NCBI GenBank assembly: GCA_030295235.1
Contig: AP026125.1
Location: 1,302,001-1,366,000 of the forward strand
Direction of reading: 5' to 3'
DNA from: Fistulifera solaris
Taxonomy: Eukaryota; Bacillariophyta; Bacillariophyceae; Naviculales; Stauroneidaceae
DNA length: 64,000 nucleotides
The position numbers and the translations under genes are program-made. How positions within the stretch are numbered: the stretch's first letter is position 1; each line of letters begins with the position of its first letter. Positions 1 to 64,000 of the stretch are shown piece after piece. The notes under the pieces are model-generated. The model was not told the origin of the DNA. It did not search any database and was given only the letters and a program-made list of their open reading frames with translations.

Positions 1-62
1 TTAATTCATGACTTGAAATGTAGTCGTGGAAAGTTGTTTCTACACTCTGTTTCTACAGTATA
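1..62 (+). repeat. Dispersed palindromic repeat, copy 1
   Basis: This copy begins at or before the window edge. It carries an imperfect stem, CATGACTT...AGTCGTGG, followed by a CTACA...TACAGTATAG tail. The same order of motifs is seen in the copies at about 12.7, 12.9, 30.4, 35.7, 44.55 and 44.75 kb. No coding capacity is seen. Confidence 0.55.
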
Positions 63-374
63 GGAAATGCCGAAGAGGAGAAACTAAGAGGATTTTCGGC
101 ATCATGACGTAAGGAGCGCATTGCAAAAACACAAACACAATTCATCCTTGCTAGGACGACAAACATATTTGTTGGTATTGCAACAATTAACAACTAAGGG
201 ATCAGAAGAAGGTCAAAACAATGTCCGTCGCCTTCCTTTGCTAACATGGAGTGTATTCCTTGGTAAAAGTGCCGCGACTTCTACGCAAGAGCACAAAGTA
301 CAGTAAATTAACTCAAGCTTACATATTCCGAAACATCTATAAAGTGGTAATGGGATTTCGGGCATCCAACATTG

Positions 375-1520
375 TTATAAGTTTTGTCCAGGTTCTTCCG
401 CAGTCACTTTCTTCATGGAGTAAAAGTCGGGTTCGACGTTAACGTTCTTTGGGCGGAACTTTCGACGGTCCTCGCCTTGTGGAACGCCTACACGTCTCAT
501 GTGAAGTGCTAGGTTGGGTTTTCCTTTCAAGAACAGTTCATGGTAATAGCCACCAGCATCCGGTCCCGACGTTATACGGAGAAAGCCGTATAAATTTAGT
601 TGTCTGAAATTAGGGAAATGAAATTTTTGTGAGATGACAGTGAAACAGAATTTAGAGGGGCAAAGCAGCGAAACGGATTCTTACCGAGCGAACGAGTTCC
701 ATTTGCTTTGCTTGAAGTAAGTGGGCATTATTTCCGTCACAAATCTATCCATATCATGAACACCAAACGCTCTACCGTGCGAGTAGAACGAAACAATCTC
801 CGACAATCCTTTCTCTTCCACTTCTTTCAACATTCTGTGCAATTTCTCGGGAAAAGGCTCCGACACTCCTCCTCGTGTACGACGCAATGCCGTATCATCG
901 GGACTCGGACCCTCCATCTCTGCAACGTCGATGTACGGGTCCGTTTTAGTGCGAAGAGATGTACCCAAAGCTTCAAGAGCTTTCTCGCCATTCACAGGGA
1001 GCGGGGCACCCGGTGCGGGTACCTGAGTGCTTGGTACCGTAGAAAGGATGGGCATTTTTAGGGACTGCGTATGCTGGCTCGACATTTCCTTGATCATATG
1101 AAGATATGATTGCTGAAGGAGCAATCGCTTGCTCTCTTCGTTGATCTTTCGTTGCAGAAGCGACGCCTTCGCTAGTTCGAGAAGCTTGCTTCGCTCACTA
1201 GCGGCAGTCGCCGAAGCCATCAAAATTGCTTCAGCGCCCAGGCCCGAAGTTCCCGGGACGAAGGAAGGAGCACATGAAGGAAAGCTCAGGCCTAGACTTT
1301 GTGCGACGAGAGCATTGTTACGGGACGGAAGAAAGGATGCATCGAAAGCAGCAGGCGGGGTAGTACCCCGTCCGGTATTGAGCTGCTGCAGCGATGAAGC
1401 AAATGATCGAACATCGACACCATTGGTGCGATTTCCCATGCCCAAATCCAATAGCACATCGCTCAAAGAGGACTGCAAAGAGTTTCGAAGAGCATCGCGG
1501 TTTTTATTTGGAATAGACAT
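375..1520 (-). CDS. Heat-shock-factor-type transcription factor
   Basis: Nuclear DNA-binding protein of the HSF family, which is greatly expanded in diatoms. Two exons are inferred: 1520-685 and 603-375. The 81-nt GT-AG intron (604-684) interrupts the DNA-binding domain between NSFA-R and QLNLYGF, and splicing restores the family hallmark FARQLNLYGF. The product is about 354 aa. The winged-helix domain starts near residue 223 (FPEKLHRML, SHGRAFGVHD, FKQSKWNSF), and the recognition helix lies in the KQSKWNSFARQLN stretch. The region before it is rich in Ser, Leu and Ala and looks disordered, with a possible short coiled coil around residues 115-135. The start is the first ATG at 1520; the open frame upstream has no ATG. 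The near C-terminal position of the DNA-binding domain is unusual, since it is normally near the N-terminus. Confidence 0.88.
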
Positions 1521-2126
1521 ACTGTTGGTATCGTACGAAATCAACCAGATGAAAAGAAGTGCAACAAGCAAGCTGCCACCTGACGGTGCGTTTTTTTTGT
1601 AAGAAGAGGCGCAGCACGCTGATGCGCTTCTTATCTCATAGATCGTTCGTGGTCTTTACGGCGCCCAACCAAGGACAAGTCACAAGGATACTTTACTCTT
1701 TACTTTATTGCTCCTTGGCTGTGCTGCCTTTCTTTCGGGCTAAATTCTCTCTCATACTCAATGTTGTACACTTCTATGGAGTGCAACCGGTACCTGGTAC
1801 CAGGTACCGGAACCGACAAGCGATAAGATTGGGCATTGCCATAGAAGAAGAGTACAAGTTCCTATTCGGACTTCGGACTCGACGAACAACGAACGCCATT
1901 TTGTTCTACTTTTTCGGCAGAAAAAGAAGTTCCGAGCGCCAAGGAAGAGTTCTCATGCAAAGAAGTAGAGAAGCCTTCTCAGCGTTTGGCTTCTTGCTTC
2001 TTAGCCAATGAGCGCTCGGGGAAAAGAAAGTTAGCCGAAATTCAAGCTCGTGTTCTCGTGACCTCCTGCTCCGCCTCTTTCTCGCTGATCATACATCTTC
2101 ACCTTCACTCTCTTCACTCCTCATTA
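1521..2126. other. Intergenic, no supported gene
   Basis: Only short, non-conserved open frames are present. An island of tandem GGTACC/ACCGGT-type motifs lies at about 1788-1813. The region probably contains the HSF promoter, next to 1520. Confidence 0.5.
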
Positions 2127-2571
2127 CAAGGGGGAAATCACTGGGGGACTCGCTTCATCCAGTCACGTGTACCGCTTATTGCCCCCACCCCATGAAAACT
2201 CCTGTTATTTTTACTCACAATAAGGAATTTATTGCGGGGTCGTTCATGGTAGACGCGATTCGGAATATGACTCTTGATAATAACTTTAGTCGAAATCCGT
2301 TTTCCGTCACCCATGAACGAACCTGAAATACAATGAAATTCAATGGCAAAGGTTGTCATTCATGCCGTGATGCGTCGTAATGAATTTTTTCAAAATTTCA
2401 TTGGAGCTCGTGGCAGCGAGCGTGGTACACAAACAAATCACAGTTCGATTTTGGCGGCACTCAGGCGTTTGGGGGCAATAAGCGGTCGATTTGCTTCAAG
2501 GATGGACTATATCAAAAGTGTACCTTTTTCTCGTGACTGCAAAAGCGAGTCCCCCAGTGATTTCCCCCTTG
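2127..2571. mobile_element. hAT-like non-autonomous element (MITE), 445 bp
   Basis: The element has perfect 29-bp terminal inverted repeats starting CAAGGGGGAAATCACTG, at 2127-2155 and the reverse complement at 2543-2571. It is flanked by an 8-bp direct repeat, CCTCATTA, at 2119-2126 and 2572-2579. A second, imperfect inverted repeat lies inside: CCGCTTATTGCCCCC at about 2172-2186 and its complement at about 2472-2486. The arms therefore fold over much of the element. Seen directly: the TIRs and target duplication. Family knowledge: hAT elements make 8-bp duplications and have short TIRs with CA-rich ends. No transposase is present, so it would depend on one elsewhere. The perfect TIRs and duplication suggest a recent insertion. 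Confidence 0.8.
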
Positions 2572-2579
2572 CCTCATTA

Positions 2580-3895
2580 CAAAGACGAATGCCAGATGCC
2601 CGCAATAGCAAACAGCAAACCGCAAAGGAAACGAAGAATCCGCCAGCAGGCAGAAGACCGGAGAACACAGTACATAGTACATAGAGCATAGAGCAGATGT
2701 CCGCAAATCCAAATGTCGAGCATCCACGACCCAGAACCAATGACCAATGACCGCATAACGAATTCGAAGAACGAAGTCCTATTTCCTATTACGTAGTATC
2801 GGTTACCGGTACGGTACCTATTACTCCGTACTCGTTTACTGTACTGTATAGCCACAGGCGACAGCCGTAGATGAGACACAGAAGTGCAGTATCGTAGGTC
2901 ATCAGAAGCTCGTCCGCGCAAGCATCCAAGATCCAAGATCCAAGACGACTCTCTACTGTATCTCTCTATAGTCTATAGTCTAGCTAGAGAGGCAAGAGGC
3001 TCAAAGATCCAGGCTCCCGGATCCAAGAAGCATAGACCTAGAGACTAGGACAAGAACAGCAAAATGCAGTGAGGGAATGGAGCATCGGATAATGCCAAGT
3101 AACCCCTAGGCTTTGCTGATGTCGGCTTTCAAACTCCAAAATTCGAAACGGCTCAAACCTCAAACAGAAACAGCACACTGATCAGCTCCTGGGGTCGGAG
3201 GTGATAACCCACTTGACATCGGCTCTCAAGCAGCTCGCAACACGCTACGGAGAGTTGTGCAGCCTTTCTAGAAATTTTCCATTTGGATTCATTTGTTCAT
3301 CAATGTAACACTTTTAGCTTCCTCTCCATGTGTGTGTTGTCTGTGTCAACCTGGCGCCAACGGGCGATGGCAGACCAGAGATATCAATCCTTACGGGGAC
3401 CTCTGCGACCTGACAGCATAGACCCATCCAGCTTCTTTGCATAGGTCACTTCTCGATTAAAGGTTGCAACGAGTCTTCCAATTCCGAGCTTCCAAGGGAT
3501 CGCAAAAGATTGACCCCAAACATTCCTGTCCTGTTTCTTTAGCCTTCCATACTTCAGTTTTAAACGCGGCAAATCTTCCAATAGGCTTTAAATCTAATAC
3601 GGAGCACTGGTAGAGAGTAGAGACTAGTTAGAAATTCCGCGAAATAGAGTACTCATAAAATACAAGCAACCTCAAGGTTAGTGGATGTTTGATGACGTCG
3701 TAAGGCCGCTTCAACGGGTACCGGTAGGGAATTTAACGACTGCGATAAATAAAGTACTCGTACGCTGAATATTCTCGATTACGTCATAGACGACCGCAAA
3801 AACAATGATTTTTTTATTGCTTGTTTCAGTTCATCTTTGAAAAGAATACTTACGCTGTCAATCCACAAGCGCGCATTTGCTATTTGAATGTGAAG
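2580..3895. other. Intergenic, simple-sequence rich
   Basis: No gene is supported. Seen here are short tandem words (CCAAGAT three times at about 2925-2943, and TATAGTC/TATAGTCTA at about 2966-2982) and two ACCGGTACC islands, at about 2800-2822 and 3715-3728. A short basic open frame on the minus strand at 3384-3581 lacks an ATG start and a recognisable domain. The last 100 bases should hold the malic enzyme promoter. Confidence 0.45.
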
Positions 3896-6004
<2,109 letters not shown>

Positions 6005-6327
6005 AATAATCTAAATGGTTTGTTGAATCTAGTCTTTAGAGCCGAACTTGTTCCATCTTCGTCACGTGAGCCCTGATTCTCTGAAATGAAAGCTATGAGA
6101 GCTTACTGGCTGGGGGAGAACCCTTAGCAAAGTTAGAAAGCCCACATTGACTAGCGTTAGCGATAGATGTGCTAGTAAAAATTCTGCAATGTCGTGCGCC
6201 TTTTTCGTCATTCATTTTCATTATTTGGCTTTCATTCATTCATTTACCTGAATAGTTTGTAAAGCATTGGTCTCACTTACAGCCCCTTGCAATAGCAAAG
6301 AAATAATCGTTGTGTATACGTTCTATT

Positions 6328-7939
6328 ATGGCGAACGAAGAAGGAGAGATACCATTTGAAGAAATAGTACTTGCATCGCAAAACCAAGCGTCGTACGATC
6401 CTATCCCGTCCCAATGCACTTTGAGCCAACGTGACGACAGGTCACCTTCATTTTCGCTACCTAATAGAAAAGAAAGACTCCAATACGGGCTCGATAGCCC
6501 ACGATCCGAATCGGAAAATAGCATGTCAAATGAGAATGATTTTGCGAATTTGGAAGCATTTTTAGATGACACACCGATGGGTTCGACCACCTCCAAAAAG
6601 AATGCTGCAACAAATTCAGTTGACGAGCCGACAACCAAGATAGGCTTTGTAGATGACGAAGAGCTAGGCGCGTTCCGACTCTTGAACAGTGTTCATATCG
6701 GTAATAATACGTCGGCGGCAAGTAACCATCCGATGGGGCATCTATCAAGCCGACAATCGATGCGTCATCCGCCAGCTTCCTCGAGAAACCACGCTGGTTT
6801 GTCCGTCCCAACTCTTCGAGATAATTTGCCAAAGTCGATGCCTTCTAGTCTAATGGATAGTACGAGTCGGAATCACAACTCAATTCTGGAGAAATCGCGC
6901 AAGATGGCAGCGCAAAGTAAAAGCGAGCGAACGACGCGAATGCTTAGCGAGGGGCGACCCAATCGAACACTACTCACCATTGGGCGAAGGTATGTTATCA
7001 ACGAGAAATTCAAATTGCGATCGTTACTATGTTGCAAAAGACACTAATTTAGTTTAGGCCATCTCATTGGGACCAGCGCGATCTGGCCGTATCCAACAAA
7101 CGTCCATCGAGAAGCCTGGATATAAACTCCAAAAGAAGTCGAGCGGCAGTGCTATCATCGTTCACTCAACAAAGTATGAGCGAGGGAAGACTTTCTACTA
7201 CAAGAAAACATTTAGCTACACCTGCCAAGCAACCCGCATCGAACGTTGCTGCGATTTTGTGTCAGGATCCCATTGTCGATGATTTGGAACAAGACAAGCC
7301 CAGTGAAGTCAGTCGTAACAGCTTTGCTCCCAGTTTTATGTCTTTCCCTTCAAACCTCGCTCCAATCTCCGATAACACGACTGCTTCGCCCCATTTGTCA
7401 TCACCGCAACTACAGTCATCCATGGGAACACGTGGTAAGAAGGCAAAAGCCCTCTTTTCGGGTCGTCTGTGCAAACGACTCCAATCTATACGGGACACAA
7501 TTAAAGGAGACAAAATACGTTTTCAAAGCGGACAATATCCGTTCTCCGTCGTGTCACTCGATATGAATGATCCTCGGAATCGAGCCACCTCAGTATTGGA
7601 TGTCACATTGGTCGAAACATCGGGCATGAACTACCTTGAAAGTCAAAAGGTTCTCATGCTAGGGTTTGTTCATCATGCTACCGGTCGCTTAGCGCATTTG
7701 ATATCCCACTTTGCGTGGATTTGTTTCACCTGTGACACAGCCCGTGAGTTACTGCTGGAAAAGGGAAACAACTTCGCATCTACAATTCCCTATCCATGGA
7801 ACTATCCGGATCTTTTTGCGCTTCTAATTCCGGCACATTTCGAGCAGTCAAAACGATGATTCTAGCAACGACGCTATGCGAGCTGTATCCCCAAGAGTTG
7901 CCACAACTCCCTGAAGCACCGACCATCCCACAAGAATAA
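6328..7939 (+). CDS. Unknown protein, Ser/Asn-rich N-terminus with conserved-looking C-terminus
   Basis: I do not recognise the family. Two exons: 6328-6989 and 7058-7939, joined across a 68-nt GT-AG intron that keeps the frame (LLTIGR / PSHWDQRDL). The first ~350 residues are low in hydrophobics, rich in Ser, Asn and Arg, and probably disordered. The C-terminal ~180 residues look folded and include RLQSIRDTIKGDKIRFQSGQ, LGFVHHATGRLAHLI and FAWICFTCDTARELLLEKG. The open frame stops at 7859. A one-base loss in the CC at 7806-7807 would explain why an adjacent frame continues with coding-like sequence (SGTFRAVKTMILATTLCEL) to a stop at 7937-7939. The start is the first ATG in frame. A PTB- or PH-like fold is a guess. 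Confidence 0.7.
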
Positions 7940-7968
7940 TGCATTTTAGGTCTCGGCGTAGATGTAAT

Positions 7969-8759
7969 TTACTTGAAAGGAAATTGTTGCATAAGATCAA
8001 TCTTGAGTCTAGGATCTACGTCTTGTCTACCTTCCAGTTCCCCTGTAGTCATTTCCGCAGGTGGACCCAATACGGTGGAGCCGGGTCCAAAAGTATCGAG
8101 ATCTGATTCGACAAAGAAGAGAGATCGTCTTCGATTGCGCAGAACAGGTAATTTGAGATAGCGAAGCTCTTTGCGGATGAGTTCTGCTCTATCTATATTT
8201 TTCAGTTTGGAAGAGAATCCTGCAGTCGACGCTATACGAAACTGCACCGTAGTGTCATTCGGTGTGAAATAAAACTCGCCAACGGAAGTGTCACGCAATC
8301 CATCGATAAAGACGACCCTCAAGTATCCCCCCTCTTGTACCTCGACTTGCATTTGTTCATTCCGTCGATTCGTTACTATTTGTAACGCTGGTACTAATCG
8401 CTTCATCTGCATTTCCCAGTCCAGCGAATCGCTTTCCGAATAGTCCCAGGGCTCGGCAAAATCCCGGGTGTATCATCTTGTGAAGATACACATCCAGTTC
8501 CTCCCAAAGCAATCTTTCCGTGGGGACAATCTGCAAGTAAACCGTCCCAAACGCCCAAGCATTTACCTTCGTTGCAATTGGGATCTTTTCCTATGGTTTC
8601 GGCTGCGTTGCACGATGATATTAAAGCTGGAGTTGCCAGTCCGGATAGGAAAAACCGGCGTCGGGTTCTGTCGAAAGAAAGTGCTTCCATCTCTTGCAAC
8701 ACCGCTTGTAGCACGGTCATGTGTATACCAAACGTCATCGTCCAATAATTTTTCTTCAT
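7969..8759 (-). CDS. DUF1499-family protein, possibly thylakoid lumen
   Basis: Matches the DUF1499 pattern: a CVSSQDD start of the domain, Pro/Trp-Asp-Tyr (EPWDYS), a GGYLRVVFIDG strand, GEFYFTPNDTTVQFRIAS and a closing RAELIRKELRYLKLP. DUF1499 proteins occur in bacteria, diatoms and plant plastids; their biochemical role is not established. N-terminal to the domain is RRRFFLSGLATPALISS, a twin-arginine-like signal ending before NAAE, which suggests lumen delivery. The reading frame is broken once: a base appears lost from the AAAA run at 8458-8461 (TTTT on the coding strand), separating DTPGI from AEPWDYSESDS. The start ATG is at 8759. The gene ends close to the 3' end of the gene upstream (7939), tail to tail. 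Confidence 0.75.
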
Positions 8760-9158
8760 TTGGTAATGTTGAGTGTGTGTTTTGATAACTTTGTTTTTAA
8801 AATGATGAATATTACGTAGTATAATAAGAATACCTGGTAATGAAATAATGACGATGGTGATTCATTCGATTCTTCATTATTGGCGCACAGTCTTCATTCA
8901 TCATTCATCATTCATCATTCATCGCAGTTCATCAGTCATCGCATTCATAAACTTGAAACATACATACTTTCATACTTACCTGGTACATATTCTTGTATAT
9001 GTACTTCGTATATGTACTTTGTATATGTACGTATTACGTATGCGCTTGTATTGTCCTCAAATAAAAAAAATAACCTTACTGCAATAGGCAACATAACGAA
9101 TAAAGAGACGACCTTTTGCATTTCAAAAACAACGACCATTATTGTTTCATGATCTACG
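8760..9158. repeat. Intergenic simple repeats between divergent genes
   Basis: This 400-bp divergent promoter region holds two microsatellite-like tracts: (TTCATCA)n-type repeats at about 8891-8948, and a diverged TATATGTACTT(C/T)G repeat at about 8994-9037. No gene is supported. Confidence 0.6.
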
Positions 9159-10415
9159 ATGACAAAGTGGACTTCCCGAAAGCTAATCTTTCTACTTTCC
9201 TTGTTAAGAGTGTGGACTAACGGCTTTTCGCCGTCAACAGCGCACAACTTCTTCCACTGTCGCTCACCTGCAAAAACCAGTCTAGTTCAGAAAGCTTCAT
9301 CTCGAGAAGATCCCACAGATGAACTCAGCGAAGAACGAAAGGCGTCACTCTTTCAATTTCTTTTAAGAGATTTGCAAATAGAAGGCGTCCCCTTGCTGGA
9401 AGTCGACGCGGATCGAGTTCACATTCTACAAGCCGCCCTTTGGACCACCATGGCAGAAATGTCCACACAATCGGACGAGCACAAAACGTGTCTCATTTTT
9501 GAGGCGATCCCAATCGCAGCACTGCGAGCCTTTGTGGATGATTTTATGATTTTGAAAGCACAAGACCGTCTCATGACCCAGCTTCCAGAATTACGGCGAT
9601 TTGATTTGTCGTTGGTGGGCAAGGGTGTGGGTCCTGCTATTCTCATTGAAGCGTCAGCTCAGAAGGACGCCGCCAAATGTGGAAATCCCATTCCAGTGGA
9701 TGTAAACAAATGTGCTGCTGCCATGAAAATGTTTGTCGACCGGATGGTAGCCGAGAAGCAAGTTTCAGGCTATCCATCTTCGAATGGATCGGCAGCGCAA
9801 AACTCTATACCTGCCATGAGTTTCCCTGCATGTCCTTATACAGATGCCTGTCATATTCTATCGTCGTTTTGGAATCAAGCTTGCGGAATCCTGGCTTATC
9901 CCGGAGAGCTGCGGTCCTCCATGTTGCTCCTACCTGGCGTTGAAAGTGAGAATTTCCCGCGTTTCTCGGCAATCGCCGAACTGATCAGCCGCAGTCTTTG
10001 TTTGTATCGAGTGGATGATGCGTTAGAACTCCTGCACTTTCATCCGCTGTACGACCGAGACTTTGTGTTTCCGGAAGATATGCCTGCCCATGGCCATATT
10101 CCACCCATCTCGTGGCTTAAACCAATGTTACAATTCAATGGTGACACAGCTGCCGCGCGAGACTTGCCCGACGACGAAGTGCGACTTATCAACTACATAC
10201 GAAGGTCTCCAACTTCGGCCGTGTGTATCGTTCCGGTAGAACTTTGGATGACGGCACTAGGACCAGAGGATGGTGTTGTAAGTTTGGAGGTCGGTGGAGT
10301 AGTACAGCAGGCAAGCGGTGTTTCGTCATACTCTAGAAATGTTCTAGAAGCCTCGGAACAAGGAGAGAGTGCACTGCAAGATGCCCTGAGCGCTGAAATT
10401 GGAATTTTAAAGTAA
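9159..10415 (+). CDS. DUF1415-like protein with N-terminal signal sequence
   Basis: A single exon of 418 aa. The N-terminus has a hydrophobic stretch (LIFLLSLLRVW) followed by NGFSPST, resembling the signal peptide plus Phe motif of diatom plastid preproteins, so plastid import is possible. The core (residues about 240-340) resembles the bacterial DUF1415 family: RSSMLLLPGV, then an acidic helix, then LELLHFHPLYDRDFVFPED and a Pro-rich SWLKPML segment. No catalytic function is known for this family. Upstream it shares a repeat-rich divergent promoter with the DUF1499 gene; downstream it meets the next gene tail to tail about 55 bp away. The frame is intact, and the ATG at 9159 is the first in frame. 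Confidence 0.72.
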   Translation: MTKWTSRKLIFLLSLLRVWTNGFSPSTAHNFFHCRSPAKTSLVQKASSREDPTDELSEERKASLFQFLLRDLQIEGVPLLEVDADRVHILQAALWTTMAEMSTQSDEHKTCLIFEAIPIAALRAFVDDFMILKAQDRLMTQLPELRRFDLSLVGKGVGPAILIEASAQKDAAKCGNPIPVDVNKCAAAMKMFVDRMVAEKQVSGYPSSNGSAAQNSIPAMSFPACPYTDACHILSSFWNQACGILAYPGELRSSMLLLPGVESENFPRFSAIAELISRSLCLYRVDDALELLHFHPLYDRDFVFPEDMPAHGHIPPISWLKPMLQFNGDTAAARDLPDDEVRLINYIRRSPTSAVCIVPVELWMTALGPEDGVVSLEVGGVVQQASGVSSYSRNVLEASEQGESALQDALSAEIGILK

Positions 10416-10470
10416 AGTAAGCTATATTACAGTTGCATGATGATAATGGCTTGCATCGTTGTTGACTGTA

Positions 10471-12333
10471 TCACGTTCGGACAGCTGCATTCTCGGAGTA
10501 GACTATGCGAGTCGGAGCCATTGGATGACAAAACGAGTCAACCGGAACGTGTCTCAAGACGTCCAAGTTGTCTAGCATATCTGCTTGATTAAGTTCGGGC
10601 GGTGAGTAAGCGACGAAATTTGTGCCCGTCCATTCCTTTTTCAATTTCCAGAAATGTCTTTTGGAACCGTATTCGATGTTCGTCTTTTCTAAGAAGGACC
10701 ACGAAGGACGATGCTCACGGATGTCACCAAGCCGCAAAGAACGTAAGGAAGAGAGCCACTTTTCAGAGTCGTCCTCATCGCGTGTCATGAAAACCCACTT
10801 TGCAACATCGAGCTGATTCGCACCCAGATTTATCACCACGAAAGCGGCCAAGCGACTGTCGCATACCTCAGAATCGACGCGGAAGCTCACAATTAGCTCC
10901 ACCCTACTACAGTCATCATGGGTACACACGAACAAACTCCATGTATTCTCTTTTCGACATTCAGCGCTTAAGCCCAAGTCGCGTTGAACAAGTCTCCGCA
11001 CTTCCAAGCAAACAAAAAAGGTATCGAATTGTAGCTCCGAAAAGATGTTCGTATTACTCTCGTTCACAGCTTCTGTTTCGGATAACAAAGCTTCACAGTC
11101 ATCAAGATTCCCCTCCCACTCTCTCGACAGATTGTAAACTTTAGCCTCCCACAATGCATCACTTTCGTCGAGCGGACGAACTTTGCCGATATCGAGTCGA
11201 ATGCGTTCGGTGTGAAGATGATTTGCAAAAGGTTCACCTTGTGAGTCTCCAACAAATGTCTTCACCGACGTTGACTGCGGAACCCCAGTCCCTTCAAAAG
11301 TCCTGATCCAACAGAAGCGCATAATTGACCCGTGATGTATTACCAATACTTTGCAGGGAACCGTGTGTTGCCAAATGTGGCTACTTGACAGCAGAGTTTT
11401 CGCATTTGATGAGAACAAATACAGGTCAAGATTACTGTACCGTTTCCCCAAGTTCAACGTCCGCACAACTAAGCTGGTACAATTTTGACGTCTTAGCAAT
11501 GGAAACAAAGTTATTACGTCATCGGCTCTCGCAAATGGATGCTGCATGAAAGAATTGCAAGGATGAGAGTAATGCGAACTCGACAATCCAACAGCAGCCG
11601 GCAGGGCAAGAACTTACGTTGGACGGTACCGACTTCAGGGAACCCACTTTAGCGACTCCCAGCGTGCCGTCACGGTGAATCATAATAGATGTCGCAAGCA
11701 CAGCGGGAAAACTCATTTCGTGCAACCACAGATCATCCACGACGTAGCTGACAGGTATGGTATGCAGCAGTGGCGATACTGGCGACCCAATCGGACTCCA
11801 GGAAAAGGGAGAGCTCTGGCTTTACTTGGCAGCCCTGTTGGCGAAAAACAAGAATGATGAGCAAATGGCTGGAAATAGTTTAAAGAACTCTTTCGTTTCG
11901 TACCGTACAATCGAATGAACAAGCCATGATCTTGAAAACACAAAGGCTCATCCTCTCTCTCACTATATCCTCCCAAAGCGACTGCATACGAACCAGTACT
12001 ATCAATTCCGAGTATGGCGTCTTCCGCTGGAGTCTGAAGCTGACGGAACGTGAGAGTCCGACGGGCAAAACGTCGCCATCCGTCTCCTTCCTGATCACGT
12101 AACATTTTTTCCTGCCAATCCAGTACACCACCCCGCGACCAGATACCTAGTTCACGGCGCATTAAATGCAATACAGTATGTACATTTTGTCTACGAACTT
12201 GTTTCTCGCTGTGCACAAGACGGAAAGATACATCTTGGACTAGCGGGATCGATCGTTTACGAGCAGAAGATGTTTCGGTAGAGGTCGTGACAGGTCGACG
12301 ACGGCGTCGTCTACGCGGGTGGTCTTCATTCAT
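10471..12333 (-). CDS. Unknown large protein, possibly beta-propeller
   Basis: Two exons are inferred: 12333-11618 and 11541-10471, with a 76-nt GT-AG intron (11542-11617) that joins SLKSVPSN to HPFARADDV in frame. The start is the ATG at 12333, followed by a very basic tract (seven Arg in a row near residue 6). Segments such as AILGIDSTGSYAVALGGY and WSPIGSPVSPLLHT look like WD-repeat strands, and the protein may be a DCAF-type substrate adaptor; this is a weak inference. A one-base loss in the AAAA run at 11803-11806 (TTTT on the coding strand) breaks the frame between RALPF and SWSPIGS. The neighbour on the left converges; the right neighbour, TSG101, diverges. Confidence 0.68.
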
Positions 12334-12673
12334 CTTTATCAATCAAGTTCTCAGATATGAGTGCTGCTTGCTACCTCCCGCTTGATATAGATTGAAGCGA
12401 AGAAATTCGTCCAGTGAAAATAATCATTCTAATCAGGCAGCATTGACGATCACTCACAATGGTGTCATTGCGTCTTTTTTTCGCAAGAATTCGTCCTCCT
12501 TTGCAATTTGGTTCCCGAGTTGGGTCCCGCTTTAAACTAGCAAATACGGAAGTTAACGTTAAGCAAGACTCTTGGACGTAAATTGAAATTACCTGCATTT
12601 CAAGCGCTGCTGCTACTACAGCATAATTTTTGAGCAACGACAAATAAATATTTCAAATATTCTGCCAAACGAA

Positions 12674-12768
12674 CGGCAGCATTGTCGCTCGAATGAATGA
12701 ATATTGATTTAAAACTGGAAGTGCAGTCGTGGCGAATTCGGATAACACTTTGGTCTATAGTAAATACA
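12674..12768 (+). repeat. Dispersed palindromic repeat, copy 2
   Basis: Begins GGCAGCATTGTCGCTCG, then an ACTGGAAGTGCAGTCGTGG stem region and a tail ending AACACTTTGGTCTATAGTAAA. It is a direct duplicate of the copy at 12901, about 227 bp downstream. Confidence 0.7.
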
Positions 12769-12900
12769 TAAGACAACGCTTCGCAAGGCTCTTCGACGTC
12801 AAATAATATAATGGCGTGTAAAGCAAACACTACTAAGGACTATTTCATTGCAATAACGACAATTGGAGCTAAAGAAATTTTGCTGAACGAAGGAAATGTA

Positions 12901-12988
12901 GGCAGCATTGTCGCTCGAATGAATATAGATTCATGACTGGAAGTGCAGTCGTGGATAAGCTACGCAACATTTTCAATGATAGTAAATT
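12901..12988 (+). repeat. Dispersed palindromic repeat, copy 3
   Basis: Shares GGCAGCATTGTCGCTCGAAT and CATGACTGGAAGTGCAGTCG with copy 2 and ends GATAGTAAATTCG. It lies just upstream of the TSG101-like gene, and a non-ATG-supported N-terminal extension of that frame runs into it. Confidence 0.7.
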
Positions 12989-13142
12989 CGTTTGTGTTCT
13001 TTTGAGTCAGATGGAAATTCTGTTAGTGCTATCTCGAGCAGTTCGTCGACGCTGTCGAACCTTTTTGTTTTGTTTTTGTTCGTGTGTTGCAACGTTGTCA
13101 CAACGAGCAAGCGCAACAACGCAGTGGCAAGAGTCAATTTCC

Positions 13143-14450
13143 ATGAGCTCACCGCCCAAACAAAAACACCGCTTTTCGTCTTCTTTGCGTAGAAACGTAG
13201 CATCGTCGATCAATACTATCAAGTCGTTTGCAATGGTTCACGACCCTCGAGTTTCGCAAACGCTTGCTCGATTGGGAGGTGTGTACCGTGACCCTTCGCG
13301 CGTTGACCGTGATGCTAGTGCTCTGCTTCGGAGCAGCGTAGGGGCGCATTTACAACCCATTGCTGCTGCTCATTTCGAAGACGACGGAACTGAAGCTACT
13401 GTCCTAGTTTTGCAAGGAACGATCGCTACACATTACCGAGCAAATACATATCATATACTCGTCGACATGTTTCTTGCGCCGGGCTACCCTCGTCGTCCGC
13501 CCATTTGTTTTGTGCGTCTTGCTGAGAATATGTATTTCAAAGAGAATCACATGCACATGGGAACAGACGGAAAAGTTTATCTTCCTTATTTGCATGAATG
13601 GACTAGTCAAACACACAATCTTATCGAGTTGGTCGTCGCTATGAGCTCCGTCTTTTCCGCAGACCCACCCGTTTTTACTCGAGCACCGACGGAACAGCCG
13701 AGACCACCGGATGATCCTCCTCCGCCGTTATTTTCTTCCATCACTTCGACGGTATCGTCGACATCGACTGCTTCTCGGCAGAGCCATGATTATCAATTGC
13801 AACGGATGCAACAAGAGCAAAGAATGCAGGAGCAACTTCTGGTCGAACAGCGATTAGCTGAATTGCGCCTCGCGGAACAGCGTGTAGCGGAAGAGCAGAC
13901 GCGAGAGAGACAACTGCAGGCACAGAGAGAATGGGAAGAGCGGCGAACGCAACAAGTAAGACAGGACGTGGCAAAGAAAATCACCTCTTACATTCAAGAA
14001 TTATCACAACAGTGCCAGCAAGAGTTACAGAATGACTGGAAAGATCAGCAAAATTTGACGTACTCGGCAGAGCACAAGATCAAGCCACAAATCGAACTTT
14101 ATAAAAAGAGTATTGGTGATTTGGAAAAGAGGATCAAGGAGGTGGACCGCAGCATCGGTGATATTCAGGTATGGTTGGAACAGGCCGAAGAGCACAAGGA
14201 CGAAGACGCGCATATTCCGGTGGACGATTCAGTCCAACCTGCCCACCGGCACCATGAACAAATGTTAAACTTATCCGCCGAAAACGCTTCCATTTCAGAC
14301 GCACTCTACTTTTTGGACCGTGCTCTCTATCAAGGCAACCTGACCTTGGATACGCATTTGCGTCACGTAAGGAGGCTGTCGAAGAGGCAATTCCTCGTTC
14401 GTGCGCACTTGCTAAAGATCAGCCAAACTTGCATGGTCGTTTCCCGATGA
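13143..14450 (+). CDS. ESCRT-I subunit TSG101/VPS23
   Basis: Ubiquitin-binding ESCRT-I component that sorts ubiquitinated cargo into multivesicular bodies. The product is about 435 aa, with the full family layout. A UEV domain lies at about residues 35-175 (LVLQGTI, YPRRPPICFVR, GKVYLPYLHEW) and has no catalytic Cys, as expected. A Pro-rich linker (RPPDDPPPPLF) is followed by a long Gln/Glu/Arg coiled coil at about 210-330. The C-terminal steadiness box includes SAENASISDALYFLD, GNLTLDTHLRHVRRLS and FLVRAHLLKI. The frame stays open upstream to an ATG at 12933, but that extension overlaps a dispersed repeat and has no family counterpart, so I chose the ATG at 13143. Another Met at about residue 31 precedes the domain directly. 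The frame is intact. Confidence 0.9.
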   Translation: MSSPPKQKHRFSSSLRRNVASSINTIKSFAMVHDPRVSQTLARLGGVYRDPSRVDRDASALLRSSVGAHLQPIAAAHFEDDGTEATVLVLQGTIATHYRANTYHILVDMFLAPGYPRRPPICFVRLAENMYFKENHMHMGTDGKVYLPYLHEWTSQTHNLIELVVAMSSVFSADPPVFTRAPTEQPRPPDDPPPPLFSSITSTVSSTSTASRQSHDYQLQRMQQEQRMQEQLLVEQRLAELRLAEQRVAEEQTRERQLQAQREWEERRTQQVRQDVAKKITSYIQELSQQCQQELQNDWKDQQNLTYSAEHKIKPQIELYKKSIGDLEKRIKEVDRSIGDIQVWLEQAEEHKDEDAHIPVDDSVQPAHRHHEQMLNLSAENASISDALYFLDRALYQGNLTLDTHLRHVRRLSKRQFLVRAHLLKISQTCMVVSR

Positions 14451-14638
14451 TAAATGCAAGCTAAGCACAAGCGCGCAGTCGATGAAGCATATATTCCGTA
14501 CTCCGCTTTAATAGTACTCCGTATGATAGAGTAGGAAACACAATTACTAATACTGACTAAACTCTCTAGGCTAATGTAACCCTAACGATTTTCAATGATG
14601 GTGAGAGGATGTAATTCTGCGACATCACAAATTCATCT

Positions 14639-14872
14639 TTAGAGCCAGTCGACGGCATCCAAAAGGAACTCTCCAAATTCAGGATCAGCTTGCAACTCCG
14701 ACAAAACAGTACTTTCCGCCTGGTCGAGACAGGGAAACAAAGTGCTGTCAATGGGATCCAACTTGAGGGTCTCTACGGATGACGGACAAGGATCCGGTTC
14801 AAGATACAAAGACGGGTCGGGGAGAAGAGGTAGCTGAGATGAGCCAGTGATCTTCACTGCTGGAATGGTGAT
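14639..14872 (-). CDS. Candidate 3' exon of the bZIP gene
   Basis: An open frame of about 78 codons without its own ATG. It begins right after a pyrimidine-rich tract and AG at 14873-14874 and ends with an acidic/hydrophobic tail (EFGEFLLDAVDWL). Joining it to the bZIP exon at a GTAAAG donor (15167-15168 on the plus strand) gives an in-phase transcript with a 296-nt intron. In that form the acidic tail of the unspliced version is removed. An activation-type tail would fit a transcription factor. RNA evidence is not available, so this is a hypothesis. Confidence 0.4.
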   Translation of the reverse strand: MTIPAVKITGSSQLPLLPDPSLYLEPDPCPSSVETLKLDPIDSTLFPCLDQAESTVLSELQADPEFGEFLLDAVDWL

Positions 14873-15093
14873 CTTAGTGTTGTGAAAGATGGATGGTATC
14901 CACTTTCAGCAACGACAAAACGAAAGCGTGATCAGCCGTAGATCTGTCCCATTAAGGGGTTGGGTGCAATAGCCGTAGTGACATTTGCTTAGAACAGACG
15001 AACAGATTGAAAGCTTCAATCATACGTGCTGTGGGCTGGAACAGATCTAGGGGAGTGCTCAAGTCCTGTCTTGTTAGGGTGAATGATTCTTGA

Positions 15094-15756
15094 CTAAGCT
15101 TGTCGAGAGATCATCTTAGATGGCTCAAATCCCAGCTCTTCTTCCGCGTCACTGTCTTCATTCTTTACCATAACCTTGTCTGCAAAGGAGAGAAACGTAG
15201 TTGAAGTGGGTGAGGACCGGGGAGTTACCGTCTTGGCTTCCTGGGGAGGAGGAGTCTCCGATCGTGTTGTTCGTAGCAGGACGAGATCTGCTGGTTCCGA
15301 TACGTCATCTCGTCCTTCTTCGAGAGCTTTGATTTTGCTCATGACCGTTTCGTATTTTTCTTTCCACTCTTCTAACTCAGTTTCTAATTCGTTGATGCGG
15401 TCGCGCTGACGTTGGCGACTGGCTGCAGCACTTTCCCTATTGCGCTTGCGTCGCTGTTCCCTTCTCCAAGCAGCGGCTTCTTCCCTTGTCATGGGAATTT
15501 CCGGATTGTACTTCATCTGAGGCTTCTTCTCAGATTGTTTGAGTGCCTTGTCGAGTACTTCTAGCTTGGGCCGCTTCGTGCCATCGTGCGAGCTCGAACA
15601 AGAAGATTCATCACTGCTACTGCTGCTAACGCTACTACGTTGCGTGACAAGAATCTCTCGGCGACGCTTTCGCGCTTCGCTTGGAGAATCATTCAGGAAT
15701 GCAATATCCTGAGCGAAAGAAGGAACGAGAAGGGGAGGGGATACTACAGCCGTCAT
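15094..15756 (-). CDS. bZIP transcription factor
   Basis: The basic region (RREQRRKRNRESAAASRQRQ) carries the invariant Asn-x7-Arg (N..SR) and runs into a leucine-zipper-like coil with heptad positions occupied by Leu, Leu, Tyr, Ile and Leu (INELETELEEWKEKYETVMS). It lies at about residues 95-150 of 220. The N-terminal part is Ser-rich with a nuclear-type RKRRRE cluster. The ORF ends with an acidic segment and the stop at 15094, but a spliced alternative reaching 14639 is possible (see that entry). The start is the ATG at 15756; codons upstream in frame have no ATG. TACGTCA-type CRE-like words occur upstream at about 16085-16112, which could mean autoregulation; this is speculative. Confidence 0.9.
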   Translation of the reverse strand: MTAVVSPPLLVPSFAQDIAFLNDSPSEARKRRREILVTQRSSVSSSSSDESSCSSSHDGTKRPKLEVLDKALKQSEKKPQMKYNPEIPMTREEAAAWRREQRRKRNRESAAASRQRQRDRINELETELEEWKEKYETVMSKIKALEEGRDDVSEPADLVLLRTTRSETPPPQEAKTVTPRSSPTSTTFLSFADKVMVKNEDSDAEEELGFEPSKMISRQA

Positions 15757-16139
15757 GGTTGGTTGTGAAATTAAGCAACTATCATGCGTGCCTTGATTGT
15801 GAAGTGAACAGTTCGCATGCAAGAAGTTTGTACGTTTGATGTTTGACGGGCAGTTACGCAGGTCTTGCTTCCCTTGATCGATTTACGCGTCACGAAACGC
15901 GAAAAGAGAAATGTACGGCTGACATTCGTGTTGAATGGAAATCGAATGTATTACCGGGTGCTGATAAGTACTTTCTATGTAATATTAACTAGGAATCCTG
16001 TTTGAATTCAAATTCAAAATTTTAACTTCAACTTTGTTCGAGAGGACAAAAGATCTGATGGACTGATGGAATGATTCAGTCCCTCTACGTCATTTCAGAC
16101 GTACTTACGTCATCATTCTGGTCACGGTTTGGTCACGGA
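15757..16139. promoter_or_regulatory. bZIP upstream region with CRE-like words
   Basis: No gene. Two TACGTCAT words lie at about 16086 and 16106, with TTTCAGACGT between them. Near 16122-16139 a short GTCACGG word is repeated; this is the target of the neighbouring MITE insertion. The regulatory role is inferred only from resemblance to CRE/bZIP sites. Confidence 0.35.
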
Positions 16140-16710
16140 TAGTGTTCGAAAAATACCGTTTTATTGAAATTGAAAAAACCAAAACGGTTTTAAACCGTAT
16201 TAAACCGGTTTTATCGTATTTTATGGTTTTATTCCGTATTAATCTAAACACCGTCATTACGTCCCTGTAGCTACAGCTACAGCCGGCTTTTCAAGAAGAA
16301 AAGCTTCCTAATTTGATCATTGTATGCAATTAGATCACCTCCAATGTCCTCAATTGATTGATCAGGATAAAAACTTCTTGGATTACTTGGAGCTTAGCGA
16401 AAATAAAACATTAAGTTCTCTCAAAACCCATGCCCATTTACTGGCGTAACGAAACTATTCAAGGGATGTAAAACTCCACATTTAATCAAGACTGGTGATT
16501 GGTGACTGATCTGCTGCGCTCTGATAGCCCATTGCTTGGAAAAAGGCGTGCTAGGCTAAGAAAGATATCCACCGGAAACTTAGGGGGTCTACGGCGTACA
16601 GACGTCTAACGAAAAAAACCGTTTTTTTCAAAATCAAAAAACCAAAAACCGGTTTAGTACGGTATAGTACGGTTTTCTGTATTTTGGTATTAATACGGTG
16701 TCGAACACTA
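16140..16710. mobile_element. hAT-like non-autonomous element (MITE), 571 bp
   Basis: Terminal inverted repeats TAGTGTTCGA (16140-16149) and TCGAACACTA (16701-16710) are flanked by an 8-bp target duplication, GTCACGGA (16132-16139 and 16711-16718). Subterminal zones are rich in AAACCGTTTT/AACCGGTTTA words in both orientations (about 16155-16235 and 16610-16690), a pattern typical of hAT subterminal binding sites. There is no transposase. It has a different terminal sequence from the element at 2127 and therefore belongs to another family. The central 350 bp is unique-looking and non-coding. Confidence 0.78.
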
Positions 16711-16951
16711 GTCACGGATAATAGGGGTCACGGTCACGGGTAAGGTCAATCGTTTTTGTCCCTGCATCCGCATGCTACGAAACCAGATGCTAGCTAGAGA
16801 GCTATGGGCTATGGGTACATTACACAGTCCGGCAGGAATATCCTAGACTAAGTCTATCGCGAAAAGAACGAGCATCTTTTCTAGAATCAAATGTTATACT
16901 TGAGTAAAGATTAACTCATTCGGAGTACCGAGAATCAAAATACACCGAATA

Positions 16952-17539
16952 CTATCGTACAACACTACTTCCAGCAAGCAAAAACACACCCGATAAATAA
17001 GCAGTGTGCATGCCTATGAGTAACCAAACGACTTTTGATCGGAGATTAACATTGCGGAATTCTCCAAAAAGGTACACATCCCACAAAGTAGAAACAAGCG
17101 GATACGCCTGGACCATGTCAGACGTAGCGTAACCAACAAGCTGCCCTCCCTTGAACTGCAATACATTTCCCAACGCACAAATTGTTCCTGCAGCGAAAGC
17201 CAGGAGACGATCGAACAATGAATCTCGGCGAAAGTAAGCTGTCCAAAGCTGCATAATGTCTGAGCAACTCATTTTGCCTTGGATAGCCAGCCTCTCGTGA
17301 CACATGAGGACACCATTTCCTAAAAGACTAGCACACCAGAAAGCTAGGCTGAACCAAAAGTTAGCCTCCGCGACCAATGCATCTTGAGTAGCGTTTGAAT
17401 TATTCGGGTCCATGTTGTTGCTTCTCCATCGAAATGGATCGTTGACGGCGATGTTGAAGGCAGGCTAAAAGAAACCAAAGCATACTCCACCTGTGATTGC
17501 TACCGCAACAGCCCAACGAGAACAAATGCCCCGCTCACC
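16952..17539 (-). pseudogene. Ureide-permease-like (UPS family) C-terminal fragment
   Basis: The segment matches the second half of plant-type ureide/purine permeases: ITGGVCFGFF, PAFNIAVNDPF, a membrane helix (FWFSLAFWCASLLGNGVL), GNVLQFKGGQLVGYA, MVQAYPLVSTLWDVYLFGEF and two closing helices. The family usually has about ten membrane segments and 350-400 aa. Here only the C-terminal half is visible, and no N-terminal transmembrane exons are found up to 18.3 kb. An in-frame TAG (17465-17467) stands where the family has Ser between CFGFF and PAFN. An ATG at 17413 could start a 153-aa product. Either it is a decayed transporter or the local sequence is faulty. The exon start at 17539 is a predicted splice acceptor. 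Confidence 0.5.
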
Positions 17540-18332
17540 CTACAACCGACGAACTTGCAGCTACCATGGGTATATTCAAAAATGAAATCTGTATGATATG
17601 TACGGGACTGTTCAATCCGCATGAAAAGATAAACGATCCTTTGGATAAATTCGTTGTTTTCGAGAGAACACAAGATACGAATGCCAGAGCTCAGACGGAC
17701 TCGATCAGTGATGATGCTCTTTGTGACTGTCAAATTGAATCGGCAGTACACTGAGCTTTCAACCTATTTTGTGGCCGTTTCACCGTCGGGTAGTTGATTG
17801 TCACTCGAGAATCTTTCGAAAATAGTGATAAAAGAACGACCCTGAACCATCCTTTTTGTAACCGCACGCCCACTCACTTACGTCAACGATCACCTCCGAC
17901 AGTGCGTTCAAAGCACTCAACTTTTCTCCGCAGACGGGTGTGCTCGGTTGCCATGCCTCTCTTCTAAATCGTGATCGGCGCAACGGATCTCGATGACTCG
18001 CCTGGTGGTGCTTGTCAAATGCCGCACCCTATGGTAGAACAGACCATGGCCGCCTCGGTATTGTTGATCCTGCGGAGATCTAAAAAGTTTGTTTGGAATT
18101 TAGTAACGGTGCGTAATCTTGGATGGGTCAAGCGGAATCGGCGGCGAACGAGTGTGTCTTCGTGCTGTTGCCTACGGCGAATGTGTTGAAATTCATTCGA
18201 TCGTTACATGAAAGCATAAGACTGAAATGAAAATTCGTGTTGAGGAATCCGTAATTCCTAAACCAAACTGCCTTGTCATGGATTATTGCGAGGTAATCTT
18301 AGTTTTGATTCTCAAACTAATTTCGTTTGACA

Positions 18333-19292
18333 TTATCCCGCCTTCATATGGCTAGATTGCTGAACATCACTTTTCCGCCCACGACCCCTTTCTTGGCTTA
18401 CCAAGACCGCTCCTTCAAATGTTCCGTCCTCTCGCTTCCATCCTTCGTTGGCGATGACGGCACTATAAACTGGTATATCAAACCAGTGATTGTCAGCCAG
18501 CCAAACGTCGATCGGGCCTTGGACAGGTAAATTATCGAGTAATATCTGAGCCGCATGCCGGGTGATCAAGTACGCATGCGTATGGTAACCATACTCCGGT
18601 CGGTAAATCTCAACTGTGTATTTTGACTTGTTCCGCTTTTGATTGTGCGGCACTTCTACGTAATGCCGTTCTCCTCGGCCAGAAAATCCCAAGTAGAGAA
18701 TGCCCCAGCCACTCGGAACGTTCTCCATAGCTTGCGCCAACACATCTGCGAATCGAGATCTACCCGCTACCGACGAAAAGACGGCGTCATCTTCCAACGC
18801 CATCATTACTGGATTTTCGCTGGACGATTCCGTCGAAGTGAGAATTTTCCATAGTTCGACATGCGACAACGCACAACCAACTTCTCCATCCGACATCGTT
18901 TTAGTACCTGGTTGTGCCTTTGAACTGTATTTAGCATTCATTGATGCATCCCATACTCTTTTAAGGATTTCTTCGTTGCATCTGTTTTCGCTCAAAACAG
19001 CTTTTCCATTGACAGCATCGAATCTCTTGACCAACCCGGCGAATTCGTTATGGACACGCATGGCCCTTTCCTGAAAGGCACGCCATTTGACCTGACGTTC
19101 CGATAAATTGATGCAATAATATAGCGCGATTTTCTCAAAAACGGGCGGTAGTTGTGCGGTGCTATTGTAGGCGAATCGACTGTAATTTTCTTTGCGAGGA
19201 GTACGATCGTTGGAAACGAATGGAGTGTTACTGCCCTCGCTGCAGCCTTTCCCTTCTTGTGAACGTCGCTTGTGCGGCGGGACATACGCCAT
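18333..19292 (-). CDS. Glycosyltransferase family 25 (LPS/collagen-type)
   Basis: A single exon of 319 aa. GT25 signatures are seen: a first strand with CINLSERQVKW near residue 60 (YCINL-x-R-type donor-site strand), DGEVGCALSHVELW, and the metal-binding EDDAV motif of the retaining GT fold near residue 165, followed by GWGILYLGF and HAYLITRHAAQILLDNL, the family's conserved C-terminal helix. The N-terminal 45 residues are polar and basic (AYVPPHKRRSQ), with no signal peptide seen, so secretory-pathway residence is uncertain. GT25 members transfer galactose or glucose to glycans or hydroxylysine; the acceptor here is unknown. The start ATG at 19292 is the first in frame, and the frame is intact. 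Confidence 0.85.
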   Translation of the reverse strand: MAYVPPHKRRSQEGKGCSEGSNTPFVSNDRTPRKENYSRFAYNSTAQLPPVFEKIALYYCINLSERQVKWRAFQERAMRVHNEFAGLVKRFDAVNGKAVLSENRCNEEILKRVWDASMNAKYSSKAQPGTKTMSDGEVGCALSHVELWKILTSTESSSENPVMMALEDDAVFSSVAGRSRFADVLAQAMENVPSGWGILYLGFSGRGERHYVEVPHNQKRNKSKYTVEIYRPEYGYHTHAYLITRHAAQILLDNLPVQGPIDVWLADNHWFDIPVYSAVIANEGWKREDGTFEGAVLVSQERGRGRKSDVQQSSHMKAG

Positions 19293-19407
19293 TGTTTAAC
19301 AACGCTGTTTCGTCGGCAACAGGAGGAATACAAATATAGGTACCGCCAAGTGTTGTTCATCATTCATCGACGAAAAACGGAAACAAAAGGTATACGCGTA
19401 GAGCCAC

Positions 19408-19598
19408 TCTGGAACGACGAATCAAGCAGAATTTCTGTGTGTCCGCAAACATAAATGTTCCATTCCAGAATTTCTGGATTCTGGAACGACGACTACAGAA
19501 ATTCTGTATGTTCGCGAACACCGATGGTCCAGAATTTCTGGATCGACGATAACAGAATTTCTGTATGATCGCAAACACCAATCATTCCAGAATTTCTG
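19408..19598. repeat. Minisatellite, three units of about 57-72 bp
   Basis: Three direct units each hold CAGAATTTCTGTRTG, a (G/T)CGCAAACAC-like word and a CCAGAATTTCTGG palindrome. The units run at about 19408-19479, 19480-19541 and 19542-19598. The array lies in the 5' flank of the GT25 gene and the 3' flank of the SBF2-like gene. Confidence 0.75.
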
Positions 19599-19852
19599 TT
19601 GGATTGGTGGTGCTGTAACTACGCCGATCCAAAATAATCGGAAGTCGTTCACGCCTATATTACATAAGGAATTGCCCCTGATTCGTGGTCTACTTAAGGC
19701 TTTACGTCATTACATTGCAAGGCAAAACGAAAAGTCCCGATGCCGCTGCAAAGCTGTAATGCTCCGGGTAGATTACTGCATTCAACTTACGGCGTTTGAA
19801 TTTCGCTTTGTATAAAACATTCTTCAAAAAAGCTTCTTCTAGAAGCACACAC

Positions 19853-22681
19853 CTACTTATCCATTTGATCTTGCAATAGCTTTCTTTGCGCTTCAAGCAA
19901 ATGTTGAAGAAGCATAGTTCGATGATTACTCGGCAACTGGTTCCGAATCGACGATCTCCGGACAAATGCGCTTGCACGCTCCAATCCACAGCCGAATTCC
20001 ATCATTGAATGGGCTAAGGAGCCAAGCTGGGCGAACACGATTGCGTGAACCTGCGACGCGGCTTCTACCCTCTCGACTGAATTCAAGTCGTGCCATTTGG
20101 TTTTTCGAACCTGGCCCCACTCACTATTTTGTCGGATCTGACGGGCTCTCGATATCTTTTGTTTCTCGAAATTCGTCATCACCCCGCTTTGAGTCATTGC
20201 CTCGTCAATTTGTTGATTCAAAGCTTCGTCCCAGAACTCGTCGTTGGACCAAATTGGATGATCAAGTAACTTGTTCCGAATGTAAATGCGTTCACTTCGA
20301 GATATCGAAACGCTAGTGTCAAGGGAATGTTCACATGAATCGGATTCGATCATGTAGAATGTCTGCGTCAACATGATGCAGACCTTTGCATTCGATATTC
20401 CCCCTTCCTCATTCGCGCATCCAGTCAAAATAGCAGAGAAAATATCGCAAAGACCATCGAACAGACGTTTCGTCAGCACGTGGGCATTGTCGCTCCTTTT
20501 CAAGTTCAAAGCATAGCACAAAGCCGACCGGGATGATTTTCCGTGATGGGCAGATTGACACAAAAATGAGACCGTACTATCAAACTCATCACGATTCCTC
20601 GCTTCATCGTCGTTCATGGACATATCTTGCTGCAATTCTGTTGTGGTGGCGAACAACTTTTGAATGAAATCGTTGATTTTTTCTATTGACGCCGCAAAAC
20701 AGCTTCATTCGCTTCCGGGATCACCGATGGTGCTTGATCGGTGCTGGTACCGTCAACGTGATTCGAGGACTCCTGGCGAAAGCCACCTGTCATGGCCTCT
20801 ACGTGGCTACTAAGTGTGGCAAGCGCGGAAGCCACCCCGCCATCATCATCGTCACCGAGATGACTGGAGCCACCGGGGCTCCTCTTGTCGCTCTCTATGT
20901 ACAGATCCAAGTCGCGTCGCACATCGATCGCATCGATCGACTCTTCTACCGCAGCAAGTGACGTCAACCGATCTTCCAGAGACGCTCGTTCCAGTTCAAT
21001 CCAGGATTTCAAGCATCGTGCCTGAGCGTTACCTGCAGCAAGAAGACAAGCTTCAGCCGCTGTTCGAGCCGAACGACGTGTAGTATCTAATGTAGACAGA
21101 AGATTCAGCAATTCACGAGCGGCTTCTTCTATATCTTCATCGGCCTGTAATGCCGTCTTTCTCAAATCAGGTAGACCAACGTCATGTTCAATTTGTTCGC
21201 GTGATGCTGTGGATCCGACAAGCTGGTCGTTACTTTCGTCGTCTACTTCATCTCCATTGAAAGTAGCTTGGTCTTGTGGAAGCGAGAAAGGAGCACTGGG
21301 TAGATCCATCGGTTCAAAACTACCATCTTCCATCATATCTGCGACACCTTTGGCTATATCAAAAATCTCCTCTGAAGTTGTTCCGAGGATGGCCGCCGAC
21401 TGACCCTCTTTTTGCTTTTTTTAACTTATCTAGACGCAATTTTTGCCGATCCATACTTTTTTGTTTCAAAGCTTGTTCTATCTTCTTTTGACATTTTAAC
21501 TCGGCGTTGTAAACATTTTCCCAACATCGATCAGCGTTCTGCTTAAGCTGAGAGACTCTCTCTTCCATAATCCGTACACGTTTTAATATTTCGGACAACG
21601 CTTGTTGCCTTCCGGCAACGCGTTGTGAAGTCTTATCCATTGCAGTTCTATATGCGGTCAAAAATCCTTCATAGGACGAATCGCTCTGGGTTGCTGTCGA
21701 AAACCCGTTGCGGGGTTTGCCATGTTCTGGAGCGGCCGATGCCTTTTGTAATCGTTGAAGATCCGCTTCGGCCATGGACAAATGATATTGCTCCAACGCC
21801 TGAATGGCTTGATACACCGTACTTGTGGACGGTGACAGGAGAGGTCCTACGCGATCTGTCGTTTCTTCAAAATCCACAGCGCGCGGATCGAGAAGCTCCC
21901 AGTCCGACGACACCGTCCTACCACGGCCGGAGTACCAGGCACTATTGGAGCTTACAACAGAAGGATGCGTCTGTCGCCATCGCTGACATAATTTGCTCAC
22001 ATCCGCACATATCTGCTGTTTGTTGGCCGTCAAAACATCATGACAGAAGCTCCCCAGATGCTGCATGGACTGCTCTGTTTGATACAAGGCATGTGATGTC
22101 GCCGGTATAGACCATCCCTTGGCACTAAATCCATTAAATTGATGGTCTTTTTGCAAATCATTCCCTAGATAGATAGCCGATTCGTAGTCTTCCTTTCCTT
22201 GCGCGATAAGTTGTGAAAACAAGGTCAAAGCATCTTCATCTCGTTCAGAGTTCACATCCTCGCCGTTGCTTTCTGAAGTATCCTCCCTACGATTGCCACT
22301 TTTCTTCCATTGCGACGCAACTGTCTGACTGTTCACTAAAAGTAGATCCCCATCCGGTGACACGAGCACCGAACAATCCATGAGACCCGATTGGGGATCT
22401 TTCCGCGCCGCCAGAACGGTATTTTCTTTGCGCAATCCAGAGGCCGCACCGAGGGCATCGGCCGCGTGCACGCACGCATCAAATGGAGCGAGACCCGCCA
22501 TTTTCTTGTTATCAGCATTCGTCCATCTCTTTCGTGGTGCTTTCTTTTCAGTAAAACGAGCTCTGGGTGAGTTGGGTGCCAGAGACTGTTCCGATGGGAG
22601 AACGAGATCCCCGTTCTCGTCTTTGTCGACTTTGCCGCCGCTGTTTTCTTTTGAAAATTGGCGTTTGAGAGCGCGGATCAT
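19853..22681 (-). CDS. Large SBF2/KIAA0513-domain-like protein
   Basis: About 940 aa over one exon, read through two single-base length changes: seven A where six fit on the coding strand (TTTTTTT at 21416-21422), and TTTT where five fit (AAAA at 20696-20699). Both joins restore natural sequence (LDKLKK/QKEGQSAAIL and EAVF/AASIEKINDF). The C-terminal ~230 residues carry the SBF2-type pattern: FLCQSAHHGKSSRSALCYALNLKR, cut short here, then KVCIMLTQTFYM, RNKLLDHPIW and FWDEALNQQID, ending MTNFEKQK. In animals this domain is found in KIAA0513 and myotubularin-related SBF proteins, linked to membrane traffic. The N-terminal half has coiled coils (around residues 360-430) and low-complexity acidic parts. 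The start ATG is at 22681. Confidence 0.72.
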
Positions 22682-22866
22682 TGTGTAAAAGCTGGGTTGT
22701 GTTTTGAAGCGCTCTTTTGTCCCCGATATGTCGCTGTTGTTTTACCGAGATCATAAACATCCGCGATGTCGAGAGGCCAGCGAATCGAAAGAATAGAAAT
22801 AAGCCGAAAAAGCATGCGTTGCGCCTTATTGCGGATTGCGGATGACTTTTTTACTGTTCACAAACC

Positions 22867-23064
22867 GATGACGTTTCCTAGTATCATACGAAAAAGTAAT
22901 CTACAGTACGTAACATCCAACGGGTACCGGTATGTCGAGAAAAACCAAAATGCACCTACTGCCTTATTGCACCTGCGATGATGATTATTCTTGACATACC
23001 GGTACCGATAGACTCCCATATATTGTACATTACTTTTTTCCTTATGATACTAGGAAACGTCAAC
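22867..23064. repeat. Foldback (inverted repeat) element, about 198 bp
   Basis: Outer arms TGACGTTTCCTAGTATCATA (22869-22888) and its complement (23043-23062) are perfect, and imperfect pairing continues inward over GGTACCGGTATGTC and its complement at about 22922-23006. No convincing target duplication is seen, so it could be a MITE remnant or a hairpin in the divergent promoter between the SBF2-like and Nudix genes. Confidence 0.65.
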
Positions 23065-23196
23065 CTCCTTGCTTCTTTCTCCTTTTCACCACATCACAAA
23101 AAAAATTGCAAGCCGATTGTTTCTCATTCATTGCTCATGATAATTCTTTGCGACACACAGAGCCTTCATCTTTAGTTATACGTGTCTGTTTGATAC

Positions 23197-24236
23197 ATGG
23201 TAATAGCAAGACATTTATCGGCGATAAACAGGATGCGTTATCTTCGGTTGGTGGGGACGATTTCGAGCTTGGTCGCACTTCCGCCTTTCGTTCATTCCTT
23301 TGCGCTGCCAACTGTATTACATGACGGACAGAAAACAAACATCTTCATAAGATCCTTCACAATGTCATCTCAATCATCCTCTGAAATGGAAACAATGGCT
23401 GAATGTGACGATCGATGGAGTGACATTATTCCGTTCGAAACAGGAAGCCACAATTCTGCCAAAATAATCATTCCTTCCGCAATTTCCCACAATGACCCCT
23501 TTCTTTCACAAAACATTACAATGTTATTTCAATCGACGGTTCTAGCCTGTAAGATGAATGATAAATCGAGTATATGGGTGCACGTTCCCATGACACGAAG
23601 TTCTATCATCGAGGAAGGTCAATTGTACGCGTTGGGATTTCGTTTTCACCACGCCGTAAATGACGTTGCCGTATTGAATTTATGGCTCCGCGACAGTGAA
23701 AGCAAAGTTCCGAACTTTTCGACACATAATGTAGGAGTCGGTGCCTTTGTTGTGAACACTCAGCATCAAATTTTGTGTGTTCGCGAACTCAGGAAGAATT
23801 ACATGCCATGGAAAACGCCCACAGGCACATCGGAATTGGGAGAATCGATCGAAGATGCCGCGATCCGAGAAGTCTTTGAAGAAACAGGAATTCGTACGAA
23901 GTTTCATAGTATTCTCGGGTTCCGTCAAACGCATGGTATGGCTCACGGGAGATCCGATCTGTATTTTGTTTGTCGACTCGATCCGATCGAAGAACAAGAC
24001 GACAACGGTAATTTCGTCATTCCTACACCATGTGCTCAAGCATGTGAAATCGAAATTGCCGAATGGGTCCCGTTCGATGATTACAAGCGAATGGTCGACG
24101 GAGAAGGTTCACAAAAGGTCATCCGATGATGTCGCATGTGGTTCACGCGTACGAAATGGGGCGGATGATTGAAAAGAAAGTGGTGGAAAGCGTAGTTCCT
24201 GGTCGCCCACCCAATGATGTCTACTTTCCTCGATGA
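23197..24236 (+). CDS. Nudix hydrolase, NUDT6-like, plastid-type N-terminus
   Basis: The Nudix box is complete: GTSELGE, then seven residues, then REVFEETGI, near residue 215, fitting G-x5-E-x7-REUxEExGU, the pyrophosphate-cleaving metal site. Upstream, residues 65-195 form the extra N-terminal domain typical of the NUDT6 group, including FHHAVNDVAVLNLWL. The N-terminus has a hydrophobic run ending VHSFALP, an ASAF-like motif, so plastid import is likely. The open frame ends at 24129. Losing one base from AAAA at 24113-24116 explains this: the adjacent frame continues GHPMMSHVVHAYEMG and ends at 24236, matching the family's C-terminus. The start is ATG 23197, or 23233 for a shorter signal peptide. 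Confidence 0.87.
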
Positions 24237-24365
24237 ATCTACAATTTTGAAATCTTAAGAACTAGTATAGATACTGTAAAAATGAATAGAAGGTCTCATC
24301 TGGTACTATGCATTATGGGGCTCCGCCCTAGAAGTAAACAGAAAAGGTTCCTCCCGTCAAGCGCC

Positions 24366-24653
24366 TTAACGGGCACGTTGACGCATCTTACGACGCTTGC
24401 GTCTGAGACGACGCATGCGCTTCTTGCGCCACTTGGGACGCATACCGGCCTGAACTTCCAAAGCCATGGCGAGTTCGTCCTCTTCTTCGACACCGTTGGC
24501 GGCCAAAGTGCCACCCTCGAGGATATCACTGCCACGCATGAGGCGGATCTGACCAGAAGGAACAAATTCCTTGTTCTCAATGGCGAGTTTAAGCGACTCA
24601 ACCGAGTCGGTGGCGTCCACGTTGTACGCCGTAGAACCTACGAAAATCTGCAT
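24366..24653 (-). CDS. Ubiquitin-like protein fused to ribosomal protein eL41
   Basis: A single exon of 95 aa. Residues 1-70 are a ubiquitin-like fold (MQIFVGSTAY..., LKLAIENKEFVPSGQIRLMRG, and a closing ELAMALEVQAG). Residues 71-95 are a complete eL41, the 25-residue, Arg/Lys-rich peptide of the large ribosomal subunit (MRPKWRKKRMRRLRRKRR...). The junction is AG rather than the GG used in ubiquitin-eL40, ubiquitin-eS31 and FAU-eS30 fusions. Cleavage by a ubiquitin-type protease is therefore plausible but unproven, and internal initiation at Met71 is an alternative. I know of no standard ubiquitin-like/eL41 fusion. The start ATG is at 24653 and the frame is intact. The gene is convergent with the Nudix gene. 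Confidence 0.9.
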   Translation of the reverse strand: MQIFVGSTAYNVDATDSVESLKLAIENKEFVPSGQIRLMRGSDILEGGTLAANGVEEEDELAMALEVQAGMRPKWRKKRMRRLRRKRRKMRQRAR

Positions 24654-25345
24654 GATTGCTGTTTTTAGACAACTGGTTGCTCAGACCTAAAAGCGAGTAT
24701 GAATGGTAATTTATAAAGCTCATAAGAATAAATGAAGTGATAAAAAGGCTCATTCTGGTAATTCAACGCTATGAAACCTTCACGATTACAAGTCAAAACA
24801 ACGCATCGAAAGCGTCAAGCCATGCACATCAATCGTGAAATGCTTCAATCGCTGCAACAGCGCCTCCCGCACGCACGAAACAAGTTCACAATTAATCCAA
24901 AAAACTGAATTTACGAAAAACAACGAAACAGGGGGAGAAAATCAACATCTTCATCGAACATACCTTATTACAAGGGAACAGACTGCAGTTATGAGCGTTT
25001 CGATGAAAGGCTGCGGCGGAGGAAGCGATGAACAGCTCTGCGTAGCGGTCGGTACATTTTGTACGCAAAAGTAGCACTGTTGAAGAAATTGGAGGACGAG
25101 AAGGCATCGAAAAAAAGAAGCGGACGACGAGAAGACGGTTCTTCGGATTGGTACACATTATTGACCGGTGTGACAGGAGACAACAGTATGAGTCAGTCAA
25201 GGAGTGCCAGTCCGATTTTCATGCCGTCGCACTTCGCACCTTCGTTGCGAGCGCAGCAACCAGCAATAACGTGATGAAAGCAGCAAACAGCACGATAGAA
25301 AGGCTCATTTACAACAAAGCAATCCATAAAAATTATAACAATAAA
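24654..25345. other. Divergent promoter region, one weak ORF
   Basis: Lies between the ubiquitin-like/eL41 gene (-) and SF3B1 (+). A plus-strand open frame at about 25020-25274 includes [17 protein letters not shown] but has no clear ATG and no family match. It may be 5' leader or an unannotated upstream exon. Nothing else is seen. Confidence 0.4.
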
Positions 25346-28300
25346 ATGACTCCAGTAGGAAAGAACACACAAGACATGAAGGAAGACGGCCGAGGCATCC
25401 GATTCGGCGAGGGTGTAGGCTATGACGATGGATACGGTGACAACGATGACGAGTTTGTCTCCGAATTGCCCACTGCGGAGGAAGAAAATGCGGACGAAGA
25501 TGAAGAAATTGATGAAGGTAATGCACGTAGCCATCCCAGTAGTATTATCGGTCGATCGTCGGTAGGTACTCACACGTTGCTCTTCTTCGTTTCCCCGTTC
25601 CGTACATTTTCTCACAGCACTCTGTTCTTCCAGGCGGAGGAAGGAGGAGAAAATACAGATCCGTTCAAAGGACGGTCTTCGGGTTCTGGACTTGTCAACA
25701 CGAGAATTGCTGATCGAGAATCGGATTATCAGCGACGTAGACACGATAGGGTACTTCGTGAAGAAGGTGTTTCGTTCAAGGATGCGATGAAACAGGCGAA
25801 TATGGAGAAAGAAGAAGATGAACTACATCGAGATTTAGCCAAGCTGCAAAAAGAGGCTGCGGAAGCTGCGGATATGGCAGACGACGGCGGCGATAATGGT
25901 TCTCGAAGACGAAAGAGACGATGGGATGCCACGGGGGCAGATCCTACTCCCGACAATAAGGAGGATTCGGCACTTATTTCGGATAATGAATCAATTGTGT
26001 CTTCGCAAAACAAATGGGATGTAGACCCTTCCGCAGAGCGATCGTCAAATCGTCGAAAGAAACGATGGGATGAGACTCCTGTTATTGGTGCTTCTGGTGT
26101 AGCGGCGACACCGGTGGTTACATCAGGTGCATCGAAATGGGATCAGACCCCGCTTGTTGCGTCCGGGGCGCAAGTTGGTGCCACTCCTGTTGTCGGCGCC
26201 TCTGCGGGTCGAAATCGATGGGACGCGACACCGCTCACAACGACAACTACGACGTCTGGGGTCCCACAAACCCCATCCGGTGGACTCGTCTCGAAGGCAG
26301 CGGCGTTGCAGCAAGAAATGGAATCGAGGAACCGACCGTGGACTGATACGGCATTGGATGCTATTTTGCCTTCGGAAGGGTATACTATATTGCGCCCACC
26401 AGCTAATTACATTCCTCTTCGGACACCGGGCCGTAAATTGCTAGCGACACCCACACCTCTTTCCATGACACCGGCTGGCTTTCAGATGGAAATCCCTATC
26501 GAACAGCGGGCGGATGCATCGATTCAGGAAATTCGTGCCGCCTATGGTGTACCTATCGGTCCTGAAAACGATCAGTCGGGGCTTCCTTCTTCCTTGCCTA
26601 ACATCAAACCCGAAGATATGCAATACTTTGGGCGTCTTCTTGAAGATGCCGACGAAGACAAATTATCTAAGGATGAGCTGAAGGAGCGCCAGATTATGGC
26701 CTTGCTGCTGAAGATCAAAAGCGGCACCCCACCGCAACGCAAGACTGCAATGCGACAAATCACCGATCGGGCTCGATTTTTCGGTGCCGGTCCACTTTTC
26801 AATCAGATATTGCCACTTCTCATGAGTCCTTCTCTGGAAGATCAAGAGCGACATCTACTCGTCAAAGTGATTGATCGGGTTCTCTACAAATTGGACGATC
26901 TCGTGCGTCCATTTGTTCATCGCATTTTGGCTGTTATCGAACCTCTTCTAATTGACGAGGACTATTACGCTCGAGTAGAAGGAAGAGAGATCATCAGCAA
27001 TCTGGCCAAGGCCGCGGGGCTCCCAACGATGATTGCAACTATGCGCCCCGACATTGACAGCCCCGATGAGTATGTTCGAAACACTACTTCGAGAGCGTTT
27101 GCGGTTGTTGCGAGTGCGCTTGGAGTACCCGCTTTGCTTCCCTTTCTAAAAGCCGTTTGTCAATCACGAAAATCCTGGCAAGCTCGCCACACCGGTATTA
27201 AGATCGTGCAACAGATTGCGCTTTTAATGGGCATTGCTGTTCTCCCGTATCTCCGAGAACTTGTTGAAATTGTGAGTCATGGATTGGAGGACGACATGCT
27301 AAAAGTCCGAATCATTACGGCTCTCACCTGCGCAGCCTTGGCCGAAGCGTCTCATCCTTTTGGTGCGGAAAGCTTCGATGTGGCCATCCGTCCCCTTTGG
27401 AAAGGAGCTATGGAGCAGAACGGCAAATCCTTGGCTGCCTTTTTTAAAAGCTATTGGATTCATCATCCCCCCTCATGGAAGAAAATTATGCGAGCCATTA
27501 CACTCGCCTGGTTATGCCGATTCTTCTCCGAGAGTTTCATTCTCCTGACGAAGAAATGAAACGAATTGTTTTAAAAGTTATACAGCAATGTGTTGCAACA
27601 GCTGGTGTCGAGCCCGACTATATCCGTCAAGAAATTCTTCCGGAGTTCTTCAAAACTTTTGGATTCGTCGAATGGCATTGGACCGACGAAACTACAAGCA
27701 AGTAGTCGAAACGACCGAAGAGCTTGCCAATAAAGTTGGGTGCTCTGACATTGTCGTTCGAATCGTTGATGACTTGAAAGATGACTCCGAACCATACCGA
27801 AGAATGGTCATGGAAACGGTTAAAAAAGTAATTGAAAACTTGGGTGCAAGTGATATTGATGAACGTCTGGAAGAAAGATTAATTGACGGAATTCTCTACG
27901 CTTTCCAAGAGCAAGCTGTTGACGCAAGCAACACTGGAGCGAACAGCTTTGGCAGAGAAAGTCAGACTATGTTGGAAGGCTTCGGAACTGTGGTCAATGC
28001 GCTAGGAGAGCGATGCAAGCCTTACTTGAAACAGATTGCAGCTACAATTAAGTGGCGTCTGAACAATAAAGCCGCAACCGTCCGGATGCAAGCGGCCGAT
28101 TTGATAGGCCGCATTGCAGTTGTTATGAAGGCATGCGGAGAAGATCAGCTGATGGGGCATTTAGGAGTTGTTCTCTATGAATACCTGGGCGAAGAGTATC
28201 CAGAAGTTTTGGGATCCATCCTCGGAGCCTTGCGTTCAATCGTGTCATCGATTGGAATGACTAAGATGCAGCCTCCTATTCGAGATCTCTTGCCGCGACT

Positions 28301-29156
28301 CACACCAATTCTTCGCAATCGTCATGAGAAAGTTCAGGAGAATGTCATAGATCTTGTGGGGCGCATAGCCGATAGGGGCGCTGAGTTTGTATCTGCCAAA
28401 GAATGGATGAGAATTTGTTTCGAGTTGCTTGAAATGTTGAAAGCGCAGAAGAAGGCTATTCGCAGAGCAGCTGTGAGTACGTTTGGATTCATTGCCAAGG
28501 CCATCGGACCTCAAGATGTCTTGCATACACTTCTGAACAACCTGAAGGTCCAAGATCGACAGATGCGTGTTTGCACTACTGTAGCAATAGCTATTGTCGC
28601 TGAAACTTGTGGGCCGTTTACAGTTCTTCCTGCTTTGATGAACGAATACAGAGTTCCTGAGCTTAATATTCAAAATGGAGTATTGAAGGCGATGAGTTTT
28701 ATGTTTGAGTACATTGGAGATATGGGCAAGGATTATATCTATGCCGTTTGTCCACTTTTGGAAGATGCCCTAATGGAGCGCGATCCTGTCCATCGACAAA
28801 CTGCTTGTGCGACAGTCAAGCATCTTGCGCTTGGAGTCGCCGGATGTGGGTGCGAAGACGCATTGATCCACCTGCTGAACTTTGTTTGGCCAAACATTTT
28901 CGAGGAAAGTCCGCACGTGATCCAAGCTGTCATGGACGCAATCCAAGGTTTGATGGTTGCCCTTGGACCGAACATAATTCTACAGTACACCATTCAGGGG
29001 CTGTATCACCCGGCACGCAAAGTGCGTGAAGTGTATTGGAGGATCTACAATTCTCTTTACATTTATCATTCCGACGCGCTTGTTCCGGCGTACCCACTGA
29101 TCGAAGATGAGGGGGAAAATACCTACTCTCGTACAGCTCTTGAGCTTTTCATCTAA
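25346..29156 (+). CDS. SF3B1: Splicing factor 3B subunit 1 (U2 snRNP SF3b155)
   Basis: Core U2 snRNP protein that clamps the branch-site duplex. About 1245 aa. The N-terminus has repeated Trp-Asp motifs (RRWDATG, NKWDVDP, KRWDETP, SKWDQTP, RWDATP), the U2AF-ligand motifs that bind UHM proteins. Next come [12 protein letters not shown] and TPARK-like segments, then the long HEAT-repeat array with near-invariant stretches ([52 protein letters not shown]-type), to a stop at 29156. A 72-nt intron (25562-25633) is inferred in the acidic N-terminus. Three one-base changes break the frame: T run 27440-27445 (+1), C run 27467-27472 (+1) and T run 27657-27660 (-1). In an essential gene these are surely sequence errors. 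An earlier ATG at 25274 exists. Confidence 0.93.
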
Positions 29157-29227
29157 AATATTTCTAAGTACAACTGAATGGTTGATTCTTATAAATACTT
29201 TCGTCAAATCGTGTAATAGTCGCAATT

Positions 29228-30040
29228 CTAGAGAATGGACTTCAAATCAGCTTCAAGCAACTGCCACAATCTCATCTTCGTCTGAAGCTCGGCAAGACGA
29301 GATTCGTCTGAACCTTGACTGCTTTCTCGTTGGATTTTTGTGTCTTCGTAACTAGCACCATTCAAAAGAAGATGGAGTTTTTGTTGCTCCTCGCTCGCGA
29401 TTGCTTGTTTCAAAACTGCCACTTCTTGACCAAGACCGGATATGAGTTGTTCGGTTGCGGCCAGCAGAGGTTTCAAAACATGCTTCTGATGAGTATAAGC
29501 ATCTTTGAAAACGCGAGCCTCCTTGCCGAGAAATTGCGCAATGATGAAAAATGAGTTGTCTTGAAGCGGATGCGGTTCCGATGGGGAAATTGGACTAGAG
29601 GTCGCAAATTTAGAATGGAATGCGCTAGATCGAGGGGTCAATCCAATTCGCCCGGGTGTCTGCTTCGCCGGCGATCGAGGTTTAGTATTCGCTTTGAGTT
29701 GCATTGCCTCTCGTCTAATATTATCCCAGAGAACAGCTTCCTTCTTTGCGCTGCTTATGCGAGGGCGATTGACGAGGAAATCTTTGATTTTGGTCCAAAT
29801 GCCGTCGTCTACTTTGTCGCCGATAATGTCGCAATTACTCTGAACTCCATCTGACAAGTTTGACTTTTCATCATAAAGAGACTTTAGCATCTTGAAATGG
29901 AATTCAACAAAGCGAAACTTGGAAGCAAGTTCGACAGCCGGTACTTCGATGTCATCGCTCAACCGAGGACGCTTGCGAGACTGACTATCCGCATCCGTTT
30001 GGTCTCGATTCTCTTTGTTCATGCCTGGAACGCTTGACAT
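29228..30040 (-). CDS. Unknown coiled-coil protein
   Basis: 270 aa, single exon, intact frame, ATG at 30040. The family is not recognised. An N-terminal basic/acidic tail with a nuclear-type signal (SRKRPRLSDD) leads to a helical part (FRFVEFHFKMLKSLYDE, WTKIKDFLVN). A Ser/Pro linker with three Ser/Thr-Pro sites (RSPAKQTPGRIGLTP) follows, then a helical C-terminus with probable coiled coil (LLAATEQLISGLGQEVAVLKQAIASEEQQ, cut here). The Ser/Thr-Pro sites could be CDK targets, so a cell-cycle or kinetochore role is a guess. It meets SF3B1 tail to tail with only about 70 bp between stops. Confidence 0.75.
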   Translation of the reverse strand: MSSVPGMNKENRDQTDADSQSRKRPRLSDDIEVPAVELASKFRFVEFHFKMLKSLYDEKSNLSDGVQSNCDIIGDKVDDGIWTKIKDFLVNRPRISSAKKEAVLWDNIRREAMQLKANTKPRSPAKQTPGRIGLTPRSSAFHSKFATSSPISPSEPHPLQDNSFFIIAQFLGKEARVFKDAYTHQKHVLKPLLAATEQLISGLGQEVAVLKQAIASEEQQKLHLLLNGASYEDTKIQRESSQGSDESRLAELQTKMRLWQLLEADLKSIL

Positions 30041-30360
30041 TTTCTAGGAAATGACAGGCTGTATCAAATATCAAGATCGTAGACGATGTGGTCAAAAGCA
30101 ATAAACCTTACACGGTAAGCACTAAGCACAGTACAAGACGCAACAGCAAAACACTCCGCTCTCTCGCAAAAAGCAATGCGATGAAAACCCCCAGATTTTT
30201 CTGGTACCGTACCGGTACAGTACCAGTACCGGTACCAGGTACATTCGATTCCCATAGACAATCTGGGTATCTGCTCTGGTCAGTTACTCACACAGATTTT
30301 GTGAGAACTTGAAAATAACGCACGCCCAGATTTAGCATTTTGAAATTTCCGTTCGCTGTG

Positions 30361-30403
30361 TTGTCTACTTATCCACGACTGCATTTCAGTCATGAAATAG
30401 ACC
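30361..30403 (-). repeat. Dispersed palindromic repeat, copy 4 (reverse strand)
   Basis: Reads CATGACTGAAATGCAGTCGTGG on the minus strand (written in part; 22 bases in all), with a near-perfect stem. It abuts the 30.46-31.77 kb tandem array, whose units carry a related ACTGAAAT...AGTCG segment on the plus strand. Confidence 0.7.
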
Positions 30404-30459
30404 ATTCAATACTTCAGCATTTTTTCTACAGTACCTGGAAGCGTTGTTGCATTGGTGTT

Positions 30460-31775
30460 TCATTGCTTCGGTGGCGTTTCAAGGGATTACCGTTTAGATT
30501 CATGTTTCACGTGACTGAAATTTTTTAGTCGCGATCGCGTACAATCAACACTCTACCATAATAGTTAGTGAAAATGGCAGTCGACGATACGGATGCTTTT
30601 CGACGCAAATAGCTGCTTTTCGAATGAAGATGATAGTTAGTTCATTTATTGGTATTTTTATGGCATTTGATTATAGACTTCGTGATTTTGTTTGTGGACA
30701 ACTTTGGTGCTCTCATTGCTTCGGTGGCGTGTCAAGTGACGGAAATTTAATTGCGATCGCGTACAACCAACACTTTACCATTATAGTGAAAATAGCAGTC
30801 GACGATACGGATGCCTTTCGGCGCATATACTTGCGTTTCGAATGAAGATGAAAGTTCGTTCATTTATTGGTTTTTCCATTGTATTTGATTATAGACTTCG
30901 TGCTTTTTGGTGGACAACTTTGGTGGCGTTTTAATAAAAATGTCGTTCTCTTCTTTGGTAGTGACTGGAATTTTGTCGCGATCGCGTACAACCAACATTT
31001 TACCGTTATAGTGAAAATAGCAGTCGACGATACGGATGCTTTTCGACGCAAATAGCTGCTTTTCGAATGAAGATGAAAAAGTTCATTCATTTATTGGTAT
31101 TTCCATTGTATTTGATTATAGACTTAGCGCGATTGTTTGTGGACAACTTTGGTGGCGTTTTTAATAAAAATGTCTTTCTCTCCTGTGGTAGTGACTGGAA
31201 TTTAGTTGCGATCGCGTACAACCAACATTTTACCATCATAGTGAAAATAGCAGTCGACGATACGGATGCCTTTCGACGCAAATACAGTAGTTGCGTTTCG
31301 AATGAAGATGATAGTTAATTTATTTATTGGTATTTCCATGACATTAAATCATACACTTTGCGCTTTTGTTTGTGGACAACTTTGGTGGCGTTTTTCAATA
31401 TCGTTTCCTCATGTTGATAGTGACTGAAATTTAGTCGCGATCGCGTACAACAAACACTCTACCATCATAGTGAAAATGGCAGTCGACGATACGGATGCTT
31501 TTCGACGCGTATACTTGCGTTTCGAATGAAGATGACAGTTAGACTAGTTGTTAGTTCATATTTCATCTATTGGTATTTCCATGGCATTCGATTATAGACT
31601 TCGCGCGATTGTTTGTGGACAACTTTGGTGCTCTCATTGCTCATTGCTTCGGTGGCGTTTCAAGGACTGAATTTTAGTCGCGATCGCGTACAACCAACAC
31701 TTTACCATTATAGTGAAAATGGCAGTCGACGATGCGAGATGCGATACGGATGCTTCTCGACGCCATTCACGTTCA
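30460..31775 (+). repeat. Six-copy tandem repeat, unit about 222-243 bp
   Basis: A GCGATCGCGT word marks each unit at 30531, 30753, 30978, 31208, 31437 and 31680, spaced 222, 225, 230, 229 and 243 bp. Every unit also has CAACACTTTACCATTATAGTG-like and GTCGACGATACGGATGC blocks. Most have TTCATTTATTGG and GGACAACTTTGGTGGCGTTT. Short open frames of 60-80 codons appear in several units, but they follow the repeat rather than a protein constraint. The array sits in the 5' flank of the TANGO6-like gene. Confidence 0.9.
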
Positions 31776-31860
31776 ATTATTACCAGGTAAACTTGCAGTC
31801 AACCACCCTTTCAACAAGCTTTTTTTAAAAAGATGAATACTCCAATGAATTTGTATTGCC

Positions 31861-34800
31861 ATGAAAGTAGATGATATTCATTCAATAAAGGACGCGGAGG
31901 ATGTGGCTCAAAAAGCAGTAGCAATCATTACACAATGTCTGGACGAGTTGCGTGATACAGAAGTTCTCACCGCTTTTCGGACGGAGCACCTTCTTCTGCA
32001 AGTCGCCGACGTGCTTCAACAAGCACGTGCACTCCATGGCGATTCAACAAATGATGAAGGTCAAACAATTGTTTCCGATTCAGTGCGCGAAATCATTGTT
32101 TTCGGTATTTTTGTCCCTTTATTCGAGGCGCTCACGTGTGCATACCAAGTTCTCGACCGAGTTCCCGAACCTCCTGTGATCAAGGGAGCCAAACCAAAGC
32201 CACCTCCGGGGATTCTGTCGTTACGAAATTACACCGATGTGGCTTGTGCAACGGAATTTGCAGTCATTTTAGGTATTCTCCCCATTTAGAACCGAATGTG
32301 CTGCTCGCCTTACCCGACCGATTGCGGTACAGCTTACCCAAATCCTTGGCGGGGCGATTGCCGCGCCGACTGTTGTTGCAATCGAACGTGGTTGTCGAAT
32401 TAGACTCTCGTGTGACTGAGCTGGATGCTGTTGCTCGAGCCATTGGAAATATGATTTCGCTGGATCGCTTTCAGCCCATGTTGCTGCCACGACATGTCGC
32501 TGACTTATACGCGGCTTTGTTGCAAGCCAACCACGAGTCGCCCACAACTACGCGGGGCTTACCCTGGTTATTCCAATCTACAGTACCTACTCTTCTGCAA
32601 GCCAAAACATTTCAAACGTTATTGCTTTTTTGGTACGAAAGGACCATTGTGGTTACGACAAGCCGTCTCCATCTATCTGACCGATCTCGCAGTACAAGAT
32701 TTGTCAGCTATCGTTCAAGTCTTTGTCATGCCCGACATAAATTCTTCTGCAGCTGGCATACGTTTAGCCAAGACACTTCAAGTCAGTCGTCGAAAAGGGG
32801 ACGACGAGGAATTCCACTATTTTTCTTCCTTGTTGCACCAATGTTTTTCTTTCTTGTCTCACCTGGAGAACCAAGAGGCATCAAAAGTGCAATCCGTCGT
32901 ACATACTGTGTGGGCGATTCTGGACATCATCCCCATGGATTGTTGGCGAAAATCACTGAATTTCGATGCCACTTCTCCCTTAGTCCTGTCACAATTTCTC
33001 AACCTATTTTCGTCGGCACCACCATTGAGCGATGCTCGACGTGTCATTGAATGGCTCTGGGAAAGTACCGGAGAAGAGCCCAGTATCTGGTGCCTGTGGT
33101 GGCGACTGGCAGCTCATTCGGACGTTTTACATGTACCAGTCGTTGAGAAAGTAAAACAATTGCTTCGTCTCTTGACTGTTACATGGCTTGAACACACTAA
33201 GAAGGACACAATGCTAAGGCATCACAGGCTAGTGTTCCATTTGCTGCAGGCACTTGCTCCGACTTCATGGGACGAATCTAAGTATCTGCATATTGATCAC
33301 CAAAGTATTCTAATCGAAAACAGACAATCTACTTTAGCTGATCCTTCTGAAATGGCTCGGTTGGTCGAAAAAGGACTCTTGTTGTTATTCATACCGTTTT
33401 GAAGAGCGATGATGAAGAAGTGAGACTACTAGCTTCTCATTTCTTTGTCTTGATGTTGAAGCTGTATCTTTCTTCTGAGGGTCTTGTTAAATCCTCTTTC
33501 CGGTTAGTTCCCCTTGTTGCGCTACCTCTTCTCTGTGAACAGCTATCTCTTGAACCACTGTTGACCAGCAATGATAAAAACGGAATTTTTGAAATGATGA
33601 AGTGTGTTTTTGATTGCATGGTTAAGCATTTCAAAGGAGAAGAGGAGATTGGGGCCGATTCGCTTCTCAGCTTCGATGAAGAGCGATTGATTAAGGACAT
33701 GACGAGACTAGGATTGGGATTATCGCAAAGCATCCAAGAGCCTGTCTTTGAATCGAGTCCAGAGACGCTTCTCTCAGTAGGGTCGCTTCTTCTTGGTATG
33801 CTAATCAGTATTTTGGAGTTAGGAGCTCAGGAGAGATCGAGCGCCGATGAAGAAGTTCTGCAATCATTTATCGGACCACTCGAGACGTTCGCTCGGGTCA
33901 CGGCTGACAGCGACGACACTTCATCGTCGACAAAGGTGGAGATAGGAGAAATGTCCAGTCACGCTGTTGCTTTACTCGCTTCCAGAAAGGTGTTAGAGCC
34001 GCAGCAGAAGAGCGCAACTGCTCTAGCTTTTGTTGACCAGGTTGCACAAATCGAGCAAGATCTGAAATCTTCCGAGCCACCTATTCGTGCACGCGGAGTC
34101 ATCACACTGCGCCATTCGGCTGGTGCTGTCGATAATTCGACGGATCGCACGGAAATTTCTACGCTTTTAAAACTGACCGTCTCCGCCTTGGCGGACAAGG
34201 AATCGTACGTTTATTTGGCCGCTATCTATACTCTTGCTGCCTTTGCAGATGTTGTACCGCGGATCGTGATTCCTATGATGGGTAGAGCAGTTGCTACCGG
34301 AACACTAAACGATGAAAGTTTGTCGGAGGAACAACGGATTAAAGTAGCGGAGGCATTGATTGCTGTAATTCGACGCAAGGCAGCTGTCGATGAATATCCC
34401 CCCGTTATTAATGGAGTATATGCTTTGGGGCTCCCCTAGCAACAGAACAACAGCAACTCTATCGCATGCGAAAACGATACAGCAACAGACTCACGAATAT
34501 TTCATTGGGCCGGAAGATGATGAAACAGAGGAAGGCAAAAGCTTTGAAGAGCAATTGATTCGGCTCAACACAGGTGGCCCACTGTTCGAAACCGAAGAAA
34601 GTGACACTCTCCGAGCTAGTTTCCTTCAGGTCGTAGCCGAGCTTTGGGGATCTATTCGATCGAATGCTTACATCGGAAGTGTGATGGACGCTTGTAGACT
34701 TTCCGTGTCCCTGGATTCAGCTCGGCCTGTCAGACGCGCTGGTGCTCTTTTAGCACGACAAATGTATTCCAGGCTTTTGGAGCGGGGTGATCTAGACGAA

Positions 34801-35094
34801 GCGCGCTCAATGGTTGCTGCTAATGAGGAAGGCTTACACGCATCTCTAGTTCGCTGCTACAGTCTGAAGGATCTCAAAGACTTGGAAAGTGAACGTCTAT
34901 ATGACCCTGCGACGGAAGCTCGCTGTCGAGAGGCACTTGATTTGCGGCAAGAAGCGATCGAGCTTCTAAGGATGGGAAATCTAGCTTGGTCCGTTCAGAA
35001 ACAAGAGGACGCGAATCCGATCGTTCACTTACTGAAAGAGAGCAATGCAACTACAAAGATTCCAAAGAACTTTTTGATCAAAGAGATTGATTAA
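31861..35094 (+). CDS. TANGO6/RTP1-like HEAT-repeat protein
   Basis: About 1080 aa, close to animal TANGO6, a factor of ER-Golgi organisation also linked to RNA polymerase II assembly/import (yeast Rtp1). Seen: PPGILSLRNYTDVACA, LEPNVLLALPDRLRYSLP, DRFQPMLLPRHVADLYAALLQ (typical of the family), a long helical middle, and the C-terminal HEAT-like part (RGVITLRHSAGA, DKESYVYLAAIYTLAAFADV, RASFLQVVAELWGSIRS). Five one-base changes split the frame: C run 32280-32283 (-1), T run 32626-32631 (+1), A run 33368-33372 (-1), G run 34427-34430 (-1) and A run 34471-34474 (-1). Each join gives natural protein sequence. The start ATG at 31861 lies just after the tandem repeat. No introns are needed. Confidence 0.78.
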
Positions 35095-35909
35095 TGGCAA
35101 CGCCGGTCCTCCTTGACCACCATATCTTCCGCCTTCGTTCTTGAATTCTTTTTCCTTTCAAAGCCCGACGCTAAAGCAACATCACATCATCAATGAAACT
35201 GCCATATCTAGTAGTGATGTGAACATTATTTTTGAACGCAAAATAGTAAATGTGCCTTGAACTCTAGTAGCCCCAAGTCTGTTACTTCTGAAGTTCTACT
35301 GCACCTAGCTAGATCCACAAATGAAACAACATAGATACTCGGAATAATCGCTCCATTTCCAGTTAATATAAGGCAGCAATAAAGCCACCAAGAGCGCTTA
35401 CTCATACGTAAGCTGATCTATGATGGATGCAGTAAGAAATTCGGTCACGTGTCATGTTTCATGATTGAACTCATGACTTGAGATTAAGTCTTGTTAATTA
35501 GAAGCTTACACTTGAGCCTATAGTTGATGACGAGAGGTTTATCGACGTAAATAAATAATACCATTTCTCAGAAACCACCATCATATACATGAAACTCGTC
35601 GTTGGATCATTCAGTTACTCTTTAACGCGAAAAAGCGAACCAGCATCGGCCTTTAAAACATAAACATGTTCCTGTCTCATGACTGAAATCCAGTCATGGA
35701 AAAGTTGGGAGACACTTTGGCTTATATAGTAATTTAAACCTGGTGAGACATCGTCTTGTTCCGTCACAAGTTTCTATTTTGACGTCATCCTGACGCCAAA
35801 AAAGAGCCCATTTTTCTTCCTCGTGACAAAAAGCTTGCTTTGTTCACCAACAAAAACCCATCACCATCAAGTTAACACAAGCATTAAACGATTCATTTCT
35901 TGAACTAAA
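35095..35909. other. Intergenic with one dispersed repeat and CRE-like site
   Basis: No gene. A copy of the dispersed repeat lies at 35678-35736. A degenerate CATGACTTGAGATTAAGTC stem at about 35472-35490 may be an older copy. TTTTGACGTCATC (about 35777-35789) is a full TGACGTCA-type palindrome about 120 bp upstream of the larB-like ATG. Confidence 0.5.
35678..35736 (+). repeat. Dispersed palindromic repeat, copy 5
   Basis: CATGACTGAAATCCAGTCATG is a perfect 8-bp stem with a 5-base loop. It is followed by the family tail GGGAGACACTTTGGCTTATATAGTAA (26 bases; core ACACTTTGG..TATAGTAA). Confidence 0.75.
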
Positions 35910-36870
35910 ATGTTCACTTTACAATCCATCATAGGCTTGGGAGTGCGTGCTAGCTCCAGAACCGCGGTTCGATGTCAAAGTAACCTTGTCGATATTCTCG
36001 AGCAAGTCAGCAAGGGACAACTCGAGCCCCAGGAGGCTGCAAAGCTTTTTTCGGCAACAAGTCAAGATGAAACGTTAAAAAATTCGCAAATCTTGACCAT
36101 CATCGCTCCTTACGCGTCGGATTTCCCTGAGGCTGTTTTCGCACAAGGCAAAACAGCAGAGCAAGTGGCTCGGATACTGGATGATATGGCGTTTCAACAA
36201 AATGAGGCCATCGAAACCACGACGGTGGCGAAAACGGCCATTCTCGCAACAAGGTACGAAAGATGCTAAGAGAAGATCATGATTGAACACTGAAAGTTCT
36301 CTGTCTCAGAAGTGTGATTTAAATATTCAAAGAGTCGATCCAGAAATGTACAAAGCGCTTTCCGAATACGAATTTCGGCACGGTGTTATTGACTACTATA
36401 AAGACGCCAGCATTGTTTCAATGAAAGCATCAGGGACAACAGAGCTTCCTGCCCTTCCTAAAACACGTGTAGTGGTCGTTACAGCCGGCACAACCGACAT
36501 TCCTGCGGCCGAAGAAGCGGCTGTGACCCTGGAGGCAACCCGCGGTTGTCATGTCGACCGCGTCAACGACGCCGGTGTTGCTGGTTTGCATCGAATATTG
36601 CGGGCACTCCCGACTCTGACTCATTCGGATGTTGGCTGTGTGATTGTTTGTGCCGGAATGGATGGTGCTCTTCCTAGTGTGGTCGGAGGGCTAGTGAGCG
36701 TTCCTGTAATCGCCGTTCCAACATCAATCGGATACGGAGCTTCCTTTGGCGGTATCAGTGCCATGCTAACTATGTTGAATTCATGTAGTCCTGGAGTAGG
36801 GGTTGTGAATATTGATAACGGCTTTGGAGCAGCTGCGATGGCATACAAATTTGTCCGTCGTCTCGGGTGA
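35910..36870 (+). CDS. LarB-like P2CMN synthase (nickel-pincer cofactor pathway)
   Basis: LarB carboxylates and hydrolyses NaAD to pyridinium-3,5-biscarboxylate mononucleotide, the first step to the nickel-pincer nucleotide of lactate racemase. Two exons, 35910-36253 and 36333-36870, are joined by a 79-nt intron in phase (ILATR / VDPEMYK); 293 aa. PurE-like core motifs: [68 protein letters not shown] and [11 protein letters not shown]. The first 25 residues (MFTLQSII...[11 protein letters not shown]) look like a mitochondrial presequence. The frame is intact. LarB is chiefly prokaryotic, so an ancient bacterial transfer is likely; whether LarC, LarE and LarA partners exist elsewhere cannot be judged here. 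Confidence 0.9.
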
Positions 36871-37256
36871 GATCGAATTTGGTGTCATTTCAAAGACTCT
36901 AGACACAAACTCTCCGTCCATTTGATTTGCTTCTACAGATTACTTTCAAAATAAAAGAAATAGAGCTCCCTAGCCAACATCTAGCATTAGCACCTCTAGA
37001 CAAGTCACAAAGGAAGGACTAAGGACTGACTCACCGCTGGTACCTGGTACCGGTCCGATGTGAAGGCAGTTTACCTTTACTGACGTGTTCACCAACAAGG
37101 TGTCACATCGTGCCAACTCTCCAAGATTTCGCATCATCGATCATCGCTCATCGCACAATAAATTCTGGAGTCGATCTGTTCGAGGGTAATACAATATCAA
37201 ACAAAACAACATCCACCCCAATAAACATCGTGCTAAAGACTTAAGAGCCTGCTAAG
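36871..37256. other. Intergenic, GGTACC island
   Basis: No gene seen. A TGGTACCTGGTACCGGTCC island lies at 37038-37056, and the region leads to the FKBP ATG at 37257. Confidence 0.4.
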
Positions 37257-37801
37257 ATGCGCGTGATTAGCCTTTCAATTATCAGTATCGCTTTGACGCT
37301 TTCCCAGACATCGGCGTTTTCGGTTGGCGACAACTCACGAAGGGCGTTTCTCGCACAAACAGCCGGGTCGGCGGCAGCTCTTTTGGGAGCTCAAACCGCT
37401 TTTGCCGCCCCTGAAGTGATTACGACACCCAGTGGAATCAAATATGTGGTTACGAAGCCGCCAAAAGAAGCGCCAAAATCGATCAAGGGTGACATCATCG
37501 CCATTGAGTACACTGGCTATTTGCCGAACGGACAAATTTTTGATGCTACCCATGCCGAGGGCAAAAAGAACGCTCTTATGTTTGAACTCGGTGGTAATGC
37601 AGTAATTGATGGGATCAATGAAATGGTCGCAGATATGGGCGTTGGTGAAAAGCGCCAAGTTATCGTCCCGGCTTCCTTGGCTTTCAAGGACAAAGGCATT
37701 TGTGTCGAAAAGAGGGAGGGGAGAACGAATGCCTAATCAAACCCGGCCAGACTCTCGTTTACGACATCAGTCTTAAACGGACCTCCATTCCTCCTCCATA
37801 A
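37257..37801 (+). CDS. FKBP-type peptidyl-prolyl isomerase, thylakoid lumen
   Basis: A three-part targeting region is visible: an ER signal peptide ending TSAFSV (ASAF motif), then RRAFLAQTAGSAAALLGAQ, a twin-arginine lumen signal, ending AFAAPE. The FKBP domain follows (TPSGIKYVV, KGDIIAIEYTGYLPNG, QIFDAT, FELGG, VIDGINEMVADMGVGEKRQVIVPASLAF, cut short). It should fold or regulate lumenal proteins. The open frame ends at about 37737. A base lost in the G-rich run near 37712-37720 would let the adjacent frame supply the typical ending (ECLIKPGQTLVYDISLKRTS...PPP) with a stop at 37799-37801. The start ATG is at 37257. No intron is needed. Confidence 0.88.
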
Positions 37802-37955
37802 ATCCGAGCAGCGTCTGCATTTCAATGATCCAATTTCTTTTGTCGGCTAACAAGATCAGACCAGAAATCATGAAACACACCCTACATGCAGGTCGCTTTT
37901 TCCAAGTCGATGTTGATTTTAAAATGATAGAGAAAAAACAAGTTATAGTTTACAT

Positions 37956-40192
37956 CTACCAGCTTCCATTTTCAATGCTCAGTGCGCGCGATCTCTTTAA
38001 CGTGTTCGCCCATGTTTCGTGCAAAGATGCTCGTTTATCATCAATACTTGGCTCCTTGAAAACGGATGATTCTGCCGATTTGTTTGAAATATCCGAAGCG
38101 TTCGAATCATAACTCATTGGCTCAAAAGAACGGTCGTCACCTCCTTCATGCTCGCGAAGAGAATCGTTGTCACTGTCGTCGCCTTCGCTTTCAGCGTCCG
38201 TGTCGGACGAGTCGTCTTCTTCGAGAATTTCATCCTGCTCTAAATCAGCGTTTTCTTCATTATTATCATCATCCGAAACCGAAGACGGCAAGGGTTCTTC
38301 CCAGTGACCGTAAAAAGGTTCAACGTGTTTACTTGATCGGTGTAACAAATATGGATCAAAGGAAAGAACGAATCCAAGGGATTCATACCATGACCCATAC
38401 CTCCAACACCTCCTGTTTGACGCTCTTTCTCCAAAGTAGCCGGAGTCGAAATTGTAGAGCGGCGTTTCTTTCGTTGTTTCCCTGCCTCGGACGCCAGACG
38501 TTTCTCTTCGGCAACTAGTTGACTCAGCACTTGTTCGCTTATCAAATCAAAGTTTTTAGAAATCAATAGGAACTCAGATCGGACACTTTCAAGGCAATAT
38601 CGAAGCGGCTGCAGTGGATGCTCGCACAGCCTAGTCCATCGCTCGGCGCTAATATCGATTCGAGACGGCTCGTAGTACGCCGAGTCCGACGAAGAAATAG
38701 CGTTGCGGTGGAATTCGATCGCATCGACACCACGGAAACACATGATGTAAAAGCTAGACTGGCAGACCGTGTAAAAGAGCGAATGCAAACTGCACTGATT
38801 TCGTATGTCCACTGCATAAACAGCAGACGATTGCAAGGTTGCGACATACGCTTCCGCCCACCGAAGTAAGGCGGATACGGCCTCACAGATTGTCTCGGCA
38901 CAAACGTAAGTAGCGCGGCTGACGAAGGAGGCCAAGTAGCATGCCGCGCATTGTCGGATGGCGATAGCACGGTACGGATCTAAAATGATTTCAATGAGTT
39001 TTGACGCATACTCTCTGTAGAGAAGAGATGCCTCCGCATCATGTTCCATCTGCCTGCTTTCCAAACCGCACAAATGCAGAATAAGAAACTGCACGAACTT
39101 GGACTTGTGCGTAATTAGAATTGATTTCTCAAACGATCGCAACAGAATACTGAAAATATTGTACGCATTGGAAAGATCTTGTTCGCACCGACTTTCAATG
39201 TACTCAAACAGTATTTTCATGATGGAATCCAGCCGGTCCGCCATTTCATCCACAGTTGCGTCTTCCGGAAGGACCTCCTTGGCTTTTTCTTCTAAATCCA
39301 ACTGGAAGATACCAGGATCATGGCTATCGCGATCAATCGACACTTCTCCTCCATCATTGATCTTGATTTCGACATCCATTTCCAAACACCGATCAATCAT
39401 CAGTGCGATGAGTTCGCCTTCCATGGACGCAATGTACTCCAGGACATCGAGACAATTCTTGTAGTACCATCGAAGAGACGACTCTTCTTTCTTCCGAAAT
39501 GGTGTATTGGAAGATACAATGGGAAACATTTCCATTTTCCCCGTAGGACACATGAACATGATCGTAGCTAAAGCCGCGTGCACGCGATACCATCTCTCCT
39601 TCGACGCATCTTCTTGTGTTATAAGAAGCTTCCACAAAGCGGAAATAGTAGGAACCAGCAACGTCGAATTGGCTGAAACAAGAACAACCAGCAAATTAAA
39701 GTGAGCATCGACTAAGGTGAGATCAATGATATTGTTGTTCTCGTCCCCTTCTTCGGCACTCTGAGCGAACGGATCAAATCGCACAATCATGTGTATTAAT
39801 CTCGCATGTTTCTTCGAAACGCTAGTCAGGCAATGTACTGTATTCTGACTAGTTCTCATGGCGAGCATGATCTTTTTCAGTAGCGGTAAATCGTTTTTGA
39901 GTCGAAACGCATCGGTCAAAGCTTTATAGCCCTTGTTGGGAGGAAGATCTGCACCTTGTTCGTGCTGTTCTTGCACGGCTTTGGATACAAACGACTCAAT
40001 CGGACCGAATTCACTTGGTGGAGGAAGTTCGCATTTAGGAAGGACGAATTTTGATTCTGGTCGAACTAGATTTGCGTCTATACATTCGTGCAGCGGAACC
40101 ATCAATTGTTCTGTTTGGTCTTTTATTCTGTTCTGTTCCACTTTGACATCAATTTCGACGCTACCTTCGGCTGCTAAGTCTCCGTCTGTCAT
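37956..40192 (-). CDS. RRN3: RNA polymerase I initiation factor RRN3/TIF-IA
   Basis: Recruits RNA polymerase I to rDNA promoters. About 745 aa, single exon. RRN3-family stretches: HLTLVDAHF-like middle, YRAIAIRQCAACYLASFVSRATYV (cut here), a long HEAT-like helical array, and the diagnostic NPLDSFFPFDPYLL...SSKHVEPFYGHWEEP region. The frame is broken inside the last motif by one base lost from AAA at 38358-38360 (TTT on the coding strand), so the product is read as two frames. The C-terminus is very acidic (EEDDSSDTDAESEGDDSD) and then basic, as in other RRN3 proteins. The start ATG at 40192 is the first in frame. It shares a 490-bp divergent promoter with the U-box gene. Growth-dependent phosphorylation is known for the family. 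Confidence 0.88.
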
Positions 40193-40685
40193 TCTCTTGT
40201 TTGTTGATAAAGAAAGAATATGTGTAGATGATTAACGAATGGCTGGTTGCGCCACAATGATATGAGATGATGAGGTCGCTAATAAAGAACGACAGCAATA
40301 ATGGTGGAGGGAGAAGAAATAAGGCACGGTGCACGCACGTACTGTACTGGGTGGTAGAGATTTGGCCGTGTTTAATCCGGGACTGTGGTTCAGTTTAGTC
40401 GGAAATCTTCAAGCCCGCGAGACTACTTTCTATGCTACAATAATTCCCATCCATGTTTTTATGTTTTTGGTTTACAGAGGGCAATACTTGGCGGTTTTCA
40501 TCCTTCTAATCATAGTATGTCTTCTTTTTGCTTCTTAATTCATCAGCGTACATTATAATTTATACAGCGTTTCATCTGGTATTGCAGCAAGGAACGCTTC
40601 GTCGCAGTATTTCGCTCGTTCCTTTCCAAAATTGCAAGCCGTCAGTTTCGACGACCTCTTTCGAAGGAACAACAACAGTAAAACC

Positions 40686-42430
40686 ATGGCGGACCCGGGT
40701 GAAGACCCGGGTGTGGCACGACTGCCAAATGAGGAACAAGTCGATACGGATGCTTACGAAAATTTAGAATTATCGTTTGATGATATAGAAGGCGAAGATC
40801 TGATGGCTCGTATTGATCCTCCCATGACGACACACGAACCCGACGACCTGAAAAGAAAGCATTCGATGATTTTTGGTGGATATGCTGATTCGGGAATGGG
40901 TGAAGATTACATATTAGGGACACTTATAGTCAGGGTGGTGGCGGCTAGAGGCTTAGAATCGGTTGGCGGCGGAGGATTCGGAAAGCTTTTGTTTGGTGGC
41001 GATGCCCGCAATCCGCGATCCTCCGGAGGACGACAGGCTGCGCGAAAGGCGGGCTCTCCGAATCCTTATGCGAGCGTCCGTTTCGGCACAACAACTCAAC
41101 GCACTTCGGAAGTATATAATACTGTAGATCCGATCTGGCCGAGAGGAGAATCTATGTACATGGATGTTGTGCAACCGAAATGGGAACAATTGTCGGGAGA
41201 AAGTTCGGATGTCAAGTCGAGTTCCTCTTCCGATGATAGCTTGGGAAAACGGTCTAGCAAAATACATTATGGGAAGAGTTCGCGAGAAATGGTACAAAAA
41301 CACAGAGAAGTAGCGAGACCCATATTGACGGTGGCAGTGTTTCACGCCAGTGAGGGCGGCAAAACTCTCAAATTTCCCGACAAGAGTCAAGCGAGCGGCG
41401 ACAGTGATGACAAATTTCTCGGTATGACTGCTATTGACCTTACTGAATTAATTACAGGCAAAATCAGATCGTACGATGAATGGCTGTCGTTGAACGGGTC
41501 GAAATCGGATCGTGCTGAAATCCGAATTTATTGCGAGTACGAACCCAGCGATGGACGAATTCAAGCCGGTGACATGGTTCGATTTACCGATTACTGCCAT
41601 CCGGCCGATATCTATCCGCTTTTGACGGGCAAGAAGTACAAAGTTGCGGAAGTAGAAGGAGACGACGTGATTGTGTCGCACGTCACGCCGGAGGGCTGGA
41701 TGACTTCCTTTGTGCCCACCGGAACATGCTGATTTGTGAGGAACGTCACGTGGATGCCATTGATGTGGCACATGGTGAGCTAGCCTCGATCACCGCTAGA
41801 TTAGCTCATTCACCACTGATGGAAACGTTGAGTCAAACCGTGCAACGCCTCCCAGATGAAGGGCTGGTCAATGTCGGTGTCGATGCAGTTCGAGGTGGTG
41901 CTCATTTACTGACACGGTGGCTGGAAAATGGTTTTGGTACGGCTCTTGGGGATATTGCGTACGCCACCAACTGGGATGGACGTTTTAATCCGGATATTGC
42001 CGATACTCTTTCCACCACATCCTTGGAAGATGACGATGCTTCAAGTCGACGGCAAGAAGCCCTGCCTGAAGATAGGAAACTTCCAGCGGCTGAAGTCGTC
42101 CTTGATACTCCAGATATTGAACCGCTACCGAATATGCCATCTTGTCCTATCACGGGAGAACCCATGCGCGAACCAGTGGTTGCTGCAGACGGACACACCT
42201 ACGAGAGAAGTGCGATCGCGAGGTGGCTTCAAGCGAGTGACAAGAGTCCTCTGACTGGTTCGGTGCTGTTGCACAAAAATCTTGTTCCGAATTACATGTT
42301 ACTTTCCAGTCTGCAGGAAGCAAATGACGGTAGGTCTGGTGCAACTTGCGAAGAGGTTGTTGCGGCATCCGTGAAGCAATTACCCGATGATAGTATGGAC
42401 GAAGCCACGGCAGAAGTGAATATTGACTAA
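40686..42430 (+). CDS. C2-domain U-box protein (probable E3 ubiquitin ligase)
   Basis: About 580 aa. Residues about 75-270 form a C2-like domain (LGTLIVRVVAARGL, NPYASVRFGTTTQRTSEV, NTVDPIWPRGES, and FLGMTAIDLTELI). A small SH3-like beta segment follows (GDMVRFTDYCHPADIYPLL, KKYKVAEVEGDDVIV). The C-terminal U-box is clear: SCPITGEPMREPVVAADGHT, YERSAIARWLQ, SPLTG and PNYML. The U-box binds E2 enzymes, while C2 could place the ligase at membranes. A base is lost in GG at 41721-41722, splitting PTG and NMLICEE. The start is ATG 40686; the upstream open frame begins at TTG. The stop lies five bases from the stop of the convergent DHFR gene. Confidence 0.85.
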
Positions 42431-42435
42431 ATCGA

Positions 42436-43283
42436 TTATCTGTTAGACCTTATTCTTTTGTACACTAAGGTTTCGTACGCAACTCCTACATCACCCTTTG
42501 TCGAGACATGTTTCTCTCGCGAGATAATTCGATATTTATTATCCCATCGATACCGGGACGGAAATCGTGCGTAGTTTTGGGCACCTGTAATCGTCACGGG
42601 CTTATCGACCAATGTCAAATGCACACGTTCCGCCGACGGATGCTGAAGCGCCTCTTGATACAGTCGCTCTCCGCCTGCAATCCAGCAAAGTAAATTGTCG
42701 TCACATTCGTTGTCGGTATTCGCTTTCAGTGACTTGGCAAGAGTATTGGCCATTTGCAGCGCCAGGTCGAAGGAATGAGCCACATGCAACGAATCTCCAG
42801 CTAAGTTGGTCAATGTGTTAGAAACAACTATACTGTGGGCACAATGAGATATATGTCGCTGATTCTTTTCTTCTTCAAATGTATGTCGCCCAATGACTAG
42901 TATTTTGTCGCGTGTCAAAGCCTTGAACATTTCTCGTTCTTCCGGCAAATTCCAAGGCAAGGTCCCGTCAAATCCGATCACATTGTTTTCTCGTGCCGCG
43001 GCAGCCACGATACCGAATCGGAAGTCTATGAGCTTTCTTTCTTCGTTTGTCTAAGCCATTAAAGTGAGTTAATGATGTTGAAGCGTCCTCCTCGTGATGC
43101 TGACGGCCTACTTACTGTTTCATCGTCCGAGTTGTTGCGCGCGTTTTCGCGTTGTTTCTTGTTCGGTGACTCGGATGCCGCACACCAGGAGAGTTCTTTC
43201 ACAGCGAAGTGTCGTGACTGATTCCAGAATTTCTTCTCCAAGGCGCTTCGAAAAATAGTGTGACGCAATGAAATGAATGACAT
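42436..43283 (-). CDS. Dihydrofolate reductase, single-domain, with presequence
   Basis: Two exons, 43283-43116 and 43050-42436, joined across a 65-nt GT-AG intron (DDET / TNEERKLIDF). About 260 aa. DHFR hallmarks: IVAAAARENNVIGFDGTLPW, LPEEREMFKALT (acidic active-site residue in LPEE), KILVIGRHTFEE, SIVVSNTL, and CWIAGGERLYQEAL, the GG loop for NADPH. It ends with DHFR-like strands (VHLTLVD, YETLVYKR). The first 30 residues (MSFISLRHTIFRSALEKKFW) suit mitochondrial import. Stramenopiles usually carry a bifunctional DHFR-thymidylate synthase; no synthase follows here. This looks like an extra, stand-alone enzyme or a riboflavin-type reductase relative. The frame is intact. Confidence 0.82.
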
Positions 43284-43671
43284 GGCGAATTCGAAGTTGC
43301 TCGTACAAAATCAAATCAAATATCAGTTGCTTTGTTGGTTACGCCGCGGGCGTCAAATGAACATAGTTGGTTTCGCAGTCTCTAATTGTAAGAAAAATGG
43401 TTGTAGCTTCATTGTTAGTTGTGATAGAAAGTGTGATGCTCCTCACTTTTTATCGACAAAAAAATGAAGGCGGGCCGTCGGTGTCTGACCGCCAGTCGAA
43501 CGTCGATATTTACGCGCAACGAGCAACGCGCAAAACACGCAACCATTTGCTTTTTTCGATCATAACAACGCTCGCATTCATTGTTTCTTTCACGACGAGG
43601 GCAACCAAACAGGATTGAAAGTACTTCCATCGTCGAACATAGATTGTCTTTCATCTTAAATTGCTGAACAG

Positions 43672-44068
43672 ATGGTGGACGCAAAAAAGTCGGGTGGCCT
43701 CAAAGGCATTCTGCAGCGAACCGGAAAATTCTTTTACTCCGGTGGCCTTTACGCCTACCAGTTCGCGAAAGTAGGATACGTTTACGGTGGAAAGGTTGCA
43801 TTCTCCGTGGCTACGACTTCTATGATTGTTCTAATGCCTCTTTTATTTGAAATTGCGAGGGAGGGTCAGGTACGTGTTTGAGGGGCAACACGTGAGTCTC
43901 GTGAGGAGTCTATCTTATTGTCTTTTATCGCACCAGATGATCGAAACAGAACGAGCCCAGATTAAGGATCTGAAAAGCAAAGGTTATTCGGAACGTCAAC
44001 TTCAAGAAATGGGATTTAGTGAATCTGCTTTGTTTCAACCTTCCGTCGCTTCTCTTCAAGCTAAGTAG
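43672..44068 (+). CDS. Tom22-like mitochondrial import receptor subunit
   Basis: Two exons, 43672-43869 and 43937-44068 (67-nt intron), encode 109 aa. One hydrophobic segment (VAFSVATTSMIVLMPLLFEIA) is preceded by a basic, aromatic stretch (GKFFYSGGLYAYQFAKVGYVYGGK) (cut) and followed by IETERAQIKDLKSKGYSERQL. This resembles stramenopile Tom22/Tom9-type outer-membrane receptors, in which an aromatic- and Gly-rich region leads into a membrane helix with a conserved Pro. The cytosolic domain is short and not acidic as it is in fungal Tom22. The family call is by resemblance only. The start ATG is at 43672; the short downstream exon ends at the expected stop. The frame is intact. Confidence 0.7.
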
Positions 44069-45508
44069 ACAAAGAGACTATTATTGGATGATGATTCACC
44101 TACCCTACTTTGCCCAGGTTATGACTTGCGACGGACATCATCAATGCGTCTATTGTTTGCCGCAGGCTACTCGGAACCGGCTCAGCAACCCTACATACCC
44201 TAATATACCCTAAATAAAAAAGTTGGTTTTTCAACACACGCACGACAACTGATGTATCGCTTTTATGTATGCTTCAGACAGCGACAATGTCTTTTGAATG
44301 CAAAGCTTGCTCAATCATTATCGTCACTTTAGCTGCATCGGTGATGTATTTGCACGTCGGATCGCGCTTCGCCGTAGCGAGTTCCCCGAGTTGGGACCGC
44401 AACGATCTGCAAGAAACGTTAGCATAAAATAGCGAGGTGTAAATAACACACACTGGTGGCGGTAATATTGTCGTGTTAAAGACACATGTAGCTTTCCAGG
44501 CTAACAAAACAACGGGTGTGTAAATCTTAGTCGGGCTTGGGAAGGTGATGATTCATGACTGAAACGCAGTCGTGGCGAAAACGGACGACACTTAAGGTCT
44601 ATAGTAAATTTACTTCGGCATGAGGAAGCGACGTGTGCATAGTAAGCATTGGTGGCGATATTTATGTTGTGTTGTAAGTGTAAGCTCTAGCAAAACTGTA
44701 TGTGGGTGAATCGTATTCTGGCTGGGAAAAATAATATTGATTATTCATGACTGAAATGCGGTCGTGGCAAAGGTCGTCTACTCTGTGAGCTACAGTAGAC
44801 TTACAATGCAACGGTGATAATTATTCGGAGAGCTTTTCGACATCAAAAAGGTCTCTAGAGTCTAGTTGGGAACAAAATAACCGGAAAACCACAGAATGAG
44901 GACGTCTGAACACTGCTCACTGCTCACTGATCACTGATCATGGATTATTGTGGCCGTCGTATGCTCGTAGGGAAGGAGGGACAAAGACTAGAGGGCAAAT
45001 TCATTACGGTTGTGGTTTGGTTGTGTGTACCGGATGAGAATGACGAAATGACGACTGGCGGTTTGGACACTCATTGTTACTGTTAGAGTTGATCCGGCAT
45101 TGAAGTTTCTGGGAAACGGTGTCATGAATCTGTGTCCATTCACCAGCTGTTGCCATCTGTTCACCTATTGTTCGCCGATCCAAATTTCTACAGACTTTCG
45201 CTACCATGCGACATTTGTGCGCAAACTCCGTGCAAACGGTTGGGTGAGGCCGAGGAGGATGTTTTGATAACCTCGTGATCATCAGACTTGTTTGCTTGAT
45301 CAACAACAATAAACACAAACAAAAAGTCTATTGCATGATAATCACACAGCAGCAAATACTGGAAGTATTCATAACAATTATCAAGATAGACCGTGGACCA
45401 GATACTTGGAATATTATCGTGTTGACGCGTTTCATCGGATAAGTGACTGAGCGAGAGAATTTTTGAAATCGAGTTTTTGAAGTGTTCACGTTGGTGGGAA
45501 AGTGAACG
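44069..45508. other. Gene-poor region with repeats and one orphan exon-like frame
   Basis: No gene is well supported. On the minus strand, 44274-44407 reads as a coding-like exon (SLRSQLGELATAKRD..., MIEQALHSKDIVAV) right after a good splice acceptor (TTTCTTGCAG), but no partner exon is found. Two tandem units of the dispersed repeat follow (44450-44840). The stretch 44840-45500 shows nothing but a short CACTGCTCACTGATCACTGATCA repeat at about 44912-44940. Confidence 0.5.
44450..44840 (+). repeat. Dispersed palindromic repeat, two tandem units (copies 6 and 7)
   Basis: Units of about 195-200 bp start at 44450 (CACTGGTGGCGGTAATATTG) and 44646 (CATTGGTGGCGATATTTATG). Each has the stem region CATGACTGAAA(C/T)GC(A/G)GTCGTGG at about 44553 and 44751. 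A CTATAGTAAATTTAC- or CTACAGTAGACTTAC-like tail follows. Confidence 0.75.
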
Positions 45509-47738
45509 ATGAATCATCATCAACCATCTGAGAAAGGTAAGGAAGGCTTATTATTTTAGGATAAAAAGCACCAGCGAATCCTACGTTTGATGCTCGATTA
45601 CTAATACATTGTCTCACAGGAGAGTCTTATAAAGGAAATAGACAAGGACTTGCATCTGCTCCAGTTTCGAGTCTACTCCCCCCGATTCCAAACAATACAC
45701 CAGCGCCTAGTTTACAGGCCCAGCTACTAGCTTTTGTTGCTAACAAAGTATATGCAGCACCTACTCCTCGGCCTTCTGCAGAAGAGGCTGTAGCTAACCT
45801 TCTTACTGCAGCTACAGCTGGAGGTCTAACCGGAGGTAGCCAACCATTTCATGCCCTCACGCAAGCGCAGCCAACGACAATACGCGACTGGACAGTCGAA
45901 AAACTGGGTAAGTGGTCTTGAACAAAGTGAAAGGTTGTTTCCTTGTATCAACGACGCTGATCCCTATTCTCTTTTTTACAGAAAAACATGTGAAGTTACT
46001 CACTCAATTGCAACAACCAGTACCGCCGAATATCTCGATCATGCTTTCGGAGATGAAGCGCCGAGAAGAGAAGAAGCACGCGAAACGATTGGCTAACAGA
46101 AAGTCGGCTAGTACTTCCAGAGCTAGAAAGAAGGCGCTTGTGCAAGAAATGACAGAGCTCAATGCTCGGCTAAAACGACAAGCGCTGATTCTCTCGCTCT
46201 TACCCGATCTTGTGATCGTTGTAAATCTTGATGGAGTTGTTACTTTCTGCAATGAGCAAGTTGAACGAGTTCTCAGTCATAAAAGTTCTGATCTGGTCGG
46301 CACAAAGCTCGTAAATATTCTTGTGCCTTCGTCGAGACGGAGATTGGAAAACCTTATGAAGACGTTGTCAAAATCTAGTCACCGCGACCCAATATCGGAG
46401 ACTACTCTTATTGAACGCGATGAAACCACTAGACCCGGCCCTGATCTGAACTGTGCTGAAGAAGCGGCAGGCGCGTCGCAGGAAGTTGCGGAAATCTCAT
46501 CTAGTGACGTAGCAGCTTGTGCTGCAGGACAGTCCACATTCCCATTATCTGTAGTCCAAGTTGCTACTCTTCCACAGAGAGGATCTTCATCTTCCGGTGG
46601 TGGATCGGATGAAAACGAGAATTCCGACGAAAGCGGTGGTAATGCAGAGGGAAAAGACAGCAAACAGGCATCGTCGTTGACAAACAGCGGAACGATATCG
46701 GGATCGTCATCGCTGCGGCCTCAATCGTCGTCTTGCCTGGATAATAATGGATTCGATAGTGTGTCTATGATGAAAGACAAGCCAGCTAGTGACTCTGCCA
46801 TGGGTGCGAATCTCAAGTCATCCAAAGACTCAGCTAGCTGTGACATTTCTAACACGAGCTCCTTATCGACCTTAAAAAAGTTACGAAGTGCAAACGACAA
46901 CTTGATCATAAACGTACGGTGGCATAATCGAAATATCAAGGACAACAAGAAGGCGGGGACATTCAAAGACGACGTCACGGGAGATGATGTGACAGCGAAT
47001 AATGCCTCCGCGAGACTTTCTTCCTTGCGGCATCATAGGGAATCTTCATCTGAAGAAGATTCCGGTTACAGAGAGTCTAACGAGTCCCGAGAGGAAACAT
47101 CATCCTCTACCAGTGATCTTTCGGATACAAACGGTAAGTAGTTGTGAAGCCAAAATTTGTGCCAAAGTTCTACCATAGCTCACACCATACCTCTAGGTCG
47201 ACGCAAGCCTGTTGCTCCCACTTGTAACTTATGTCTCATCAGGGCAGACATGTCGACAATTCGTTGCGAAGTGACTTCGTCTATACAAACCCGTGTTCCA
47301 GAAGACGATCTCGACGACGACATGAAGTCAAAGAAAGCTCCTTCTGGAAGTGACACAGATACCGCCCATGAAATCAAGAGCGAATCTTCATCGTCGAAGG
47401 AACCGATCGTAGAGATCTTGCTCTGTATCCGACCCATTCGTGACGGGACCGTTCGTGTCGGTAAAAAGCAGGGAATGAAGAAGGCTCGTCTCGATCGTGA
47501 AGGTACGGCAAAAACGGTCTCCGATTCTAATATGGGGGAAGGAACTAGTCAAGATACCAGCAATAGCTCAGAGGAATCGTCTAGAGAGCAGTCGCATTCC
47601 CAAAAGAAGCGATTAATAGAAGAAGTTTCATCTGATTGTGATCACTTGGGGAAGAAAGGCAAGCTTATAAGTGAGTCAGAACAACCTAATAACGATGCCG
47701 TAGAGTCCCTCATGTCGATGTCTTGCACAAAAACATAG
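45509..47738 (+). CDS. bZIP-PAS transcription factor
   Basis: Four exons: 45509-45536, 45620-45907, 45982-47133 and 47197-47738. All splice in phase to give 669 aa. The basic region is KRREEKKHAKRLANRKSAST / SRARKK, with the invariant Asn-x7-Arg. A short zipper (LVQEMTELNARLKRQALIL) runs straight into a PAS domain (LPDLVIVVNLDGVVTFCNEQ, LSHKSSDLVGTKLVNIL). The PAS lacks the photoactive Cys motif of LOV domains, so this is not an aureochrome. A second region near residues 500-590 (APTCNLCLIRADMSTIRC, PIVEILLCIRPIRDG) may be a further sensor-like fold. Between them lies a long Ser/Asp/Glu-rich linker. bZIP-PAS fusions are known as stramenopile-specific. The frame is intact. Confidence 0.9.
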
Positions 47739-47823
47739 TAAGAGGTTTGTACTACTGATAATGTATTGTCTATTTTTCGTTACTATCGATAAACACTTCA
47801 TCTGCGCCCTCGCTTGTTCGTGT

Positions 47824-49352
47824 TCAACTAAAGTCCCTGTTGGGGAATAGGCGAGGAGCCATCAGCGTCCACACGTAAAGCGACAGAACGAGCCATTGCG
47901 ACGCAATTATCATCCACATGCTAATTCTCCCTGTCGACGAGTCCACTATAGTTCCGTCGCCTGATATTTCTCCCCAGCGTGTCAGGACCACACTTTTCCA
48001 GCATGTAACAGAAGCAAGAACAAAATTAAGACGCCAAGAATTAGAGAATTTTCTTGGGTCGCCGTCGCTCTGTGCTAAGGTGCCTTCATCGTTGTTCTTC
48101 TCCGTCTCGTCGTCTCCCGTGACCACGCCCATTACATTCCGTCGCTCTCCTTCTGATCCCGTGTTTCCAGTCTTTTCAGGCGTCTCAATCTTGTCATCTG
48201 TACTGTTTCTCTTATCAGGATTGAACTTATCTTCTGCCGTGTAGGACCATCCCGCCCAAGCTAAGCTGATGAAAGTGACAATCACACCCAGGATTATTGT
48301 CAGCGTTTCATCCTGTCCGAGATTTGGATTGCAGGCTTCATTCGGATTTCGTGCCACAGCACTGTAGCACAAAAAAGCAAGACCAAGCCATAAGGAGGCT
48401 ACTTGACAGTAAACTCCCTTCATCACCCGACAACTGGGCGGCGTGGACCATGACCGATAAAATCAACGTCATCGCAATAAACGAGTTGTTGCTGGCACAG
48501 CCGGTAAATTCCATAAACATGTAAATCATCATTCCCAATGAAAACAAATAATTGATACCACACGCACAAAGGATAGCCCTTAGCCAATTTTTTTCCGCTG
48601 CCAGCTTCTTCGGCCTCCGCTTCGTTCGATTTGGTGACCCAACTGTCATTCCAATTGTACGCCATATCCAAAATGATGAGCTGTTGCGCAATGATGAAAA
48701 TCACACCACCAACTAATTAAGTTGAGTTAAAAGCGTCAGATGAACTCGCAAGAAATTTGTAACCACCACACCATGCAACTTACTGCGCGCTATATTGAGA
48801 AAGATGGAAGCAAAGAGTGGTTCATTCGGAATGAAAGCGGAAATGAGAACCATGAATAGATAAAGAGTATATTTTGCAGGCCACGCTTCTCGATTAGCGG
48901 TCGGCTTCAGAATTGCGGCAACACCAGCCAGGCAAAAGAATAGGAAAGTAGCACATGATACTCGAAAATTCCCATTGTTGCCGACGCAAACTTTTTCAAG
49001 ATCGGTAGATAGACCCTCACAACCGTCCAGCCAGGCATCGGTGAGCACATTATTCGAGGTTGAACTCACTATTTGGTCCGCTATTCCATATTGGAAGGCT
49101 AATGACAAGCCAATAGAAAGAATCAGCAGCGCTACCGATCGCTTGCGTCCTGACGTTGCACTCGGAGGAACGGTGGATAGTTTATCATTCCCGCAGCAAG
49201 ATGAAAACAACGAAGAACATGCTTGGCAGAAGCACCACGAAACGGATGTGGTTAAACAAACAGCGATAGTTGCCTAAGAAGACGAACAACTAGTTAGGTT
49301 CGGATACATTGAGAGCAGCAATGACGTCAAGCAGAGCATTCGATCCTACCAT
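47824..49352 (-). CDS. Serine incorporator (Serinc/TMS1 family) membrane protein
   Basis: Multi-pass membrane protein of about 460 aa. Exons are inferred as an initiating ATG (49350-49352) spliced by a 76-nt intron to 49273-48784, then 48712-47824. A 33-nt intron keeping 15 more residues is possible but too short. Family features: a Cys-rich start (SWCFCQACSS, SSCCGN), helices, the FIIAQQLIILDMAYNWNDSWV turn, FSLGMMIYMF, NPNEACNP and the ending WMIIASQWLVLSLYVWTLMAP. Two one-base changes break the frame: T run 48589-48595 (A on the coding strand, -1), and a change near 48393-48400 (+1). Serincs are lipid scramblases in other eukaryotes. The cytosolic loop before the last helices is long and acidic. 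Confidence 0.85.
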
Positions 49353-50682
49353 CACTACAATTTGCCGTCACGAAAGTGATGACTGCCAGTTTAGTGTGTT
49401 CAAACAAGAATGATTCAAAAGAAGGAAAATTTAATCAGCAGAATTACGCAATACCTGGTAGTCATATCATTCATCCACCTTCAATCATCATCGCATCATT
49501 CATCATTCGTTCAAAATATTTGTCCATCATGCAGTCACGCGAAGAAGCACGACTAAAACCGTCTTGGATATACTGATCTTTTTTAACACATCGAAAGGGT
49601 TAAGGTTATACTTTAGCTAAGGTGATTGTCGGAGCTATTTTCCATCTCCCATTTTGTCTCAAATTTATCAAAGGTTAGCTGATGATCCGCTTCACGTTTG
49701 ACGAATAGATAACTGGCTTTAAATTACAAATTTCTCACGATAGTCAAGAGGTATATGGACAAGCACAAACTAGACCTAGAGAAGGCCAAACCGTTTCCGA
49801 GTTTTATGCGTCAGTCTCCGTCATGTAAACCTTAACGGCGGTCACTCCGACATCGGAATTTTCTCCGCGCAAAAATTGCGGGGAATTCTCAAATTCTCAT
49901 GGAATCCCAACTCCTCGCATATCCTTAAGAAATAAGTAGGTATCTTGACACCGTGACATCAGCCAGCAATATAGGCCAATAAGTAGAAACCACGCGAAGC
50001 GAATGATGAATCTTCTCTTCTAGCTTAGAGATAAGAGCACGTGTGAATGGTGATGTCTGTCGCTGTGACACCGCCATCAAGGTCTGATTGCTCGACTGTT
50101 TTGTTTGCCGTTAGTGTAAGGAATTCTACACATAGAGGCACAGTCCACTTAGATCGCTGACGGCATGCGGAAGATGAGCGTATGGTAGGCTTTTTACGTA
50201 AAGTTACTCGTGTCCAGCCTACACATTCTCGCATAGAAAGCGTGTTCGTGATATGATACGGCGATCTGAGCGAGAGCAGGGCAAAAAAAACCGCAAAGGG
50301 AGACCATTTGCTCGAAACTCTCAAAAGAATTGTGGCTCACTCCTTGTCTGCAAATCGTTATCTTTTGTTCTTTGTTGTTTCTATTTAAACGAGGTGACTC
50401 TTTCGGATATCGTGTTGCTTTGCCTGTGGTCAAGGGCGCCGTCGCCGCAATCAAAGATCTTGAGCTTCTATTCCGAGAACAACACCAAAAGATCGCCTTC
50501 TTCGATCCGTTAACTTTTTCATATCGTGGCATATCAACTAACTACTGCGCGTGCTCTTCAATTATCACCCCGATCAGGGTGATACGTTTTACAACGAAGG
50601 CATAGCCGCTTCCATTTTATCAGATTCCCCGATCGTGTGTCACACACTTTCCTAACCTTTTGATACGATCACCTCTTGCAAG
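49353..50682. other. Intergenic, one perfect hairpin
   Basis: No gene is supported; open frames on both strands at 50.0-50.6 kb overlap each other and have no conserved features. TATCACCC-CGATCA-GGGTGATA (50563-50584) forms a perfect 8-bp stem about 100 bp upstream of the PI4K ATG. An AAT/ATTCTC-rich imperfect repeat lies near 49855-49905. Confidence 0.4.
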
Positions 50683-52945
50683 ATGGTGAGCATGGATCAA
50701 CGCGAAGCCTCACAAAGAGGAACGGACATCAAAATTTACGTTCGCGATGTTCGTGACCCTGAGCAGAAAAAACGAGCTTTGACTGTTCGCTCGTGGTCTA
50801 CAATCAAGGATGTGAAAGACGTTTTAAAAGATCTGATTCACGTCCCACCCAGTGCGCAACGTCTCTATTATGGGCCTTTGCTTACCTCGAAAGGAGAACT
50901 ACCCAATCATCGAAGTCTTCACGATGCTGGAATCTACCGATCAGGAGAGACTCTCTTGCTTGACATCAAACAGAGCCATTCAACTGCGACAACACATTAC
51001 TCTTCGATCGTTTCATTGCATCAATCCAACGATATTTGTGTTTCTTCTTCGGTTTTTGATATCACGCCGAAACCTTTGCGGGCTTTGGTTCAGAAAGCCC
51101 GCCGTGCCTTTACCATCGGTTTGAAGCCAGAATTCATCATGGATGGTTCCGGTGGATCGTACTTCATTCACGATGCCCGCAAGAGTCGACTTGCCGTTTT
51201 CAAGCCTGCTGACGAAGAGCCTTATGCGGAAAATAACCCCCGCAGGTACATACAACAAGGCAATCAGCAACTCTCGCTACGTGATGGCATTGTTCCCGGA
51301 GAGTCTTGTCTTCGCGAGGTCGCAGCTTATCTTCTGGATCACGATCATTTTAGTTCGGTTCCTATGACTACCCTGGTGGAAGCACGTCATCCTGCATTCA
51401 ATACAAACGGGGCCAGATTGACGGTCGCTGAAGGAGGAGCTAGTGTTGGGAGACATTCTTTGAGCCCTAATGCAAGTGTCAGCTCCCCGACGATGAAAAA
51501 AGCTGGTTCATTTCAAGAGTTCGTTCGTTGCGAGTGTACAATGGATGATATCAGTCCAAGCATGATTTCTGTCGAAGAAGTTCACAAAATTGCGATTCTC
51601 GACATACGAATCATGAACGCGGATCGAAATGCAGCCAATCTTTTGATCCGTCGACGAGTGGATAATTCCTTGGAACTCGTTCCCATCGATCATGGATACT
51701 GCTTGCGGTCTGTTGGTGATGTGTCGTGGATGGACTGGTGCTGGCTGGACTGGCCTCAACTTAAGAAGGTAAGACTCAATTGGTTGGAATCAATGTGTAA
51801 TCCTGCCTTCGCTGACGTTTCGTGTTCCAGCCTTTGAGTGATCGCCATAAAAAGTACATTGCGGCGTTGGACATTGAGAAGGACGCTGAAATGCTCCGTA
51901 GCAGACTTGGTATTGGTCAAGAAGCAATCGATTACTTTCGCGCATCGACTGCCTTGCTCAAAGCAGGCGTGAATGCAGGTCTTAATCTGTATGAAATTGC
52001 CATCTTATGTTGCCGCAACGACAACCTTGCTGAGATACCATCCATGATGGAGAAATTATTCTCCATGGCTTCTGACTTGGCACACAAGGCAGTTGAGAAT
52101 GAGCGATGGCACCATGCTGCCGCTTCCTTGGCTATTGAAGAAAAGTTGACGCCACGTCGTTCTACGATGGCGGCATCGCAGCTCCGTCTTGAAGCTTCTG
52201 GCTATAAGATTCGCAAGTCCGCATCGTCGATCGGCTTCCATTCTCTCGAGTCGGCGTCTGGTGGGTCTTTTTACGGAAGCGACGGCCTCAATGGCCGTGA
52301 TTCGCCAGGAATGGTGCAGTCATCTGCGTCGGATTCAAGCTCCGATGGGGATGCTGTAGCTGAGCAAGACGAATGTGAAGAGTGGGCTATGAATGCCATT
52401 GCAGATGCTACAGCTGGGAATCTTGTCGAAACGTATCAGGGTCGCCCCGAGCGTTCGTGTTCGGTTGCTTCGGACGATTGTTCGAACGGTTCGCGGAAAG
52501 GATTTTGGACGGTGGCCCCTGGAACTGTCGTCGTTCCTACCGAACCATCTGATGATGGTTCTTTCACTTGGAGCCCACAGCCTTCTCCGCGAACAGATAG
52601 TGGACAGATTTTGTCACCCCCGTCAAGCCCGAAATCATTGAAAGTTAGTTTTACGACGAGACTTCCTTCCGGTCCGTTCATTCCTCCTTCGACTGTGGCG
52701 GTATCGAAGAACTCTTTCGAACGTGATAATCCGTACTTACTTCGCTCCGAGAGTGGCATGACAAGAAGCAGAGTTATTCGTCGATTCCTCGGGAGTCATC
52801 GACTTACAGTGGTGCTTCGCGGGATAGCCGAACGCTGAAGCCTTATTCGGAAGCATACGAGAATTATCGCAAGTATTTTCACAAGTTCATTGACCTTGTC
52901 ATTGTCCGTGAAACTACCACTGCAGCTTTACAATCCAAAAACTGA
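50683..52945 (+). CDS. Ubiquitin-like-domain PI 4-kinase gamma-type kinase
   Basis: Two exons, 50683-51768 and 51831-52945, with a 62-nt intron (DWPQLKK / PLSDRHKKY). About 730 aa. A ubiquitin-like domain at about residues 15-95 ([22 protein letters not shown]) precedes a PI3/PI4-kinase domain from about 145: GGSYFIHD glycine-rich strand, [12 protein letters not shown] (Lys), [26 protein letters not shown] (catalytic DRN..N) and [10 protein letters not shown]. This is the layout of plant PI4K-gamma/UbDK proteins, several of which act as protein kinases. The C-terminal part is Ser-rich. A base is lost in AA at 52766-52767; the adjacent frame goes on ([31 protein letters not shown]) to a stop at 52943-52945. 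Confidence 0.9.
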
Positions 52946-53075
52946 TCACCGCATTGCACATTATATCATTTTCTATTGTACAGGTGCCCCTGAGTGCCAT
53001 ATACGATTCTACTTGCTTCATTAACACCCAATGAAAATAAAATAAAAATGTATTTCTAAATCATTCGTTCTCCTT

Positions 53076-53897
53076 CTAATCCAATAATTTCGACAAATGC
53101 AAAAGCGACATTGCGACTGTGGCGGTCCATTTGATTTCCAGAAACTTGCCTTCTAAGACAGCCGACTGGAGGTCGGTAAGGCCAATAGTCGTTAGATCTT
53201 GGTGTTCTGTGTCAGGCGCGCCAACTTCATTTTCTTTTCCAGATCCTTCTTCTATGAATACTCCTGGCTTGCAATCTAAGGCCAAATAGGTAAACGTCCA
53301 TCCAGCCCCACGGTTCACGTCGGCTCGAAATCGTCCGAGGAGATGGAACTTGTCGCAGATGACGTGCATTTCCTCACTGACTTCTCGTCGTGCCGCCGTT
53401 TCCGGGTTTTCGTTCGGCTCCACGATACCTCCCACGACGGCGAGTGATAAGCGATCTTCTAAGGCGTACTTTGTCTGCTCAAAAACATAAAAATGTGGTT
53501 CTGTCCAGGATTCTTTGTGGGGTGCCTGGACGAGAACATTGATCTGGTCGTGATAGTCCATAAAGAGCCAATCGGGAATGATAGAATCTTCGACTTGCAC
53601 AGCATGCTGCTGTACTTTCATAAATTTGCTTTCTATTAAGCATTTCGGTGTTCCTCTCGTAGAGGATGATCTGTATTCTGTGCCTCCATAATGTCCTAAT
53701 GAAATGTCGCATTTAGTCGAAGGGTTCCGAGAAGACGTTATTGTCGAGTAAAGATTCGAAACGAATACGCCGAGCACAAAGCAACCGACCATTGCTACAT
53801 GATTCAGTTTGTATTCTCTCCAGATCATTGCTTTGGATCCATCGTCGGAGCCCATGGTCGTTCGTTCATTATTTATTTGTTCGCAAAAGAAACACAT
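53076..53897 (-). CDS. Membrane-anchored Nudix hydrolase (ADP-ribose pyrophosphatase-like)
   Basis: About 273 aa, single exon, intact frame. The Nudix box is complete: GIVEPNE, seven residues, REVSEEMHV, giving the metal-binding Glu pair. Before it, YALEDRLSLAVVGG shows the strand leading into the box. A single hydrophobic helix near residue 40 (HVAMVGCFVLGVFVSNLYS) suggests a signal anchor, so the catalytic part may face a lumen. The first ATG in frame is at 53897; a second at 53855 (MGSDDGSK) would also keep the anchor. ADP-ribose or nucleotide-sugar hydrolysis is the usual activity of the group, but the substrate cannot be told. It lies about 100 bp from the oppositely oriented 5S rRNA gene. 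Confidence 0.8.
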   Translation of the reverse strand: MCFFCEQINNERTTMGSDDGSKAMIWREYKLNHVAMVGCFVLGVFVSNLYSTITSSRNPSTKCDISLGHYGGTEYRSSSTRGTPKCLIESKFMKVQQHAVQVEDSIIPDWLFMDYHDQINVLVQAPHKESWTEPHFYVFEQTKYALEDRLSLAVVGGIVEPNENPETAARREVSEEMHVICDKFHLLGRFRADVNRGAGWTFTYLALDCKPGVFIEEGSGKENEVGAPDTEHQDLTTIGLTDLQSAVLEGKFLEIKWTATVAMSLLHLSKLLD

Positions 53898-54002
53898 TGA
53901 ACCGTGCAAAAAGGCGAAAAAGAAAAATCAATCTGGTCATCGTCATTCGTCATCGGGCATGTCCTTGTAAACATTTTATACTTTAATTTTCCTCCCTTAT
54001 AC

Positions 54003-54120
54003 AGGAACGACCATACTACGATGACAGCACCGCTTCCCGTCTGCTCAGCGAAGTTAAGCATCGTCAGGCCCGGTTAGTACTACGGTGGGGGACCACGTTG
54101 GAATCCCGGGTGTTGTTCTT
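54003..54120 (+). rRNA. 5S ribosomal RNA gene
   Basis: The 118-base segment matches eukaryotic 5S rRNA along its length: ACGACCATAC near the 5' end, CCCGTCTG and CGAAGTTAAGC in the middle, then GGCCCGGTTAGTACT, GGGGGACCAC and GGAATCCCGGGTGTTGTTC. The ends pair (AGGAAC with GTTCTT, positions 54003-54008 with 54115-54120). A T run follows (TGTCTTTT), as expected for RNA polymerase III termination. The internal A-box/C-box zone (GAAGTTAAGC ... GGTTAGTACT) is intact. It stands alone between protein genes rather than in a tandem array or beside rDNA. Confidence 0.92.
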
Positions 54121-54326
54121 TGTCTTTTCTGATTCAAGCGTCTGTACGTCGGCAATCATTATTTTTGCGTTCTTCCGCCACCAAAACCTGCGTTCATGTC
54201 ACGTCGCGTCATTCGGAGGACGATGGACGATGGTTATTCTGTTGCCGTTAATCATCTATCACTTTCGCTTTCCCATTTTGCACAAAATCATACTAGAACT
54301 CGCCCTCTCTCATATCCGAACGTAGA

Positions 54327-56103
54327 ATGCGGCTCAGATTCTATGTCTACGCTGCTTTGGCTTTAACGGCGGAAGCATGGATGAGCCCATCATCCTTGCG
54401 TCAGACTTCCTTCCTTCCGCCCATGACGCAATCAACCATCCCCACCAGCTCGATTTCGTTACACATGATGTTTGATCAACTCTCGTCGGCGATTTCCGAG
54501 GTCGCAAAGAATTTTGGGCCGAAACGGCGGATTTCGGAAAAGTCAATTCAGTCGGCTCTGCGACAAGTCCGAAGGGCTTTGCTGGACGCCGATGTGAACG
54601 TAGAAGTGGCAGATACACTGGTAGAAGGCGTTCGAAAGAGAAGTTTGGGAAGTGAGATTTTGGACGGTGTGACTGCGGATCAACAGTTCATCAAAGCTGT
54701 AAGTGAATAGTGCTTTTATTTGTTGGGTTGTGTTTGTGTGTTAAGAACGTTTTCTGATGATACACGTGCAGATGTACGATGAACTCTTGGATCTTATGGG
54801 AGGCGATTCCACTCTTTCTCCGTTAGCATCCCAGCAAGCGAAATCCGTTCCAGCCGCGACGTTGGCTGTTGGTACGCCGGAATATCCAGCTGTCATTTTG
54901 CTCGCCGGTTTGCAGGGTGCGGGAAAGACAACGGCTGGGGCGAAACTTGCATTGTACTTGAAAGAAAGGGAAGTTAATTATGATATGGTGGATAAGGATC
55001 TTGATTCGGCAAAAATGTTAGCAAGTCGTCTCCCAACACGAAATCGGAAAGTATTACTGGTGGCTGCGGATGTCTATCGCCCAGCTGCCATTCAGCAGCT
55101 TGAAATTCTCGGAAAAAGCATCGGAATTGAAGTATTTAGTAAGGGTACGGAAGCTGACCCTGTGGATATTGTCACTGAAGCTATTGCGAAAGCGAAAGCA
55201 GAGGGCTTTGATACTGTCATCGTTGATACTGCGGGTCGACAAGTCATTGATGTCGACCTCATGAGTGAACTCAAAAACATCAAAAAGGTGTCGAATCCGT
55301 CAGAAACGTTGCTGATTGTTGATGCGATGACGGGACAAGAGGCAGCTTCGCTCACAGCCGCTTTCAATGATGCCGTCGGTCTTACGGGTGCTATTCTCAC
55401 GAAAATGGATGGTGACTCGAGAGGTGGTGCAGCCGTCTCAGTGCGTGGTGTTAGTGGCAAACCCATCAAATTCATTGGTATTGGAGAAAAGGTAGCGGAT
55501 CTGGAACCGTTTTATCCCGACCGCATGGCGAGCAGAATTTTAGGTATGGGAGATGTGATTAGTCTAGTTGAAAAGGCTGCCGCACAGGTCTCGGACGAAG
55601 ATGCACTTAAAATGCAACAGAAAATGAGGGAAGCGACTTTTGATTTCGACGATTTTATGAAACAATCCGAGCTCGTCTCCAAAATGGGAAATCTGGCTGG
55701 CATTGCGAAGATGATGCCTGGTGTAGGAAACCAGCTCAACATGAATCAAATTCGCGATGTCGAAGCACGTTTGAAGAAGAACAAAGCCATGATCAATAGT
55801 ATGACAAAGAAAGAACGAATGAGCCCGGAACTGCTGATCACGGATAGTACTGCTCGGTCCCGATTGATGCGTATCACCAAAGGCTCGGGTTGTCGCTTTG
55901 AAGAAGGGCTTCAATTTATGAGCGAGTTTCAAAAGATGCGAACGATGATGAGTCGCATGCAAAAATCGATGGGATCAGCTATGGATCCGTCTCTTGCCGA
56001 GGGTGAAATGATGCCGGCAATGGCTCAAGGTAATCGAGCAATGAGAAGGGCATCCAAGAAGAAGACTAATACCGGGCGCGGAGGTGGCGGTGGTTTCGGA
56101 TAA
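54327..56103 (+). CDS. cpSRP54: Chloroplast signal recognition particle 54 kDa protein
   Basis: Two exons, 54327-54698 and 54772-56103, with a 73-nt intron (FIKA / MYDELLDLMGG). About 567 aa. An N-terminal signal (FYVYAALALTAEAW) followed by MSPSS marks a plastid preprotein. The N domain has RRALLDADVNVEVADTLVEG. GTPase motifs: GLQGAGKTTAGAKLA (P-loop), AADVYRPAAIQQL, DTAGR, TKMDGDSRGGAAVS and GIGEKVADLEPFYPDRMASRILGMGD (cut). The Met-rich M domain follows (MMPGVGNQLN, GSGC), and it ends Gly-rich. Between the P-loop helix and VLLVAADVYRP there is an insertion of about 25 residues (EREVNYDMVDKDLD...SRLPTRN) absent from bacterial Ffh. It inserts light-harvesting proteins into thylakoids in plants. 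The frame is intact. Confidence 0.93.
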
Positions 56104-56469
56104 ATTATAGTTTCATTGTAAACGAAGCATCCGTCAATTGTGATCGTTTTGTAAGCTGTGGTCATACATATTGCTTTTGTTAAGTATTATTTTGTTGCTT
56201 GCTAAAAAAATGTATGTGTCGACCCTAAATCAATGCCGGTACGACGTAGTTTTCGCAGTCCTCCGCAGCACGACAATGAAGATCGACCTCGTTGAAGACC
56301 GAGAAAAAAGCCGACATTATTATTAGTTGCCTCACTTTTATCGAGCATCTTCACTTTTTAATTGTCATACAATCATTAAGAGACACTATAAGGTATTGAA
56401 CTGCCCCTCCAGGCGATCGATCGGTTCTATTTTGGTAAAGATCTCGCGTAAGAACGTATCGGCGTGACC
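56104..56469. other. Intergenic, no features seen
   Basis: AT-rich 3' flank of cpSRP54 and promoter of the next gene. No RNA gene, repeat or ORF of note was recognised. Confidence 0.4.
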
Positions 56470-58773
56470 ATGGCTCGAACGAGCAAAGGAAGCACTCCTG
56501 CAGCTGCAAGCGTGCAGGCTCTTGATAATCTGAACTTGGATGACATGTTCGATGAAGGAGGAGATGACCTCTTTGATGGCCTTGACATTGATCTGGGGAA
56601 CATGGATGACATTACGGGGAGCGGTGGCCGATTGACTGCCGATTCGATAGCAGGACCGTTGCCTATGCCCGGCGAAGAGCCTGCATCGCCGGAAGGCGCT
56701 TTTTCTCAGCCACGAAAAACAAAGAGAAAGTCGAAAGCACCATTGATGTACGAAGACAATGATGAGGATCTCGTAGCGGAACCGCCAAAGAAGAAGAGGA
56801 AAGGAGCAAAGTCAGTGACGAAAGGAAAATCAGATGGCGTCGCAATGAATGACGATTCTATAAGAAGTAGCCACGTTGGTTCGAAGGTAAAAAAGGCAAA
56901 AGGATCATCTGCTCCTGGGGCGATGGTACGAACTGGATCCGTGGAGAGTACTGTAGCCGCGGCTGGGCAATTTGGAAGGCGGACAGGGTCTTTTACACTG
57001 CCCAAGGTAAAATCAAAACCACCCGCTCGTCCCGACCCAAAGTCAAAAATGTCTTCACAAGCACATAGCGGGATGCAAGATCCGGCAATTGTGGCTTCCG
57101 CGACTATTTCCGCTCTTAGACAAGTATTGGCGTCTCATCCCGGTTTGAAGCCAAACGCATCCTGTGGACTGTTACCGAGCAGCACTGTTTTTTATCCTTT
57201 TCTGCCATCTTTACCATCCGAACTTGCTATGAAAAGCCGAAAGGTCTATGTTTTCCTGGAAAAGATACAGTCTGCTTTTGTCAGTATGCATGGTAAAGGC
57301 TCCACAGATACCGTTAATGCAGCTCTTGAATCCGACGCTATTTTCAAGTTGGTTCAGGAAGCCTTCCGGGAACCGGCTCAGTCTACTGATCCTGCTACCA
57401 CAGACACTACTTCAGGTCGATCCGACATAGTCGGAAATGCTATCGGAGCGATTAGACAAACTGTTGCTAGCTTTGATAAGACGAAATTTGCGGGGGACTT
57501 GTATGCTATGTGTGAATTACTGAAGCGACAACATGATTTTTTGAAACAAAACTTGGACAATATGGAGAAATGGTGCAAAAACAATTTTGCTGAAGAAGAC
57601 TATGCGTCAGTGTATCTTCCTCCAAAGTCAAAGAAGCGGAAAGCTAATGAAATATCTGATGAAACGATTTTGAGAAGTTTCAACAAGAGACTCCTCAAGG
57701 TCCGCGTCACATGTGTAGGATTCAAAGATTCCAAAACAACGACGCTACAAGCTATGCTACCCATACAATTTGGGCCAGCCGGTCAAGAAGCGCCTACAAA
57801 TACATCATCTTCAAAGTCGAAGAAGAAGAAAGCAGCGAATGAGACGACCAAGCCAGTGAAAAGTGGGCCAGGCTTGCCTGTTGTCAATGAAAAGACACTC
57901 CCTTACGCAGACTGCAAGCCATTGAAGCGGCGTAAGTTAGTTGCCGATATTTTGTCTTGTACTGCCCGCGAGCTTGAGATGCGATTCCAGCGTCGCATTG
58001 ACGATCGCGATCAACTAGTCCGACGGCAAGAGACAGAATTGAAAAAAGTAGTTGACGAAGATGAAATTCCCGTTGTCCACACTGCAGGCATGTGGCGTTG
58101 GGTGGAAAAATCTGGATTATTTGCACCTTTTAGCCACAAAGACGTCGTGGATCGACTTAGTGTACTATCGCAACAACCGCTTTCTCGTGAGGAATCGTCA
58201 CAACGTGTCCCGTTGTCGGAGAAAAGTGATACAAAGATCCAATCGCCCATGGATAGGCTCACTTCACTTCTTGTCGAAGAAAATATCTCTGATGATGAAG
58301 TCGACGATTCCGAACCGGAACATTCGTCTGATGACGAGTTTACAAACAACGAAGCTTCGCTTGACGTTTCGTCTCTCTCATTTGCAGAACGATCAGTGAT
58401 ACATCTTGAAATGGTGGGGTTGAGAGCGACTTCTGGATCCCTGTTAAATAGAACGCACTTTCTATCACCCGATGCTGAATCTGATTATTTGAAGGGAGGA
58501 AAAGATGGCGAACCCGATTGCGACGTGGAAAGCGTTATTCTTCAAATGACCGCAGATTTAAATAACTTGGAATCTATGAATGTCAGGCGTGCCGCTTTTT
58601 TGGAATCACTCGCACTCTCCGCAGAGAATTCGTCAGAAGGAATGAAGAGAAGAAAAGACGAGGAAGCAGTAATTATCACAAAATGTCAGCAACTGTTAAA
58701 GAAGAATCGCGAACATAAGTCAAAGCCAGCAAAAGCAAAGGCAGCACAAGATGACCTTGCACTTCCCTGGTAA
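56470..58773 (+). CDS. Ada3-like nuclear protein (HAT/SAGA adaptor candidate)
   Basis: 767 aa, single exon, intact frame, first ATG at 56470. The N-terminal third is acidic, then strongly basic (KTKRKSK, PPKKKRKGAK, nuclear signals). The middle has helical parts (VYVFLEKIQSAFVSM, LYAMCELLKRQHDFLKQNL), cut here, and a WRWVEKSGLF segment. The C-terminal ~180 residues follow the order of Ada3: SPMDRLTSLLVEENIS, then SFAERSVIHLEMVGL, then VESVILQMTADLNNLESMN, then a Lys-rich coil. In Ada3 these mediate binding within SAGA and ATAC acetyltransferase complexes. Similarity is by pattern only, so the call is tentative; the gene itself is secure. Confidence 0.62.
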   Translation: MARTSKGSTPAAASVQALDNLNLDDMFDEGGDDLFDGLDIDLGNMDDITGSGGRLTADSIAGPLPMPGEEPASPEGAFSQPRKTKRKSKAPLMYEDNDEDLVAEPPKKKRKGAKSVTKGKSDGVAMNDDSIRSSHVGSKVKKAKGSSAPGAMVRTGSVESTVAAAGQFGRRTGSFTLPKVKSKPPARPDPKSKMSSQAHSGMQDPAIVASATISALRQVLASHPGLKPNASCGLLPSSTVFYPFLPSLPSELAMKSRKVYVFLEKIQSAFVSMHGKGSTDTVNAALESDAIFKLVQEAFREPAQSTDPATTDTTSGRSDIVGNAIGAIRQTVASFDKTKFAGDLYAMCELLKRQHDFLKQNLDNMEKWCKNNFAEEDYASVYLPPKSKKRKANEISDETILRSFNKRLLKVRVTCVGFKDSKTTTLQAMLPIQFGPAGQEAPTNTSSSKSKKKKAANETTKPVKSGPGLPVVNEKTLPYADCKPLKRRKLVADILSCTARELEMRFQRRIDDRDQLVRRQETELKKVVDEDEIPVVHTAGMWRWVEKSGLFAPFSHKDVVDRLSVLSQQPLSREESSQRVPLSEKSDTKIQSPMDRLTSLLVEENISDDEVDDSEPEHSSDDEFTNNEASLDVSSLSFAERSVIHLEMVGLRATSGSLLNRTHFLSPDAESDYLKGGKDGEPDCDVESVILQMTADLNNLESMNVRRAAFLESLALSAENSSEGMKRRKDEEAVIITKCQQLLKKNREHKSKPAKAKAAQDDLALPW

Positions 58774-58891
58774 CACTTTGTAGAATTGGTTATACAGCGT
58801 CAGCTGAGGCTCTTGCTAAGAAGCCAACTCAGAGCAAATAAAAGGCAGCTTAAGTTTTGTTTATAAGATGGTGCTATCAGTATGTAAATTA

Positions 58892-61800
58892 TTAGCTCAT
58901 GTTAAATCGCTTGTGAACCTGGCTGTTCAGCCCTGCATTCGGTAATTCGCCAAAACCCATTAAACTTATTGCCTCGATATCAACTTCAGCAACAGAGTTA
59001 TCTTGGAAAAGCCCTACACCTAGATTTTCAAGAACGCCGGCCACTATGTCGTCCCCGACTTCTTCTTCACCGTTATCAACGAGTTCGAATAGTCTTCCTC
59101 TCCGAGAAGCAATGCCATTCATATCATGCGGTGAGAAAGGTTGAGGTATACTTTCACCGCCGATCGCCCCGTACTCGTGGCTTGTTAAATGTCGGTTTAC
59201 GGCGTTCGATGCTAAGCCACGTAAGAAAGAGTGAGAAGATTTACCCTCAGTGTAAAGTTCATTCTGGAATCCTGAAGACGACATTTTAAATGTGCCAACC
59301 AAATTGGAAACTGCGGCATCTGGGAATTGAGACGTTGCCCTCGCGTAGCTGTTCTGTAATACAAAAAGCAGCGATGGTGTGTTGCAAACCTTTGAAACGC
59401 CAGACTCGCTGTTTGAATAAAAAGCGTGCTGCCCGGCTGGGAGGCATTCAATCAAACGGACAAGATCTTGATGTTCCCGATAAAGACGGGGATCAAGATG
59501 ATATAGATCGGAGGCTGTATTTGCGTTGTCATGAAAACAGTTCGAATGCGCAACAACAAAAAAGGAAATGGGAATATTAGAAACCTCTGGGCAAATGAGG
59601 ATGTCAACCATGTGCTGTGTATATTTCGCCGCTACAGGTGGGTCAAGTGGCAAAAACGCAGAGTGTCAGCGCTCCAATCTGTTGGCAGATGTCGCGAGAA
59701 GGATATTTTGGAAAAACATGAAAGCCGCCGAACAATCTGTCGACGACTTCGAACGTCCCCCAAAATGCAGATCCTGGTTCAGTACAAAAGGGATCAGAAA
59801 ACACTTCTGAAACCTTAGCTATACCCTGTGCCAGTTGTTTTGTTTGTGGAGGAAACCGATACCCCATAGCTGTGCCGTCGGTAATAATAGCTCTTGTGTC
59901 GTACCACATCTTAGCCATAAAAACTGCGGCAAGAAATCGACTTTTTAGACCAATGAATCTCTCTTTCAACTGAGAAAAGACGTGACGAGAAATTTGAACT
60001 TGTGCACGGTTAGCCCAAGAAACAATTGCGACAGGGCCTTCACTATGAAGACCATTCTCTGACACAGTCATACCCAACTCTGCGTCAGTCCAGTGATCAG
60101 GGAGATGGCTTTCAATCTGATGTCGGAATTGATTAAGCTCACGCGCGAGATTAATACAGTACATGGCCATCGAAGCTCCGGAATCTTTGAGGACTTCTAT
60201 ACTCAATGGAGCTGAACCAGATTTTCGATTTTCTGCGATAAGCTGTCTTTGAAAGAAGGTCACAACCTGGTCATGATCATCCCAGCTGGGAATGATTGGA
60301 TCCGAGAACGGGGACGAGTCGTGTGAAGCTCGAATCATCCAGCGGTAGATGACGCTCTTGACAAGAGAGCCGTCAACTGCAGCAAGAAGCTGAGTGCATC
60401 GGGTTATCATTCCCAAAACTTTATCTCGCCTATACAAGCAGATAGCCGGATGCTCTATCTCGATATGTGATGAAAGTTCCTGTGATCGGGAGGTTGCATG
60501 ATGATTATGGTCAGTCGTAACGGACTGATGCTTTCCATGGGTACGTCCAGAACTCTCCGACGGTCTAGATAAAGGAAGTTGAGTTGAATACGACTTTCCA
60601 TTCTCTGCTTGGGAATGACGATCATCTTTGTGAATTGCCGAAGCTCCCGGCTGGTCAGAGTGTATACTTTGCTGACTAGACGGGGAACCAGATAAATCCT
60701 GCTTTTCCCATCGACGATTTGGAGTGCTTAATGGCCCTTTCGCACCAGCTGTAGAAATTGCCGGAGCTAGCTGCTTCGGTTTTGATCGTTGTATGCGAGA
60801 ATCGCTCTTTGAAACTGCCTCTTCCTTCTTCTGTTTCTCCATTTTCACCTTCTGCTCTCGTTCAAGTTGCTGCCGTTCACGTTGCTGTCTTTCTTCTCGC
60901 TCTTTGCGTTTCGCGGCTAAGATTTTTTCCCGTTCAAATTGTTCCTTCTGCTCTTGCTGTTTCTGCTTCAGCAACAAAAGCTCACGTTCTTTTTTTCTCT
61001 TTTTCTTTCTTTTGTCGATCTAGCTCTAAGCGTTCTTTTTCTTCCTTCTCGCGTCGAGCTTGTTCAATCTTGAGTTTCTCCTGTCTATCCCTTTCCTTTT
61101 TCTCTTTCTTCTTTTGACGTTTGTTATTGGCTTCTGCTCTCTCCCTCATCGCCTTGCTTTCTTCCATTTCTAATTCTAAAAGCAACGCTTCCTCGGCGGC
61201 GCGAGCTTTTTCCTCAGCCGATTCGCTCAGTGCCTTTTTATCTCGCTTGTTTATCTTATTCGTGGCGGAAACCGGAGTCTGTAAGCCTGATCCACGCGCG
61301 TGTTCTCTATCTCCATCATGACTGTCATTCAAATCGTACTCCTGATCATCACCATCTGAATTATCTCCTAACGAATTTCCTGTAGTTCTCACCCCATTCT
61401 CGAGTTGCTTCATGCGCAAATTGATCAAAAGCCGAGCCCGCTGTACTTTCTTTCTATCTCTCGAACATCGCGGTATGCTAGCATTGTGTACAGTCACCAT
61501 CTCCACAGCGGCATCAATTAAATTTTGTTCCACAAGAATTGAAAGTGCCGTGTCGCCCTTTTCGTTGTGACAGTATGATCGGCTCCGTGCTTGAGCAAAA
61601 GTGCAACTGTATCGGGAAGTCCTTTCGTCGCAGCTTGCAGAAGAGCACTGAGGGTTGGATCCTCTTCCTCAGTCGGTGCCCCTTCTTCAAGAAGCAGCTT
61701 TACTACATCGTCGTGTCCCTTATACGAGGCGATTGACAAAGGCGACCAGCCTGTATCAGTGCATTTACATGGGTCGGCACCCGCTTGCAAGAGAACGTCG

Positions 61801-63281
61801 ACAGCTCCAGCCTGGCCATGATTAGCAGCTGTCAGCAGTGGCGTTTCCCTCCATTTATTCAAAGCATGTACGTCCGCCCCTTTGGCCAGCAACGCTTTCA
61901 CCGAAGCTAAGTGTCCTGGTTTTGCTCCTGCGCACGCTTTATGTAGCGGTGTACTTGCATCTTCGGTCACAGGGCAGTTCACGGGGGCTCCAGCTCGAAG
62001 TAGTAAAGACACAATATCATCGTAGCCCTTCGCATAGGAAAGCCGCCGCATTAGTCGATCAAATCAGCACATAGCGACACGCAATTGCAGTCTTACCTTA
62101 TGAGCCGCGAACGTGAGCGCACTCCAACCTGCTTCGCTGCATAAGCTTGGATTTGCACCATGTCTAAGTAACGCTTCAACAGCTGCACGGTGCCCATTAT
62201 TAGCAGCTATCAAGAGTGGAGTTTCTTTCCACTTATTGCAAGCATTTCCATCCGCACCTTCCTCTAGCAAGAGATTGAGCACTTCCATCGAACCATTACT
62301 ACTCCCCGACGAACAAGCCGTATGGAGCGGAGTGTAAAGGTCATCTTTGAACTTGCAATTCACGGAAGCTCCGTGCTCTAAGCAAAGCTTCACTGCTTCT
62401 ACGTCCCCTTCTTCTACTGCACATTTCAAGTAGAGTTCAGCGTCCTCTTCATCTACACTCACTGATGATGACTTCACCGTTACCGATGCCCTGACGATCA
62501 ACGAATCATCTGCAACGAAACCTTCTTGTTGAATCCGATCCGCTGTGATGAACTGCGACCAGCCCCAATCAATAGCTTTAGGGCACAATTTGAACGTCTT
62601 ATCAGGATTTCTCTTTGCATAGCATAATGTCGGTCCTTTCGGATGCTCTAGTGTCAGAACATAACTCACGGCCTTTTTCCAGCCGAACGGTAAGTCTTCC
62701 GCATCTGCTACCTGCAGAAACAAACTCAAGTGATGATTGCTTGCCCTTCCGTTACCGTTAACGTAGACGATCAACCGCCATCGATTACCGTACTCATCGA
62801 CCGTTGTAGGTGAATATTCGGCTTTCTTACAACCGGATTCTCTCTTTGATGCATAATCTCTAATGGTGTATGTGAATTCACAGGTAGAATGAGCATTTTG
62901 AGGCAGCCATGGTATAGGTGGATCTTCCGCATGGTCTCCGCCGTCGTCGTCTTCCACTAGATCGCTCTCTGTGGACGCACTCCTTTGATTGTTGTCGTCG
63001 TCAAAATTCCCTGAAACACTATCCGGTAAGTCATTTGAATCATTGCCAATTTCGTACTTTTTCTCTTCTTCATGCGATAACGGCGATTGCAACTGATCAT
63101 CTCGATCATGGTGTAAATGATGATGGGGATCATCGACGGACGAAGACGTGGCCGTTAGAATGTCTGGGTCGTCCGTCTCCAGGTTCGACGCGAGTAGCAT
63201 CCTATTTTGTAATGTAGTTTCGTGAGTCGCCTTATCGTTTGAGTCTGCCGAAGAGCTCTTTTCTACTCCCCAGCGGAGCAT
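58892..63281 (-). CDS. MATH-ankyrin-coiled-coil protein
   Basis: About 1440 aa in two exons, 63281-62097 and 62027-58892 (69-nt intron inside the ankyrin array, FAAHK / GYDDIVSLLL). Order: an acidic tail; a MATH/TRAF-like domain at about residues 125-275 (CEFTYTIRDYASK, NRWRLIVYVNGNG, LSLFLQVADAEDLP, WGWSQFI); ankyrin repeats at about 285-560 (YTPLHTACSSG, ETPLLIAANNGHRAAVEAL, GWSPLSIASYKGHDDVV); and an intensely charged coiled coil at about 640-770. An unrecognised domain reaches the C-terminus. Three one-base changes break the frame: T run 61559-61562 (-1), T run 60990-60996 (+1) and A run 59652-59656 (+1). The ATG is at 63281. MATH plus ankyrin suggests an adaptor that binds and scaffolds partners, perhaps for ubiquitin ligases. 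Confidence 0.8.
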
Positions 63282-63446
63282 TCTTCTTCACCTCTATCGT
63301 CGTTGGTAAATACGGGCTCTGTAAAAGCAGTATTCGAAACCGCACGAGGGGCGACACAAAGAACGGAAAGTCACAATGTGTGAGAGGCACTATTAATTCT
63401 GGCAGTATTTTACAGGCTTCAAAGCAAAAACGCAAAGGATTTCATT

Positions 63447-63956
63447 TTACTTCATATTTGACCGTTGTTTTTGAAAAGAACAGGTTCTGGAAGTGACAGG
63501 ACTGCGTACTAAATATTCGTAGCTCGCTACGTGCTCAGAATCCAGGAACATGGAACTGGAGCCGTTTCTTTGCATCGACAAAAACTCCCGCCATTGTTCA
63601 TTCGTAGCGTTTGCAGCCGCGAAACACGGCACCTTGGTTCTTTTTAAGTTACATAATTTGAAAAGCAAAACAGCATAGAGCCTTACCTGATGCAGAAGTT
63701 TCATATAAGTCGAGTTCAATTTTAATGGATGCGGAACAGGGTAAAAAATTGCACTTCTCGTCGTCTCCTTGCGTGGAGGGGTTTGATCGCCGTTCGTCTG
63801 ACATCGCTCGAGGTGGCGGAAAATGGGTCCCACAAAAGTACTCGCACCTCTACAGCTGTCGGCATAGTCATGAATTCCTTCGTCGGTCTTGGTTCGTCTT
63901 CTCCTCCAACCGGGACTGAAGTGGACGAATGACCGCGTGACTCTTTGAAAACGCAT
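63447..63956 (-). CDS. Unknown small protein at right edge
   Basis: An open frame of 169 codons from ATG 63956 to a stop at 63447, with no recognised family. The first 85 residues are basic (RRRRTKTDE) and could be a mitochondrial presequence plus linker. A CAG-GTAAGG donor-like site occurs after KLLHQ (63687 on the plus strand), so an intron may interrupt the frame. The last 50 codons (TNEQWREFLSMQRNGSSSMF) look coding. A 5' part beyond the window edge cannot be excluded. Confidence 0.4.
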   Translation of the reverse strand: MRFQRVTRSFVHFSPGWRRRRTKTDEGIHDYADSCRGASTFVGPIFRHLERCQTNGDQTPPRKETTRSAIFYPVPHPLKLNSTYMKLLHQVRLYAVLLFKLCNLKRTKVPCFAAANATNEQWREFLSMQRNGSSSMFLDSEHVASYEYLVRSPVTSRTCSFQKQRSNMK

Positions 63957-64000
63957 GACTGACAATCGGAAGACCGAGGTTGAAAAAGTCTCCCCGACCC

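Follow-up and report, generated by a model that had tools for sequence, protein, structure and literature searches.

The DNA analysed here (the window, i.e. a 64-kb stretch of Fistulifera solaris contig AP026125.1) contains on its minus strand one uninterrupted open reading frame of 95 codons, read from ATG to TAA, in which an N-terminal ubiquitin-family domain and a ribosomal protein share the frame, as in ubiquitin-type fusion precursors. In protein order on this strand, MQIFVGSTAYNVDATDSVESLKLAIENKEFVPSGQIRLMRGSDILEGGTLAANGVEEEDELAMALEVQAG runs directly into MRPKWRKKRMRRLRRKRRKMRQRAR, after which comes the stop codon; the plus-strand reading at 24366-24653 is unrelated to the ubiquitin-eL41 fusion. 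The features of the locus are:

24366..24653, minus strand: single open reading frame, diverged ubiquitin and eL41 in one frame; 95 amino acids plus stop codon TAA
24444..24653, minus strand: ubiquitin-like part, residues 1-70 (MQIFV...LEVQAG); PF00240, ubiquitin alignment and tblastn; net charge -9
24369..24443, minus strand: complete eL41/eS32, residues 71-95; PF05162 and PDB eL41 matches; net charge +17
24441..24449, minus strand: junction of Ala69-Gly70 with Met71, versus the terminal Gly75-Gly76 of ubiquitin, placed by alignment; putative cut after Gly70
24465..24467, minus strand: internal in-frame ATG, Met63, context GCCATGG; precedes Met71 for scanning ribosomes
24654..24683, minus strand: 30 nt upstream of Met1, the first three being a TGA stop in frame with it; Met1 lies in ATCATGC (A at -3)

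An initial annotation had described a direct in-frame fusion with an exact boundary at 24366-24653, and the open frame and the alignment bear this out; the coordinates are exact, the strand, absent from that annotation, is minus, and the AG at the junction and the internal Met71 are both present in the translation. Its term 'exon' holds for an uninterrupted 95-codon frame, from which the exon status is presumed.

Coding potential was assessed by codon log-odds, trained on 2930 codons from Pfam-matched stretches of the window. In frame, residues 1-70 score +24 bits; the two remaining frames of the strand give -15 and -30, and one antisense frame gives +1.9. The short eL41 part (25 codons) yields just +2.6. 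Of 5927 open 70-codon stretches drawn at random from the window, 3.4% score at least as high as residues 1-70, and many of these are presumably real genes.

The flanking genes are ordinary eukaryotic ones: the fusion gene lies between a gene for a Nudix hydrolase and one for SF3B1. The SF3B1-like gene (25046-29153, plus strand) is divergent from the fusion gene, so that the upstream region is common to both; its frame switches between two overlapping long open reading frames, which would fit an intron. Elsewhere, the window comprises a complete 5S rRNA gene (54003-54121, plus strand; 101.6 bits) between a Nudix-domain and an SRP54-type open reading frame, which is the only Rfam match at gathering scores, and an open reading frame with a DHFR domain (42439-43050, minus strand); in bifunctional protist enzymes DHFR is followed by thymidylate synthase. 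No tRNA genes were predicted in the 64-kb window using ARAGORN.

The eL41 part

Residues 71-95, when searched alone, match Pfam Ribosomal_L41 (PF05162) with E=4.7e-9 and 36.5 bits (gathering score, 22.3), and they are identical at 21 of 25 positions to u607, the commonest eL41 sequence in the PDB, which confirms the complete 25-residue eL41 of the initial annotation. The sequence u607 is presumably that of human eL41. The peptide is of the basic, conserved, 24-25-residue type (MRxKWRKKRMRRL.RKRRKMRQR), and the 27 distinct eL41-type PDB sequences that it matches are all 22-41 amino acids long. In some of the deposited chains, 8-16 additional residues precede the core at the N-terminus, which suggests that short extensions of eL41 may be tolerated. 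The DNA pattern of the eL41 core has a single occurrence in the window, against none in 100 shuffles, and no second convincing eL41 was found within these 64 kb (next tblastn match, E=0.026). A stand-alone short eL41 gene, however, is not what the frame presents, since it stays open for another 70 codons upstream, as far as a Met.

The protein, for which eS32 is now a second name, belongs structurally to the small subunit, where it lies near the decoding centre (PMC11724365; PMC5693986). In a fungal ribosome study, eL41 escaped detection because suitable tryptic peptides were lacking (PMC8789840). It is non-essential in yeast (PMC6582356) and has been reported absent from the ribosomes of V. 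necatrix (PMC10123126), and a loss or an oddity of eL41 in one lineage would thus not be dramatic by itself. The C-terminus of mitochondrial mS38 resembles eL41 (PMC6582356); an identity of the tail as mS38, itself left unaligned, was set aside on the 21/25 identity to the common PDB eL41.

These data bear on whether the locus could be a pseudogene, an assembly artefact or a lineage oddity, and thus a copy without function or with an auxiliary one, while an ordinary eL41 gene stands alone elsewhere in the genome. Residue 3 of the eL41 part is Pro, compared to Ala in the five PDB alignments listed, and no relative was found in the viral contigs searched, as such a copy would allow; however, the frame is open, residues 1-70 have a coding bias, the eL41 part retains its identity to u607, and the window, though of 64 kb only, holds no other convincing eL41. 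We regard this explanation as very improbable.

Relatives of the fusion were searched for in several collections. In the viral contigs, the protein search gave 27 stretches that fit a pattern, of which none was confirmed as a relative, and the eL41 DNA pattern gave no relative either; NCBIfam and PHROGs contained no match for the fusion protein. A scan of prokaryote contigs with the eL41 pattern gave at least 118 stretches, and those listed comprise 114 archaeal-type eL41 and four others in bacterial records. Among these 118 listed matches there is no eukaryote-named record and no relative of the fusion, and no ubiquitin-like sequence is found in the 99 that have upstream frames of at least 20 residues (17 of them at least 60). 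The 114 archaeal-type proteins are longer, with a conserved KRSSRxWKK...RW-type extension ahead of the common core; their records, among the matches listed, are mostly named Thermoplasmata, Thermoplasmatota or Euryarchaeota, and a few are labelled bacterium.

The ubiquitin-like part

Residues 1-70 alone match Pfam ubiquitin (PF00240) with E=1.2e-4 and 22.2 bits, i.e. under the gathering score of 25.4. In a global alignment with human ubiquitin, 26 of the 70 residues are identical, and 0 of 1000 query shuffles reach the score. A tblastn search of the 64-kb window for human ubiquitin gave the fusion locus as the top match (E=1e-8), with all 76 residues covered. The second match (50767-50940, E=0.003) lies in an open reading frame at 50656-51834 on the plus strand, in which a ubiquitin-like stretch precedes, in frame, a PI3/PI4-kinase domain, and which we take to resemble the plant ubiquitin-domain PI4-kinase gamma type.

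With phmmer, residues 1-70 score 28.4 bits against ubiquitin, 16.4 against NEDD8 and 12.5 against human FUBI, the sole FUBI compared, to which 20/70 residues are identical. This order argues for ubiquitin ancestry and against FUBI orthology, which these identities and scores do not support; the domain looks like a diverged ubiquitin. In a PDB search with the whole protein, the first part matched ubiquitins and the last part eL41; among the 57 distinct PDB sequences at E<=1e-5, no FUBI was found and, as judged by names and lengths, no sequence with both domains.

What marks ubiquitin proper, i.e. near-identity, all seven lysines, an Ile44 patch and the LRLRGG tail, is not retained. K6, T7, L8 and T9 of ubiquitin are removed by a deletion at the first beta turn, and there are two more one-residue gaps. 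Five of the seven ubiquitin lysines (6, 11, 29, 48 and 63) are lost, whereas the positions of K27 and K33 still hold a Lys; L8, I44, H68 and V70 of the Ile44 patch are replaced by a gap, M, A and A; and the tail LRLRGG reads LEVQAG, with loss of RxR. Of 15 core positions listed, most are kept or swapped for a similar hydrophobic residue, and one is a gap. Since lysines and Ile44-patch residues are lost or changed, a role of residues 1-70 as a conjugated ubiquitin signal is unlikely from the sequence.

The net charge of residues 1-70 is -9 (ubiquitin, 0; FUBI, -8), next to +17 for the eL41 part; such acidity is no rarity, as a charge of -9 or lower is found in 40 of 570 seventy-residue windows of the Pfam-bearing open reading frames here. 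By analogy, this pairing of -9 with +17 is parallel to FUBI-eS30, and is suggestive only. The 'ubiquitin-like fold' of the initial annotation stands as sequence homology; single-sequence AlphaFold2 models are poor, with a mean pLDDT of 61 for the full length and 52 for residues 1-70, i.e. of low confidence. In a Foldseek search with the low-confidence model of residues 1-70 (pLDDT 52), about 42 of the best 50 of 83 matches were ubiquitin, none of the matches reached E<=0.001, and the result is given little weight.

Junction, start codons and a possible cleaved precursor

In the reading that we favour, and hold to be somewhat probable, one 95-residue precursor would be translated from Met1; residues 1-70 would fold into an acidic N-terminal partner, which would shield eL41 in cis and preserve the solubility and stability of the 25-residue, +17 peptide on its way to the ribosome; and a ubiquitin-like protease would cut after Gly70, between AG and M, to release eL41 with the ordinary Met-Arg N-terminus. 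The two parts join exactly at the ubiquitin C-terminus, and the final Gly is kept despite only 26/70 residues matching ubiquitin; as the next residue is the Met of ordinary eL41, a cut there would regenerate standard eL41. Ubiquitin has been suggested as a cis chaperone in yeast Ub-eL40 and Ub-eS31 (PMC8122580), and cleavage of FUBI-eS30 is required for 40S maturation (PMC8354635). The idea of a chaperone that is then cut off, which the initial annotation had raised, is thus the one favoured here, as an unproven one in which cleavage is a prediction from the sequence.

The location of eL41 also bears on the fate of the domain. In an archaeal ribosome, eS32 (= eL41) has an elongated N-terminus that reaches deep into the small subunit, with h27, h44 and h45 around it (PMC11724365), and an uncut 70-residue domain should therefore clash there, as far as the archaeal ribosome is a guide to the eukaryotic one. 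Otu2 work found eL41 in mature 40S and not in pre-40S particles, cites its entry at late cytoplasmic pre-60S maturation, and suggests its transfer to 40S after 60S joining (PMC10175282). From this placement and entry route, a folded 70-residue domain should be gone by subunit joining, which argues for its removal by a protease, or for synthesis of eL41 without the domain.

Synthesis without the domain would require that eL41 alone is made from Met71, through leaky scanning or an internal transcription start, with the ubiquitin-like frame as a separate or vestigial product. Met71 is retained and has G at -3, and over-long annotation of eL41 genes does occur, as the eL41 gene of Giardia is annotated longer than the protein seen by cryo-EM (PMC8860606). 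The open reading frame contains six ATGs, Met1 included, each of them in frame, and no out-of-frame ATG occurs inside it. Start contexts are ranked here by the Kozak rule, under which Met63 is the best. Scanning ribosomes would have to bypass Met1, which has A at -3, then Met39 and also Met63, whose GCCATGG surpasses the context of Met71, and the upstream part is ubiquitin-homologous and coding-like, unlike a chance extension. Initiation at Met71, also proposed in the initial annotation, is thus possible in principle and made less likely by scanning; we consider it improbable, although it is the strongest of the rival readings. Since such a start must pass three upstream Met codons, of which Met63 has a better context, and the domain would need to be removed, the cleaved precursor is favoured.

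The main objection to cleavage is the missing di-glycine: in place of the Gly-Gly of ubiquitin and UBL-ribosomal protein precursors, the junction has Ala69-Gly70. Ubiquitin in which both terminal glycines are changed to Ala is resistant to E. coli deubiquitinases (PMC3961674), FUBI-eS30 with AA or GV replacing GG is used as a non-cleavable form (PMC8354635), and the narrow channel of USP36 limits cleavage to a terminal di-Gly (PMC10611586). The Ub-eS31 of Giardia has an extra Ala between the glycines, a presumed block, and the fusion is reported as uncut (PMC8122580). The literature on cleavage by deubiquitinases and of FUBI, as far as it was accessible, contained no test of an AG junction. 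To set against this objection, the junction here has its final Gly intact, and the ubiquitin relatives UFM1 and ATG8 are processed after a single Gly by proteases of their own.

The AG junction and the altered tail would also fit a stable fusion, i.e. an uncut protein that keeps a permanent ubiquitin-like domain in ribosomes or elsewhere, for which the Giardia Ub-eS31 with its inserted Ala is a precedent (PMC8122580) and to which the 8-16-residue extensions ahead of the eL41 core in PDB chain sequences would lend some plausibility. However, the eS32 N-terminus is buried near h27/h44/h45 in the archaeon (PMC11724365) and eL41 adjoins the decoding centre (PMC5693986), where a 70-residue domain should clash, and we therefore rate a stable fusion as quite unlikely.

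Known fusions and significance

The initial annotation knew of no established eL41 fusion; ubiquitin-eL41 architectures have, however, been reported already. Martin-Villanueva et al. 2021 mention a small number of architectures in Pfam that join ubiquitin to eS8, eS19, uL1 or eL41, from a set restricted by a cut-off of 80% identity to the ubiquitin of yeast, with species and sequences of the Ub-eL41 architectures in supplementary Table S2 (PMC8122580), and a 2024 review repeats the mention (PMC11354881). The domain pair is the same; in contrast to the ubiquitin of at least 80% identity to that of yeast in this set (PMC8122580), the ubiquitin part here, with 26/70 residues identical to human ubiquitin, would fail the filter. 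The pairing is thus already known as a curiosity, and what differs here, as judged from the sequence, is the diverged ubiquitin part. A diverged, dedicated ubiquitin-eL41 was not found in the accessible literature on eL41/L41 fusions, a coverage that excludes most subscription journals; L41 is absent from the main text of an algal survey (PMC6332867), and no ubiquitin-eL41 fusion was seen among the eL41 mentions in the accessible part of PMC5693986.

The closest likeness is to FUBI-eS30 (FAU), described as holozoan (PMC8354635), in which a diverged, lysine-poor, acidic ubiquitin relative likewise precedes a small, basic ribosomal protein near the decoding centre; the partner there, however, is eS30, FUBI ends in GG as opposed to AG, and the ubiquitin part here has more residues in common with ubiquitin (26/70) than with FUBI (20/70). 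Ub-eL40 and Ub-eS31 share the N-terminal ubiquitin with a ribosomal protein straight after its C-terminal Gly, but their ubiquitin is canonical and becomes usable, in contrast with the diverged ubiquitin and the missing di-Gly of the present fusion. The mode suggested for these three fusions, i.e. to shield and then to cut, is the one proposed here. The Giardia Ub-eS31 is alike as a ubiquitin-ribosomal fusion with an altered di-Gly, and differs in the Ala inserted between the glycines, in being reported uncut and in its partner, eS31 (PMC8122580).

A 2021 review regards it as a mystery why ubiquitin comes from fusions with just a few ribosomal proteins (PMC8122580). As a tentative and rather doubtful proposal, the fusion might represent a second, independently evolved FUBI-like partner, i.e. 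a ubiquitin captured by eL41 that lost its signalling, is acidic, and acts as a dedicated chaperone released by a single-Gly protease. If true, this would suggest that proteins of the working centres of the ribosome have repeatedly been given a ubiquitin-type cap whose removal is required before the ribosome works. A non-signalling ubiquitin kept ahead of eL41 would separate the chaperone explanation of such fusions from the explanation by ubiquitin supply, and the fusion would be a natural test of which protease processes a junction without di-glycine.
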